From Patescibacteria group bacterium (lineage in GTDB: Bacteria > Patescibacteriota > Saccharimonadia > Saccharimonadales > JAUPVS01): DNA of 42,781 nucleotides. Within the stretch, counting starts at the first letter, position 1. Every line of letters begins with the position of its first letter. Location of the stretch: positions 1 to 42,781 of the forward strand of contig JAUPVS010000009.1 in assembly GCA_030916945.1 (NCBI GenBank), written 5' to 3'. Made by a program: the position numbers and the translations under genes. The notes under the pieces were generated by a model, which was given only the letters and a program-made list of their open reading frames with translations, was not told the origin of the DNA and did not search any database. Positions 1 through 42,781 of this stretch are shown here, piece by piece.

Positions 1-272
1 TTAAATAACTTACTAGGGTCATCTAGCCGAGCGCCCTTAAAAAAGATCAGCTTGAGGTTGTCTTTCCAGACTTCAACAAAGCAAACTATTCCATTGCAAG
101 ACCACACCGGTAGGCCTTCTGGCCGGGTTGCCATTTTCCACTTTACTTCTTCCACAATTCTAGAATCGGCGGTAGTAATAACGGTGCGTATGTCTTTTAT
201 GAGGTCGCCCTTCCAGCCGCCATGCAACTTTATGATGTCGTCAATTTGCTCGGAGGGGGATATGTCGCTCAT
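1..272 (-). CDS. DUF1801-family protein (partial, C-terminus outside window)
   Basis: Reading the minus strand from the ATG at 272-270 gives an open frame that runs off the left edge of the window. It begins MSDISPSEQIDDIIKLHGG and contains 'EEVKWKMATRPEGLPVWS' and 'IVCFVEVWKDNLKLIFFKGA', the pattern of DUF1801 (YdhG-like) proteins. The family's biochemical role is not established. The start fits the local leaderless pattern: a TACAAT box (minus strand, 279-284) ends 6 nt before the ATG, and no Shine-Dalgarno site is seen. About 90 residues are visible and the 3' end is missing. A plus-strand frame across the same bases (52-294) has no recognisable content and was discarded. Confidence 0.8.
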   Translation of the reverse strand, partial: MSDISPSEQIDDIIKLHGGWKGDLIKDIRTVITTADSRIVEEVKWKMATRPEGLPVWSCNGIVCFVEVWKDNLKLIFFKGARLDDPSKLF

Positions 273-307
273 GTATAAATTGTATCAAATATAGGTGGGG
301 GCAGGTG

Positions 308-889
308 TCATAAATCTACTTGCTTGGTGATCCAGGCACATTCTTCGATCAAAACAAGCTCTAGTTCATTAGGGTACTTGTTTAAGAGGGAGATGGACTC
401 TTCGATTTTGCCATATGCGGGGTTATCGCTGTGGACGCGTAAGCGTATAGGCAAAGTGCCAAGACCTTCGAGTACACCCGAATCGTCATCGTAAAAATAA
501 TAAGTCGAGAATAGGCAGGCCCCGGCCGAAGACCCACCAACAACTTTTCCTTTGATGGCATCAATAAAGTCAGGGTATTTCTGAATGTCCTTTAGAAGCT
601 CTGGAGACTGACCGCCTGTTATGTGTATGACTTTTGCTGCTCTAACTTGCTCCATAAAGTTGTCGTAAGTTGCGTTTACAAACTCGACGTTAGCTTCGGC
701 TTGCTTGAGAAAGAGTTGCTTTTCACGCTCGTAGACTTCTATACGGTCATCCTGGCCACGCCGCGCAAAGCCAACGAAGAGTACCTGATCACCGTCGCTT
801 AGGTTCTTGGCTAGCTCACGAAAGTAACTATCGTTGCGCTCGTCTTTTAGTTTTAGTTTTCCACCATGTAATAGAAATGTTGTCTTCAT
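308..889 (-). CDS. Peptidase S51-like (class I glutamine amidotransferase fold) protein
   Basis: The 193-residue protein resembles peptidase family S51 (PepE/cyanophycinase type). That family uses a nucleophilic serine in a G-x-S-A-G-A elbow within a glutamine-amidotransferase-like fold. Here the elbow is GGSSAGA at residues 118-124, with Ser121 the likely nucleophile. Upstream 'KVIHITGGQSPELL' (86-99) matches the family's conserved glycine-rich strand, and a His follows at 153. The length is slightly below that of typical PepE (about 230). No signal peptide is visible, so it should be cytoplasmic. A TATGAT box at 896-901 (minus) lies 6 nt before the ATG, suggesting a leaderless message. The substrate cannot be told from sequence. 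Confidence 0.8.
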   Translation of the reverse strand: MKTTFLLHGGKLKLKDERNDSYFRELAKNLSDGDQVLFVGFARRGQDDRIEVYEREKQLFLKQAEANVEFVNATYDNFMEQVRAAKVIHITGGQSPELLKDIQKYPDFIDAIKGKVVGGSSAGACLFSTYYFYDDDSGVLEGLGTLPIRLRVHSDNPAYGKIEESISLLNKYPNELELVLIEECAWITKQVDL

Positions 890-941
890 ATAGGCATCAT
901 AACAAATAAAACATTACCTGCCGTCAATAACTCGCTAAGCT

Positions 942-1322
942 TTAACCTTCTACGACTACTTCAAACCCGCCGTAGGCCATCTTCTTCATGTCGTTGGGCA
1001 TTTCAAAACTGGTTTGTTCGTCGTAGGCTTCGCCCATCTCTTTCATAACCTTGGCATTGACTTCGTCACGGTGTTCTTTAGACTCAAAAACGATAAAAGA
1101 GAACCAGACATTATCGTCGGAGCTGGCACCAGTCATTTCTTTGTAGTCACGGGATTTTAGGTCGCCCATTTCTTGCTGTTTAAGGTCGTCGCCGCGGCAT
1201 TCTAGGTATTGCAGGGCACCGTGCTTCATCCAGGAGTCCCGGCCGTCTTCGGCCATTTTTTGGTATTCGGCTTCTTTGCCTTTTGGTATTACTAGTATGA
1301 ATCCATCGACGTATTTAGCCAT
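942..1322 (-). CDS. DUF1428 family protein
   Basis: The 126-residue protein starts MAKYVDGFILVIPKGKEAEY and contains 'DNVWFSFIVFESKEHRDEV' and 'AYGGFEVVVEG', the full-length pattern of DUF1428 (YbaA-like) proteins. These are small cytoplasmic proteins with a dimeric alpha/beta-barrel (ferredoxin-like) fold and no settled function. The start is supported by an AAGGAG Shine-Dalgarno site a few bases before the ATG. The gene stands alone on the minus strand between the S51-like peptidase and a zinc-ribbon protein. Nothing looks truncated. Confidence 0.85.
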   Translation of the reverse strand: MAKYVDGFILVIPKGKEAEYQKMAEDGRDSWMKHGALQYLECRGDDLKQQEMGDLKSRDYKEMTGASSDDNVWFSFIVFESKEHRDEVNAKVMKEMGEAYDEQTSFEMPNDMKKMAYGGFEVVVEG

Positions 1323-1414
1323 TGTTAAGCTCCTTTATGGTTAAGGTTGTTCTAGCTTAAGTTTAACATTTGCGTAAACCAGTCGTCGTTATGGTTGCCA
1401 AATAAAAAAGCCCC

Positions 1415-1450
1415 ATTAAAAAAGCCCCATCATGAAGACGGGACCTTTTT
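1415..1450 (-). terminator. Rho-independent terminator after the DUF5679 gene
   Basis: On the minus strand a roughly 10-bp stem (1437-1447 pairing with 1422-1431, with some G-U pairs) is followed by a run of T (A-run 1415-1423 on the plus strand). It lies just downstream of the stop of the gene at 1463-1654. Confidence 0.7.
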
Positions 1451-1462
1451 AGGCTTAGAAGC

Positions 1463-1654
1463 TTAGTAGTTCTTGGTGGCGCCTTCGGCTACAGCCTTTT
1501 CAGCGTTCTCTTTGGACATCATTGCACAAACGGTTGTGCCGCATTTTTCGTGCTTGCCCTTGGCCATGTAACCACCTTTGGCAGTTTGGACGACTTCTGG
1601 TGATGATAGTTCAACGCCTTTTTCCTTACACTTAACGCAGTATCCTGTAGCCAT
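1463..1654 (-). CDS. DUF5679 small zinc-ribbon-like protein
   Basis: This 63-residue protein begins MATGYCVKCKEKG and has a second cysteine pair in 'KHEKCGTTVCAMM'. The CxxC...CxxxxC arrangement is that of a one-finger zinc ribbon, and the whole sequence fits the DUF5679 family, which is common as a stand-alone protein in CPR and other bacteria. The role is unknown; nucleic-acid binding is a reasonable guess for such ribbons. The start is supported by GAGGAG 6 nt before the ATG. The gene has its own terminator. Confidence 0.85.
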   Translation of the reverse strand: MATGYCVKCKEKGVELSSPEVVQTAKGGYMAKGKHEKCGTTVCAMMSKENAEKAVAEGATKNY

Positions 1655-1774
1655 GTCGGTCTCCTCTTGAATTGATTATTATTGCAAAGAACTTGTCCTA
1701 TTATAGCGCCAAGTTGGAATATGGCTATATTAAAGTGGAAATGGAGGGCGTAGTGTCCACGATAATTGATTGGT

Positions 1775-1865
1775 GCGAGGACTCGATCTCGCTGCGCTCG
1801 CGTTTCCTCGCATGCTCGAAACAAGTTTCTGCGCCTGCTCGTCACGAACAAACTACTCAGTAGTT
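1775..1865 (-). repeat. Dispersed modular hairpin element, copy A
   Basis: Plus-strand bases 1788-1819 (32 nt) are identical to 3758-3789, and 1830-1850 (21 nt) are identical to 3800-3820. Between and beside these fixed blocks sit hairpins whose stems differ from copy B but still pair: GAAAC/GTTTC (1818-1829), and the palindrome AACTACTCAGTAGTT (1851-1865). A further 7-bp stem, GCGAGGA/TCCTCGC, joins 1775-1781 to 1805-1811. The element lies beyond the terminator of the minus-strand SinR-family gene. No coding capacity is credible. Confidence 0.85.
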
Positions 1866-1885
1866 CCTGTCGCCTAACCAGAACA

Positions 1886-1923
1886 AAGAAAAACACTCAG
1901 TAGCAAGATTGAGTGTTTTTCTT
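1886..1923. terminator. Strong bidirectional terminator
   Basis: A perfect 14-bp inverted repeat (1886-1899 with 1910-1923) has a 10-nt loop. The outer stem is A-rich on one side and T-rich on the other, so either strand would end in a U-run. It serves the minus-strand SinR-family gene. Confidence 0.75.
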
Positions 1924-2001
1924 CGGTGCAGCTAATGGGGCTTCTCTCGAAACCACCGAAGTAGGAGGTGGCCCAGGCGAGGCCGGGCCACTTCAACGCC
2001 G

Positions 2002-2277
2002 CTACCAGCGACGACTGGAACTATTGAGCCACTCAACAGATTCTTTGTTCATGTTGAAGCTGGCCCAGTTCCGAGTAATAGGTGCGACGAAGTACTCGTC
2101 GTTCTCGTCACCAGCTTTGTGCAAGCCGTCACGAAGTAACTGTGGGCTAGTAAGCGTGTCAACAAGCCAGACCGAACCTTGAGGGTGAGTATTGCTACCC
2201 GCTGCCTTGATGACGGCATACACCGCATCATAGTCTCGTCCATGCTGATGCAAATCGTAAGCTATCTGTAAAACCAT
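2002..2277 (-). CDS. SinR-family (Cas2/VapD-like fold) small protein
   Basis: The 91-residue protein starts MVLQIAYDLHQHGRDYDAVY and continues with 'GSVWLVDTLTSPQLLRDGL' and 'DENDEYFVAPITRNWASF'. This is the pattern of so-called SinR family proteins (beta-alpha-beta start with I-x-YDL, then a W-L-V strand and an N/D-D-x-x-F-V strand), which are compared to the ferredoxin-like fold of Cas2 and VapD. Family function is unclear. The ATG at 2277 was preferred to the in-frame one at 2352 because AGGAGG lies just before it. The gene is alone: no cas genes or CRISPR array are nearby. Its 3' side carries three consecutive hairpins, and a GC-rich decamer near each end (1973-1982 and 2352-2361) is in inverted orientation. 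Confidence 0.7.
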   Translation of the reverse strand: MVLQIAYDLHQHGRDYDAVYAVIKAAGSNTHPQGSVWLVDTLTSPQLLRDGLHKAGDENDEYFVAPITRNWASFNMNKESVEWLNSSSRRW

Positions 2278-2453
2278 TTGGTTAACCTCCTTTCTAGCGC
2301 ATAGAGAGCGCTGTAGTTTTTCCACACACATGGGGTTTTTGTTTGAGCCCACCTCGCCTGGCTCGGCTCCAAGTGCACCTTATATTATAGCATGTAACAC
2401 AAGGTCATTGACGTACTGTCAATAACCATAAGCATTATCTGGATCTTCTCTCG

Positions 2454-3620
2454 CTAGGGCTTATTGGAATTTGATCCCTTCGTTGGTGCAACCTTCTTGT
2501 CCGGAGTTGCAGGTTCTGGCTTTGAGCCCGTTGGCTTCTTCAGCGCTTTGTCTAGTTCTTTAATCTCTTCTTTGGTGACTTTGACCGAGAAAGGTAGCTG
2601 CTTCGCTTCCGGTGTTCCGCTATACAGCGTGCGAAGTTCTTGGTTCTTACTTGCAAGCGACTTCTGGAGAGCAGGTTCGCGAATTGACCCGTCCTTGGCA
2701 GCGCTCGCCGTCGGTGGGATAACCTCCACCTTTACACCTTCTTGTATATCTTTAAGGACGAGGCTGAAGGCCGTTTCGAAGTGAGACTCGAGTTCTGCCT
2801 TTTCGCGACCAGACGCGCCGTTTTTGTGAAGCTCGAACACTTCCAAACGAGCCTCTCCGATACACGCATTCTTTATCGAAGCTTCCCCCTCTTTCAGCTT
2901 CTCAAGTGTTTGGCGCTTGATCTCATTGTCAATTCCTAGCCCCTCGATTTCTAAACGGGTCTTTTGTATCTTCTGAACTTCCTGGTAGAGCTTCAGAACA
3001 TGCTTGAGAACGACATCAATTGCTTTGGCTACAGGTATAGTCTCCGCCAGGAAGAGAATGATAGAACCATTGTCAACGCGTACAATATTTGACGTTCCGT
3101 CTTCGCCGACTACCTCTGAGCAAGTGCGCAAGAAGATGTCCAAGTTCTTTAGACGTTCCGCGACGTCGCGGATATCTGCCTGATCGCTAGGTATAGTTAG
3201 GCCGACCTGGTAGTTAAGAGAACGATAAGGCGTGATGCCAATCGTGACTAAGCCGCCACGGAGTCCGGAGGCATGATCAAGGAACTGTGTGTAGCTTGCG
3301 CGATAGTCACCGATGCGGCCAGTGATGCTCAGCGAACTACCGGAAAAAATCTCTTCTAGCTCGGACAATGCACCGTTGCCAACAAACTCCTCACCATCTA
3401 ATTCAACAATTATTGAGTAGAGTGATGGCGGATAGGTGTTTGTTGGCGCAGCCCCCAGTTGTTGATAAAGTTCGTCTCTCATTTCCTCGGCCGCCTTAAA
3501 TGCTTCTGCGTTGTTTTGCGCCAGCTGGCTTTCGATTTCAGTGAGGCGGCCACGAAGATTGACCTTGGCATCGTATTCGACGATATCTTCAAGTACTGTA
3601 AGAAGTTTTTGCGTATCCAC
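2454..3620 (-). CDS. Unknown 388-residue protein with charged C-terminal half
   Basis: I do not recognise this protein. It starts with GTG at 3620, preceded by GGAGGG. Residues 1-60 are helical and charged. About residues 65-185 look like an alpha/beta domain ('SLYSIIVELDGEEF', 'GGLVTIGITPYRSLNYQ'). A hydrophobic stretch near 185-225 ('NGSIILFLAETIPVAKAID') leads into a long charged helix. The last 60 residues are Lys/Pro/Ser-rich and probably disordered. The hydrophobic helix followed by 'LYQEVQKIQKTRLEIEGLG' recalls helix-linker regions in proteins of bacterial conflict systems, but this is a weak resemblance. No catalytic motif is visible. Confidence 0.6.
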   Translation of the reverse strand: MDTQKLLTVLEDIVEYDAKVNLRGRLTEIESQLAQNNAEAFKAAEEMRDELYQQLGAAPTNTYPPSLYSIIVELDGEEFVGNGALSELEEIFSGSSLSITGRIGDYRASYTQFLDHASGLRGGLVTIGITPYRSLNYQVGLTIPSDQADIRDVAERLKNLDIFLRTCSEVVGEDGTSNIVRVDNGSIILFLAETIPVAKAIDVVLKHVLKLYQEVQKIQKTRLEIEGLGIDNEIKRQTLEKLKEGEASIKNACIGEARLEVFELHKNGASGREKAELESHFETAFSLVLKDIQEGVKVEVIPPTASAAKDGSIREPALQKSLASKNQELRTLYSGTPEAKQLPFSVKVTKEEIKELDKALKKPTGSKPEPATPDKKVAPTKGSNSNKP

Positions 3621-3757
3621 TGGTGAGCCCTCCGTTATTTAGACCCACCAATCTTTTCTAGCTATATTGTGACATATTGATTACTGGATTCAAACTGTCC
3701 AGTCACTTCTTTTTGTCATGAAATGAATACCTCTAATTCTAAGTATGAAACGGAGAC

Positions 3758-3845
3758 CTCGCTGCGCTCGCGTTTCCTCGCATGCTCGATACCAGCATCT
3801 GCGCCTGCTCGTCACGAACAAACTCGCCCTTGCGGGCTTCGAGTT
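3758..3845 (-). repeat. Dispersed modular hairpin element, copy B
   Basis: This is the second copy of the element at 1775-1865. The fixed blocks 3758-3789 and 3800-3820 are identical to copy A. The hairpins are different in sequence but still pair: GATAC/GCATC (3788-3799, one G-U) replaces GAAAC/GTTTC, and an AACTCG/CGAGTT stem with an inner GCCC/GGGC (3821-3845) replaces the copy A palindrome. The element sits just beyond the terminator of tRNA-Gly, in the same orientation relative to transcription as copy A. Confidence 0.85.
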
Positions 3846-3863
3846 TGGACCCTGCACCTAGAC

Positions 3864-3899
3864 CAAAGAAAAAACCCACTTGGCAGTGGGTCCTTTCTT
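3864..3899 (-). terminator. Terminator of tRNA-Gly
   Basis: A 7-bp stem (3874-3880 with 3885-3891) lies immediately 3' of the tRNA on the minus strand, followed by a T-run (A-run 3868-3873 on the plus strand). The outer part of the repeat (3862-3868 with 3897-3903) reaches into the CCA end of the tRNA. Confidence 0.75.
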
Positions 3900-3975
3900 T
3901 GGTGCGGGTGACGAGACTCAAACTCGTGGCCTCTTCCTTGGCAAGGAAGCGCTCTATCAACTGAGCTACACCCGC
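3900..3975 (-). tRNA. tRNA-Gly (anticodon GCC)
   Basis: A full cloverleaf can be drawn on the minus strand: acceptor GCGGGTG/CACCCGC, D arm beginning TAGCTCAGTTGATAGAGC, anticodon stem CTTCC/GGAAG around loop TTGCCAA, and a T arm with TTTGAGT. The anticodon GCC reads glycine codons. The discriminator is A and CCA is encoded (3900-3902). Length is 76 nt. Confidence 0.95.
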
Positions 3976-4095
3976 GTATCTATCTGAACGTATCTGTTGA
4001 AAATACAAAGGGGATTATAACCGATACCCCTGTTGGGTGCAAGCCCTATCAGCTTTACCTATTTGCTTGCCCGTGAGATAATAATATGACATACC

Positions 4096-4884
4096 ATGGA
4101 TGCAAGACAACATTTACAACCCTTAGACACTAGCCGGGCGGCGATCGCTGCTTCGCGCAAACGTTTTGAAGAGGTCCGCATTGAAAGCATGAATGGTGAT
4201 TCCTATCGCCCTCGACGTCAGTATGAGCCCGATCCGGTAATGGTCGACGAAAACAGTGACCCGGCGATCGATCGTATATTTGACGATTTAGATAATGAGC
4301 CAGAAGTTATTGATTTAAATGAGGTGGATGACCCCACCCTAAAAGAGCTTATAAAAGCTGAAACCAGGGGTGAAGTCGATAATCCGTTTGCCGATGTTTT
4401 ACAAGTCCCAGGTGTTTATTCTGAAGGTGCAACCTTAACGTTACTAAGAGCACCTATCTTTAAGCCTCAGGCCTTACCGCCGTCTTCTGGCCACAAGACA
4501 GTAGTTAAGCCAGCCCCAGAAGAAGAATTTGTTGTATATGTACCTGATCGATTGGTGTCATTGCTGCAACCAGCCGAACCAATCGAAAAGCGTTCTGGCT
4601 GGCGCGAGAAATTATCAGGTGGTTGGAAGAAGGCCCGCACCGCCGTTTTAATTGGTGGGGCCGCTCTAGTTGGCGTGGCCGCATTTAATAGCTTGCAGTC
4701 AAACGAACAGCCAGCAGTTGAAGAAGCCGCCCCGGCACAAAGTGTTGAGCTAAGCGCTCAAGCCGTAACCGCCCTTAAGAGCCAAGAATTTGCCGACTTA
4801 GTGCAGTGCAGCGTTGAATTTGATAATTGCTTAGAGGTAATTGAGTTTGCCGTGCAGGTTGATCGTCTAAAGAACGCCGAATAA
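4096..4884 (+). CDS. Unknown single-pass membrane protein, acidic N-terminal domain
   Basis: The 262-residue protein has a long acidic, probably unstructured N-terminal part (Asp/Glu-rich, residues 45-100), a basic patch, one hydrophobic segment near 181-199 ('TAVLIGGAALVGVAAF') and a short C-terminal domain with two cysteines ('VQCSVEFDNCLEVIEF'). The large domain is cytoplasmic if the positive-inside rule holds. No family is recognised. A TAATAT box at 4082-4087 ends 8 nt before the ATG and no Shine-Dalgarno site is present, so the message is probably leaderless. The gene ends in a bidirectional terminator shared with tRNA-Phe. Confidence 0.75.
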   Translation: MDARQHLQPLDTSRAAIAASRKRFEEVRIESMNGDSYRPRRQYEPDPVMVDENSDPAIDRIFDDLDNEPEVIDLNEVDDPTLKELIKAETRGEVDNPFADVLQVPGVYSEGATLTLLRAPIFKPQALPPSSGHKTVVKPAPEEEFVVYVPDRLVSLLQPAEPIEKRSGWREKLSGGWKKARTAVLIGGAALVGVAAFNSLQSNEQPAVEEAAPAQSVELSAQAVTALKSQEFADLVQCSVEFDNCLEVIEFAVQVDRLKNAE

Positions 4885-4888
4885 TAAA

Positions 4889-4910
4889 TAAACCCGCGGA
4901 AACGGGTTTA
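4889..4910. terminator. Bidirectional terminator
   Basis: A perfect 8-bp stem TAAACCCG/CGGGTTTA with a 6-nt loop lies between the stop of the plus-strand gene ending at 4884 and the 3' end of the minus-strand tRNA-Phe. Confidence 0.7.
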
Positions 4911-4927
4911 TAGGCTTGCAGGTTATT

Positions 4928-5003
4928 TGGTGGCTCCTCCCAGACTCGAACTGGGGACACAAGGCTCTTCAGGCCTCTGCTCTACCAACTGAGCTAAAGA
5001 GCC
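4928..5003 (-). tRNA. tRNA-Phe (anticodon GAA)
   Basis: On the minus strand the acceptor GGCTCTT pairs with AGGAGCC (one G-U), the anticodon stem GAGGC/GCCTT closes loop CTGAAGA, and the T arm is CCCAG-TTCGAGT-CTGGG. Anticodon GAA means phenylalanine. Discriminator A and an encoded CCA are present. Length is 76 nt. Confidence 0.95.
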
Positions 5004-5055
5004 ACACCAACTTCGGTATTTTACTAGAAAAGGGCAGTTTACTCAAGAGAGCGCT

Positions 5056-5313
5056 CTAGGTTTGGATTTGTTGGGCCTCGCGCATGCGGCGTTCGCCGTC
5101 GTCGGCTTCGCGTCCTTGTTGTTCTAACTGTCTAACTTGGTTGTCCAAGTCGCTGGCCTGGCGTTCCCACTCGTCGGCAGTGCGCTGGAGATGGTCCATG
5201 TCACGCTTCATTTTTTCAACCGTGTCACGAACCTTTTGAATTTGCCGACGCTTTTCGGTGGCGGCAATTTTAGCGCTACCGGCAGCATTTCGTAATTGAT
5301 CACCTGCAGACAT
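5056..5313 (-). CDS. Small coiled-coil protein
   Basis: The 85-residue protein is almost entirely a charged amphipathic helix: regular spacing of Val, Met, Leu and Leu in 'VRDTVEKMKRDMDHLQRTA' and 'QASDLDNQVRQLEQQGREA' gives a heptad pattern across residues 25-70. There is no signal peptide, membrane segment or cysteine. The start is supported by GGGAGG before the ATG. No family is recognised; a structural or chaperone-like partner role would be guesswork. Confidence 0.7.
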   Translation of the reverse strand: MSAGDQLRNAAGSAKIAATEKRRQIQKVRDTVEKMKRDMDHLQRTADEWERQASDLDNQVRQLEQQGREADDGERRMREAQQIQT

Positions 5314-5350
5314 AAAATACCTCCCTTTGTCACTCTATTATAACAGTAAT

Positions 5351-5380
5351 AAAAAACCTCACGCGCCGGTGAGGTGTTTT
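5351..5380 (-). terminator. Terminator of tRNA-Ala
   Basis: A 7-bp stem ACCTCAC/GTGAGGT (5356-5362 with 5369-5375) is flanked by A6 and T4. It lies directly downstream of tRNA-Ala on the minus strand. Confidence 0.75.
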
Positions 5381-5383
5381 ACT

Positions 5384-5460
5384 TGGTGGAGATACAGGGA
5401 CTCAAACCCTGGACCTCTGCCCTGCCAGGGCAGCGCTCTAATCAACTGAGCTATATCCCC
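5384..5460 (-). tRNA. tRNA-Ala (anticodon GGC)
   Basis: On the minus strand the acceptor GGGGATA pairs with TATCTCC and contains the G3-U70 wobble that identifies alanine tRNAs. The anticodon stem CTGCC/GGCAG closes loop CTGGCAG, giving anticodon GGC. Discriminator A and an encoded CCA follow. Length is 77 nt. Confidence 0.95.
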
Positions 5461-5526
5461 ACGCTGTTAACCAGGGGTTATTTTACACGATTCATACCTA
5501 AAAATAAAGCTGTTACAATAGTTCAT

Positions 5527-6441
5527 ATGTTAGCTGACTATCTGGAAGACCTGGCTTATCGCGCCAAAGCTCAGTATTACGCCTTTACAGTCGGTGGCGG
5601 CATCATCTTGCTGGCCCTAACTGGCTGGCTGTGGTGGCATTACTATTACCTGAACCCACAGACCGTCTTTTGGGCAGCGGTCAGCAATAACCTGGTGGTT
5701 AGCGGTGTTACCAAACACACTACTAGCCAGAACGAGGCTGGCAACTTGAGTCAGTACGACCAAATTAGCTTTGGCGCCAACAATGTTGTTAAGACCAGTT
5801 CGACGGTTACCCAAAACCCGCAAGACGCTCAAAAGAGCGTGGTGGTGACCGAAAGCATCGGTACGCCCACCCAGAACTTTGCCCGTTACACCAAGATCGA
5901 AGGTGGCAGCGTTGATGGTAAAAAGCCCGACTTTGGCAAGATTCTTAATGTCTGGAGCAAACAGACCGTTGACCAAGATAATAACGGCATCTTTGCTGAC
6001 GCCATTTTTGACGCCATTCCATTCGCGCTGTTAAGCCAAAAAAATCGCCAAGACGTCGTTAACTCGATGCAAACCAACCAGATATATGACATCGATTTTT
6101 CTAAGGTCAAAAAAGACCGCCAAGACGGCAAACTACTTTATACCTACCAAGCCGCCATTGCCGCCGACAAATACGTGGCCATGCTCAAGCAGGTTGATGC
6201 CTTGATGGGCCTTAAACAACTAAGCGTACTTGATCCGTCGCAGTACCAAGGTTCACAACCGATCCAGGTGCAGTTCACGGTCGATGCCATTGGCCACCAG
6301 CTAGCCGCCGTCGAATACACTGGCACTAACCGCAAGATTGCCTACTCTAGCTGGGGCGCACCACTTAAACTGCAGTTACCCGATGCCAAGCTAACGCGCA
6401 GCGAGCTCCAGACCAAACTAGACGATGCTGTAGGGCAGTAG
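5527..6441 (+). CDS. Unknown membrane-anchored extracytoplasmic protein
   Basis: The 304-residue protein begins MLADYLEDLAYRAKAQYYAF, has one membrane segment at about residues 18-41 rich in Gly, Leu and Trp, and then a soluble domain presumably outside the cell. This domain has many Asn, Thr and Gln residues and no cysteine pairs. No family is recognised. The ATG at 5527 is used because the upstream in-frame extension (from 5374) crosses the tRNA-Ala gene. A TACAAT box (5513-5518) ends 8 nt before this ATG, pointing to a leaderless message. Nine bases separate it from the hydrolase gene that follows. Confidence 0.75.
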   Translation: MLADYLEDLAYRAKAQYYAFTVGGGIILLALTGWLWWHYYYLNPQTVFWAAVSNNLVVSGVTKHTTSQNEAGNLSQYDQISFGANNVVKTSSTVTQNPQDAQKSVVVTESIGTPTQNFARYTKIEGGSVDGKKPDFGKILNVWSKQTVDQDNNGIFADAIFDAIPFALLSQKNRQDVVNSMQTNQIYDIDFSKVKKDRQDGKLLYTYQAAIAADKYVAMLKQVDALMGLKQLSVLDPSQYQGSQPIQVQFTVDAIGHQLAAVEYTGTNRKIAYSSWGAPLKLQLPDAKLTRSELQTKLDDAVGQ

Positions 6442-6450
6442 TATGAAGTC

Positions 6451-7200
6451 ATGAGATTAATAGTTGATGACCTCTCCGTGAATTACGAAATAAGCGGTAA
6501 AGGACCCTGCTTGCTTATGGTGCATGGCTGGGGCGATGATCAAAAAACATTTGATAAGTTGCGCATAGAGCTCTCTAAGAATTATCTAGTCTTATCAGTT
6601 GACTTGCCAGGATTCGGTGGCACACAGGCGCCAAAAGAAGTGTGGGGGCTTCAGGAATATGGTCGCTTTTTGGCCCACTTCTTAGAAAAGTTACAGCAAA
6701 CACCTTATGCAGTTATCGCCCATTCAAATGGTGCTTCGGTTGCCTTGGTCGCAACATCAGAGGGTTTGCTCACCCCTAGCCGCCTTGTGCTGCTAGGAGC
6801 GGCAGGCATTCGGGACAGAGAAAAAATTAAAAAACACGCCATTAAAGTAATAGCAAAAACTGGTAAGGCTGCTACTTTCTGGTTACCGGAGAGCAAGAAG
6901 AAGTCGTTACGCAAGCGTCTTTATGGTGTTTCTGGATCAGACATGCTGGTTGCTCCGCATCTTCAGGAGACCTTCAAGAAAACTGTCGCCCAAGACGTAC
7001 AAGAGAACGCGTCGCGTGTACGTCTGCCAACCCTTCTAGTATATGGAGACAAAGATACTGCGACGCCGCCGCTTTATGGCGAAATATATTCTTCAAAAAT
7101 GACAAATGCACGCCTCGAAATCGTCACTGGTGCTGGGCACTTTGTGCACAATGACCAGACCGAAAAAGTAACTAAACTTATCAGAGATTTCCTGTCATGA
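6451..7200 (+). CDS. Alpha/beta hydrolase
   Basis: The 249-residue protein has the single-domain alpha/beta hydrolase layout. 'LMVHGWGDDQ' (22-31) forms the oxyanion region, 'IAHSNGASVAL' has the nucleophile Ser92 in A-H-S-N-G (the usual first Gly is Ala), 'YGDKDTATP' carries the acid and 'GAGHFVHND' the catalytic His. No signal peptide is seen. It overlaps the MurF-like gene by 4 nt (ATGA), so the two should be translationally coupled, which suggests a role in cell-envelope metabolism. A TAGTAT box at 6439-6444 ends 6 nt before the ATG, so a promoter may start this operon here. The substrate is unknown. Confidence 0.85.
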   Translation: MRLIVDDLSVNYEISGKGPCLLMVHGWGDDQKTFDKLRIELSKNYLVLSVDLPGFGGTQAPKEVWGLQEYGRFLAHFLEKLQQTPYAVIAHSNGASVALVATSEGLLTPSRLVLLGAAGIRDREKIKKHAIKVIAKTGKAATFWLPESKKKSLRKRLYGVSGSDMLVAPHLQETFKKTVAQDVQENASRVRLPTLLVYGDKDTATPPLYGEIYSSKMTNARLEIVTGAGHFVHNDQTEKVTKLIRDFLS

Positions 7201-8636
7201 TACGCCGGTTAGCGAGTCAGTATGGCATAAACTATGCGACAACGATTGTGTATATGCTGCAGTCGACTGAGTACCAGGTAAGACCATACCTAGCCTGGTA
7301 TCGTCGGGTAGATAACTTTGGAAAGGTCATGAAACGGCGAAAGTTCGCCAAAACAATGGCAGCCCGTATTTTAAGAGCAGGAATGGTGTGCGGGATGCTA
7401 TTCCAAATAGGCCTAGCTATACTGCTGTTTTTGTTTGGGTCTAGTAAAGACGAGCTAGTTTTGCAAGCTTTAGGTATTCTGATTGCGCTGGCTTCCCCAC
7501 AGGTATGGGCGCGAATGATAATTATACCGTTGTGGGCTGGTAAAAAATTAATCACCGAACCAAAACACCAGAAGCAAATAAAGGCATCAGAACGAATATT
7601 CAGGGATCATCCCGGGGTTAAAATTGCCGTTCTCGGTAGCTACGGCAAAACAACGATGAAAGAGTTGCTGGTAACGGTCCTTAGCGAAGAAAAGGTTGTT
7701 GCAGCCACTCCCGCAAACAAAAATGTGGCAATATCGCACGCCATATTTGCGTCTAAGCTAAAGGGCGATGAAGAGGTTTTGGTAATTGAGTATGGCGAAG
7801 GGGCGCCCGGGGATATCGATAGGTTTGCTTCAATTACGCATCCTGATCTTGCCGTTATTACGGGTCTTGCTCCAGCCCACCTCGATCAGTATCCAACATT
7901 TGAAGCTGCTGCTCAGGATATATTCTCTATCGACCAGTTTGTCGGCCCCAAAGAGGTCTTTGTTAATAGTGAGCCAGAAGCCGTAAAACCGTACTTGCGC
8001 GATGAGTTTGTGAAATATAATTCTAGTTCAATCGGAGACTGGCAGGTTTCGGATGTCAGCGCTAGTATTACAGCCACCTCGTTTAGTTTAAATAATGGCA
8101 AGGACACACTTAAGATACAAAGTGGTCTTTTGGGCGAGCATCAGGTAGGTCCGCTGGCTGCAGTAGCTGTAATTGCGCACAAACTTGGGGTTAGTAAAAA
8201 AGCTATCGAAATAGGTTTGGCCAAAACAACAGCTTTTGAGCACAGATTGCAGCCACGACAACTACATGGTGGCTGGATACTTGATGATACATATAACGGT
8301 AACATTGAAGGTATACGTGCCGGTCTCAAGCTATTATCCAACCTAAAAGCAAAGCGTAAAATTTATGTGACACCAGGCCTTGTTGATCAGGGCGTCGAGA
8401 CAGAGCGTGTGCACCAAGAGATGGGGCAGGCTATTGCCCAGGCTCAGCCTGATGTGGTAGTTCTGATGCAAAATTCAGTAACTGGCTACATTAAAGCTGG
8501 CATGGAACGGGCAGGTTTTAATGGTGAAATTAGGATAGAAGAAGACCCCTTAGAGTTCTACACCAATATTGAGCACTTTATTGCGGCAGGGGATATTGTG
8601 CTAATGCAAAATGACTGGACAGATAATTACAATTAA
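7197..8636 (+). CDS. Membrane-anchored Mur ligase (MurF-like)
   Basis: The 479-residue protein has the central and C-terminal domains of a Mur ligase. The ATP loop is GSYGKTT at 147-153, followed by 'VIEYGEGAPGDIDRF' (equivalent to the E-x-G...GDI stretch of MurF) and 'GWILDDTYNGN' at the start of the C-terminal domain. Mur ligases join amino acids or D-Ala-D-Ala to UDP-MurNAc peptides. In place of the usual N-terminal UDP-sugar-binding domain there are about 145 residues with two hydrophobic segments (about 60-80 and 88-115). The neighbouring Ddl-like gene (44 nt away) supports a MurF-type job. MurT-like or other Mur-type ligases are alternatives. It overlaps the preceding hydrolase gene. 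Confidence 0.75.
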   Translation: MIRRLASQYGINYATTIVYMLQSTEYQVRPYLAWYRRVDNFGKVMKRRKFAKTMAARILRAGMVCGMLFQIGLAILLFLFGSSKDELVLQALGILIALASPQVWARMIIIPLWAGKKLITEPKHQKQIKASERIFRDHPGVKIAVLGSYGKTTMKELLVTVLSEEKVVAATPANKNVAISHAIFASKLKGDEEVLVIEYGEGAPGDIDRFASITHPDLAVITGLAPAHLDQYPTFEAAAQDIFSIDQFVGPKEVFVNSEPEAVKPYLRDEFVKYNSSSIGDWQVSDVSASITATSFSLNNGKDTLKIQSGLLGEHQVGPLAAVAVIAHKLGVSKKAIEIGLAKTTAFEHRLQPRQLHGGWILDDTYNGNIEGIRAGLKLLSNLKAKRKIYVTPGLVDQGVETERVHQEMGQAIAQAQPDVVVLMQNSVTGYIKAGMERAGFNGEIRIEEDPLEFYTNIEHFIAAGDIVLMQNDWTDNYN

Positions 8637-8679
8637 ACTACATTAATTGTATACACTAATTGCTAATACAGGAGCATTT

Positions 8680-9852
8680 ATGAAAACGATTGCGGTTATC
8701 TTTGGAGGAAAGTCAACTGAGCATGATGTTTCCATCATTACGGCACTAGCTAGTGTTATTAAACCACTCGAACTCACTAAGCAATTTCGTGTCGAAGCAA
8801 TATATATTGCCAAAGACGGTTCCTGGTATTGGGATGACAGACTAAAAGATATTAGTCTGTATCGAAGCGACGAAATAAATGACTTCGTGCAGAAGGCACC
8901 CAAAGTTCATTTACTTTTTGACGAAGGATTGACCTTGGTTAAATCAAGTCAATTTGCCGGTCGCAAACAGTATAAAAGGATAGACGTTGTCTTTCCGGCT
9001 ATGCACGGCACGCATGGTGAAGACGGTGAGTTGATGGGTGTATTGCAGATGGCCAGCGTACCATATGTTGGCTGTGACATGGCATCCAGCGCTGTTGCTA
9101 TGGATAAGGTTCTCTCTAAACTCATCGCCCAGTCGCAAGGCCTGGCGACGCCAAAGTTTGTGCACTTCAAGCGCAGCGAGTATTCACGCAATATGACGGA
9201 GACTCTCGAGCGAATTAACAAAGAACTAACTTACCCACTATTTGTTAAGCCGGCGCACCTTGGGTCAAGCATCGGTATCACGAAAGTAAAAACCAAAGAT
9301 GAGCTTAACAACGCGATTGAAGTAGCTTTACATTACGACGACAAAGCTTTGGTAGAGGAAAGCGTTGAAAACTTGGTTGAGGTGACTTTGCCAATCATGG
9401 GTAACGAAGAGCCAATACCGGCCCTGCTTGAACAGCCACTATTAAAGAGCGACGAATTCTTTGACTTTGATACTAAGTACATGCAGGGTGGTAAAAAAGG
9501 CGGCGGCAAGAAGGGTGGCTCAGAGAGCGGCGCTCAGGGTTATAGCAAAATACCCGCAGACCTACCCAAAGATTTGTACGACAAGGCTGTTGAGCTTGGT
9601 CTGTCGGTATACAAGGCCGTTGGCTGTGAGGGGTTCGCGCGCATCGACATGCTTATTAATGGTAAAACCAAGGAGCTGTTTTTTAACGAGATTAATCCTA
9701 TGCCGGGAAGCCTCTACAGCCATAACTGGAACAAAGCCGGCGTTTCAAATGTGCAGCTAGTAACCAAGCTTGTTGAATATGCCGAAGCCCGGTTTCGCGA
9801 TCAGCAAAAAATGGCAACGGCTTTTACGACTAACTACCTTAAACAATTTTAG
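8680..9852 (+). CDS. ddl: D-alanine--D-alanine ligase-like ATP-grasp enzyme
   Basis: The 390-residue protein matches D-Ala-D-Ala ligase along its length: 'AVIFGGKSTEHDVSI' (5-19), 'PAMHGTHGEDGELMGV' (106-121), 'PLFVKPAHLGSSIGI' (186-200) and 'ELFFNEINPMPGSLYS' near the C-terminus. It should make the dipeptide used by the MurF-type step in the cytoplasm. Start ATG 8680 is chosen because AGGAG precedes it. The odd feature is a Gly/Lys-rich insertion at about residues 269-288, between 'FDTKY' and 'SKIPADLP', where Ddl has its omega loop. Specificity (D-Ala, D-Lac or D-Ser as second substrate) cannot be judged from sequence. Confidence 0.85.
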   Translation: MKTIAVIFGGKSTEHDVSIITALASVIKPLELTKQFRVEAIYIAKDGSWYWDDRLKDISLYRSDEINDFVQKAPKVHLLFDEGLTLVKSSQFAGRKQYKRIDVVFPAMHGTHGEDGELMGVLQMASVPYVGCDMASSAVAMDKVLSKLIAQSQGLATPKFVHFKRSEYSRNMTETLERINKELTYPLFVKPAHLGSSIGITKVKTKDELNNAIEVALHYDDKALVEESVENLVEVTLPIMGNEEPIPALLEQPLLKSDEFFDFDTKYMQGGKKGGGKKGGSESGAQGYSKIPADLPKDLYDKAVELGLSVYKAVGCEGFARIDMLINGKTKELFFNEINPMPGSLYSHNWNKAGVSNVQLVTKLVEYAEARFRDQQKMATAFTTNYLKQF

Positions 9853-9861
9853 GAGTTTTAA

Positions 9862-10794
9862 ATGTCATTTCAGCTACAGACATCCGAAGTTTATTTCTGC
9901 GATCAGTTCTTGCCGTTTGACCAAGCAAATGTCAGCATTGCATCCTCATCAGTACTATATGGATTGAGTATCTATACGGTGTTCAACGCGATCTGGAGCA
10001 ACGAGGACCAGCAGCTCAACCTGTTTCGGCTGGAAGATCATTACAGGCGACTCATTAACTCAGCAAAAATCATGGACTTTCACTCGTTTGCCGAAACCTG
10101 GACGTATGAGAAGTTTGAGCAGACCATGAGGGAATTACTGCACCGCAATAATGTACAAGAAGATGTACTGGTGCGCGTTACTGTGTTTATCGATGAGCTT
10201 ACGGCTGGCACTAAGATTCACGGACTTAAGAATAGTGTCAGCGCTTACATCTACCCAATGGGTGAGATTTTACCGCGGGCGGGCATTCATACCTGTGTTT
10301 CGAGTTGGCAGCGTAATTCTGATAATGCTATTCCAGCCCGCGCAAAGGTAAATGGTAGTTATGTAAACGCGTCACTCATGAAAAACGAAGCCTTGCTTAA
10401 CGGCTACGACGAGGCGATAGCGCTTGATGAACACGACCATGTAGCCGAGGGTACGGTAGCAAACCTATTCATTGTGCGCGGAGGGCGATTAATTACTCCC
10501 GATCCATCAACAGATATTCTAGAGGGCATCACACGTACTACTGTGTTTGACCTTGCCAAACATCTGCAAATTCCGACTGATCAACGAGCAATCGATCGTA
10601 GCGAGCTGTATTTGTCAGATGAAATATTTATGTGTGGCAGTTCCGCAAATATCACTCCTGTACTATCTGTTGATAAGCGACCGATTGGTGATGGTGCCAT
10701 CGGACCGATCACCCAGTTGCTGGTAGAACTCTATAAACAAGTCCAACAAAACAAAATTCCTGAGTTTTCTGGCTGGATCACGGTTACTAAATAG
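9862..10794 (+). CDS. Class IV aminotransferase (BCAT / D-amino-acid transaminase family)
   Basis: The 310-residue protein is a fold-type IV PLP enzyme. 'IPARAKVNGSYVNASLMKNE' holds the probable PLP lysine, Lys162. 'GYDEAIALDEHDHVAEGTVA' contains the conserved Glu of the E-G-x-x-x-N-L-F stretch. The family includes branched-chain aminotransferase (IlvE), D-alanine transaminase and aminodeoxychorismate lyase. The N-terminal half and the K-x-x-G-x-Y-x-N motif fit IlvE best. The genome type usually lacks branched-chain synthesis, and the gene follows ddl by 9 nt with a GGAG site. A role in making or recycling D-amino acids for the wall is therefore a fair inference, not a demonstrated one. Confidence 0.85.
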   Translation: MSFQLQTSEVYFCDQFLPFDQANVSIASSSVLYGLSIYTVFNAIWSNEDQQLNLFRLEDHYRRLINSAKIMDFHSFAETWTYEKFEQTMRELLHRNNVQEDVLVRVTVFIDELTAGTKIHGLKNSVSAYIYPMGEILPRAGIHTCVSSWQRNSDNAIPARAKVNGSYVNASLMKNEALLNGYDEAIALDEHDHVAEGTVANLFIVRGGRLITPDPSTDILEGITRTTVFDLAKHLQIPTDQRAIDRSELYLSDEIFMCGSSANITPVLSVDKRPIGDGAIGPITQLLVELYKQVQQNKIPEFSGWITVTK

Positions 10795-10841
10795 AAACGC
10801 TCGTGCTTGCTGACCCTATGGTAAGTTGGCATACTATTGTT

Positions 10842-12083
10842 ATGTTTCCAGAAGACGAGAGAAGTTTTGAGCGGGTCGTACCGTTTGAGCAAATTATTGA
10901 ACCACACTTTGTTTGGAACGATGGTGAGCGTCGCTGGTCTGGCATGTCAATTGATGATCGTCTTTACGGGAAGTTCGAGTTTGATGCCGACGATGCTGGT
11001 GACGCTGCGATTATGGAGTTACTGCACAGTGATCCTGTTCAAAGACTAGCAATGATTGAGCAACTAGTCTTGCCCAAGGGTATTGCCACGCGGCCTGAAA
11101 CGACAGATTTTACACGTTTTGAACACTCTGTGGGCTGCATGCTACTAACTCGTAAGTTAGGTGGTAGCTCTGAGCAACAAATACGTGCCTTAATGCACGA
11201 CATTTCTCAAACCGCTTTTTCTCACTTGGGTGACTGGCTGGAGCAGGGTATGGATGGGGACGATAACCATCACGATAGCGTTCAAAAAGAGTATATGCTG
11301 AAGTTTGGCATAGATGATATTTTGGCGGCACATGGTTTTGATTTTGATGACGTGTTTGACCCGACAATTCAAGATTTTGTAGAGCGGCCTTCGCCCGACT
11401 TATGTATCGACCGAGTTGATTATTCGCTACGAGAATTTGCCCGCTGGACGTGCCCCGATGACGTAGCCGGATTAATTGACGAGTTGCGTGTGCAAGACGA
11501 CATGATTGTATTCACCAATCAAGCCTCGGCCCGGCTATTCTCTGATAGCTACCAAAAATTATTCTGGCGACATTGGGCAGAATATAATCACGCAATTCGG
11601 GAGACAATCTTTTTCTCGGCTATTAAGCAGTCGATTGAGGAGGGGGTAATTAGCAAGGAAGATATGTATAGTGTTGACCCAGCCATCATGGTTAAGATGG
11701 AGCTGTGGGGTAGTGAGACGGTTCAAGATTTGCTGTATCTGGCAAGTATGACAGAGTTGGATTACGGTATCATCAAAGGCACCAAAGATGCCTTGCGGGT
11801 GGATGCCTTTGCCAACGATAACGAGCACATATATATGCTAACGCGACCGTTTAAACCTCGCTACGTCGACCCCAGTTTTATTGATGACGATGGTTCGCGC
11901 CTAGTTTTAAGTTGGATCGACGGCGATCACCGTGCCTCCAATGAAATCCATATAAGCGCCTCAGAATGGCACGCCGGTAGAGTCTTTTTTGAAAAAATTG
12001 GTGACCATCTTCTTTCGTTTGCGCGTATACCGGTTGAACCCGAAGTAAAGAAAGTTCTGAGCCAACTGCCTGACTTCGCCTAA
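10842..12083 (+). CDS. HD-domain phosphohydrolase (SAMHD1/dNTPase-like)
   Basis: The 413-residue protein has the pattern of dNTPase-like HD proteins: 'VQRLAMIEQLVLP', 'TDFTRFEHSVGCMLLTRKL', the HD pair in 'ALMHDISQTAFSHLGDWL' and 'CIDRVDYSLREFARW'. These enzymes bind metal through the two His/Asp motifs and commonly cleave dNTPs or other phosphorylated nucleotides. The C-terminal 150 residues are not recognised. An in-frame GTG exists at 10803, but a CATACT box (10830-10835) ends 6 nt before the ATG at 10842, so the shorter start is preferred. It is probably transcribed separately from the aminotransferase gene upstream. Confidence 0.8.
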   Translation: MFPEDERSFERVVPFEQIIEPHFVWNDGERRWSGMSIDDRLYGKFEFDADDAGDAAIMELLHSDPVQRLAMIEQLVLPKGIATRPETTDFTRFEHSVGCMLLTRKLGGSSEQQIRALMHDISQTAFSHLGDWLEQGMDGDDNHHDSVQKEYMLKFGIDDILAAHGFDFDDVFDPTIQDFVERPSPDLCIDRVDYSLREFARWTCPDDVAGLIDELRVQDDMIVFTNQASARLFSDSYQKLFWRHWAEYNHAIRETIFFSAIKQSIEEGVISKEDMYSVDPAIMVKMELWGSETVQDLLYLASMTELDYGIIKGTKDALRVDAFANDNEHIYMLTRPFKPRYVDPSFIDDDGSRLVLSWIDGDHRASNEIHISASEWHAGRVFFEKIGDHLLSFARIPVEPEVKKVLSQLPDFA

Positions 12084-12089
12084 GTACGG

Positions 12090-12095
12090 TATAAT
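12090..12095 (+). promoter_or_regulatory. -10 box of leuS (leaderless arrangement)
   Basis: A perfect TATAAT lies 8 nt before the leuS ATG at 12104. Transcription starting about 7 nt after the box would begin at or next to the start codon. No Shine-Dalgarno site lies between. Confidence 0.7.
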
Positions 12096-12103
12096 GACCC
12101 CAT

Positions 12104-14986
12104 ATGAAACGCTATAATCCCAAAGAGCTGGAGCCCAAGTGGCAAAAAAAATGGTTGGCTGACAAAACTTACGCCGCTGTCGACTTTGACACCAAGCGCC
12201 CCAAATACGTTATGCTAACCGAATTTCCGTACCCTTCGGGTGACGGTTTGCACCTGGGTCACACCCGCGAATATACGCTGGGTGACATCATGGCTCGCCA
12301 CAAACGCCAGACCGGACACAATGTTCTATACCCAATGGGCTACGACGCTTTTGGTTTGCCTACCGAAAACTTTGCCATCAAGCACAAGATTGCCCCACAG
12401 GTGGCCACCAAGAGCAATACCGATAACTTCCTAAAGCAGTTTCAGTCGCTCGGTTTTAGCTTTGACTGGGATCGAATGGTCAACACCACCGACCCAAGTT
12501 ATTACAAATGGACGCAGTGGCTGTTTTTGCAATTCTTTAACAAAGGCTTGGCTTACCAGGACGAGGTTGATATTAACTGGTGCCCGCACTGTAAAACCGG
12601 TTTAGCTAACGAAGAAGTCGTTAACAGCCGTCACGAACGTTGCGACACTTTGGTCGAAAAGAAAACTCTAAAGCAGTGGATGCTGCGCATTACCGACTAC
12701 GCCGACCGCTTAATTGACGGCCTACAAGACGTTGACTATCCTAGCCGGATTGCCGACCAACAAGTTAACTGGATCGGCCGCAGCAAGGGCGCCGAGGTTG
12801 ATTTTGCCATGGGTGAACATACCATTAAAGTCTTCACTACCCGTCCTGACACCTTGTTTGGCGCCACCTTTGTGGTGTTGGCGCCCGAGCACCCGCTGGT
12901 GGAACAAATCACTACGGCTGAACACAAAGCCGCCGTTAATAGTTACATTAAGGCTACCCAGGCCAAGACCGAAATTGAACGGCAAGACACCAACCGCGAA
13001 AAGACCGGTGTCTTTACTGGCGCCCATGCTATTAATCCGGTTAATGGCGAAAAGGTTCCGGTTTGGATTGCCGACTATGTGCTAACAGGCTACGGCACCG
13101 GCGCCATTATGGCCGTGCCAGCTCATGACGAACGTGACTTTGCCTTTGCCCAGAAGTTCGAGATTCCAATTAAACCAGTTATTGCGCCAGAGTATATTGA
13201 CCTGGTTACACCCACACGCGAAGGTGTTAAGTTTGTCGAAAGAGAGGTTGCCCACCTTATAGTTAAGCACCCCACAGACGATAAATACTTGCTATTGAAG
13301 CGTGTTTCTTGGGATACGCCGTCGTACAGTTTTATTGTGGGCGGTCGCGATAAAGGCGAGACTTTTGCCGATGCGGCTGTGCGCGAATTGTTAGAAGAAG
13401 CCGGTTACAAGCACCCGGGCGAGGTTGTCGAGCTGGGTCATTCTTTTTACACCGAGTTCTATCACGAGCATAAAAAGCTGAATCGCCGTGCCTACTTGCA
13501 CAACTTCTACACCCAGCTAAAAGACTTAGACCAAGATCCGGTTTCTGAAGAAGAGAGCCAGATTAATCAAGTCGTTTGGGTTGATCGTAATGAGGTCATC
13601 GACCTGGTTCATGGCGAAGGACCGAAAGAAGTTTTTCGACAACTTATTGATGAACCAGCTGCCTATGGTGGCGAAGGTATTATGATCAACTCTGGCAAAT
13701 ATGATGGCCTGACTTCGTCCGAAGCGCGCGACAAAATCGTGGCCGATTTGGCCAAGGCAGGTAAGGGCAAAGAGCGCATTAACTACCGTCTGCGCGATTG
13801 GATCTTTAGCCGCCAGCACTATTGGGGCGAACCGATTCCGATTATTCACTGTCCTAAAGATGGCGCCGTGGCCGTACCCGACAACCAGTTGCCAGTTGAG
13901 TTACCGCCAGTTGAACACTATGAACCAACCGACACCGGCGAAAGCCCGTTGGCTGCCATTGAAGATTGGGTAAACACCACCTGTCCAACCTGTGGTGGCC
14001 CGGCTAAGCGCGAAACTGACACCATGCCCAACTGGGCCGGCTCGTCTTGGTACTACTTGCGTTATTACGACGCTCACAACGACAAGGCCTTTGCCGATCG
14101 CAAAAAACTAGAATACTGGGGTGCGGTCGACATGTACTTGGGCGGCATGGAACACACCACCTTGCACTTGTTGTACTCACGTTTCTGGCATCAGTTCTTT
14201 TATGATCAGGGCTTAGTGCCAACGCCCGAACCTTACATGGCGCGCCGCGGTCAGGGGATTATCTTGGCAGCCGATGGCACCAAGATGAGTAAGAGCAAGG
14301 GCAATATTGTTAACCCTAGCGAGATTATTGACCAAGGTTATGGTGCCGACTCAGTGCGCCTGGCGATTGCTTTCTTGGCACCGTTTGACCAAACCACGCC
14401 GTGGAGCCCCGAGGGAGTTGGTGGTACTTTTAGATTCCTGCAACGGGTATGGACGTTGACGCAAGAATACTTGGAAGCAAATTCTAAAGCAGAAAAAGTA
14501 AATCCTAAATTAAGGACGGCAACGCACAAGGCAATCAAAAAGGTCAGTCATGATCTAAGTGACATGGGCTTTAATACGGCCGTATCGGCGCTGATGGAAT
14601 ATGTTAACGAGTTATATAAAATCAAGGCCGATGACGGCTACCAGGCGACCAACTGGCCAGAGAGCCTAGAAGTGCTACTAAAACTGTTGGCCCCATTTGC
14701 ACCGCACATCAGCGAAGAGCTGTGGCAGCAATTAGGGCACAAAGAAACCATCCATACATCGGAATGGCCGGTTTATGACGAACAGTACCTAGTCTCTAAT
14801 ACGATGACGATTGTTGTACAGGTAAATGGTAAAGTCCGATCGACGTTGGTTGTGGCCAGCGAAAATGACGAGGCTAGCATCGTGTCTGCCGCTAAGGCCG
14901 ATAAAAAAGTCGCCAGCTACTTAAGTGGCAAACAAGTCCGTAAGACAATTTACGTCCCCGGTAAGCTTGTTAGCTTTGTGGTGTAG
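12104..14986 (+). CDS. leuS: Leucyl-tRNA synthetase with inserted Nudix domain
   Basis: The 960-residue protein charges tRNA-Leu. Class I signatures are HLGH at 50-53 and KMSKS at 727-731. The CP1 editing domain contains 'TRPDTLFGATF' and 'GTGAIMAVPAHDERDF', and 'RLRDWIFSRQHYWGEPIP' opens the second half of the catalytic core. Typical bacterial LeuRS has about 860 residues. The excess is explained by about 140 residues (374-515) between the end of the editing region ('IPIKPVI') and 'EGIMINSGKYDGL'. This insert has a perfect Nudix box at Gly413-Tyr435 (G-x5-E-x7-R-E-L-x-E-E-x-G-Y). The frame is intact across both joints. The end overlaps a convergent gene by 17 nt. Confidence 0.95.
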   Translation: MKRYNPKELEPKWQKKWLADKTYAAVDFDTKRPKYVMLTEFPYPSGDGLHLGHTREYTLGDIMARHKRQTGHNVLYPMGYDAFGLPTENFAIKHKIAPQVATKSNTDNFLKQFQSLGFSFDWDRMVNTTDPSYYKWTQWLFLQFFNKGLAYQDEVDINWCPHCKTGLANEEVVNSRHERCDTLVEKKTLKQWMLRITDYADRLIDGLQDVDYPSRIADQQVNWIGRSKGAEVDFAMGEHTIKVFTTRPDTLFGATFVVLAPEHPLVEQITTAEHKAAVNSYIKATQAKTEIERQDTNREKTGVFTGAHAINPVNGEKVPVWIADYVLTGYGTGAIMAVPAHDERDFAFAQKFEIPIKPVIAPEYIDLVTPTREGVKFVEREVAHLIVKHPTDDKYLLLKRVSWDTPSYSFIVGGRDKGETFADAAVRELLEEAGYKHPGEVVELGHSFYTEFYHEHKKLNRRAYLHNFYTQLKDLDQDPVSEEESQINQVVWVDRNEVIDLVHGEGPKEVFRQLIDEPAAYGGEGIMINSGKYDGLTSSEARDKIVADLAKAGKGKERINYRLRDWIFSRQHYWGEPIPIIHCPKDGAVAVPDNQLPVELPPVEHYEPTDTGESPLAAIEDWVNTTCPTCGGPAKRETDTMPNWAGSSWYYLRYYDAHNDKAFADRKKLEYWGAVDMYLGGMEHTTLHLLYSRFWHQFFYDQGLVPTPEPYMARRGQGIILAADGTKMSKSKGNIVNPSEIIDQGYGADSVRLAIAFLAPFDQTTPWSPEGVGGTFRFLQRVWTLTQEYLEANSKAEKVNPKLRTATHKAIKKVSHDLSDMGFNTAVSALMEYVNELYKIKADDGYQATNWPESLEVLLKLLAPFAPHISEELWQQLGHKETIHTSEWPVYDEQYLVSNTMTIVVQVNGKVRSTLVVASENDEASIVSAAKADKKVASYLSGKQVRKTIYVPGKLVSFVV

Positions 14987-15272
14987 GTAAGTAGGGGTCG
15001 AGCGTAGTTGGCTCGGCTGGTCCATATTGGGCACAACTGCTCATGTATGAGTCGCGATTTTCTTCGCAATACTCTTCGTGTGTTGGTGGCAGGTCTCGTT
15101 GGTCGAGCTGTTCGGCATAGTCGGGCAATACGTTGGCGGCAATAGCGCCGACGGTAATAAGACCCGAGGCGGCCAGACAGACAATGCCAGCCCAACGCTT
15201 TTTATTAGCGTTGTCGGGAAGCGACAACTGATCAACAAGATCTCTTTCGGCTCGCACCAATGAAGGATTCAT
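14970..15272 (-). CDS. Small single-pass membrane protein, unknown
   Basis: The 100-residue protein from the ATG at 15272 starts MNPSLVRAERDLVDQLSLP. It has a membrane segment at about 28-47 ('AGIVCLAASGLITVGAIAAN') and a polar tail with two cysteines, probably outside the cell. Longer in-frame starts exist at 15308, but a TATTAT box (minus, 15280-15285) ends 7 nt before 15272. The 3' end overlaps the leuS 3' end by 17 nt on the opposite strand. No family is recognised. Confidence 0.6.
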   Translation of the reverse strand: MNPSLVRAERDLVDQLSLPDNANKKRWAGIVCLAASGLITVGAIAANVLPDYAEQLDQRDLPPTHEEYCEENRDSYMSSCAQYGPAEPTTLDPYLPTPQS

Positions 15273-15316
15273 AAACACCATAATACAACAAAATATTATA
15301 AAAGTCAATATTGGTA

Positions 15317-15345
15317 TTGAATTTTAAGGGGTAATGCGCTAGAAT
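15317..15345 (+). promoter_or_regulatory. Promoter of the rpmF-nusB-rnc operon
   Basis: TTGAAT (15317-15322) and TAGAAT (15340-15345) are separated by exactly 17 nt, upstream of the bL32 gene. Unlike most genes here, the message would have a leader of about 40 nt. Confidence 0.7.
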
Positions 15346-15394
15346 AAGCGTAAGTCTATCAGATAAAATTCAGAATAAAGGAGTATTTTTTAAC

Positions 15395-15571
15395 ATGGGT
15401 AAACCCAAGAAACGAACCAGTCCACGTCGTACCGGTACACGTCGCAGCCACTTGGTTGTGAAGCTGGCTCGCAAGGTTAATAGCAAGTCGCCAGTTAAAG
15501 CTTTTACCACGCGCAAAGAGTTTGGTAAAAAAACCGCTGCGCCGGCTAAAAAGACAACCAAAAAAGCTTAA
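15395..15571 (+). CDS. rpmF: Ribosomal protein bL32 (divergent C-terminus)
   Basis: This 58-residue gene was found by reading the sequence after an AAGGAG site. It begins MGKPKKRTSPRRTGTRRSH, matching the bL32 N-terminal signature (P-K-K-R-T-S-x-x-R-x-G-x-R-R-x-H) that threads into the large ribosomal subunit. Many bL32 proteins end in a cysteine zinc ribbon; this one has no cysteine and ends in a Lys/Ala-rich tail. It leads an operon with nusB, a Nudix gene and rnc, and rpmF next to rnc is a common bacterial pairing. Another basic ribosome-associated protein is a less likely reading. Confidence 0.75.
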   Translation: MGKPKKRTSPRRTGTRRSHLVVKLARKVNSKSPVKAFTTRKEFGKKTAAPAKKTTKKA

Positions 15572-15590
15572 CATAAGCTTTGTAATATCC

Positions 15591-15612
15591 TGATATACTA
15601 CAAGCGTAGTAT
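15591..15612 (+). promoter_or_regulatory. Hairpin between rpmF and nusB
   Basis: An inverted repeat ATACTAC/GTAGTAT with a 4-nt AAGC loop lies in the 63-nt gap before nusB and is not followed by a T-run. It could be an mRNA processing or attenuation hairpin; function is not shown. Confidence 0.35.
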
Positions 15613-15634
15613 CCGCTAAGAGGAACTTAACAAC

Positions 15635-16123
15635 ATGGCATCAAATCGTCACCTAGGTCGAATCGTCGCATTGCAAACACTCTATGAACAAGAGTTTCGT
15701 TTGTCGTGTAATGACACCAACCTTGATGTTGACGAAATTCTGCAACGTAACATTAACCGTTACGCCGACACCATCGAAGACCAGGACTTTATTGTCAAAC
15801 TGGTCAAAGGGGTGATTCAAGAACAAGCCGAATTAGATGCTGCCCTACAGCCAGTGGCACCAGAGTGGCCGATTGACCAGATTGCCCGCATGGACCGTAT
15901 TGTTCTGCGCCTCGGACTGTATGAACTGTTGCACGAACCATCGGTTCCGCCCAAAGTGGTTATTAACGAAGCCGTTGAATTGGCCAAGGCCTTTGGCGGC
16001 GAAAATTCCTCTAAGTTTGTGAATGGTGTGCTGGGCACGGTTTTGCGAAATCAAGAAAGCCCAAGTGATACCACCAGCGAAACTCCTAAGAAATCTTCAA
16101 CCTCATCTAAGAAGAAAGTGTAG
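15635..16123 (+). CDS. nusB: Transcription antitermination factor NusB
   Basis: The 162-residue protein begins MASNRHLGRIVALQTLYEQE, the NusB opening helix. It continues with 'DFIVKLVKGVIQEQAELDAA' and 'IARMDRIVLRLGLYEL', then 'PKVVINEAVELAKAFGGENS', all typical of NusB. The protein binds boxA RNA with S10 during rRNA transcription. A Ser/Thr/Lys-rich tail of about 25 residues follows the normal end. AAGAGGAA before the ATG serves as the ribosome site. The Nudix gene follows after 8 nt. Confidence 0.92.
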   Translation: MASNRHLGRIVALQTLYEQEFRLSCNDTNLDVDEILQRNINRYADTIEDQDFIVKLVKGVIQEQAELDAALQPVAPEWPIDQIARMDRIVLRLGLYELLHEPSVPPKVVINEAVELAKAFGGENSSKFVNGVLGTVLRNQESPSDTTSETPKKSSTSSKKKV

Positions 16124-16131
16124 GCACCGAT

Positions 16132-16632
16132 ATGCCACAACGACCCAAACCGATCAAAGGGTTTCGGCAGTTTGTCAGCAAACACCGGCCCGCCATTAAA
16201 GAAGTAGTACGCGAGCCAACCGCTGGTGGTATCGTTTTTCGCCATGACGCCAACGGCAAGGTAGAAATTCTACTTATTCAAGACGCTAAAAATCGTTGGA
16301 CCATTCCTAAGGGTCACATCGAAGAAGGGGAGTCTGCCAAAGAATGTGCCGAACGTGAAATTGGCGAAGAAACCGGACTGACTAACATCAAAGTCTACAA
16401 CTGGTTAGGCAAGATTAATTTTCGCTACCGTCGGCAACAAAGTTTGGTGCTGATGACTACCGAAATATTTTTGGCCAAAGCCCAAGGTGACACCGATGCC
16501 ATTAAGCCGGAAGACTGGATGAACGGCATTAAGTGGTTCCCCAGCAACGAAGCCCTTGATAAGATAGAATATGAAGATATTGGAAAACTAATGTTATTAG
16601 CCTTAAAGAAGATACGAGATGCAAGACTCTAA
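16132..16632 (+). CDS. Nudix hydrolase
   Basis: The 166-residue protein carries a perfect Nudix box, 'GHIEEGESAKECAEREIGEE' followed by TGL, placed after 'WTIPK' as in many MutT/Ap4A-type enzymes. Nudix enzymes hydrolyse nucleoside diphosphates linked to other groups; the substrate here is not predictable. A basic N-terminal extension of about 25 residues precedes the fold. The gene sits between nusB and rnc and overlaps the rnc start by 14 nt. The operon context suggests an RNA-related job, such as 5'-end or nucleotide housekeeping, but this is inference. Confidence 0.9.
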   Translation: MPQRPKPIKGFRQFVSKHRPAIKEVVREPTAGGIVFRHDANGKVEILLIQDAKNRWTIPKGHIEEGESAKECAEREIGEETGLTNIKVYNWLGKINFRYRRQQSLVLMTTEIFLAKAQGDTDAIKPEDWMNGIKWFPSNEALDKIEYEDIGKLMLLALKKIRDARL

Positions 16633-17317
16633 TACCTACCAAAAATTTGCCCAGGAAACGCTGGGCCTGACATTTAAGAATATTGATCTGTTAATGACCG
16701 CCTTTACGCACCGCTCGTACGTTAACGAACACAAAAAGACCGCTCAGCTCCATAACGAGCGCATGGAATTTTTGGGTGATGCCGTGCTGGAACTAGTTGT
16801 TACCGAATTCCTATATAGTCACTTTAGCGAACCGGAAGGTATCTTAACCAACTGGCGTAGCGCCCTGGTGCGTACCGAAAGCATTGGTGCGGCCGCTAAG
16901 CGGGCTAATTTTGAACCATTGTTGCGCCTCAGCCGGGGCGAAAAACGCGGTACCGAGCGGGCTCGTGATCAGATTCTGGCTAACAGCTACGAAGCCGTTC
17001 TGGGTGCAATTTACCTGGACCAGGGTTACGAGCCAGCCAAGAAATTTATCGAAAACAGCCTGCTGGTAACCTTCGAAGACATATTAAAGACCGGCTCCTG
17101 GATGGATCCAAAATCTAGCCTACAAGAACAGGCACAAAGTCGCGAAAGCAAAACCCCGGTTTACAAAGTCCTCAGCGAAGAAGGCCCCGACCACGACAAA
17201 GTCTTTACTGTCGGTGTGTTTATTAATGGCGAACTACGCGGTAAGGGAACCGGCCCCAGCAAGCAAGCCGGCCAACAAGCCGCCGCCACCATTGCCCTCA
17301 AGCACTACCAGGCATAA
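16619..17317 (+). CDS. rnc: Ribonuclease III
   Basis: The 232-residue protein cuts double-stranded RNA, including rRNA precursors. The signature 'NERMEFLGDAVLELV' is at 47-61, the second acidic motif is in 'SYEAVLGAIYLDQGY', and the last 70 residues form the double-stranded-RNA-binding domain ('DPKSSLQEQAQ...', 'GKGTGPSKQAGQQAA'). Length is normal. Its ATG lies inside the end of the Nudix gene, so translation is probably coupled. Confidence 0.95.
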   Translation: MQDSNTYQKFAQETLGLTFKNIDLLMTAFTHRSYVNEHKKTAQLHNERMEFLGDAVLELVVTEFLYSHFSEPEGILTNWRSALVRTESIGAAAKRANFEPLLRLSRGEKRGTERARDQILANSYEAVLGAIYLDQGYEPAKKFIENSLLVTFEDILKTGSWMDPKSSLQEQAQSRESKTPVYKVLSEEGPDHDKVFTVGVFINGELRGKGTGPSKQAGQQAAATIALKHYQA

Positions 17318-17326
17318 CGCTGGTGC

Positions 17327-17355
17327 TTGCAAACAGTCATAGCTGACTGTAAAGT
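17327..17355 (+). promoter_or_regulatory. Promoter before the unknown gene at 17362
   Basis: TTGCAA (17327-17332) and TAAAGT (17350-17355) are 17 nt apart. The -10 box ends 6 nt before the next ATG, again a leaderless arrangement. Confidence 0.55.
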
Positions 17356-17361
17356 TTTGGT

Positions 17362-17946
17362 ATGGCAACACCCGAAGGACCAATTCCGATTATTGACCAC
17401 GAGATGATGGTCATGGATCCAGTGGCAATATATTTAAGACAAGCTGCCCAACAAGGTAATCCCGAGTATGCCGATCCAGAACGGGTCGAGGTCGGTCGTC
17501 AGCTAGCTTTCGATGGTCTTAAGCTAGCACTTGATCTCGCTGAGCCAACTTTGTTAGATGAAGCTCGTTTCGTTAGGCATATTAATAGTGACGTTGGCCT
17601 GATGCGATACCAGACGCGTGAAGGTGATGCCTATCTTTGGCTGCGTGCCAGTTATAGACTGGCTGATCTGGCTATTAGTAGTGCTGCAGAAGACCGTCTT
17701 GTTGTGGTTGAGGACGTTGAAGCGCATACCTTGCAAGTAAGCTTGATGGTGCATACGATTGAACCCGAACGCCATAAAAACGGTTTATACGGCAAAGGAC
17801 GAAATTTGTTCACTATGACACCGCACCACCCTGTTGCTCCGTACGACGGTGATATCGCCTCGATTGAAGATGAAAACTTTTTACGACAGCTGATGGGAAA
17901 AATGCGTCGTGTCTACAAGCCCAAACTCCCCAAGCAAGCCCACTAG
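17362..17946 (+). CDS. Unknown 194-residue protein
   Basis: I do not recognise the family. The protein starts MATPEGPIPIIDHEMMVMDP. It has an alpha-helical middle ('QLAFDGLKLALDLAEPTLLD'), a strand-rich second half ('RLVVVEDVEAHTLQVSLMVH') and a basic C-terminus ending in KPKLPKQAH. No membrane segment, cysteine motif or nucleotide-binding loop is seen. It sits between rnc and rpsP with promoters on both sides, so it is probably a separate transcription unit. Confidence 0.65.
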   Translation: MATPEGPIPIIDHEMMVMDPVAIYLRQAAQQGNPEYADPERVEVGRQLAFDGLKLALDLAEPTLLDEARFVRHINSDVGLMRYQTREGDAYLWLRASYRLADLAISSAAEDRLVVVEDVEAHTLQVSLMVHTIEPERHKNGLYGKGRNLFTMTPHHPVAPYDGDIASIEDENFLRQLMGKMRRVYKPKLPKQAH

Positions 17947-17975
17947 TTGACAACAGAGGTGATAATCTGTAAAAT
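17947..17975 (+). promoter_or_regulatory. Consensus promoter of rpsP
   Basis: A perfect TTGACA (17947-17952) and TAAAAT (17970-17975) are separated by 17 nt, directly after the stop of the preceding gene. A leader of about 60 nt follows, containing a GCTTTT/AAAAGC hairpin (about 18006-18019) and an AAGAAAGAGAG purine tract before the rpsP ATG. Confidence 0.8.
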
Positions 17976-18041
17976 AAGTTCTTGATTGTATTCATTAACT
18001 AATGCGCTTTTAGAAAAGCAAGAAAGAGAGCAATCACTAAT

Positions 18042-18491
18042 ATGTTAGCAATTCGTTTGCAACGAACCGGCCGCAAAGGCCATGCGCAGTTCCGGATGGT
18101 CGTCCAGGACTCGCGGCGGACTCCAACCAGTGGACGTTACGTCTACCTACTGGGTAACTATGATCCGCACAGCAAAACTATCAACGTCGACAAGGAAAAG
18201 GCCGAGTTCTACCTACAGAACGGAGCCCGTCCATCTGAACGAGTCGCTTTGCTACTCAAAAAAGAAGGCGTTAAACTCCCTGACTGGGTGATAGTTGAAG
18301 CTAATAAACAGGGTGCTCTACGAAACGCCGATAAGCTGCGCAAGAACCGCCCAGCCGAAGAAAAGGCTGAAGAACCGGCTGCCGAAGCTCCAGCCGAAGA
18401 GGTTGCCGACGCGCCTGCTGACGCACCAGAAGAAGTCGCCGAGGCTCCTGCCGAAGCCGAAACTGAAGCTCCAACTGAAGAAAAAGCTTAA
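18042..18491 (+). CDS. rpsP: Ribosomal protein bS16 with acidic tail
   Basis: Residues 1-85 are bS16: 'MLAIRLQRTGRKGHAQFRMV', 'GRYVYLLGNYDPHSK' and 'AEFYLQNGARPSERVALLL'. bS16 helps assemble the 30S subunit. The protein is 149 residues long against about 80-90 usually. The extra C-terminal 55 residues are a low-complexity Glu/Ala/Pro repeat ('EEKAEEPAAEAPAEE' type), likely disordered and strongly acidic, which is unusual on a ribosomal protein. It precedes khpA and trmD, as in many bacteria. Confidence 0.93.
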   Translation: MLAIRLQRTGRKGHAQFRMVVQDSRRTPTSGRYVYLLGNYDPHSKTINVDKEKAEFYLQNGARPSERVALLLKKEGVKLPDWVIVEANKQGALRNADKLRKNRPAEEKAEEPAAEAPAEEVADAPADAPEEVAEAPAEAETEAPTEEKA

Positions 18492-18520
18492 TATCTCTCA
18501 TTTCTAACAAATTATTGCGT

Positions 18521-18551
18521 TATAATATAAACACGCAGTTAATGAAGGGAG
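18521..18551 (+). promoter_or_regulatory. -10 box and ribosome site of khpA
   Basis: TATAAT at 18521-18526 is followed by AAGGGAG at 18545-18551, 7 nt before the ATG at 18559. This gene therefore has its own promoter and a conventional leader. Confidence 0.65.
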
Positions 18552-18558
18552 TCTGTCC

Positions 18559-18990
18559 ATGAGTAGCATTGACGAACAATTTGTTGAATACATTGTAAAA
18601 TCACTTGTTAGCCAGCCCGATGCCGTCCAGGTAGTCCGAACTGTTGATGAAAAAGGTGTTTTATTAGAACTAACCGTTGACCCAGAAGATTTGGGTCGTG
18701 TAATTGGTAAGCGCGGTGCCACCGCCCAGAGTTTACGTACTCTGTTGCGCGCCCTCGGTACCAAAAACGATGCCCGTTACAACCTAAAGATTGTAGATAA
18801 TGGCGAACCTCGTCCAGAACGTGAACCGCGTGAAGAACGTGAGAACCGTGAACCGCGCCAGGATAAAGAAGAAGACGCTGTGGTGGCCGAAGCCAAAGAA
18901 GAAGATAGCGAAGACGTCAGCGAAGATGTTAGCAGCAACTTGAGCAAAACACGCAAAGAACTCGCCGAACTTGACGATCTCGACCTCTAA
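18559..18990 (+). CDS. khpA: KH-domain RNA-binding protein KhpA
   Basis: The first 75 residues are the single KH domain of KhpA: 'VEYIVKSLVSQPDAVQV' then 'PEDLGRVIGKRGATAQSLRT', with the GxxG loop as G-K-R-G. KhpA binds RNA and, in firmicutes, pairs with KhpB. Its place between rpsP and trmD is the conserved location. The protein is 143 residues instead of about 80. The added tail has Arg/Glu repeats and then acidic stretches, similar in spirit to the tail on bS16 next door. Confidence 0.9.
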   Translation: MSSIDEQFVEYIVKSLVSQPDAVQVVRTVDEKGVLLELTVDPEDLGRVIGKRGATAQSLRTLLRALGTKNDARYNLKIVDNGEPRPEREPREERENREPRQDKEEDAVVAEAKEEDSEDVSEDVSSNLSKTRKELAELDDLDL

Positions 18991-18999
18991 ATACCTACT

Positions 19000-19641
19000 A
19001 TGAAAATTCAGATTATCAGCTTGTTTCCGGAAATGTTTGCTGGTGTTTTAAATGCCAGCATGATGTGGAAGGCTCAGGAGCAAGGTGCTGTTAAGTTTGA
19101 GTTTATAAACTTGCGTGACTTTGGTCTTGGCCCTCGTAAGCAAGTTGATGACACGCCGTATGGTGGTGGCGATGGTATGTTGCTGATGGTTGAGCCGGTG
19201 GTGGCGGCTATTGAGCATGCTAAGAAGCAGAGCCCTAAGGCCAAGGTTATCTTGCCAACGCCACGCGGTGTGCTGTACAAACAGTCTCATGCCAAAGAGC
19301 TGGCCAAAGTTAAGCAAGATTTAATAATTGTTTGTGCCCGCTACGAAGGTTACGACGAGCGCATTACCGACTACATCGACCAGCAGTTCTGTTTGGGTAA
19401 TTATGTATTAACCGGCGGTGAGTTACCAGCCATGACCATTATCGACAGTGTAGTACGTTTGCTGCCCGGTGTTTTGGGTGGTGAAACCAGTGCCGAAAAA
19501 GAGTCCTTTCAAGACGATGACCAGACAATTGAACACCCGCAGTACACCCGCCCCGAGGAATTTCGGGGCAAGAAGGTACCGGATGTTTTATTGAGTGGTC
19601 ACCACGCCAAAATTGATGCCTGGCGCCGGAAAGGGCTATAA
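19000..19641 (+). CDS. trmD: tRNA (guanine-N1-)-methyltransferase TrmD
   Basis: The 213-residue protein methylates G37 of tRNAs using S-adenosylmethionine. Seen motifs are 'MKIQIISLFPEMFAGVL', 'VDDTPYGGGDGMLLMVEPV', 'IIVCARYEGYDERITDYI' and the knot region 'GNYVLTGGELPAMTIIDS'. The C-terminal helical domain is shorter than in E. coli (255 residues) but the ending 'LLSGHHAKIDAWRRKGL' is typical. It starts 9 nt after khpA. The promoter of the next gene lies inside its 3' end. Confidence 0.95.
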   Translation: MKIQIISLFPEMFAGVLNASMMWKAQEQGAVKFEFINLRDFGLGPRKQVDDTPYGGGDGMLLMVEPVVAAIEHAKKQSPKAKVILPTPRGVLYKQSHAKELAKVKQDLIIVCARYEGYDERITDYIDQQFCLGNYVLTGGELPAMTIIDSVVRLLPGVLGGETSAEKESFQDDDQTIEHPQYTRPEEFRGKKVPDVLLSGHHAKIDAWRRKGL

Positions 19642-19642
19642 T
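19613..19642 (+). promoter_or_regulatory. Promoter of sodN inside the end of trmD
   Basis: TTGATG (19613-19618) and a perfect TATAAT (19637-19642) are 18 nt apart. The -10 box spans the trmD stop and ends 6 nt before the sodN ATG, giving a leaderless message. Confidence 0.7.
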
Positions 19643-19648
19643 AAAAGT

Positions 19649-20032
19649 ATGAGATTATTTAAACCGGTTTACGCCCATTGTGATTTGCCTTGTGGTGTCT
19701 ATGACCCGGCCCAAGCCCGCATCGAAGCCGAGAGTGTTTTGATGATGATGAAGAAGTATCCTGACCTCGACGATCATAACAAGACGCGCGCCATTATTCT
19801 CAAAGAACAACGGGCCGAATTGGTTAAACATCACTTGTGGGTATTATGGACCGACTACTTTAAGCCCGAGCACCTAACAAAGTACCCCGACCTACACGAC
19901 AAGTTTTGGAAAGCGACTAAGCAGGCCGGCGAATGCAAGCATCACCTGGAGCCAGCCGAAGGCGAAAAACTGCTGGAGATGATTGATGAAATCGCCGTTA
20001 TCTTTGCCGAAACCAAAGCTGCCAAAGCCTAA
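19649..20032 (+). CDS. sodN: Nickel-dependent superoxide dismutase
   Basis: The 127-residue protein converts superoxide to oxygen and hydrogen peroxide. The nickel hook H-C-D-L-P-C-G-V-Y-D-P is at residues 10-20, following a 9-residue leader MRLFKPVYA that must be removed so that His10 becomes the N-terminus. Nickel ligands are His10, Cys11 and Cys15. The rest is the expected helical bundle ('HHLWVLWTDYFKPEHLTKYP'). The ATG at 19649 was chosen because the leader is then of family-like length. Other in-frame starts from 19595 lie inside trmD. The maturation protease gene overlaps its end. Confidence 0.92.
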   Translation: MRLFKPVYAHCDLPCGVYDPAQARIEAESVLMMMKKYPDLDDHNKTRAIILKEQRAELVKHHLWVLWTDYFKPEHLTKYPDLHDKFWKATKQAGECKHHLEPAEGEKLLEMIDEIAVIFAETKAAKA

Positions 20033-20303
20033 ACTGCCGTTTATTATTCGCCGCGTCAGCGGACGTAGTATGGAACCGACTTTTCGACCAGGTAAACTGG
20101 TGCTGATTTGGCAATGGTCAACCAAACCGACCGAGGGACGAATTGTCGTTATAAAGCACAATGGCTTAGAAAAAATTAAGCGCGTGCAGCAAGTCAGGTC
20201 TGGGCAGATCTTTGTGGTGGGCGATAACCAGGATCATAGTACCGACAGCCGTCAGTTTGGCTGGCTTGACCAGGCCTGTATCACCGGCCGGGTGCTATTT
20301 TAG
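19986..20303 (+). CDS. sodX: Nickel superoxide dismutase maturation protease (S26-like)
   Basis: The 105-residue protein is a small signal-peptidase-like protease. The catalytic Ser28 is in 'VSGRSMEPTFRPG', the probable base Lys65 is in 'EKIKRVQQV', and 'VVGDNQDHSTDSRQFGWL' is the conserved third box. Such proteins are encoded next to sodN and cleave its leader. There is no membrane segment; instead a Lys/Pro-rich stretch opens the protein, so it is probably cytoplasmic. ATG 19986 follows a GGAG site 7 nt away and lies within sodN (47-nt overlap). The end overlaps the convergent permease gene by 4 nt. Confidence 0.88.
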   Translation: MKSPLSLPKPKLPKPKLPFIIRRVSGRSMEPTFRPGKLVLIWQWSTKPTEGRIVVIKHNGLEKIKRVQQVRSGQIFVVGDNQDHSTDSRQFGWLDQACITGRVLF

Positions 20304-21097
20304 TCGCGTACTAAGTCGCGTTTGCGAAAGACGAATAACCCAGCCAGGCTAAACACAACGGTGGCGCCTAGCAAGACAGTCATGTTGCTGAGTCTTAAAC
20401 CTTGTTGAGCAATTGACGGTACATTGTAGTAATAGAAGGGCGTTAGTTTCTGCCAGCTATTTAATAGTTCCACGGCCGGAGCCAACGAGCTAATTAAATA
20501 GGTGCCAAAAGCCAGGCCGCTAGCCGCGCCTATCGTTAAGCCGCGCTTACCGGTAGCTGCACCTATGCCGTAGGTTAGCGAACCAAATACCATGCTAACC
20601 AGCCAGCAGCCAAAGGTAGCGGCGGCCAGATCGACCAAGCTCATTGAGCCGTCAATTAGTGGGAAGCTGGCGAGTACTGCCACAAAGGCGGCCGTACAGG
20701 CGATCGCCAGCAGTACCGAAGCTGCGGCGAACTTATGCCAGAATACCTGTGAGCGGGTAACAGGTAGGGAAAGCAGGGTTTCTTGGGTGCCACGGTCTTC
20801 GTCGCTGACGCCAACGCCCACAAACAAGACTACGGCCATAATTATGGTCATCATTGGTATGCGTAACGAGTATATTTGCTGGTCAACGTAGCCGGCGACG
20901 GTTTTGTAGCTGGCGGCATCGCCCAGTAAGCCTTGCAGCGACTTGGGGGCGTTAGCAAACATTTCTTCAAAACCAGAGTCCTTAAAGAAGGGAAAGACGC
21001 TCATAGTTAGAAGAGTCATGGCAAAAATACCCACCCACCATGCCAACAACATCCAGCGCTTTTCGTACAGGGTCTTCTGAAAAATAGACTTAAGCAT
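20300..21097 (-). CDS. ABC-2 type transporter permease
   Basis: The 265-residue integral membrane protein starts MLKSIFQKTLYEKRWMLLAW and has about six hydrophobic segments with the ABC-2 layout. These include 'GVSDEDRGTQETLLSLPVTR', the cytoplasmic coupling region before the third segment, and a final 'FRKRDLVRD' tail. It pairs with the ATPase gene that overlaps its start by 8 nt. Such pairs export lipids, drugs or peptides; the substrate is not predictable. A promoter is not visible, so it is probably expressed from upstream. Confidence 0.88.
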   Translation of the reverse strand: MLKSIFQKTLYEKRWMLLAWWVGIFAMTLLTMSVFPFFKDSGFEEMFANAPKSLQGLLGDAASYKTVAGYVDQQIYSLRIPMMTIIMAVVLFVGVGVSDEDRGTQETLLSLPVTRSQVFWHKFAAASVLLAIACTAAFVAVLASFPLIDGSMSLVDLAAATFGCWLVSMVFGSLTYGIGAATGKRGLTIGAASGLAFGTYLISSLAPAVELLNSWQKLTPFYYYNVPSIAQQGLRLSNMTVLLGATVVFSLAGLFVFRKRDLVRD

Positions 21098-21986
21098 TGT
21101 CGGACTCCTGGTAGTAGTGTCGGAACATGTCCTCGAGGCTGGCTTCTTCTATCACAATATCTTTGACCTGTAACTTGGCCAGGGCTTGCAGTAAGCCATT
21201 AAAGTTTTCGGTAACGTTGCAAGAAACTTCTTTACCGTGGATTTGGAGGTCATGGACACCTTTAAGGCCTTTTAGGGCTTTGCTATTAGGGCGCGACAAC
21301 GTCAGGCGGACCTTACGCAAAGATTTGCGTTGTAATGAATTAAGCGGCTGCACGTCAACCAACTTGCCTTCGCGGATAAAGCCAACATGGTCGCAGACTT
21401 CTTGAACTTCGCTCAACACGTGCGAAGAAATAAAAGCCGTCTTACCGGCGGCTTTGTGTTCACGCATCAGTTTTTGGAACTCATCCTGAATCAGTGGATC
21501 AAGTCCGCTGGTAGGTTCATCCAAAATCAGTAGGTCGGGGCTGTGCATCAGAGCGGCTACTAAACCGATCTTTTGCTTGTTACCACGCGACAAATAGGCA
21601 ATCTTTTTGTCGGTCTGGCAGTCCAAGCGGTCGATAAGCTTTTCAATTTTGGCCCAAGGTACATTGCCGCGCAGGTTGGCGACATACTCGAGGTACTGGC
21701 GGCCAGTTAGGCGGCGATCCATTTCCATGTCGCCGCTCAGGTAGCCAATCCGGCGATGTAAGGCCAGCGAATCACGCCGGCTGTCGAGACCTAGTAAGGT
21801 AATGCTGCCGTTGCTGGGGCGGATGGCGTCGAGCATCATACGGATGGTGGTGGTTTTGCCGGCTCCGTTGGGGCCTAAAAAGCCAAAGATCTGGCCGCGC
21901 GGTACACTAAAATTCAGGTCAAAAACACCGCGGTCCGGACCGTAGTGTTTGGTGGTGTGTTTAAATTGAATCGCTGCGACGGGCAT
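21090..21986 (-). CDS. ABC transporter ATP-binding protein
   Basis: The 298-residue protein has Walker A 'GPNGAGKTTT' (38-47), signature 'LSRGNKQKIGLVAAL', Walker B 'LLILDEPTSGLDP' and the switch His in 'FISSHVLSEVQEV'. The C-terminal 80 residues form the small regulatory domain seen in DrrA/YadG-type exporters. It powers the ABC-2 permease encoded next. A TACACT box ends about 9 nt before the ATG. The start also lies inside the end of the PAP2-family gene (26-nt overlap). Confidence 0.93.
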   Translation of the reverse strand: MPVAAIQFKHTTKHYGPDRGVFDLNFSVPRGQIFGFLGPNGAGKTTTIRMMLDAIRPSNGSITLLGLDSRRDSLALHRRIGYLSGDMEMDRRLTGRQYLEYVANLRGNVPWAKIEKLIDRLDCQTDKKIAYLSRGNKQKIGLVAALMHSPDLLILDEPTSGLDPLIQDEFQKLMREHKAAGKTAFISSHVLSEVQEVCDHVGFIREGKLVDVQPLNSLQRKSLRKVRLTLSRPNSKALKGLKGVHDLQIHGKEVSCNVTENFNGLLQALAKLQVKDIVIEEASLEDMFRHYYQESDNA

Positions 21987-22881
21987 TACTTCTATAGTGT
22001 ACTAAAGAATTCAATCGTTTTTGTAAATTCTCGTTGTGGAATATCCATCGCACCAAGAAGTAGGCGGCAAAGGCATACATTGCTCCCAAGACTTCGTCGA
22101 TAACATAGTGCTCGCCACTATAAACCGTACCAACGTAAATGATGGCTGGGTACAGTCCGGCCAACAACGCCCACTTTTTACCAAACAAACGATAGCTAAA
22201 GATCACCAGCAGGGTGCCATAGGCGGCGTGGAGCGAGGGTACGGCAGCGACTGGGTTGGGTGAAATCTTGCTATACAGAGTGGGGAAGTCATGAAAGCCT
22301 AAGGCCCCAAACACAAAGTTAGAAGTATGGACAATTGGCGTAATAAAGCCCTTGTCGGAAGCCAGCCACGGTGGCGCGGCCGGGAAAAGCAAGAAGGTCA
22401 AAAAGCCCATAAACGACACCGCAACAAAGGTCATGACCACCTGCCAGTAGTGGCTTTCGCGCTTTTTCCAAACCAGTAAAGCCAGACTGATTGGCAAAAT
22501 AAAGTGCAGCATATACACGAAGTAAAAGCCAAAGTCGTACCACATCGGTTTACCTTGCCATAGCCAGTTCTGCAAGGTTTGAGTCGGCAGGGTGCCGCCA
22601 AAGAAGAACTTGTCGACATCAACCATCCACATATAGTTCACATTCTTATTAAGAGCCGGCGCTAAGCCACGGAATGATTCGTAAACTAGTAACAGAACAA
22701 TAAACGGCAATAAGTGCTTGAGCATAGCCTTGGCCTGCCCAAAAGCCATGAACACAAAGGTCAGATAGACCAGGATTTTGTCGGGAGTAGGCCAACTGGG
22801 GTTACGGGCGTAGATAATGGTACCGGCAACCGTGCCGAGGACGCCAATAGCTCTAAAGATGTTAGCTTTGTTTATATTCAC
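21961..22881 (-). CDS. PAP2-superfamily (Aur1/inositolphosphotransferase-like) membrane enzyme
   Basis: The 306-residue protein has six or so membrane segments. The phosphatase/transferase motifs are 'VPSLHAAYGTLLVIFSYRL' (S-L-H box) and 'YSGEHYVIDEVLGAMYAF' (H-x3-D box). The stretch 'YESFRGLAPALNKNVNY' followed by 'VDKFFFGGTLPTQTLQNWLW' matches the PAP2_3 group, which includes fungal Aur1-like enzymes and bacterial inositolphosphotransferases. It likely acts on a lipid phosphate at the outer face of the membrane. It starts with GTG at 22881. The overlap with the ABC ATPase suggests a shared role in lipid or envelope handling. Confidence 0.8.
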   Translation of the reverse strand: MNINKANIFRAIGVLGTVAGTIIYARNPSWPTPDKILVYLTFVFMAFGQAKAMLKHLLPFIVLLLVYESFRGLAPALNKNVNYMWMVDVDKFFFGGTLPTQTLQNWLWQGKPMWYDFGFYFVYMLHFILPISLALLVWKKRESHYWQVVMTFVAVSFMGFLTFLLFPAAPPWLASDKGFITPIVHTSNFVFGALGFHDFPTLYSKISPNPVAAVPSLHAAYGTLLVIFSYRLFGKKWALLAGLYPAIIYVGTVYSGEHYVIDEVLGAMYAFAAYFLVRWIFHNENLQKRLNSLVHYRSNARRSDSI

Positions 22882-22914
22882 TACTTACATGGTACTACAA
22901 GCCGCTAACGGGGG

Positions 22915-24171
22915 CTATTGTTGAGTGACGCCAATCACGCGGGTGTCGTTGTCGCCACTGAGGATGGTGGTGGCGGCTTTGGTGGCAATGTTGTAGCTGG
23001 TCAGAATATTGTCGGCCGCTGTTCCGGAGCTGGCCACCACGAGGTCTTTGTTAACATAGCTGACGCCGACGATTGGCTTGCTGGCCTGGAAGACCAATGA
23101 CTTAGCGTCGCTGGCGGGAACTGTGTAGACGTTGTTACCGTCGCTGTAGTAGGGTGTCAGACCATCAGATGAGTAACCGGCATAAGTGTAGTCTTTTAGG
23201 TCAGCCACTAGGCTCTTGGTAGCCTTGCTACTAATGGTGTATTCGTCGACGCTGTAAGGTGCCGGTTCTTCGCCTGGTTCGGCCGAGGCAGCTTTAACAA
23301 CCAGGATTTTGCTGTAGTCACCGTTAAAGACGGTGGCATAAACAGCCCGGGTGTTTTCTTGGAAGACGGTGGTTTCTTTATTTTTGGCAATATCGCGGGC
23401 ATACAGGCTGTCCAGACCGCCGCCGCCACAGTTGTAGCAGCCGGTGTAGTAGTAGGCGGTTCTAGTTGAGGAATCGTAACCTTTTAGGTATAGACCGTCT
23501 TTGTCGATACTAAACAGGTCTTTAACGGCTTTGGTGGCTGGGTCGATCTCTTTAGCGGTGTTCTTGCCCAAGCCATCTTGCAGGTAGCCAAAGATAATCT
23601 TGGAGCCGTCTTTACTAAACATGGCGCTGGTGATTTGGTTGCCCAGGGCGTCGGCATTGCCGTCTTTGCTTTCGTAAATCAAGCTGTAAGATTTGCCGTT
23701 GTCAGAGCTGTACCACATGTTTAACGTGCTATCGCTGGTTTCGGTGACCACAAAGACTTTCTGCTCGTATACGCCAGACTGTGTGATGATACTCTTGCCG
23801 CCCAGTTGGCCGGCTTGGGTGCGGTCACCGCCAGCGACCGGTCGCCAATACAGGTTATGAACATTCTTGGCGGACTCGCTAAAGGCATAGACAACGTTAA
23901 CGGGCGTTAGCACCTTGGGCTCGGTTTTAGTTTCGGCTGGAGCGGTGCTGCTGCTAGTAGCTGGGGCGGCCTCTTTACTGTCTTTCATAAAGCCGGGCCA
24001 GACAAAAGCCGCCACGGCTAGTAAACCGGCCACAATAAGAAGGACTAGTAAAATTAGCAGGACCTTTTTCTTCTTGGACTTGGTTTTCTTAGGTTTGGCT
24101 GGTTTCTCTGTTGGCGGTACTGGTTGATCGGGAGCTTGGTCTGGTTCTGGTGGGTTTTGTTCTTCATTCAT
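22915..24171 (-). CDS. Membrane-anchored protein with beta-propeller-like extracellular domain
   Basis: The 418-residue protein opens with a Pro/Glu-rich cytoplasmic tail and a Lys-rich stop signal, then one membrane segment at about 37-57. Outside there is a Thr/Ala/Ser linker and then repeating blade-like units with Tyr-Ser-x-Asp-Gly patterns ('MWYSSDNGKSYSLIYESKDG', 'SAMFSKDGSKIIFGYLQD', 'YAGYSSDGLTPYYSDGN'). These suggest a TolB/WD40-like propeller. A CxxC in 'YTGCYNCGGGGLD' could bind metal or form a disulfide. ATG 24171 is preferred over 24207 because a TACAAT box (minus, 24179-24184) ends 7 nt before it. Function is unknown. Confidence 0.75.
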   Translation of the reverse strand: MNEEQNPPEPDQAPDQPVPPTEKPAKPKKTKSKKKKVLLILLVLLIVAGLLAVAAFVWPGFMKDSKEAAPATSSSTAPAETKTEPKVLTPVNVVYAFSESAKNVHNLYWRPVAGGDRTQAGQLGGKSIITQSGVYEQKVFVVTETSDSTLNMWYSSDNGKSYSLIYESKDGNADALGNQITSAMFSKDGSKIIFGYLQDGLGKNTAKEIDPATKAVKDLFSIDKDGLYLKGYDSSTRTAYYYTGCYNCGGGGLDSLYARDIAKNKETTVFQENTRAVYATVFNGDYSKILVVKAASAEPGEEPAPYSVDEYTISSKATKSLVADLKDYTYAGYSSDGLTPYYSDGNNVYTVPASDAKSLVFQASKPIVGVSYVNKDLVVASSGTAADNILTSYNIATKAATTILSGDNDTRVIGVTQQ

Positions 24172-24264
24172 AAGCATTATTGTATGCCCGCGCCGCTTTT
24201 TCGCCAACCCTGGTAGATTTTTACCGCGCTATCTGTTACAATCTCCTCTGTTATTCGGTGCTAA

Positions 24265-24338
24265 TGGGGATTGGCCAAGCGGTAAGGCAGCGGATTCTGG
24301 TTCCGCGATCGGGGGTTCGAATCCCTCATCCCCAGCCA
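24265..24338 (+). tRNA. tRNA-Gln (anticodon CTG)
   Basis: Acceptor TGGGGAT pairs with ATCCCCA, the D arm reads TGGCCAAGCGGTAAGGCA, and the anticodon stem GCGGA/TCCGC closes loop TTCTGGT, giving anticodon CTG. The T arm contains GGTTCGAATCC. Discriminator G and an encoded CCA complete the 74-nt gene. A minus-strand open frame (24261-24533) across it is rejected. Confidence 0.95.
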
Positions 24339-24346
24339 TAAAAAGT

Positions 24347-24371
24347 GCCCACATTTTGTGGGCTTTTTTTT
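24347..24371 (+). terminator. Terminator of tRNA-Gln
   Basis: Stem GCCCACA/TGTGGGC (24347-24353 with 24357-24363), a 3-nt loop and a run of eight T. Confidence 0.9.
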
Positions 24372-24393
24372 ATGGCTTTGAGTGAGAGGGATG

Positions 24394-24500
24394 ATAACCG
24401 TCCTTTTGCGCAGCAAAAGAGGTTCGGCGAAGTGAGCAATGCGAACGAAGAAGCGACGAGCACAAAGTGCGAGGGAAGCGCTATCCTGCCACCCCAGCCA
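24394..24500 (+). repeat. Modular hairpin element, copy C
   Basis: It shares with copy D the blocks GGTTCGGCGAAGTGAGC, GCGAACGAA.AAGCGACGAG and CACAAAGTGCGAGGGAAGCG, and the 3' end CTATCCTGCCACCC.AGCCA. The 5' hairpin here is CTTTTGC-GCA-GCAAAAG (24403-24419), different from copy D in stem sequence but alike in shape. A small stem, GCA/TGC (24436-24442), replaces GCCT/AGGC of copy D. The 3' end looks like a tRNA T-arm and acceptor tail. Confidence 0.85.
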
Positions 24501-24538
24501 GTTTTGCAGAATGACTTTTAAGTCGTTATGCAAAACTG
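24501..24538. repeat. 38-nt imperfect palindrome between copies C and D
   Basis: GTTTTGCA (24501-24508) pairs with TGCAAAAC at the far end, and AATGACTT pairs with AAGTCGTT inside, leaving almost no loop. No T-run follows, so it is not an ordinary terminator. Confidence 0.6.
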
Positions 24539-24553
24539 TTTAAGATGTTGGGA

Positions 24554-24660
24554 TTTGAACCGTAGCTGCGTAGCAGCAGGTTCGGCGAAGTGAGCCTAAG
24601 GCGAACGAAAAAGCGACGAGCACAAAGTGCGAGGGAAGCGCTATCCTGCCACCCTAGCCA
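24554..24660 (+). repeat. Modular hairpin element, copy D
   Basis: The second copy of the element at 24394-24500. Its 5' hairpin is GAACC-GTA-GCTGC-GTA-GCAGC-A-GGTTC (24557-24583), and its internal palindrome is GCCTAAGGC (24594-24602). From 24603 on it is nearly identical to copy C, with one A/G and one T/C difference seen. Confidence 0.85.
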
Positions 24661-24684
24661 AGTACTGCACAAAAGGAAACCTGA

Positions 24685-25032
24685 TTGTTTAAAGTTGCCA
24701 AAGACGAAGAAACTTCAATTAAAGACTTTCGTATTAAGTTTATTGAGCTTTCAATTATTACAATTGCGGCGTTTTCTCTTGTTCTACTTTCTACAGAACA
24801 AAAGGAGGTCAAATACTTACTGGCTTCGTTTGCTGGGCTTATTGTTTATCAGATTGCAGTCCTGGGGTTTGGCGCAAACAAAGTGCTACATCATAAGATC
24901 CTGAAGGGCGGTAGTTCAGATGAAGAGGTCTCAATAACGCACTATTCATATTCTTTGAGAGTTTGGGATTATATTACTTTGATTTGGTATGCATTAACAT
25001 TATTAACTAGCGTTGTAATAATAGTTATCTAG
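24685..25032 (+). CDS. Small three-helix membrane protein, unknown
   Basis: The 115-residue protein would start with TTG at 24685, preceded by an AAGGA site. Hydrophobic segments are at about 19-36, 44-64 and 93-115 ('LIWYALTLLTSVVIIVI' at the end). Codon use is more AT-rich than in the neighbouring operons. No family is recognised. It lies directly after repeat copy D and convergent to the PP-loop gene, so this patch may be accessory. The non-ATG start keeps confidence moderate. Confidence 0.55.
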   Translation: MFKVAKDEETSIKDFRIKFIELSIITIAAFSLVLLSTEQKEVKYLLASFAGLIVYQIAVLGFGANKVLHHKILKGGSSDEEVSITHYSYSLRVWDYITLIWYALTLLTSVVIIVI

Positions 25033-25170
25033 CCATAGAGCCCAGGCAAGTTTTTTGGTCTGATTTAACAGAGCTAGCTGTTGATTTTAATGCAACGAAA
25101 TCGTTCGAATCCCTTTTGTCTATGTTCATAAGCCCCACACCCCTGTTAGATTGCATTCAATGAAGTATGT

Positions 25171-26592
25171 TCAATTTTTCAGAGCTTCAACTATTGATAC
25201 AGCCTTTTGTTTTAGTATTGGGTTTAGCTTTGTTTCAAAGTATTCGGACAACAATTCAGGCAAATTACATTTTCTAAGAAAAGTAATATCAATGTCTAGT
25301 TGGCTCGTGGCAGTGTCTATAAAATCTTGTATGTCGTGGCCTTCAAGTAGTTCTTTTACAATAGGCTTATCAAAACCTTTTTTAATACACAAAGCTAATG
25401 CAAGCAATGTTTCTCCTGGTTGCCCGACACATTCAAATGGGGTCTGAACATCTTTACCGGCCAGCATTCTTAATATGTCGTGGTTCTCTTCGACGTCGAA
25501 TAAGTTTTCTCCGCCAAAAACTTCATCACGTACTTTTTCAGCGTCAAGGAATGCTAGGTAAAACAACCATACGTAAACACACTTAGCACAACGCCTACAC
25601 CAAGGCTTGCTAACATTACAGGAGTGTGCCTTTTTGACCAGATCCCATGACAAGGATTCTAAAACTGTAAAAATTGCAGGATCACTCAAAGGCATAAGGG
25701 TGGAGTAGTAGTCCAAACCTCTCAATAGATGTTCGTCAAGATAACTTGCTAGTAACATCTGCGCCTCTAAGCTCTTGCCCCATTGGTGATTTATGGGTGC
25801 AGATTCCTCTGCTAGCCAATTTAAGTTTGGATAATTAGACGACTTCTCATGTCCTAATGCAAGTGAGCTATAGCCGGAATATATTGCTAAGGGAATTGCC
25901 TCAAATAAAGAGGCTGGCGTCTCTGCTGCTGCCAGTGTGTGGATTTTATATTCCTGGCCATCATACTCAATAATCGGGCTATCCAAAAAATCATCAAAGA
26001 CAACCAATTCATTAATATATGCTTCTGTTGATGCAACTTTCGCAAGCGCCTTTACATCTGACTGCTCTGCACGATTACCATATATAGAGCTTGAATACTC
26101 GAGTATATCGTGAACTAATCCAACTTTGCTGAGTAAATGAGTAGAGACTAGGCTGTCTTTGCCTCCTCCAAAAAGAGCTAATGCCACAGGTTCTTCGGAA
26201 AACTGGCTAATCGGCTCGTGTTTTGGCCTCTTACTATTGGCTATAAGCTTCGGCGGTTTATCATGTGGCAAATTATTTTCGTAACGCCACTGTCCCCAAA
26301 CATTAAGAAAGATTTCATGCCAAAGATTAGCAAAACTTTCATCAACATACTTGGTCAAATCGCCAAGATGAACGTTGTCGAGATGAAGGGATCCATATTT
26401 GTTCATCTCAAACGCAGCAATATGTGCTACTAGGCGCTCTAAGTCGTAGCGCCCTATCTCTCTTTCAAGCTTGTGAAAATCAACATTTTTATACCAAATG
26501 CTCGTAGAGAATACTCTCCCCATTACATTTGCTTCAAAGAATAAACGATCTTTTTCAATATGATACTTTTCAAGCACAGCACTTTTAGTCAT
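25171..26592 (-). CDS. PP-loop ATP pyrophosphatase-type protein resembling MurL epimerase
   Basis: The 473-residue protein has a PP-loop 'ALALFGGGKDSLVSTHLL' (137-154) that binds ATP with release of pyrophosphate. It also has 'GHEKSSNYPNLNW' and 'INHQWGKSLEAQML', a four-cysteine set in 'SCNVSKPWCRRCAKC' (Cys325, 332, 335, 338) and 'TPFECVGQPGET'. From memory these fit MurL, which uses ATP to epimerise the terminal L-Glu of UDP-MurNAc-L-Ala-L-Glu, better than the related QueC. If correct, the cell makes D-Glu for its wall by the MurD2/MurL route. No MurD2 is in the window. ATG 26592 is chosen because a TATCAT box (26599-26604, minus) ends 6 nt before it. Confidence 0.65.
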   Translation of the reverse strand: MTKSAVLEKYHIEKDRLFFEANVMGRVFSTSIWYKNVDFHKLEREIGRYDLERLVAHIAAFEMNKYGSLHLDNVHLGDLTKYVDESFANLWHEIFLNVWGQWRYENNLPHDKPPKLIANSKRPKHEPISQFSEEPVALALFGGGKDSLVSTHLLSKVGLVHDILEYSSSIYGNRAEQSDVKALAKVASTEAYINELVVFDDFLDSPIIEYDGQEYKIHTLAAAETPASLFEAIPLAIYSGYSSLALGHEKSSNYPNLNWLAEESAPINHQWGKSLEAQMLLASYLDEHLLRGLDYYSTLMPLSDPAIFTVLESLSWDLVKKAHSCNVSKPWCRRCAKCVYVWLFYLAFLDAEKVRDEVFGGENLFDVEENHDILRMLAGKDVQTPFECVGQPGETLLALALCIKKGFDKPIVKELLEGHDIQDFIDTATSQLDIDITFLRKCNLPELLSEYFETKLNPILKQKAVSIVEALKN

Positions 26593-26737
26593 AGAGTAAT
26601 GATAACAAAAATACTCGTTCATTTTAGGATAAGGTTGGGGGGGTAGACTTCAACTCCATGATCCTTTGCACCATTTTCATGTTCATCATCTCCTATCAAA
26701 GTTCTATAATCGTCTCTTATCTCCAGCCAAAGAAAAC

Positions 26738-26765
26738 GACTCATCCAAAGGATGGGTCTTTTTCT
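26738..26765. terminator. Hairpin terminator after the gene at 26820-27449
   Basis: A 9-bp stem (26738-26746 with 26750-26758, one G-U) with an AAA loop is followed by T-runs on the plus strand and a shorter one on the minus strand. The gene it would serve is on the minus strand. Confidence 0.6.
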
Positions 26766-26783
26766 TTTACTTGAATAGGGCTT

Positions 26784-26809
26784 GAACCCGTACGGCGTAG
26801 CCGGGGTTC
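26784..26809. repeat. Modular hairpin, copy E (5' module only)
   Basis: GAACCC-GTA-CGGC-GTA-GCCG-GGGTTC repeats the layout of copy D's first hairpin (outer GAACC/GGTTC, GTA spacers, variable inner stem) with a different inner stem. It lies just downstream of the stop of the minus-strand gene at 26820. The downstream blocks of copies C and D are absent. Confidence 0.65.
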
Positions 26810-26819
26810 GTTCATCAAG

Positions 26820-27449
26820 CTAGCTAGAAGTGTCTTTGCAGGTGATCTTGGCCGCTTCGTCCTTGGATACAATAAACATGATCAAGTGAAAGTCGCTGAT
26901 GGGCTGGCCTTGTTTGGGAGTGACTGGTGCCAACGAAAAGTGATCGACCGGGTAATCGCGAGTTAGCTTTAGGATGGCGTCCGACAGGTACTCCGGATTA
27001 GACTGAATGCTGCTGACGTTAAGGCTGTATTCGACGGCAATAACTTTGTTGTTTACCACGTCGTAGATAGGGCCGGCTGGGATGTCTTTGGGTAGGATGT
27101 ACTGCTTGCCGCGGCCGATTACACATTCGGCTAGCACTACAGCTTGGGGTGGCAGGCTCAGCGGTTTAGGTTTTGGAGCGACGGTTATAATTTCTTTATC
27201 TCCTTTGCCGACTACGTAGGCACCATAGACTGAACCAGCAAACAGCATCAGCACTAAAACAATAACCGCAAAGATTATAATTTTCCGTTTTGGTTTTTTT
27301 GAAGCCGGCGGGCTTGGGGCGATGTTTGGCGGGCTAACAGACGGTTGTATAACAGGGGTGTTTTGTACTGGAATCGTATCGACAGGCGGCGAAATTTGGT
27401 CGTTGTACTGGTTAGCCGAAGTCATATCGGAGTTGTTTTCTTCAGCCAT
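26820..27449 (-). CDS. Unknown single-pass membrane protein
   Basis: The 209-residue protein has a Pro/Ser/Asn-rich cytoplasmic tail, a Lys-rich boundary and a membrane segment at about 57-80. The external domain includes 'AECVIGRGKQYILPKDIPAG' and 'YDVVNNKVIAVEYSLNV', with a second cysteine near the C-terminus that could pair with the first. No family is recognised. A TATTAT box (minus, 27460-27465) ends 10 nt before the ATG at 27449; earlier in-frame ATGs at 27461 and 27455 overlap the box. It is divergent from the histidine kinase gene. Confidence 0.7.
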   Translation of the reverse strand: MAEENNSDMTSANQYNDQISPPVDTIPVQNTPVIQPSVSPPNIAPSPPASKKPKRKIIIFAVIVLVLMLFAGSVYGAYVVGKGDKEIITVAPKPKPLSLPPQAVVLAECVIGRGKQYILPKDIPAGPIYDVVNNKVIAVEYSLNVSSIQSNPEYLSDAILKLTRDYPVDHFSLAPVTPKQGQPISDFHLIMFIVSKDEAAKITCKDTSS

Positions 27450-27568
27450 TAGCATTAGCATAATAAGTAATGTAACCGAGTGTCAAGTTTGGAGTAACTA
27501 TCAGCACTAGGAAAGCACCCAGGTATAAACCTAAGCTAAGTCTATTTAGCAAGATTCTTATTTATTTC

Positions 27569-29818
27569 TTGTTGGTAGCTTTGGTGCCCTTAACAGTGTC
27601 GCAATACTTTCTGGCGAGTTCGGCCCACTTACAGCTGTTAAAGGCGGCCAGCTCTAAGCAGCAAGCCGTCGCTAACTACCTATCCAACAACGTTAGTAGT
27701 TATTTAGCCGATAACGTTAAGAGTTTAAATAACTTGGCCCAGTTAGAATCTACCGGCAAACTTAGCAATAGCGACCTAGACTACAATATGGCCGTTTTGT
27801 TTCAGCAGAACCCCGGACTGCAAAGGCTGGCAATACTGAACGCGGCCGGTCAAGAAAAGCAGGTGTTTGATAATAATGGCCGTGTTACAAACTTGGTCGA
27901 CAACTCCAAATCAGATGCCTTTAAAGCGGTAAATTTCTTGAATGGCAAGGCTTACGTTAGCTCGGTTAGTTATACCGAACAGAAAAATCCCCGGATCACC
28001 ATTGCCGTACCAATTCTAAAATCCGACTTCAGCCAAAAGCTTAATAATTTACAAGATGCCAACTTTGGAACCTATAGTAGTGCCGATGATCTTAATGGTG
28101 CCGTTGTGGCAACATATGATGTTAAGGATCTATGGGGAACCGTATTGTCTACCACAGTTGGAAAGGGTGGCTATGCCTACGTGGTGGACGGTTTTGGGAA
28201 CCTGATTGCTCACCCCGATAGCCAGTTTTTAGAAGCAAACACCAAGCTTACTAACGTCGAGGCCACTAAACAGTCGATCGATGGCAATTTTGATACTCGC
28301 CAAACTGTTTCCGAAACTGGCGAAAAAGTCATTAGCACGCCTAAGACCATTCCTAACAGCGGTTGGGCGGTTATTGTTGAGGAGCCGGTATCGAGTATTT
28401 ATTCGGTCGTTAACTCATACGTTAAATTAGCGGTAATTGTCGGTTTTAGTACGGCCGGCTTGGCTTTAGTAATCAGCTTATTCTTTGGACGGCAAATTAC
28501 CGAACCAATCAAAAAGTTGTCGAAAGGTGCTAAAAGAATGGGCGCCGGGCAATTTGACTACCCAATCGACATCAAGAGTCGAGACGAGCTGCAAGACCTC
28601 GCCGAGACCTTTAATAACATGGGTCTGAGCCTAAATAAATTAGTAACCGAGCTCAAGACTAATAACATCAACCTGGGCGTAGAAAAAGACAAGCTAGACA
28701 GTATTATCGAAAGTGCCACCGACGGAATTATTGCTTTAGACCAAGACCTTAAGATACTGTCGATTAACCCGCCGGCTGCCCAGCTTGTTAAGCGGGGAGC
28801 ATCCGAACTGGTGGGTCGTGGAATTATCGAAACCTTTGCCTGGTTCAAGGATGAAAGACCGGTTATCGTCGAGTTAACCAGACCAGGCACCTACCAATAT
28901 ACTGATGTGGTTCTAAAGGATGGCGACAAAGTTTATTATCTGGATTTAGTCGTATCGGTAATTAGCCAGCAAGGTAGCAGCGCCCATGGCAGTGAAGTGG
29001 CTGCTATTGTCACGATCCACGACCTGACTAAGAGTCGAGAACTAGACTTTATGAAATTAGACTTTATAGCCATCGCCGCGCATGAGTTACGCACGCCGTT
29101 AACGGTTATTCGAGGCTATTTAGATATGTTAAACACCGAAGCGGTTGGACAAATGAGTGTTTACAATATCGAAAACCTCCAAAAGGTCATCCAGGGCGGC
29201 AATGACTTGCGTAATTTGATAAATAAACTGCTTAACATTGCCCGTATAGAACGTGGTGAGATGGAGATATTTATCGAAAAACTCGACCTGACAAAACTTA
29301 TTAGGGACAATGTCATTCAACATAAAAACCCGGCCGAATCTGCCGAAATAACCCTGCTGTATGAGGCAGATACAGAAAGTCATGTTTTTGTTCCAGCCGA
29401 CCCATCGTCAATCACAGAAGTTCTAAACAACCTACTGGGCAATGCTATCAAATTTAACAAGGCCGGCAATACCATTAAGGTCAGCCTGAAGGTAGAAGAT
29501 GATATTGTCCGGGTAGAAGTCGCTGACGACGGTCCAGGGATTCCCCAAGAACTTCGCGACAAATTGTTTACCAAGTTCTACCGGGCGGAGCGTAGCCTGA
29601 TTTCCGGCACCCGGGGAACCGGACTGGGACTCTTTATATCCAGAACCATTATTGAGTTACAGCACGGCGAAATTGGTATTATGCCGGCGGCCGAAAGGGG
29701 CGTCACCTTTTACTTTACCTTGCCTATCTATAATCCCGAGTTACATGATAAGCTGATATCAATTAATAGTGAGGCAGGGGGCATCCGTGGCTGGTTTAAA
29801 AAGAATCCTAATCGTTGA
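27569..29818 (+). CDS. Membrane histidine kinase (sensor-HAMP-PAS-HisKA-HATPase)
   Basis: The protein has an N-terminal membrane segment, a large extracytoplasmic sensor that looks like a double CACHE domain ('GGYAYVVDGFGNLIAHPDS'), a second membrane segment at about 283-306, HAMP ('EPIKKLSKGAKRMGAGQF'), PAS (about 375-490), a phosphoacceptor His505 in 'AAHELRTPLTVIRGYL', and an ATPase domain with 'NNLLGNAIKFNKAGN', 'DDGPGIP' and 'GTGLGLFIS'. It should pass phosphate to the regulator encoded next. TTG 27569 is the first usual start codon, giving 749 residues. The frame continues open upstream with hydrophobic coding-like sequence (from about 27536, 'LSLFSKILIYFLL') but has no ATG, GTG or TTG there, so the true start is unsure. 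Confidence 0.9.
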   Translation: MLVALVPLTVSQYFLASSAHLQLLKAASSKQQAVANYLSNNVSSYLADNVKSLNNLAQLESTGKLSNSDLDYNMAVLFQQNPGLQRLAILNAAGQEKQVFDNNGRVTNLVDNSKSDAFKAVNFLNGKAYVSSVSYTEQKNPRITIAVPILKSDFSQKLNNLQDANFGTYSSADDLNGAVVATYDVKDLWGTVLSTTVGKGGYAYVVDGFGNLIAHPDSQFLEANTKLTNVEATKQSIDGNFDTRQTVSETGEKVISTPKTIPNSGWAVIVEEPVSSIYSVVNSYVKLAVIVGFSTAGLALVISLFFGRQITEPIKKLSKGAKRMGAGQFDYPIDIKSRDELQDLAETFNNMGLSLNKLVTELKTNNINLGVEKDKLDSIIESATDGIIALDQDLKILSINPPAAQLVKRGASELVGRGIIETFAWFKDERPVIVELTRPGTYQYTDVVLKDGDKVYYLDLVVSVISQQGSSAHGSEVAAIVTIHDLTKSRELDFMKLDFIAIAAHELRTPLTVIRGYLDMLNTEAVGQMSVYNIENLQKVIQGGNDLRNLINKLLNIARIERGEMEIFIEKLDLTKLIRDNVIQHKNPAESAEITLLYEADTESHVFVPADPSSITEVLNNLLGNAIKFNKAGNTIKVSLKVEDDIVRVEVADDGPGIPQELRDKLFTKFYRAERSLISGTRGTGLGLFISRTIIELQHGEIGIMPAAERGVTFYFTLPIYNPELHDKLISINSEAGGIRGWFKKNPNR

Positions 29819-30167
29819 GGACGAACCGATGATTAGGGATATGTATCGGGTAGTTTTGGTAGACAAGCAGTATACCGTAGATATTGCCGGCGATGCCGAA
29901 ACGGCTTATCAAAAGGTAGCTGTATTTAAGCCCGACTGTATATTTTTGGACATCATGCTACCGGGTGTTTCTGGCTTAGAGATTCTAAGAGAGTTGCGCA
30001 CTAACCCAATCCATAATTGCCAGAATGTTAAAATAGTTATTTTGACCAATTTGGCACAAAATAGTGTTAGTGATAATGCTATCGCCAACGGTGCCGATGG
30101 CTTTATTATTAAGGCTGATATTTTGCCCAAAGATCTGCCGGCAGTAATTAAGTCGCTCGAAGATTAG
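29787..30167 (+). CDS. Receiver-only response regulator
   Basis: The 126-residue protein is a single CheY-like receiver domain. It has the acidic pocket 'ILIVEDEPMIRDMY' (7-20), phosphoacceptor Asp55 in 'CIFLDIMLPG', the Thr in 'IVILTNLAQ' and the Lys in 'GFIIKADILPK'. There is no output domain, so it probably acts by protein contact or as a phosphate relay. GTG 29787 is chosen over GTG 29769 because a G-rich ribosome site precedes it. The gene overlaps the kinase gene by 32 nt, which argues for coupled translation and a dedicated pair. Confidence 0.9.
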   Translation: MAGLKRILIVEDEPMIRDMYRVVLVDKQYTVDIAGDAETAYQKVAVFKPDCIFLDIMLPGVSGLEILRELRTNPIHNCQNVKIVILTNLAQNSVSDNAIANGADGFIIKADILPKDLPAVIKSLED

Positions 30168-30218
30168 TGCACTGACCAGTCTGTTATAATAAAGACTGGT
30201 CTAATCAAATCAAAAATA

Positions 30219-31190
30219 ATGAAAACAAAAAAGGCATTCGGCGTCGCAAGCCTGCTAGTAACAATATTGGCAGTTGTCTTTATGGCGGCCCCTTGGGGTC
30301 CTAGCCGGGCCAGTGCCGTCAGCGAAACTTGTAGCGGGGTGGCTACCACCTTTAACGCTACTGCGCCAGCCAGTGTAACGGCTGGCCAGGCCTTTACCAT
30401 ATCTGGTATTAACACTTCACCGGCTACCAGTTATGGTTTTACGATTACTACCTCGACACTTACCTTGTCAGCCACCGGGGCTACACCAGAAAGCTATAGT
30501 CAAGCCAACACCTCAACCGACCCTAGTCCGACGACTGGTGCCCAAACCTACACTGCCTATTATCCAAACTGGACACTAACAGCCACCGGTGCGGCCGGCA
30601 GCCAGATTGTCATTAAACTTGTTCAAGCTAGTGCCACGGTAGAAGGTGTTGGGGTAATTACCTGCCCACTCACCGCCACTTTGGTGGCTATAAATGTAAC
30701 CGCTCCAGCCGCCACACCTTCGGGCGGTGGTACCAGTAGCACCCCTAAGCCGACTGCCACTACAACCCCGACCACCCCAACGCCTCAGACAACAACTCCA
30801 ACTCCCACTACCTCAACCGAAACTGAGCAAACCACCGAGGATGTATCGAAACAAGTTGTGACAGCTAAGGTTTTGGTAGTTAACGGTCAAAAACATCCCG
30901 TTAAAGATGCTACCGTGACCATAGACGGCCAGTTACCAACAAAGACCGGTAAAGATGGCATTGCCAGCTTTACGGGCATTAGGAAGGGCTTACATACAAT
31001 AACTGTAGTTTACGGCAAACAGAAAATATCCAGAGAGGTCAATGTGACAAAGGACGATACGGCCAACACAACCTTTGTGGTTTCTACCGGACCAAACATT
31101 TTCCTAGTCGTCGGGATTGGTCTTGGCGGGCTGGCGTTGCTCGCTGCAGCCGTTCTATTGGCGATAAGGTTTTACAAGCGACGTTATTAA
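30219..31190 (+). CDS. Secreted surface protein with C-terminal membrane anchor
   Basis: The 323-residue protein has a signal peptide (residues 1 to about 33, ending in SRASA), a Thr/Ser-rich domain, and a Pro/Thr linker at about 160-205 typical of wall-spanning stretches. A carboxypeptidase-regulatory-like beta domain follows ('HPVKDATVTIDGQLPTKTG', 'DGIASFTGIRKGLHTITVVY'), then a C-terminal membrane helix with a basic tail. It is probably displayed outside the cell. TATAAT at 30184-30189 lies 29 nt before the ATG. The stop overlaps the convergent gene's stop by 4 nt. Confidence 0.75.
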   Translation: MKTKKAFGVASLLVTILAVVFMAAPWGPSRASAVSETCSGVATTFNATAPASVTAGQAFTISGINTSPATSYGFTITTSTLTLSATGATPESYSQANTSTDPSPTTGAQTYTAYYPNWTLTATGAAGSQIVIKLVQASATVEGVGVITCPLTATLVAINVTAPAATPSGGGTSSTPKPTATTTPTTPTPQTTTPTPTTSTETEQTTEDVSKQVVTAKVLVVNGQKHPVKDATVTIDGQLPTKTGKDGIASFTGIRKGLHTITVVYGKQKISREVNVTKDDTANTTFVVSTGPNIFLVVGIGLGGLALLAAAVLLAIRFYKRRY

Positions 31191-32368
31191 CTAGACCAAT
31201 CTTCGGGCCAGTTAGCAACATATAAGGGGTCGTTTGTGTAGTCCGTAGGCCAAATTATGTTAGTCAGACCTTTGGCTGCTGCCATAACTTCAAGCTCAGC
31301 CGCCGTTACTCTAGGATTAAGTTGCGTAACCTTTTCTATGAGATTGCTGGTGCGCTTTAGTCTGCATAACTTTTTCAGCTCGGAAGGTTTGATGTCTGGT
31401 AGAACGGGCGAGACTAGAATATATTTGGCATAGGTTCTTAAACGCTCTTCGTTATCGGTAAGACCGTCTAGAAGTTCTCGCACGGCGGGAACACTCTGGA
31501 TATCAATATCTGACTGTTCTGTCAGCAACTTAATTGTCGATTCCTGGAAAAGATGTTGCTTTGTATACTCTTCGGCGACTTTTGTCTGAAAGTCCAAAAT
31601 GCTAGAAAAGTCCTCGTGGTCGTAGATTGCATCGGTTCCTGGGCCAATGCCACGATTATAGGCAGACACATACCTAAGGTGTCGTGAAGTTGGCAACAGG
31701 CCTTCATTTACAAACATAAAATGAACGCCCCAATCAATAAAATCATGCGTGGTCCACTCCTTCACGTTTACCCAGCCAGCCAGCTCTACGACGACACTAG
31801 GCTTACCGAACTGTTTCTCCATATGATGTTCGCTAGGGTTGCCTGCAAACAAAGCTGCTTCTACAAAGTCTTCGTGCAGGGGTTTTCTTCCTAATTTTTT
31901 ACCCAACCGCTGAACATAATCAACAAAATCTTGTGGCGACCACGAGTCAAAGTATCCGCGCATTTTTACGCCGCTTAGTTCTGCTTCGGCATACAGTGAC
32001 TGTACCCCACCGGGCCGGTTTTTAAAGTAGGTTATTCGAGGAATTAGGCCAAGGTATCCAGTTCTAATCAATGCTTCCTCTGACAATGCTGACTTTTGTT
32101 CTGGATTAGTTTCCTGTATGAGGGCGTGTAGCCACTTTGCAGTAGGTACGTCAAGTGCTTCATCCCATTCCTCATAGTCCATCGGTGATGTGAAGTTGGG
32201 ATCAGCCGGGCGGTTTGGTTGAGTTAATAAACTTCCCAATTCAAATAGGTCATCGGGGTTCCTGCCCGCTTCTATAGCGGCATCAAGTGCTGCTGCACCA
32301 ATAATAAGCACCCCCTCTGCAAGGTCATAGTGGACGTTTGTAGAAGGGAGGTGAACAACCTCTTTCAT
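31187..32368 (-). CDS. Unknown protein with HNH-associated-repeat-like segments
   Basis: The 393-residue soluble protein starts MKEVVHLPSTNVHYDLAEGV (ATG 32368, TATTAT box ending 7 nt upstream). The central part has two similar units with the pattern W-x-x-x-D-F-[VI]-D...L-G-R-K-P or G-L-L-P-T-S...: 'FDSWSPQDFVDYVQRLGKKL' and 'EWTTHDFIDWGVHFMFVNEG'. These recall the homing-endonuclease-associated repeat, which binds DNA, but no nuclease motif is present. The C-terminal region is helical and charged. Function is unknown. Confidence 0.55.
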   Translation of the reverse strand: MKEVVHLPSTNVHYDLAEGVLIIGAAALDAAIEAGRNPDDLFELGSLLTQPNRPADPNFTSPMDYEEWDEALDVPTAKWLHALIQETNPEQKSALSEEALIRTGYLGLIPRITYFKNRPGGVQSLYAEAELSGVKMRGYFDSWSPQDFVDYVQRLGKKLGRKPLHEDFVEAALFAGNPSEHHMEKQFGKPSVVVELAGWVNVKEWTTHDFIDWGVHFMFVNEGLLPTSRHLRYVSAYNRGIGPGTDAIYDHEDFSSILDFQTKVAEEYTKQHLFQESTIKLLTEQSDIDIQSVPAVRELLDGLTDNEERLRTYAKYILVSPVLPDIKPSELKKLCRLKRTSNLIEKVTQLNPRVTAAELEVMAAAKGLTNIIWPTDYTNDPLYVANWPEDWSS

Positions 32369-32488
32369 GGGAGATATAATACAATACTTTAGACTAAAAT
32401 GCAAAGCTGGATTTGCCGCCTCTTTGTCGGTAGTTACCTATTAACCCTTATGCTTGCATATTAAAAGAGATTGTAAGAATATAAAGTT

Positions 32489-32941
32489 ATGCCCGAACAT
32501 GCTTTTACATCCAGACACGAGACAGTTCCGTATTACCTTGGCCTAAGGCTTATTAGCTGGGCTGCTTCGCAGGCTATTTTGAAGGCTAAGTTTGGTGTTG
32601 ATTTGAGTAAGTCAGATGCCTTGGCACTGCGCCAAACCGCAGCCCTAATTGACCCATCCGCCACCGACTCTGATGTCGACACCGGAGTTGATCGACGCGA
32701 ACCCAAAGTAATACTTAGGGATGGCACTGCAGCGCTCATCGGTAAAATAGCTGTCGAAGCCGATGAGGTCGCCGTTACTCTATGCGAAACGGCCGCAACA
32801 CTAGCTACTGTAGCTGATGGTAAGGATGTTGATCCGGCCGTCCTTGATATAGCTGGTGGTATTGTAGGTGCATTCCATGATATGGCCACCGAGCGCTACG
32901 CGATGGAACAACAAAACCCTTTCTCCGAAGGCACCTACTAG
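32489..32941 (+). CDS. Unknown 150-residue helical protein
   Basis: The protein is Ala- and Asp-rich and mainly helical ('LRLISWAASQAILKAKFGVD', 'VAVTLCETAATLATVADG'). It has no membrane segment of full length and no recognisable motif. Its stop overlaps the convergent nucleotidyltransferase gene by 4 nt. Codon use resembles the neighbouring genes, which supports a real gene. Confidence 0.6.
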   Translation: MPEHAFTSRHETVPYYLGLRLISWAASQAILKAKFGVDLSKSDALALRQTAALIDPSATDSDVDTGVDRREPKVILRDGTAALIGKIAVEADEVAVTLCETAATLATVADGKDVDPAVLDIAGGIVGAFHDMATERYAMEQQNPFSEGTY

Positions 32942-33714
32942 ATTAGCTCGTTTCGTGTGAATCGTATAAAATCTTTCACAAGCTCATCGCTGGGCATGGG
33001 CATACCGTGTTGCCATTGTTCGGCTTGGGTTACTAAGTCGCTCCATTCCGGGTAGGTTTGTTTAACCCACTTGGTCGCTACTCGCTTGGAAGCTACACCG
33101 TCATTATTGGCACGATGAAGAATGCGGCACATAGTAAGGACTGTGTAGGCTTTTATGTGGGAACTATCGTAGTCTGGCTGATCAAAAGCCTTTGAATCGT
33201 TAAGTTTTGGCAGCCAATCATCTTTTAAATCTAACAACGAAGCTTGGCGTACTTGGCCGATTTTTACTTCTGGTAGTATATCGGCTAGCGGCCTGCCAAT
33301 AAGTGTAATACCAGCTTCCTGTAGGGCGTATAGGTTAATTATCCACTCGTTTCCGTACAGGCACAGTTTAACCTCTCCGTTATTAACGTAAGGTCTTTCC
33401 TTTACTGGACGATCAATACTTAGCAAGTCTTTAGACAGGTATGAGCCTTCCAGTCGTTTTGCCCACAGTGGTACGGCCTTAGCAATCTCTTTATGGAGAG
33501 CTTTAATAGACTCAACTTCCGCCATAGATGGTTCGTTCTCAAGAACGGCCAGAAAATCGATATCACTGCTGCCCGGTTCAAAATCGCCATAAGTTAGGGA
33601 GCCAGTCAGATACAAACCAACTAATTGGTTACCAAATACGTTAACAAGTCCGTCGGATAGTCGCGATAATACTTGGTTCACATCTTTGTAGGGTGTCGGG
33701 TTGCGATTTTCCAT
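32938..33714 (-). CDS. Aminoglycoside adenylyltransferase-like nucleotidyltransferase
   Basis: The 258-residue protein has the nucleotidyltransferase core 'YLTGSLTYGDFEPGSSDIDF' (35-54), with Gly-Ser 38-39 and metal-binding Asp51 and Asp53. It also has the helical C-terminal domain found in AadA/ANT(3'')-type proteins ('YTVLTMCRILHRANNDGVAS', 'KWVKQTYPEW'). True resistance enzymes transfer AMP to streptomycin or spectinomycin. This chromosomal relative could have another substrate. A perfect TATAAT (minus, 33723-33728) ends 8 nt before the ATG. Confidence 0.8.
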   Translation of the reverse strand: MENRNPTPYKDVNQVLSRLSDGLVNVFGNQLVGLYLTGSLTYGDFEPGSSDIDFLAVLENEPSMAEVESIKALHKEIAKAVPLWAKRLEGSYLSKDLLSIDRPVKERPYVNNGEVKLCLYGNEWIINLYALQEAGITLIGRPLADILPEVKIGQVRQASLLDLKDDWLPKLNDSKAFDQPDYDSSHIKAYTVLTMCRILHRANNDGVASKRVATKWVKQTYPEWSDLVTQAEQWQHGMPMPSDELVKDFIRFTRNELI

Positions 33715-33802
33715 TACCAGTGATTATATCTTAAAACTGGAATATATTTGATCAAGGCACGTACGGTAACTGTTAAAATATGACTATGGAGTGAGCAGGC
33801 TA

Positions 33803-34378
33803 CTAATCGCCGAACTCTTCATAAAGGAAACTAGCTAGTTTTTCGGGATGATACTGGTCAAAATACTGCTGATTTAGTGGTCCCCATTCTGTATCCCAGC
33901 GCTTCATGTACCCATCGTCATGACCTTGTTGTAAGTCTCTTGCTTTGGCTCGCTGCAGGGCTAGCTCTGGAGGGCAGTTAACCCAGACACTAATGTCAAA
34001 ATGTTCCACGGTGCTAGGACGGTATAAGCGAATACCTTCAACGGCCAGAACCTTAGGTAGAATCGCTTTGAAGCGTTGCGGCAAAGCCTTGCCAGTGTAG
34101 TCGACTCCTTGATAGTCCAGGTCGTTGCCGTTCCTGGCGCTATTTATGATTTGACCAAGCAGATTCCAGTCGTAGTCGTCGAACAAACCGTTGCCTCGCG
34201 GCAGTGGAGAATAGATGTTATCGAGATGAATTACTTGGTTTTCGCTATTACCGTAGTGATTGGCTAGCCTGTTTGCGAGGTGGGTTTTACCAGAACCGGC
34301 AAAGCCAGAAATGCCTACAATGACCAACGGCTCAGTCGCGGTCTTTTTATCAATTTGTTGAATTAAATCTTCGAACAT
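33803..34378 (-). CDS. Uridine kinase-like P-loop NTPase
   Basis: The 191-residue protein has Walker A 'VGISGFAGSGKTHLANRL' near the N-terminus. It then shows 'IHLDNIYSP', 'DDYDWNLLGQII' and 'VLAVEGIRLYRPSTVEHFDI', the order seen in uridine kinase and phosphoribulokinase-type enzymes. 'NCPPELALQRAKARD' is the lid region. It probably phosphorylates a small nucleoside-like or sugar substrate. TATAAT (minus, 34385-34390) ends 6 nt before the ATG, a clear leaderless case. Confidence 0.8.
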   Translation of the reverse strand: MFEDLIQQIDKKTATEPLVIVGISGFAGSGKTHLANRLANHYGNSENQVIHLDNIYSPLPRGNGLFDDYDWNLLGQIINSARNGNDLDYQGVDYTGKALPQRFKAILPKVLAVEGIRLYRPSTVEHFDISVWVNCPPELALQRAKARDLQQGHDDGYMKRWDTEWGPLNQQYFDQYHPEKLASFLYEEFGD

Positions 34379-34385
34379 TAGTACA

Positions 34386-34703
34386 TTATAACTCGCGTTG
34401 ACCCGGCAAAAGCCGTGACCCTATGACAATAATAAGGCCTGCGCCGGCAAGAGTTAGGCCTACATCAATGTTCTTTTCGCCGTAAGCATGTAGTTCACCA
34501 TTTGTTGCTGTGCCGGGATGGCCCATTGCGTTGTGATATATAGTAGCTTCATCGGGCGGCCGGTCGTCGTAGCGATTAGCCTGAATAGCGCCCTGTGTAG
34601 CGAAGGCTGTTCCCATACATGCAAGCACAAAACCGAAGGTTGCTGCCCGGGCGCGAGTTATAAGTCTTTCACTTCTTCCCGGTTGATATTCGTTATTTTG
34701 CAT
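34386..34703 (-). CDS. Small two-helix membrane protein, unknown
   Basis: From ATG 34703 the 105-residue protein has hydrophobic segments at about 21-39 ('ATFGFVLACMGTAFATQG') and 82-97 ('VGLTLAGAGLIIVIG'), with a polar His-rich middle that is probably external. An in-frame upstream ATG at 34766 is less likely because AGGAG precedes 34703, though with a long spacer. No family is recognised. Confidence 0.6.
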   Translation of the reverse strand: MQNNEYQPGRSERLITRARAATFGFVLACMGTAFATQGAIQANRYDDRPPDEATIYHNAMGHPGTATNGELHAYGEKNIDVGLTLAGAGLIIVIGSRLLPGQREL

Positions 34704-34787
34704 TATGGAAGGACTCCTGTAGTAATAAGTATAGTTTATTATACAATCGAAAGCGGCAAGACACAAACATAGACTTAAGTCTGCGAG

Positions 34788-36062
34788 CTAGCGCCGGCGG
34801 CGTAAAAGGTAGAAGGCAATGGCTAGCAGGAAAGGCCAGACGGCCGACCACCAGCCCAGCGAGCTGAAGTCGAGGATGCGCATTCCAAAACTGATTGCTA
34901 TCCAGCCAAAGAAGAGTATGGCTATGAACTTGCCGATGTAGGAGTGCGATAAATAGAATTCCCTCACCGACTGGCTAGACGAGTAGATGGCTCCAAACAG
35001 CAATACAAGCGCACTAAACAAAGCGGCGCTAATCAGCATAATATTCGTGATGCTATCCAATGAGCTCTCGGTGCTATTCTTTTCGGTGTAGCCGCTTAGG
35101 TACAGGCCATTTCTAGTACAGCTGGCGGTGGGCTCTATATAGACTTTAATGGTGTCGCCGGCTTTAGGCCGAGAGGCCTCGTCGCGGTAGGCCAGTAGGG
35201 GTGTTTGCAATACTACACTCTCGCAACGTACGCCCAGCGGCGGTTCAGTATAGATCAGCAAACTGGTAGTCTGGCGGAAACCGGTGTCGACCTTAGCGCT
35301 TTTAACTTTTAGGTCGTAGGCTTGCATGGCCGCCAGATTAGGCCCGCTTGAGCGGTTATAGAAAGCGACGCCGAAAAACAGTAAGATCGGCACACCAATA
35401 ATGGCGATAATCAGTGACCTAGTTTTGTGCTCCGGGCCAAACAACATGCCAAAGAAAGAAAGGTCTAAACCAGTATCCTTTTGGATGGTAGCAAGGTTGA
35501 CCTTTTCGGGTTCTAAATCTTCGGGCTTAACATTTTTGACTTCTTGGGTGGTCTTGACTGGGTCTTGATTAAAGCCCTCCAGGAACACAAAAAACATCAA
35601 GCCTAGCTCACAGATAGGCGCGAACTGGTATTCGGGGTGCTTTTGGGCCAGAACTTTATGGGCTTCTTTGGCTTTGCGCATAAAGCTGTCGCCGACGAAA
35701 GCCCTCGGTTCATTGTTAACCATTAGTTTGGTTACCTGACTGCTCATTACGCCGGGCTTCTGCTTTTCTTCTACCATCGCGCTAGCCATAAACTCTTCGG
35801 TGGTTTCGCCTTTGCCATTAAAAGCGATAATTTTACCCGACGCCAACAACGCCAATGCCACTGGCTTGTTGGTGATGGTATTGGCATAGGCATTCTTACC
35901 AAATAAACCAAAGTCGGAAACGGCTAGAACGTAGGTGTCGTTGTTGTTGGCCGGTTGCGGAGTTGGTGTCGTGGGTGCCGGTGCTACGGGTGGTGGTGGC
36001 GGTGGTGTCGCTGGTTGATTGGCAGGTTCTTGAGTGGGCTGAGTGTTGTTTGTTTCTTCCAT
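34788..36062 (-). CDS. Unknown membrane protein with Pro-rich N-terminus
   Basis: The 424-residue protein starts with a Pro/Thr/Gln-rich tail (1-42). It then has a soluble cytoplasmic domain ('YVLAVSDFGLFGKNAYANTI') and a membrane segment near 218-238. An external loop with several cysteines ('LGVRCESVVLQ', 'TASCTRNGLYLSG') and three further membrane segments follow, ending in four Arg. The first domain resembles no family I know. ATG 36062 is chosen over 36086 because a TATACT box (minus, 36072-36077) ends 9 nt before it. Confidence 0.7.
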   Translation of the reverse strand: MEETNNTQPTQEPANQPATPPPPPPVAPAPTTPTPQPANNNDTYVLAVSDFGLFGKNAYANTITNKPVALALLASGKIIAFNGKGETTEEFMASAMVEEKQKPGVMSSQVTKLMVNNEPRAFVGDSFMRKAKEAHKVLAQKHPEYQFAPICELGLMFFVFLEGFNQDPVKTTQEVKNVKPEDLEPEKVNLATIQKDTGLDLSFFGMLFGPEHKTRSLIIAIIGVPILLFFGVAFYNRSSGPNLAAMQAYDLKVKSAKVDTGFRQTTSLLIYTEPPLGVRCESVVLQTPLLAYRDEASRPKAGDTIKVYIEPTASCTRNGLYLSGYTEKNSTESSLDSITNIMLISAALFSALVLLFGAIYSSSQSVREFYLSHSYIGKFIAILFFGWIAISFGMRILDFSSLGWWSAVWPFLLAIAFYLLRRRR

Positions 36063-36144
36063 GTTGATTTTAGTATAGCAAACCAAAAAGAGTGTTATCT
36101 ATCGGAGAACTTGCAAATTTGAAGGTATAGTTTACTATATACTT

Positions 36145-36690
36145 ATGAGTGACATGGAGCGACTAATTGCCCTTCAGATGGCTGCTAATGAGGAGCGAAG
36201 GCGAGAAGCCGCCAGTCAACAGCAGCAACAATTTACTAAGACCTTTGCTGAACAACGATTTGAAGAGTTCCAAACCAGAGGTATTCTGTTACGCGATGCG
36301 GCGTTTATGCATACCGAATGTCGTCGTAGAATTGCCGGTTTAGTTGCTTCAGAATTGGCTATTGGGGCTGAGCCAGAGGCAATTCCTAGAGATTTTAGAA
36401 GAACTTATTTCAGAGACAGGATCATACCTACCGAACAGGTTGCAGGATGGCGGGTTAGATTTCCGAAAACAAGGCTTTCGCATGAAGGAAGAGATGATGT
36501 GGGGCACGAAGTCGATGATACCGAAGCACTTATTGTAACTTCACTTTACGGCATTATTTGTGCCAGAAAACCAAACCCTATTAATCGTCTTTACCCTGCG
36601 GATTTTCAGGTACCCGATGATGTCGTTGAAACAATGGCCTACAAGCGCCTCCGCTGGGTCGAGCCGCACCCGGCTACGTATCGATACTAG
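36145..36690 (+). CDS. Unknown 181-residue soluble protein
   Basis: The protein starts with a charged Gln/Glu/Arg-rich helix (1-45), then a mixed domain rich in Arg and Asp ('RRTYFRDRIIPTEQVAGW'), ending 'KRLRWVEPHPATYRY'. No motif or membrane segment is visible. A TACTAT box (36133-36138) ends 6 nt before the ATG. The next gene starts 29 nt after the stop. Confidence 0.6.
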   Translation: MSDMERLIALQMAANEERRREAASQQQQQFTKTFAEQRFEEFQTRGILLRDAAFMHTECRRRIAGLVASELAIGAEPEAIPRDFRRTYFRDRIIPTEQVAGWRVRFPKTRLSHEGRDDVGHEVDDTEALIVTSLYGIICARKPNPINRLYPADFQVPDDVVETMAYKRLRWVEPHPATYRY

Positions 36691-36719
36691 ACGAGCTTTT
36701 TGTTGTATAATTTGTTCAT

Positions 36720-37079
36720 ATGACTATTGATAACCTTGGCAATCCAGACCATGAAGCCAGCGTCGAAAAAGACCAGCCGCGCTTTATGAAGGCGATTGGG
36801 CTTTATGAAGAGTTTTTGCACGGTCGAGCCGACACTGTGCAAGGCGATGCCGATGCTAGGGCTGCGCATTTTGATCAGCTTACCCGAGCCTGTGCCGGTT
36901 TATCTGGGGCTGCTCAGAACCTTGACTTTGCCAAAGAGGAGCCTAGCTTGGCTGGCACTCAAGCCGAGGTCGCTTGCGCTAAGCGTTTGGCCGAGGAACT
37001 GTCCCAACCAGGCATACCGCCAGAAGTGGCCGGCATCTACTGGGATCTTTATGGCCCCGATTTACCGCCTCAAGCATAA
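36720..37079 (+). CDS. Unknown 119-residue helical protein
   Basis: The protein is acidic and helical ('FDQLTRACAGLSGAAQNLDF', 'AEVACAKRLAEELSQPG') and has two cysteines but no recognised motif. A perfect TATAAT at 36706-36711 ends 8 nt before the ATG, making this one of the clearest leaderless starts in the window. Confidence 0.6.
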   Translation: MTIDNLGNPDHEASVEKDQPRFMKAIGLYEEFLHGRADTVQGDADARAAHFDQLTRACAGLSGAAQNLDFAKEEPSLAGTQAEVACAKRLAEELSQPGIPPEVAGIYWDLYGPDLPPQA

Positions 37080-37121
37080 GCACTATTGCTGAAGGACTGG
37101 TCAAGCAGTAAACTTCTAGGT

Positions 37122-38030
37122 ATGACTAAAAAGAAACTTACCCAAGACGGCTTTCATGTCGTCGAGTTACTAATTGTTATTGTAGTGCTGGCTGCCATCG
37201 GTTTTGTTGGTTACAAAGTGCTTGGCAGCAAGGCCAATAAGGACGGCAAGTCCGGCCAGAATAGCGCCGACGTCAAGTGGGCCTATAACGAAAAAGACAA
37301 CAAGTGGTTCGTCGAAAACGGCAAGGCGCCCGACTGCAAGTCGCCCTATACCTTCGAAAATTCACCAGTTGACCTGTCGCTGGTTAATGTTATTGCCATG
37401 CCGGGCTCGTACAGAGGCTTTAGCTATAAGCCGCATGGTGCCTTTCGAGCCGACGGAACACCCAGTGGCGACATAACAGTTAAGATGCCGACCGATGCTA
37501 CCTTGGTTGGCCTGACGCGCTACTACGAAGGCAATCCGTCTACCCTGCAGTATCTGCTAACCTTCGAAACCGATTGTGGCATTGCCTTCCGTTTTGACCA
37601 CCTCTACACACTAACGCCAGCCTTCCAAAAAGTTGCCGATACCACACCACAGCCAAAAAAAGACGATACCCGCACTGACCCGAACATTAAATTTGAGCGC
37701 ACCAAGTTTAAGGCGGGTGATGTTGTGGCCACCAAAGTCGGTTTTCCGGCCAACCAGAACATCGGCTTCGATTTTGGTGTTTACGACTACCGCCAGCCCA
37801 ATGAAATCTCTAAGAATTCAGACTGGGCTAAGCTACATAACCAGTACCAGTCGCTAGAGTGGTTCGGTGTTTGCTGGTTCGACATGCTACCGGGGGCTGA
37901 TGCCGCCAAAGCTAACCAACTTTCGCTGGTGGTTTTGAACCCCGCCAAACCCAAAATTGTCAGCGACTACTGTACTAACGCACCCTACAAAACTCTCGAC
38001 ATCAACGGCGGCCAACCAACCGACGGATAG
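37122..38030 (+). CDS. Type IV prepilin-like protein
   Basis: The 302-residue protein starts with a short basic leader followed by Gly-Phe-His-Val-Val-Glu and a hydrophobic helix ('QDGFHVVELLIVIVVLAAIG'). This is the prepilin peptidase motif G|F-x3-E. After cleavage the helix would anchor or assemble the protein in a pilus-like fibre or pseudopilus. The large C-terminal domain has about five cysteines, is much larger than that of a major pilin, and has no known family. ATG 37122 gives the leader the usual length; a TAAACT box ends 7 nt before it. No pilus assembly genes are nearby. Confidence 0.75.
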   Translation: MTKKKLTQDGFHVVELLIVIVVLAAIGFVGYKVLGSKANKDGKSGQNSADVKWAYNEKDNKWFVENGKAPDCKSPYTFENSPVDLSLVNVIAMPGSYRGFSYKPHGAFRADGTPSGDITVKMPTDATLVGLTRYYEGNPSTLQYLLTFETDCGIAFRFDHLYTLTPAFQKVADTTPQPKKDDTRTDPNIKFERTKFKAGDVVATKVGFPANQNIGFDFGVYDYRQPNEISKNSDWAKLHNQYQSLEWFGVCWFDMLPGADAAKANQLSLVVLNPAKPKIVSDYCTNAPYKTLDINGGQPTDG

Positions 38031-38037
38031 TTAGAAA

Positions 38038-38058
38038 ATACCATTCTTTTTATGGTAT
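38038..38058 (+). terminator. Hairpin between the prepilin gene and the helicase gene
   Basis: ATACCAT/ATGGTAT (38038-38044 with 38052-38058) surrounds a T-rich 7-nt loop. There is no T-run after it, so termination is possible but not certain. Confidence 0.35.
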
Positions 38059-38088
38059 GATACGACTAAATGTGGGAGAAGGGTATGC

Positions 38089-40776
38089 ATGGCCTCGGAT
38101 TCTTTCGATTTAGCTCGAGAAATTGACCACCATGGTGGCTGGGATGAGGCTACGGGAGTGGCTACCGGAGTAGCTTTGGCCGAGCATGGCTCGCATTTTG
38201 CCTACCCTCCCGAGAGACTGGAGCCGCTTGGTAACCCCGAACTACCGGTCGCCAACTTTAAGGATCGTATTGTTGATGTTGTCGCCGATAACCCGGTAAC
38301 CATTATTGTTGCCGAAACCGGAGCCGGCAAAAGTACCCAAGTCCCTCAATACCTATTTGAAGCCGGATATGACACGGTCTATGTTACGCAACCGCGTCGC
38401 GCGGCCGCTCGCAACGTAGCTACGCGCATCCGCGAAGAGGTCAGCCTGGTTCATGGCGAATTGGGCGGTCAAGATTTAGTGAGCTTTCAGACCGCCGGTG
38501 AACGTGATGGGCCGGAGTACGCGCGAATTAAAGTTGTCACCGATGGTTTACAGCTGGTAAAAGAGCTTCATGACAAAGGTTTCGGTACGGGTGACGTTTT
38601 GGTTATTGATGAAGTTCATGAGTGGAACACGAACATAGAAGTGTTGGTGGCTTGGACTAAACGGGCTATTAAGCAAAACCCAGGCCTGCGCGTCGTCATT
38701 ATGAGCGCTACCATGGATGCCGAACATCTGTCCGACTATTACGAAGAAGTTAGTCACCGACGCCCGCCAATTATCGAAATTCCTGGCCGCAACCATCATG
38801 TCGAAAAAGTTGAGCGACCAGAATCAACAGTCGTTGATGAGGTTATAAAAATCGTCAACAGCATACCCAATGAAGAGGCCGAACTACCAGCTGATTCAAC
38901 TGGTATTTTAGTATTTGAACCCGGTAAACGCGAGATCCAAGAGGCAATGGATAACGTAAGGGCACGCCTGCCCAAAAACTTAATTGATAAGGTAAAGATA
39001 TTCCCGCTCCACGCCAAACTTTCTCAAGAAGAGCAACAGGCTGCTCTGGCCGAATACCCAGGATACATAAAGATTGTTGTAGCGACCGAGGTTGCTCAAA
39101 CCAGTCTGACAATCTCCGATATTAAATACGTAGTCGACAGTGGTTACCAGCGTCGGATGGAGATTGACCACGAAGGCACACCTAGTTTACGCCTAGTGCC
39201 CATCTCGCAGGCCGATTGTGAGCAGCGGGCTGGCCGAACCGGTCGAGTCGGTGATGGTTTTTACGTATTAACAGCCATGGATAAGTCGACGCCGCACGTT
39301 ATGTTTAATAAGCGCGAGCGCTTTCCGACGTCTGAGATACGACGAACCGATGTGTCGCGCCATATGCTACGACTCGGAGAGGTTGATCTAGATATCGCTG
39401 AATTTGATATGTACCATGATGTTACCAAACATACTATTGAGCTAGCCGAGCACAATTTACGTCTTTTGGGTGCCTTGGATGACGACGTTCAGATTACCTA
39501 TCTAGGCTCAGAAATGAATCTTTACCCGTTGTGCACATCGTCGGCCCGCATTATGGTCGAAGCTCAGCGTTATCAAGAAGAGACTCGTGCCTGTCTTGCT
39601 GCCATTGTCGCTGCCAAAGAAGCTGGTGGGCTGCAGTACTTTGGTCACGAAGCTGGTCAGCGCTGGAGAGAGCTTACCAGTGAAAAAGCATCTGACTTGC
39701 TTGTTCAGCTAGATTTGTTTGTGGCTGCGCAGACCATGACAGATACTCAGCTTAAAGACAATGATCTAGATATCGACAACGTAAAACGCGCCCGCGAGAT
39801 ATATTACAAGGTGACACGATTAGCGCGTGCCGAACGCCAAATTTTGGAACCACCAGACGAGCGCACCCGTGAGGATGTAAAAATCTGTGCTGGCTCCGGT
39901 TTTGTTACTTCAATTTATAAACATGATGGCGATGGTGATTATGTGCATGCCTTTAATCCGTGGCCCACACGCCGTACTTTAAGTAAGCGCAGTATAGTTA
40001 CGGTTGCGGGTGGCGCGCCAGACTGGGTCGTTGGCGACCCTTATGCCGTCGAGTCGCGAGATCAATCTGAGTTACGTCATTTCGTCGAAAATGTAACGGT
40101 TGTGACGAGCTACGAGTTAGGCAGAATTGCAGCAGCTAGCGTTACGCAAGAATCGCAAGGCTACTATATGCATGATGGAACGGGAACGTACGTGGAGCGC
40201 TTTCGACATATGCTGTTTGGCATCGACCTAGGTGTGGTCGAAGAGCGCACACCCGAACCGTCACCGGCTTTGCGTCATGCCATAATTGAGCACGTCCTTA
40301 GCAACCCCGGTAGTGCCCAAAAAGAACTCCGAGCTACTAAAAAAGAGCTGGAGCACCTGAGCCGAATTGCCAAGGATCATGTGCCTAAACTAACCCACGA
40401 CCAAATAATCGCTCTAATCCACGAAGCCGCTCCGGCTGATGTAACTCATCCGGCTGAGGTCGAAGATAATCTGCGGGCCATGTTGCACGATCCGGAACGG
40501 AAACTATCGCTCGATGACTTTGTACCGCCATACAGAAGGGAGCAGATAATTGCTGATGCTCCAGAGGTTATTGAAGTTGCCGGTGGACGCATTCACCTCA
40601 AATATCAAAGGGGGAAGCCAATTGCCAGCCACTTTAGTGACGCTCACATTTTGGCTCTAACCGAAGAAGTTCTTTTGCCAGATGGACGAAGCGTCATGTT
40701 TAGTTACCCGGGCGATAAGAAGAAGCACAGCCTGCACGAGATCCAAGAAAAAATAAGAAACCAAGACGATTACTAA
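38089..40776 (+). CDS. DEAH-type RNA helicase (HrpA-like)
   Basis: The 895-residue protein has the DEAH/RHA helicase core: motif I 'AETGAGKSTQ' (75-84), motif II D-E-V-H at 174-177, motif III 'MSATMD', motif V 'VVATEVAQTSLTI' and motif VI 'QRAGRTGRVGDGF' around 379-391. These enzymes move along or remodel RNA with ATP. The C-terminal half has a helicase-associated-like region and ends in a basic tail. E. coli HrpA is about 1300 residues; this form is closer in size to HrpB or to eukaryotic cores. A GGGAG purine tract lies upstream of the ATG. Confidence 0.88.
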   Translation: MASDSFDLAREIDHHGGWDEATGVATGVALAEHGSHFAYPPERLEPLGNPELPVANFKDRIVDVVADNPVTIIVAETGAGKSTQVPQYLFEAGYDTVYVTQPRRAAARNVATRIREEVSLVHGELGGQDLVSFQTAGERDGPEYARIKVVTDGLQLVKELHDKGFGTGDVLVIDEVHEWNTNIEVLVAWTKRAIKQNPGLRVVIMSATMDAEHLSDYYEEVSHRRPPIIEIPGRNHHVEKVERPESTVVDEVIKIVNSIPNEEAELPADSTGILVFEPGKREIQEAMDNVRARLPKNLIDKVKIFPLHAKLSQEEQQAALAEYPGYIKIVVATEVAQTSLTISDIKYVVDSGYQRRMEIDHEGTPSLRLVPISQADCEQRAGRTGRVGDGFYVLTAMDKSTPHVMFNKRERFPTSEIRRTDVSRHMLRLGEVDLDIAEFDMYHDVTKHTIELAEHNLRLLGALDDDVQITYLGSEMNLYPLCTSSARIMVEAQRYQEETRACLAAIVAAKEAGGLQYFGHEAGQRWRELTSEKASDLLVQLDLFVAAQTMTDTQLKDNDLDIDNVKRAREIYYKVTRLARAERQILEPPDERTREDVKICAGSGFVTSIYKHDGDGDYVHAFNPWPTRRTLSKRSIVTVAGGAPDWVVGDPYAVESRDQSELRHFVENVTVVTSYELGRIAAASVTQESQGYYMHDGTGTYVERFRHMLFGIDLGVVEERTPEPSPALRHAIIEHVLSNPGSAQKELRATKKELEHLSRIAKDHVPKLTHDQIIALIHEAAPADVTHPAEVEDNLRAMLHDPERKLSLDDFVPPYRREQIIADAPEVIEVAGGRIHLKYQRGKPIASHFSDAHILALTEEVLLPDGRSVMFSYPGDKKKHSLHEIQEKIRNQDDY

Positions 40777-40786
40777 ACCAGCTTGA

Positions 40787-41296
40787 TTAGGCTATCTTAG
40801 CAAAGCCAACAACGTAATTCTTACCGTAGGTCTTGGCGCACTTAGGACAAGTTGTATAGAAGAAATAGCTGTTTAAGGCTTGTTCGCCTTGGACGGTAAC
40901 ATAGTTCATTAAGTCGGCATGCCAGGCCTTGGCATCCTTGTACGGTCCTTCGAAAACCTTGGTCATGTAAGTACCAGTCAAGCGGACCGAGTCGAGTCCG
41001 GGGACATCTTTGCTGACGGCTAAATATTGCTGGCTCTTCCAAGGTGAAACTTCTTCGCTCAAGATTAAAAAGTCATCAACCGTGGCACCGGCTGCCGAAA
41101 TTTTGGCTTGAGCCTTCTTCATGACCGATCCCATGTTAAGTGGCACGTGTAGAAAACTTCGTACCGTCGCCGTAGCGAACAGCTTATTGTCAAAATTAAA
41201 AGTTTGCTCATCCCACTCACTCGGATTGATTAGGGTGCAACAACCGGTGGTTGACTGGCTGAGGTCGATAACTGGTACATGGTTGGTAGCGTACAT
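40787..41296 (-). CDS. Conserved protein of a hydrolase-annotated family, C-terminal CxxC
   Basis: The 169-residue protein has 'CCTLINPSEWDEQTFNFDN', 'RSFLHVPLNMGSVMKKAQ', 'VFEGPYKDAKAWHADL' and a terminal 'FFYTTCPKCAKTYGKNYV'. The set matches a widespread small family often labelled hydrolase without proof. From the spacing, a CPKC metal or redox site near the end seems real. GGAGGA before the ATG gives a conventional start. The gene is convergent with the helicase gene, with a 10-nt gap. Confidence 0.7.
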   Translation of the reverse strand: MYATNHVPVIDLSQSTTGCCTLINPSEWDEQTFNFDNKLFATATVRSFLHVPLNMGSVMKKAQAKISAAGATVDDFLILSEEVSPWKSQQYLAVSKDVPGLDSVRLTGTYMTKVFEGPYKDAKAWHADLMNYVTVQGEQALNSYFFYTTCPKCAKTYGKNYVVGFAKIA

Positions 41297-41407
41297 GATA
41301 ATTCCTCCATCTATAGTTTGAGCCGGTTATTATAGCCTAGCTGTGACAGCCATCACAACCCAGCTGTGATATCTGATAAACATAAACATTTTGCTATACT
41401 GAAGCTA

Positions 41408-42430
41408 ATGAAGCGTAAAACAGTACTGCTCTGGATAGCCGCTGTTATGGCCGGGCTACTCGTCATCACGGCCTTCCTGTTCAAGCTAAGTCCTTTCCCC
41501 GGTGCCATGGTTATCCGGGCTGTCTTTACCATGAATGGTAGTAAATCACACAAACGCCTGCTGCCGTTTGAGCCCAGCACGGCCGTAGCGACAGTTAGTA
41601 ACCAGCAGTATCAGTCCGGTAACAAAGACGCCTTGCTGGACGTGTACTATCCTAAAAGCATCGAAGGTAGTCATCAACGTCTACCGGTGATTATCTGGAC
41701 ACATGGTGGGGCGTGGTTGGCTGGCAACAAACGTGACGCCGCTCCGTACTACAAACTGTTGGCTGCTCGCGGTTATATAGTCGTCGCCCCCAACTATTCT
41801 TTGGCACCAGGCAGTCGCTACCCCAAACCGGTGCATGAGTTAAATGATGCCCATGCCTATGTGCTGGCCAACGCTCAAAAGTTTTACGCTGACACCAGTA
41901 AAATCATCCTGGCTGGTGATTCGGCCGGGGCTCAACTGTCCAGCCAGATGGCAGCGCTCATTACCAACCAGGATTATGCCGCTGAGGTAGGTGTGCAGCC
42001 AGCGTTACTGCCGCAGCAACTTAAGGGTGTCGTCTTGAACTGCGGTATTTACCAGATGGAGGGCCTGACCCAACCGAACCCAACTTTGCCTAAGATAGTC
42101 GGTTGGGGAGAGGATGTTTCGGTCTGGGCCTACAGTGGTACTAAAGACGGCAACGACCCGGTTATTAAACAGATGTCGGCCTACTACCACGTTACTAAGG
42201 ACTTTCCGCCGACCTACATTAGTGGCGGTAATGGCGACCCTTTAACTAAAGCTCAATCGATGCCGTTTGCCACCAAGTTACAATCTTTGGGTGTGCCGGT
42301 CACAGCGCTATTTTATGCCGACGACCACAAGCCGGCCTTGCCACACGAGTATCAGTTCAATCTTACCAACCAAGATGGTCAGAACGCGCTGGAAGCCACC
42401 GTTAACTTTGTGGCTGAGCGAACTCGATAA
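41408..42430 (+). CDS. Membrane-anchored alpha/beta hydrolase (esterase/lipase, HSL-like)
   Basis: The 340-residue protein has one N-terminal membrane segment (about 6-26) and an esterase domain, probably outside the cell. 'VIIWTHGGAWLAGNKRD' contains the oxyanion-hole H-G-G (99-101), 'ILAGDSAGAQLSSQ' has nucleophile Ser172, and the catalytic acid and His are likely in 'SGGNGDPL' and 'LPHEYQF'. This is the carboxylesterase/HSL pattern. ATG 41408 is preferred over 41366 because TATACT (41395-41400) ends 7 nt before it. Confidence 0.85.
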   Translation: MKRKTVLLWIAAVMAGLLVITAFLFKLSPFPGAMVIRAVFTMNGSKSHKRLLPFEPSTAVATVSNQQYQSGNKDALLDVYYPKSIEGSHQRLPVIIWTHGGAWLAGNKRDAAPYYKLLAARGYIVVAPNYSLAPGSRYPKPVHELNDAHAYVLANAQKFYADTSKIILAGDSAGAQLSSQMAALITNQDYAAEVGVQPALLPQQLKGVVLNCGIYQMEGLTQPNPTLPKIVGWGEDVSVWAYSGTKDGNDPVIKQMSAYYHVTKDFPPTYISGGNGDPLTKAQSMPFATKLQSLGVPVTALFYADDHKPALPHEYQFNLTNQDGQNALEATVNFVAERTR

Positions 42431-42434
42431 AGAA

Positions 42435-42781
42435 TTACTTTACGAATAGCCACCAAAATCCAAATACGTAGGCGCCGCTGACAAACACTACACCGGCAAA
42501 CATCCACCTGGAATAGGTTCGTTTATCTAGATTAAGAATATAGACCGTAACGGTAGAAATTAACACGCCCGGAAATATCGGGCAGAGCAACGAAAATATC
42601 TTAAGTCCATGTCGATTGATGAGGCCGCCAGCTTTAACGACGTTTTTATTGTCCCGGCCTTCGTCAAAAGTGGTAACAATCTTCTTGCCAACCCGCCGCT
42701 TACTGATGCGGTCTTTGAAATGCTGGTTGGTAATTCGGTTACCGATCATAATAACTACTACAGCCGAGACCAGTGAGCCAA
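42435..42781 (-). CDS. Unknown multi-pass membrane protein (partial, N-terminus outside window)
   Basis: The frame is open from the stop at 42435 to the right edge of the window. It includes an internal ATG at 42749, but the codons upstream ('GSLVSAVVVIM') read as the end of a membrane helix, so the true start is outside. Visible parts are a basic loop ('FKDRISKRRVGKKIVTTFDE') and two further hydrophobic segments ('SLLCPIFPGVLISTVTVYIL', 'MFAGVVFVSGAYVFGFWWLF'). No family is recognised. Confidence 0.65.
   Translation of the reverse strand, partial: GSLVSAVVVIMIGNRITNQHFKDRISKRRVGKKIVTTFDEGRDNKNVVKAGGLINRHGLKIFSLLCPIFPGVLISTVTVYILNLDKRTYSRWMFAGVVFVSGAYVFGFWWLFVK

What the first reader, a model, noticed from the sequence alone, without database searches (positions are those of the whole stretch)
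1775..3845. Dispersed repeats A and B keep fixed linkers but swap hairpin stems (covariation)
Copies at 1775-1865 and 3758-3845 share two identical blocks (32 and 21 nt). Between and after them sit hairpins whose sequences differ while pairing is kept: GAAAC/GTTTC against GATAC/GCATC, and AACTACT/AGTAGTT against AACTCG/CGAGTT plus GCCC/GGGC. Random drift would break these stems, so folding appears to be selected, or stems are replaced as modules. Both copies lie just beyond a terminator. This may be an undescribed structured element: a non-coding RNA, a mobile hairpin element or a DNA structural site.
Basis: seen in the sequence. Interest (0 to 1): 0.75.

Follow-up and report, generated by a model that had tools for sequence, protein, structure and literature searches.

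The report
tRNA-inserted hairpin cassettes in Saccharibacteria
The two repeats belong to a large, apparently undescribed family of about 175-base DNA inserts in Saccharibacteria that split a tRNA gene in its T-loop, restore it with their own copy of the tRNA's end, and finish in a conserved folded hairpin, sometimes with passenger genes, so they look like a miniature gene-cassette system anchored on tRNA genes.

Summary
On the minus strand, copy 2 lies directly behind tRNA-Gly. This is the rule: of 136 distinct copies collected, 89 lie within 200 nt downstream of a tRNA gene, same strand, covering 35 anticodons.

Anatomy: [intact tRNA]-[terminator]-[partial antisense copy of the tRNA T-arm]-[variable hairpin]-[T-arm 5' half]-[conserved covarying core hairpin]-[second copy of the tRNA's last ~18 nt, usually to CCA]. 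The second copy matches its own tRNA in 78/89 cases and usually starts at tRNA position 58-60, the topology left by integration into the T-loop. Core covariation is strong: 11/13 pairs change on both sides; 243 double-change cells versus 76 in shuffles. One genome carries the unit at 22 of 41 tRNAs, a congener at 3 of 40, with empty orthologous sites. Some units enclose genes (APH kinase, GNAT, NUDIX, CBASS).

So the "swapped" second stem is a copy of the neighbouring tRNA; the first stem truly covaries.

Best explanation: tRNA-targeted mini-integrative elements ending in an integron-attC-like folded site, moved in trans, possibly by host Xer. Integration topology is well supported; single-strand folding and enzyme are inferred. 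Not in Rfam; found only in class Saccharimonadia; no paper found.

The parts
3900..3975 (-). tRNA-Gly(gcc), the target; its 3' half (CTCGTCACCCGCACCA) is what a unit brings along and displaces
   Evidence: ARAGORN and Rfam; located
3862..3899 (-). terminator hairpin of unit 2, starting at the tRNA CCA end
   Evidence: sequence; terminator scan site at 3874-3891
3840..3859 (-). inverted (antisense) partial copy of the tRNA-Gly T-arm and 3' end (AGGTGCAGGGTCCAAACTCG)
   Evidence: family-wide statistic
3815..3826 (-). direct copy of the T-arm 5' half (CGAGTTTGTTCG), pairs with the inverted copy; variable loop 3827-3839 between them
3781..3807 (-). conserved core hairpin of unit 2
   Evidence: model R2 match 3757-3831, E 2.8e-11; A2 covariation
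3747..3780 (-). right end of unit 2 and junction; GTCTC at the junction resembles tRNA-Gly GAGTCTC
   Evidence: inference
2454..3620 (-). possible cargo gene, 388 aa, no Pfam or PADLOC family
   Evidence: cargo status inferred from position between units
2002..2352 (-). possible cargo gene, 116 aa, no Pfam or PADLOC family
   Evidence: inference
1925..1932 (-). tRNA-end-like remnant (GCTGCACC) in front of the terminator of unit 1
   Evidence: inference
1884..1924 (-). terminator hairpin of unit 1
   Evidence: sequence
1845..1865 (-). variable hairpin AACTACTGAGTAGTT plus GTTCG of unit 1
1811..1837 (-). conserved core hairpin of unit 1
   Evidence: model R2 match 1787-1861, E 1.0e-12; A2 covariation
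1771..1784 (-). displaced tRNA-Gly-like 3' end GAGTCCTCGCACCA
24265..24338 (+). tRNA-Gln(ctg), target of two tandem units with a different core
24384..24500 (+). first Gln unit: inverted arm 24384-24400, variant core (GCGACGAGCACAAAGTGCGAGGGAAGCGC), displaced 3' end 24483-24500
24501..24660 (+). second, tandem Gln unit with its own terminator, inverted arm 24550-24561, displaced 3' end 24643-24660

Best explanation
The repeats are units of a family of tiny integrative elements (median insert 175 nt) that enter tRNA genes at the T-loop (about position 58/59). Each brings a replacement for the tRNA's 3' half plus a terminator, so the tRNA stays functional and properly ended, and pushes the original 3' half downstream. 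The element ends in a structured site: an antisense copy of part of the T-arm, a variable hairpin, the T-arm 5' half, and a conserved core hairpin exactly at the T-loop crossover point. Folded as one strand, the antisense copy can pair with the direct halves and recreate a T-arm duplex from which the core protrudes, as integron attC sites recreate a duplex core site. I infer that a trans-acting tyrosine recombinase (host Xer is the only recombinase gene seen in nearly all carrier genomes) joins this folded site to the double-stranded T-arm of a tRNA gene, and that genes caught between units travel as cassettes. Shown: anatomy, tRNA specificity, boundaries, covariation, gain/loss between congeners, occasional cargo. 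Inferred: movement as DNA, folded single strand, the enzyme.
For: 89 of 136 distinct units lie within 200 nt downstream of a tRNA on the same strand. The segment after the core copies the last ~18 nt of that very tRNA (own tRNA beats >95% of other isotypes in 78/89; tRNA 5'-half control 2/89), starts at tRNA position 58-60 in 50/76 and reaches the CCA end in 46/76. The antisense and direct T-arm copies also prefer the cognate tRNA, more weakly (31/89 and 28/89). Core hairpin covaries: 92% of cells paired, 11/13 pairs with changes on both sides, 243 double-change cells vs 75.9 +/- 7.4 shuffled and at most 55 when slid. Reversed-pattern control: 0 hits. Gain/loss: 22/41 tRNAs in G153 vs 3/40 in congener G163, with unoccupied orthologous sites flanked by conserved genes (Leu-caa, Pro-tgg, Ser-tga, Val-tac); at tRNA-Asp the displaced CCA of G153 is followed by a terminator resembling the one directly behind tRNA-Asp in G163. 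Cores of one genome resemble each other across different tRNAs more than cores of other genomes (0.494 vs 0.435; 1/500 permutations). Cargo: tRNA-Asp|unit|APH kinase|near-identical unit in this genome; tRNA-His|unit|AAA_18 kinase|unit; GNAT, NUDIX, PAS, RibD_C; CBASS cyclase + 2TM effector. Tandem units occur. PF00589 is found in 184/198 genomes, mostly one copy; RT, Y1, serine recombinase and IS110 are absent from G153, the richest genome.
Against: No recombinase is linked to the units; Xer is equally present in genomes without them. The full folded form is found only in part: predicted P2 in 63/72, P1 in 21/72, all three helices in 7/72; the window copies alone do not fold better than shuffles. 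The within-genome likeness of cores is modest. Most units carry no gene. Near-identical units on both sides of some genes could come from homologous recombination. No circular form or live movement has been seen.
Confidence: 0.6

Rival explanations
1. A cis-acting structured RNA: the region behind the tRNA is transcribed (leaky terminator) and folds into an element that pairs with or imitates the tRNA T-arm to control tRNA maturation, turnover or termination.
For: Strong covariation; pairing on the sense strand keeps G-U wobbles; always downstream on the tRNA strand; antisense T-arm copy.
Against: Sporadic presence (67/198 genomes; 22/41 vs 3/40 tRNAs in congeners) and at unrelated tRNAs; the 3' copy is often decayed; units lie behind a terminator; some occur without a tRNA or around genes; tandem copies.
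Confidence: 0.15
2. Retro-mechanism: a tRNA-primed reverse transcriptase copied the last 18 nt of the tRNA (positions 59-76, as in retroviral primer binding sites, where copying stops at m1A58) and inserted a cDNA behind the tRNA.
For: The copied block starts mostly at 58-60 and ends at CCA, close to the 18-nt tRNA primer length (own knowledge).
Against: No reverse transcriptase in 13 of 16 unit-bearing genomes including the richest, G153; the one in this genome belongs to an apparent diversity-generating retroelement. T-loop crossover by tyrosine integrases gives the same boundary (own knowledge).
Confidence: 0.05
3. No mobile system: repeated tRNA-end duplications by replication slippage and template switching at hairpins, kept alike by gene conversion with the tRNA.
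For: Inverted followed by direct copies of the T-arm; local matching to the tRNA; near-identical unit pairs.
Against: Cannot explain a shared, covarying core with conserved unpaired positions at dozens of different tRNAs and in many genera.
Confidence: 0.05
4. Remnants or satellites of ordinary tRNA-targeting phages or islands: attachment-site debris of larger elements whose integrase is elsewhere.
For: Topology equals a tRNA-integrated island (restored gene plus displaced fragment, as described for tDNA islands in PMC4383910, abstract); some units flank cargo such as CBASS.
Against: No match in IMG/VR contigs (exact patterns); standard attachment sites carry no conserved structured core or antisense arm; most units are uniform ~175-nt inserts.
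Confidence: 0.15

Closest known systems
Integron gene cassettes and their attC sites
   Same: Cassette ends in an imperfect hairpin; conserved unpaired positions and variable terminal loop; insertion into a target site; tandem arrays; small cargo genes of similar kinds (APH-, GNAT-, NUDIX-like).
   Different: No IntI-type integrase gene found beyond the usual single PF00589 gene; targets are tRNA T-loops rather than an attI; arms match the local tRNA; mostly gene-free; own terminator and tRNA 3' end included.
tRNA-integrated genomic islands and integrative elements (tyrosine integrase, T-loop crossover; tycheposon-like)
   Same: Split tRNA gene restored by the element, displaced 3' fragment at the far end.
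   Different: About 175 nt instead of kilobases, no integrase, conserved structured core, 35 anticodons used, more than half of the tRNA genes of one genome.
CTXphi attP(+) and other elements using host Xer
   Same: Precedent (own knowledge) for host Xer acting on a folded single-stranded hairpin.
   Different: Target is dif, not tRNA genes; not a cassette.
REP/BIME and MITE hairpin elements
   Same: Short, repeated, palindromic, non-coding, moved in trans.
   Different: Not tRNA-targeted; no target-derived arms; Y1 transposase absent from several carriers.
IS110 bridge RNA
   Same: Fixed scaffold plus target-matching arms.
   Different: No IS110 recombinase in any of 16 unit-bearing genomes.

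Membership tests
Integron | integron integrase (IntI) gene | tested here: not met
   Only the ubiquitous PF00589 gene, usually one per genome, also in unit-free genomes; no IntI-specific model was run
Integron | attC site with complementary outer arms, conserved extrahelical bases and variable terminal structure | tested here: inconclusive
   Core hairpin with conserved unpaired positions and variable tip is met; complementary outer arms only in part of the units; no attC consensus model was run
Integron | arrays of gene cassettes | tested here: inconclusive
   Several unit-gene-unit arrangements but most units without genes
Integron | single-strand recombination at attC | not testable with these tools
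   needs a recombination assay
tRNA-integrated island | target tRNA restored and displaced 3' fragment at the other end | tested here: met
tRNA-integrated island | empty site in relatives | tested here: met
   G153 versus G163 at Leu-caa, Pro-tgg, Ser-tga, Val-tac
tRNA-integrated island | own integrase within the element | tested here: not met
   median insert 175 nt; cargo ORFs that were scanned are not integrases
Known structured RNA (Rfam) | score above a family's gathering cut-off | tested here: not met
   only tRNA matches in the window and five unit loci
REP/IS200-type element | Y1 transposase in the genome | tested here: not met
   absent from G000, G153, G007, G064 and others
IS110 bridge-RNA system | DEDD recombinase | tested here: not met
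   0 of 16 genomes
Retroelement | reverse transcriptase | tested here: not met
   3 of 16 genomes, not the richest

The most novel reading that the evidence does not exclude
A self-contained gene-cassette system outside integrons: tRNA genes serve as the insertion platforms, the cassette end is a folded site that rebuilds the T-arm of its target around a conserved protein-binding hairpin, and the host's own Xer recombinase moves it, with arms re-templated on each new tRNA.
Probability: 0.35. Interest if true: 0.95.

Novelty: new variant of a known kind. Interest (0 to 1): 0.85.

Why it matters
Saccharibacteria are ultra-small, largely uncultured episymbionts with few known mobile elements. A cassette system on their tRNA genes would be a route for gene capture (defence, resistance-like kinases, acetyltransferases) in a lineage not known to have integrons. 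It would also make testable how integron attC sites arose from Xer chemistry, and it warns annotators that displaced tRNA ends and hairpins behind tRNAs are element boundaries.

Tried and rejected
Rfam families: none. Chance match: rejected by controls. Viral origin: exact patterns absent from IMG/VR. Reverse transcriptase, Y1 transposase, serine recombinase and IS110 as the mover: not in the richest genome. A suspected AAGCATAAGC motif behind units is not enriched (1 observed, 0.5 expected). A k-turn reading of the core was dropped because the GA/UC positions covary as Watson-Crick pairs. Blast-level hits L008, L011, L012 and pattern hits L032, L033, L060, L064 lie in different contexts and were judged spurious. 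Literature searches found no description; the library lacks most subscription papers and all bioRxiv preprints. One scan call failed for a wrong reference.

Full report
Check of the observation. The two copies are present and 93% identical over 70 nt; the shared 20-mer occurs nowhere else in the window and is not expected by chance. The element must be read on the minus strand: copy 2 (3747-3861) starts right behind tRNA-Gly(gcc) (3900-3975) and its terminator (3862-3899). On that strand the first hairpin of copy 2 is GATGC/GTATC with a G-T wobble, where the plus strand shows a mismatch. The second hairpin of copy 2 contains CGAGTTTG, which is the T-arm of tRNA-Gly. So one of the two claimed covariations is a real pairing change and the other is a copy of the neighbouring gene.

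Family. A BLAST search of the genome gave a third copy behind tRNA-Lys and weak hits in relatives, nearly all next to tRNA genes. A pattern of the core (GCRCAGA-hairpin-TCGAGCATG) hit 31 of 198 genomes of the order, with no hit for the reversed control pattern; named records are Candidatus Saccharibacteria, Saccharimonadia and a few MAGs labelled otherwise. A covariance model (R1) finds copies in 67 of 198 genomes, up to 23 in G153 and 16 in G024. A wider model (R2, 111 copies) finds 11 copies in the window's own genome; among 287 genomes drawn from the phylum, all five positives belong to the same class. Units in two other orders of the class also sit behind tRNA genes.

Structure. In alignment A2 (111 distinct sequences), 92.1% of cells of the 13-pair core helix form standard pairs; 11 pairs change on both sides; 243 cells are double changes against 75.9 +/- 7.4 after shuffling and at most 55 with slid partners. 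A first, smaller cut with 47 sequences agrees. The alignments were selected on the conserved flanks, which leaves the variable tip and outer stem as the informative part. Single-sequence folds are unremarkable for the window copies; across 72 tRNA-adjacent units the mean z is -2.1.

Relation to tRNA genes. Of 136 distinct units, 89 are within 200 nt downstream of a tRNA gene on its strand, covering 35 anticodons. The sequence after the core copies the last part of that tRNA: own tRNA scores above 95% of other isotypes in 78 of 89, against 2 of 89 for the 5' half of the tRNA. The copy begins at tRNA position 58, 59 or 60 in 50 of 76 and runs to the CCA in 46 of 76; the insert measures 175 nt in the median. 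The antisense T-arm copy before the core prefers the cognate tRNA in 31 of 89; clear examples are exact over 16-20 nt (L031 Asp, L046 Leu, L048 Glu). Independently of the core, 19 of 40 (G153) and 10 of 39 (G163) tRNAs have a copy of their own 3' end 90-400 nt downstream, against about one in control regions, so further core types exist.

Gain and loss. G153 carries units at 22 of 41 tRNAs, its congener G163 at 3 of 40 by the strict pattern. Leu(caa), Pro(tgg), Ser(tga) and Val(tac) are flanked by conserved genes in both, on one or both sides, occupied in G153 and empty in G163. At tRNA-Asp the displaced CCA of G153 is followed by a terminator with the same loop (TCCTCGCCGAT) as the terminator directly behind tRNA-Asp of G163: the insert lies between the tRNA and its original terminator and brings its own. 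Within a genome, cores at different tRNAs are more alike than cores from different genomes, which fits spread between tRNA genes with re-matched arms; the effect is modest.

Cargo. In this genome tRNA-Asp is followed by a unit, an APH-family kinase gene of 297 aa, and a second, almost identical unit. L151 has tRNA-His, unit, a 171-aa AAA_18-like kinase, unit. L052 has tRNA-Asn, a GNAT gene, a tRNA-end remnant, terminator and unit. L156 has NUDIX, PAS, NUDIX and GNAT genes between tRNA-Gln and a unit, where G163 has the unit directly. L057 has a CBASS cyclase and 2TM effector before a unit. In the window, ORFs of 388 and 116 aa without known family lie between copy 2 and copy 1. Most units carry nothing.

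Mechanism. The boundaries and the restored/displaced tRNA halves are those of integration at the T-loop. The arrangement antisense T-arm, loop, T-arm 5' half, core, T-arm 3' half means that a folded single strand could rebuild a T-arm duplex with the core protruding at the crossover; this is the logic of integron attC sites. The tyrosine recombinase family PF00589 is the only recombinase family tested that is present in nearly all genomes, usually once; reverse transcriptase, Y1 transposase, serine recombinase and IS110 are absent from the richest genome. That Xer is the enzyme is an inference. P1 pairing is predicted in only 21 of 72 units, so the attC-like part is a hypothesis, less certain than the integration itself.

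Known or new. No Rfam family, no IMG/VR match to the exact patterns, and no paper found. It shares topology with tRNA-integrated islands and anatomy with integron cassettes but fails the integrase criterion of both; I rate it a new variant of a known kind, with a 35% chance that it is a cassette system of its own.

Noticed in passing
window 24384-24660: Two tandem units behind tRNA-Gln with a different core (GCGACGAGCACAAAGTGCGAGGGAAGCGC); a related copy lies at C17:654-723 of the genome without an annotated tRNA in front.
   Followed up: partly
L183, L190 (genome G163): A further core type (CGTTAGTCTGTTGC..GCGCACAGATTAACG) at tRNA-Lys and tRNA-Met with the same displaced-3'-end anatomy.
   Followed up: no
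L061:4998-5024: Core inserted next to a duplicated 5' part of tRNA-Ser (GGAGGGGTCGCCTAGTGGCCTATG) upstream of the gene: apparently insertion at the D-arm instead of the T-loop.
   Followed up: no
L057:5328-7908: CBASS-like operon (oligonucleotide cyclase plus 2TM effector) directly before a unit that ends in GCACCA.
   Followed up: partly
L039/L114, upstream of the unit: The tRNA-Asn in front of the unit looks interrupted by a group I intron, which hides it from ARAGORN; not tested with a model.
   Followed up: no
L066:2984-5575 (own genome, contig C17): Reverse transcriptase (363 aa) next to a 463-aa protein with a possible variable C-terminal domain: looks like a diversity-generating retroelement; not tested further.
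   Followed up: no
G001 C9, G007 C20, G061 C40: A unit lies about 1.1 kb from the PF00589 (Xer-like) gene in three genomes; may only reflect conserved tRNA neighbours of xer.
   Followed up: no
family f35: One sampled order family with many genomes has practically no units (one genome, one match) whereas many other sampled families have them, suggesting loss there.
   Followed up: partly

Follow-up and report, generated by a model that had tools for sequence, protein, structure and literature searches.

Hairpin-rich elements behind tRNA genes of Saccharibacteria, probable right-hand ends of small insertion units targeting the T-loop

Why should two structured elements, each ending like the 3' tail of a tRNA, stand in tandem behind a tRNA-Gln gene, and do they belong to the tRNA locus or to something that has entered it? 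We consider this question for a window of 42,781 nucleotides, which is contig C23 of an 860-kb genome (G000). One structured element is present here in two copies, C (24389-24500) and D (24549-24660), which lie about 160 nt apart and share linkers as the preliminary description had stated; they match over 63 nt at 95% identity (24438-24500 and 24598-24660) and have an 18-mer in common, AGGTTCGGCGAAGTGAGC, that is 100% identical. The linker GCGACGAGCACAAAGTGC occurs twice in the window at three or fewer mismatches, where 0.02 occurrences are expected, and none of 100 shuffles held two. Chance similarity is rejected by the shuffles and by the tails of other tRNAs used as a control. The hairpins set among the linkers are exchanged, as had also been noticed, with CTTTTGC-GCA-GCAAAAG and GC-AAT-GC in C replaced by GCTGC-GTA-GCAGC and GCC-TAA-GGC in D. 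The features of this part of the array are listed below; the tRNA was identified by ARAGORN and Rfam, the tail copies by sequence comparison, and the terminator and L-boxes were read from the sequence.

24265..24338 (+), tRNA-Gln(ctg), the anchor of the array
24339..24375 (+), terminator-like hairpin with a T-run, between tRNA-Gln and C
24389..24399 (+), L-box of C, GGATGATAACC, inverted T-arm-like, at the same place in other copies
24400..24426 (+), hairpin of C, CTTTTGC-GCA-GCAAAAG, then AGGTTCG (first T-arm/T-loop half)
24427..24482 (+), structured insert of C, with the end GAAGCGCT (model R1, 90.6 bits)
24483..24500 (+), tail copy of C (tRNA positions 59-76, ending CCA)
24550..24561 (+), L-box of D, GGGATTTGAACC, inverted T-arm
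24562..24584 (+), hairpin of D, GCTGC-GTA-GCAGC, then AGGTTCG
24585..24642 (+), structured insert of D (model R1, 86.2 bits)
24643..24660 (+), tail copy of D

The proposed likeness of the 3' ends to a tRNA holds for their form but not for a fit to the tRNA-Gln genes of this genome. The end ATCCTGCCACCCYAGCCA has the form of a tRNA tail from position 59 to 76, and the C and D ends are 78% and 72% identical to the tail of the upstream tRNA-Gln (4 and 5 mismatches of 18). Both agree with a T-arm GCAGG/CCTGC of a tRNA-Gln, but the two tRNA-Gln genes found in G000 lack it. The first half of this same T-arm is also carried by D ahead of its insert, and the split T-arm suspected there is present, with GCAGG-TTCG ahead of the insert and CCTGC after it.

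The order on the tRNA strand is the tRNA to its CCA, a terminator-like hairpin of about 40 nt, the L-box, a hairpin, GGTTCG, the insert, and the tail. The L-box is an inverted T-arm (e.g., CAGGATTTGAACCTGCG behind a tRNA-Ser in L094), the hairpin after it often has a GNA loop, and the tail copy runs from RTCC to CCA, corresponding to tRNA positions 59 to 76. The insert occupies the place of about position 58, and the earlier idea that a unit had entered a T-loop describes the geometry throughout the family. Conserved boxes of the insert are GYGKAGCGA, GAGCGGAGAAGC, and the end GCGCT or GCGAT, and the hairpins are interchangeable. Most units are about 150-190 nt; inverted GAACC...GGTTC boxes are present, CTTG tetraloops are frequent in the hairpins, and in many elements the tail no longer has its acceptor part.

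Folded singly, C and D do no better than shuffles (z 0.42 and -0.14), and the structure is thus apparent only from covariation across the family. In an alignment of 28 rows (A3), picked by a script requiring some pairing and with 5 of 33 hits removed by hand as false-looking, all ten tested pairs vary on both sides and 91% of the cells pair, giving a covariation score of 0.718 against 0.272 when shuffled and at most 0.116 when slid. Eight of these rows were also found by model R1, with standard pairs in 78 of 80 cells. Plus-strand G-T pairs (nine) and A-C mismatches (eight) are about equal, so that neither strand is singled out, and the same holds for RNA versus single-stranded DNA. Rfam matched only the tRNAs at gathering scores over the window, with nothing over the elements, and gave no convincing match over the elements of 17 further loci.

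The window also carries elements A and B, to which C and D had been tentatively related as tRNA-targeting elements:

3752..3850 (-), element A, behind tRNA-Gly(gcc) at 3900-3975 and carrying the T-arm stretch GAGTTTG of that tRNA
2454..3620 (-), ORF of 388 aa lying between A and B, in the same direction as tRNA-Gly and without a Pfam match
2002..2352 (-), ORF of 116 aa, likewise between A and B, in the same direction as tRNA-Gly and without a Pfam match
1771..1870 (-), element B, with the tail-like end GAGTCCTCGCACCA

The A/B-type insert has ACGCGCA-hairpin-GAGCA within a second stem, the C/D-type insert has GACGAGC-hairpin-GCGAGGGAA, and in the A/B type the L-box and the first T-arm half match the local tRNA. 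An element at tRNA-Tyr (L079 of G066; L010) contains both modules and thus joins A, B, C, and D in one family; with copies standing behind tRNA genes, the suggested relationship is supported. A further insert type, with a GGGCCTGCCGAAGGTAGGTCGAATCC-like end, is seen behind tRNA-Gln in L159, L148, L150, L175, and L126 (unit 2). The same small protein, a DUF5679 protein in the window copy, adjoins elements at tRNA-Gly in the window (1463-1654, minus strand) and at tRNA-Gln of the LH_M92 genome (L038:3709-3900, minus strand), and is possibly a travelling cassette gene.

Two models were used to follow the family. R1, built from nine C-type copies, has matches in at least 31 of 392 genomes of the order, and R2, built from 28 A/B-type copies, in at least 10 of 379 genomes of the phylum, both counts being lower bounds with at most 11 candidates scored per genome. 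The R2 genomes include two that belong to the class but not to the order, and three (G666, G736, and G741) that are binned outside the class. Within G000, a third C-type copy is on contig C17 (90% identity) and a third A/B-type copy is behind tRNA-Lys on contig C19. The blocks are therefore not unique to this locus, and relatives are present in several families of the order. Reading by eye downstream of 36 tRNA genes of G000 revealed elements that have diverged further, behind Glu-ctc, Asn, Val-tac, Met, Thr-cgt, Asp, and Pro-ggg, as well as short or partial ones at some others; in G166, similar reading placed elements behind Asn, Tyr, Asp, His, Leu-caa, Leu-cag, Leu-tag, Glu-ctc, Gln, Lys, Arg (three), Ser-gct, and Met, with a partial one at Val. 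Scanning a genome collection gave 20 stretches, of which three Saccharibacteria MAGs contribute 5, and the named genomes with true copies are the Saccharibacteria MAGs RYN_405, OFTM59, and LH_M92, on which ground G000 is taken as a member of the Saccharibacteria or a near relative. The other 15 stretches are read as chance, except for an Acidimicrobiia MAG (L034) with repeats resembling GCGACGAGC..GCGAGGGAAGCGCTAGCGACGAGC at 987-1019 and 4688-4718, in a locus where no tRNA was found. Among viral contigs, one pattern gave a single match that reads as coding sequence and two other patterns gave none.

The elements cluster 3' of tRNA genes, as had been anticipated. In 23 of 30 R1 loci the element is 59-91 nt behind a same-strand tRNA, and in the controls a same-strand tRNA within 120 nt ahead is seen in none of the 30, and a nearby tRNA on the opposite strand in one. 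Among the exceptions, three have a distant upstream tRNA (L080 at 1251, L085 at 1208, and L093 at 260 nt) and four have none found upstream in the locus (L082, L089, L099, and L104). At four or fewer mismatches, a tRNA's own tail recurs within 250 nt for 7 of 35 and 6 of 35 tRNAs of two genomes, G000 and G166, chosen because they hold elements, whereas tails of other isotypes do so in 5 of 1174 and 1 of 1194 cases and antisense tails in none. The tail copy usually matches the tRNA directly upstream; in an element-enriched sample, 26 of the 49 tail copies lying within 250 nt match exactly over 18 nt, and 8 of 21 R2 loci outside G000 have an exact own tail, behind tRNAs for Asn, Phe, Gly, Gln, Glu, Lys (two), and Ser. 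T-arm 8-mers are weak as a stand-alone test, and k-mers behind the tails are terminator words only. An intact tRNA accompanied by a displaced fragment of the same tRNA in the same orientation, the arrangement seen at islands, is thus observed.

The presence of units is patchy among relatives. When tRNA-Gln genes of relatives, chosen by kinship, were surveyed, a tail was found within 250 nt in 6 of the 27 loci having at least 250 nt (L146, which is the window, L147, L150, L159, L174, and L175), L169 and L173 having been left out as too short. The comparison with element-free sites that had been proposed succeeds in part: many relatives are unit-free at the corresponding tRNA, as at tRNA-Gln(ctg) of G001 (L154), but they are too distant for exact borders to be mapped. 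The insertion borders proposed below rest on the tandem copies.

Such tandem copies are found at several tRNAs. In L147, three units of about 170 nt follow one another in tandem, with a terminator behind each inner tail; L126 also has three, L124 has three behind tRNA-Arg with cargo, and L074 has two nearly identical units behind tRNA-Asp with an APH-family kinase between them. Counted from the tRNA outward, tail mismatches are 0,0,2 (L147), 0,1,5 (L126), and 2,2,4 (L124). ORFs are present in 8 of 10 intervals examined, and in 7 of these 8 all are codirectional with the tRNA, the block in G366 being reversed; a putative cassette order, a codirectional ORF and then a candidate site, can be read in 7 of the 8 ORF-bearing blocks. 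Compact blocks (Arg unit 2, Asp, and His) have one ORF, separated by 9-20 nt from the tail and by 44-100 nt from the next element, and the cargo includes GNAT and APH-family proteins. Upstream of some tRNA-Gln genes there are mirror units, in which a displaced 5' half is followed by CTGTYTGAGC-hairpin-GCGAG (L103, L126, and L129), with an inverted copy of the anticodon arm in L126 and L129; weaker displaced 5' copies are seen in L047 (Arg) and L196 (Phe). A scan for 5' halves picked out 6 of 164, including L065, where the match is to a complete tRNA next door, against 5 of 1738 in the control.

Beyond D, the array in the window continues to about 26.7-26.84 kb, where a displaced tail is followed by an older, truncated element; the terminator and element E here were read from the sequence:

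24685..25032 (+), ORF of 115 aa following D, a possible cargo gene without a Pfam match
25171..26622 (-), ORF of 483 aa, possible cargo in the opposite orientation, no Pfam match
26698..26729 (+), AAAGTTCTATAATC (26698-26711) and the third tail GTCTCTTATCTCCAGCCA (26712-26729), a displaced tRNA-Gln 3' end, with the same end on C17
26730..26769 (+), terminator-like hairpin immediately after the third tail
26778..26840 (+), element E, truncated and older, made up of GGGCTTGAACCC, a hairpin, GGGGTTCG, and a broken insert

This block, with one ORF each way, is outside the count of 10 intervals. Model R2 gives element E 12.6 bits (E 0.19 over the window). The end motif AAAGTTCTATAAT lies directly ahead of a tRNA-Gln-like tail twice in G000, at 26698-26711 of the window and on C17 (L068, about 1830), where the end and tail are behind a Fic gene. 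Tail mismatches along the window array, from the tRNA outward, are 4,5,4, with no steady rise. The third tail, its terminator, and E look like the original surroundings of tRNA-Gln, displaced by 2.4 kb. The T-arm GCAGG/CCTGC that the C and D tails fit is absent from both tRNA-Gln genes found in G000, and we infer that the C-D block was put together at another tRNA-Gln and later moved as a whole.

The family is real, is present in several families of the order, and is tied to tRNA genes. The best supported reading is that these are insertion units, and C and D probably form the right-hand ends of small units directed at the T-loop of Saccharibacteria tRNA genes and replacing the tRNA 3' end. 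Such a unit would consist of a replacement tRNA 3' end (positions 59-76), a terminator with or without cargo genes, and a hairpin-rich attachment end formed by an inverted T-arm, a hairpin, GGTTCG, and a structured insert ending GCGCT or GCGAT. It would enter as DNA, with recombination at the T-loop placing it between positions 57 and 59; the unit would supply a working tRNA 3' end, and the old 3' end, displaced to the far side, would persist there as the tail copy. Successive insertions would generate tandem arrays, in which genes between tail and attachment end could act as cassettes. The hairpins may be recognised as a single strand, and the recombinase would act in trans and could be the cell's own XerA-like enzyme or be encoded by a phage or plasmid. 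We consider this reading moderately probable. Several observations count against it, namely, that no integrase was found with the units, that Y1 is missing from G000 and G166, that about 150-190 nt is far below the size of known islands, that the insertion borders are read from tandem copies, that the tail has in many elements been shortened by its acceptor part, that the window mismatches run 4,5,4, and that the C and D tails do not match either of the tRNA-Gln genes found in G000.

Only one tyrosine recombinase was found in G000 and in G166, XerA-like in each, and on this ground it is a candidate, no more, for the recombinase of the units; the best candidate passes the XerA_Arch model NF040815 and scores 131 against the TIGR02249 (IntI) cut-off of 265. 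No integrase was found within the units. A Y1 transposase or phage-type integrase as the carrier finds no support, Y1 being absent from G000 and G166 (it is present in 5 of 10 genomes) and the stretches around 3 of 4 tyrosine recombinase hits and 3 of 4 Y1 hits of G012 containing no R1 or R2 match. In G251, an R1 match and a Y1 gene (L213) are about 3 kb apart, an isolated instance.

Three other explanations were considered. The elements could be a functional noncoding RNA or cis-acting element behind tRNAs, with T-arm copies that pair with or mimic the tRNA and a tail that is part of the RNA, and the covarying stems, frequent CTTG tetraloops, conserved boxes, near-constant spacing behind the tRNA, and match of the A/B-type L-box and first T-arm half to the local tRNA all speak for this. 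However, a terminator usually stands between tRNA and element, the tail frequently lacks its acceptor part, presence is patchy, the G-T and A-C counts single out no strand, single copies fold no better than shuffles, and Rfam has no match; the upstream mirror units, which favour DNA insertion in tRNA loops, and the cargo arrays are left unexplained, and we regard an RNA gene or cis-acting element as unlikely. It is rather improbable that the elements are the worn-out ends of ordinary tRNA-integrating islands or prophages whose own integrases were later deleted. Some arrays do carry cargo, and a tRNA with a displaced fragment is the standard island signature (PMC4383910); nevertheless, many tail copies are perfect, and terminator plus spacer take up only about 60-90 nt ahead of the element, the same structured insert is present at tRNAs of many isotypes, and no such insert is near 3 of 4 recombinase hits of G012. 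Plain local tandem duplication of tRNA 3' ends with no mobility would account for copies that are local, commonly tandem, and in the same orientation, but we consider it very improbable because the insert, with its covarying hairpins, is common to different tRNAs and families and is not tRNA-derived.

The insertion-unit reading invites comparison with known mobile systems. Integron cassettes and integrase-less attC clusters combine a gene with a structured site in mostly codirectional arrays, with variable-arm hairpins and GNAT- and APH-type cargo, and all of these are found here too; in contrast, the anchor here is a tRNA gene rather than attI, each site is followed by a tRNA tail copy, and no integron integrase was found. 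The attC sites have R and L boxes and are recombined as a folded single (bottom) strand, and by analogy the covarying hairpins suggest that the site described here may likewise be read as a folded single strand. REP elements with RAYT (Y1) transposases are similarly short intergenic hairpins at many genome places, whereas the present elements are tied to tRNA genes, carry a tRNA tail copy, and are in genomes (G000 and G166) where no Y1 was found. Islands at tRNA genes, as described in the Islander report, likewise have an intact tRNA with a displaced same-orientation fragment, tandem arrays, and subsites in the T loop and anticodon loop, the stem junction being a further site used by islands (PMC4383910), and tRNA fragments are noted to serve as attR sites (PMC9897764). 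They differ from the units here, which are about 150-190 nt or a few genes long, have no integrase, form arrays of three or more, and share one hairpin-rich insert at many tRNA isotypes. Islander demands an integrase and at least 2 kb (PMC4383910), such that units like these would be missed, and no description of such tRNA-anchored hairpin units came up in the literature searched.

More tentatively, and with somewhat greater doubt than belief, we suggest as plausible a tRNA-anchored gene-capture system in Saccharibacteria, and perhaps other Patescibacteria, in which cassettes with a folded single-strand site would enter the T-loops (and anticodon loops) of many tRNAs, rebuild the tRNA, and stack as arrays, using a recombinase in trans without an integron integrase. 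If so, the very small genomes of these host-dependent bacteria would carry a distributed gene-acquisition platform with tRNA genes as docking sites, joining island logic (the tRNA is restored) to integron logic (gene plus structured site, in arrays). This would locate part of the variable gene content of Saccharibacteria, provide a precise way to find it, and raise the testable question of which recombinase moves units of about 160 nt. We also note riboswitch-like matches near some of the tRNA arrays, with a SAM riboswitch above threshold in L147 (778-888, minus strand) and just below it in L012 (1789-1894, plus strand), and an AdoCbl-II-like match just below threshold in L126 (2148-2220, plus strand).
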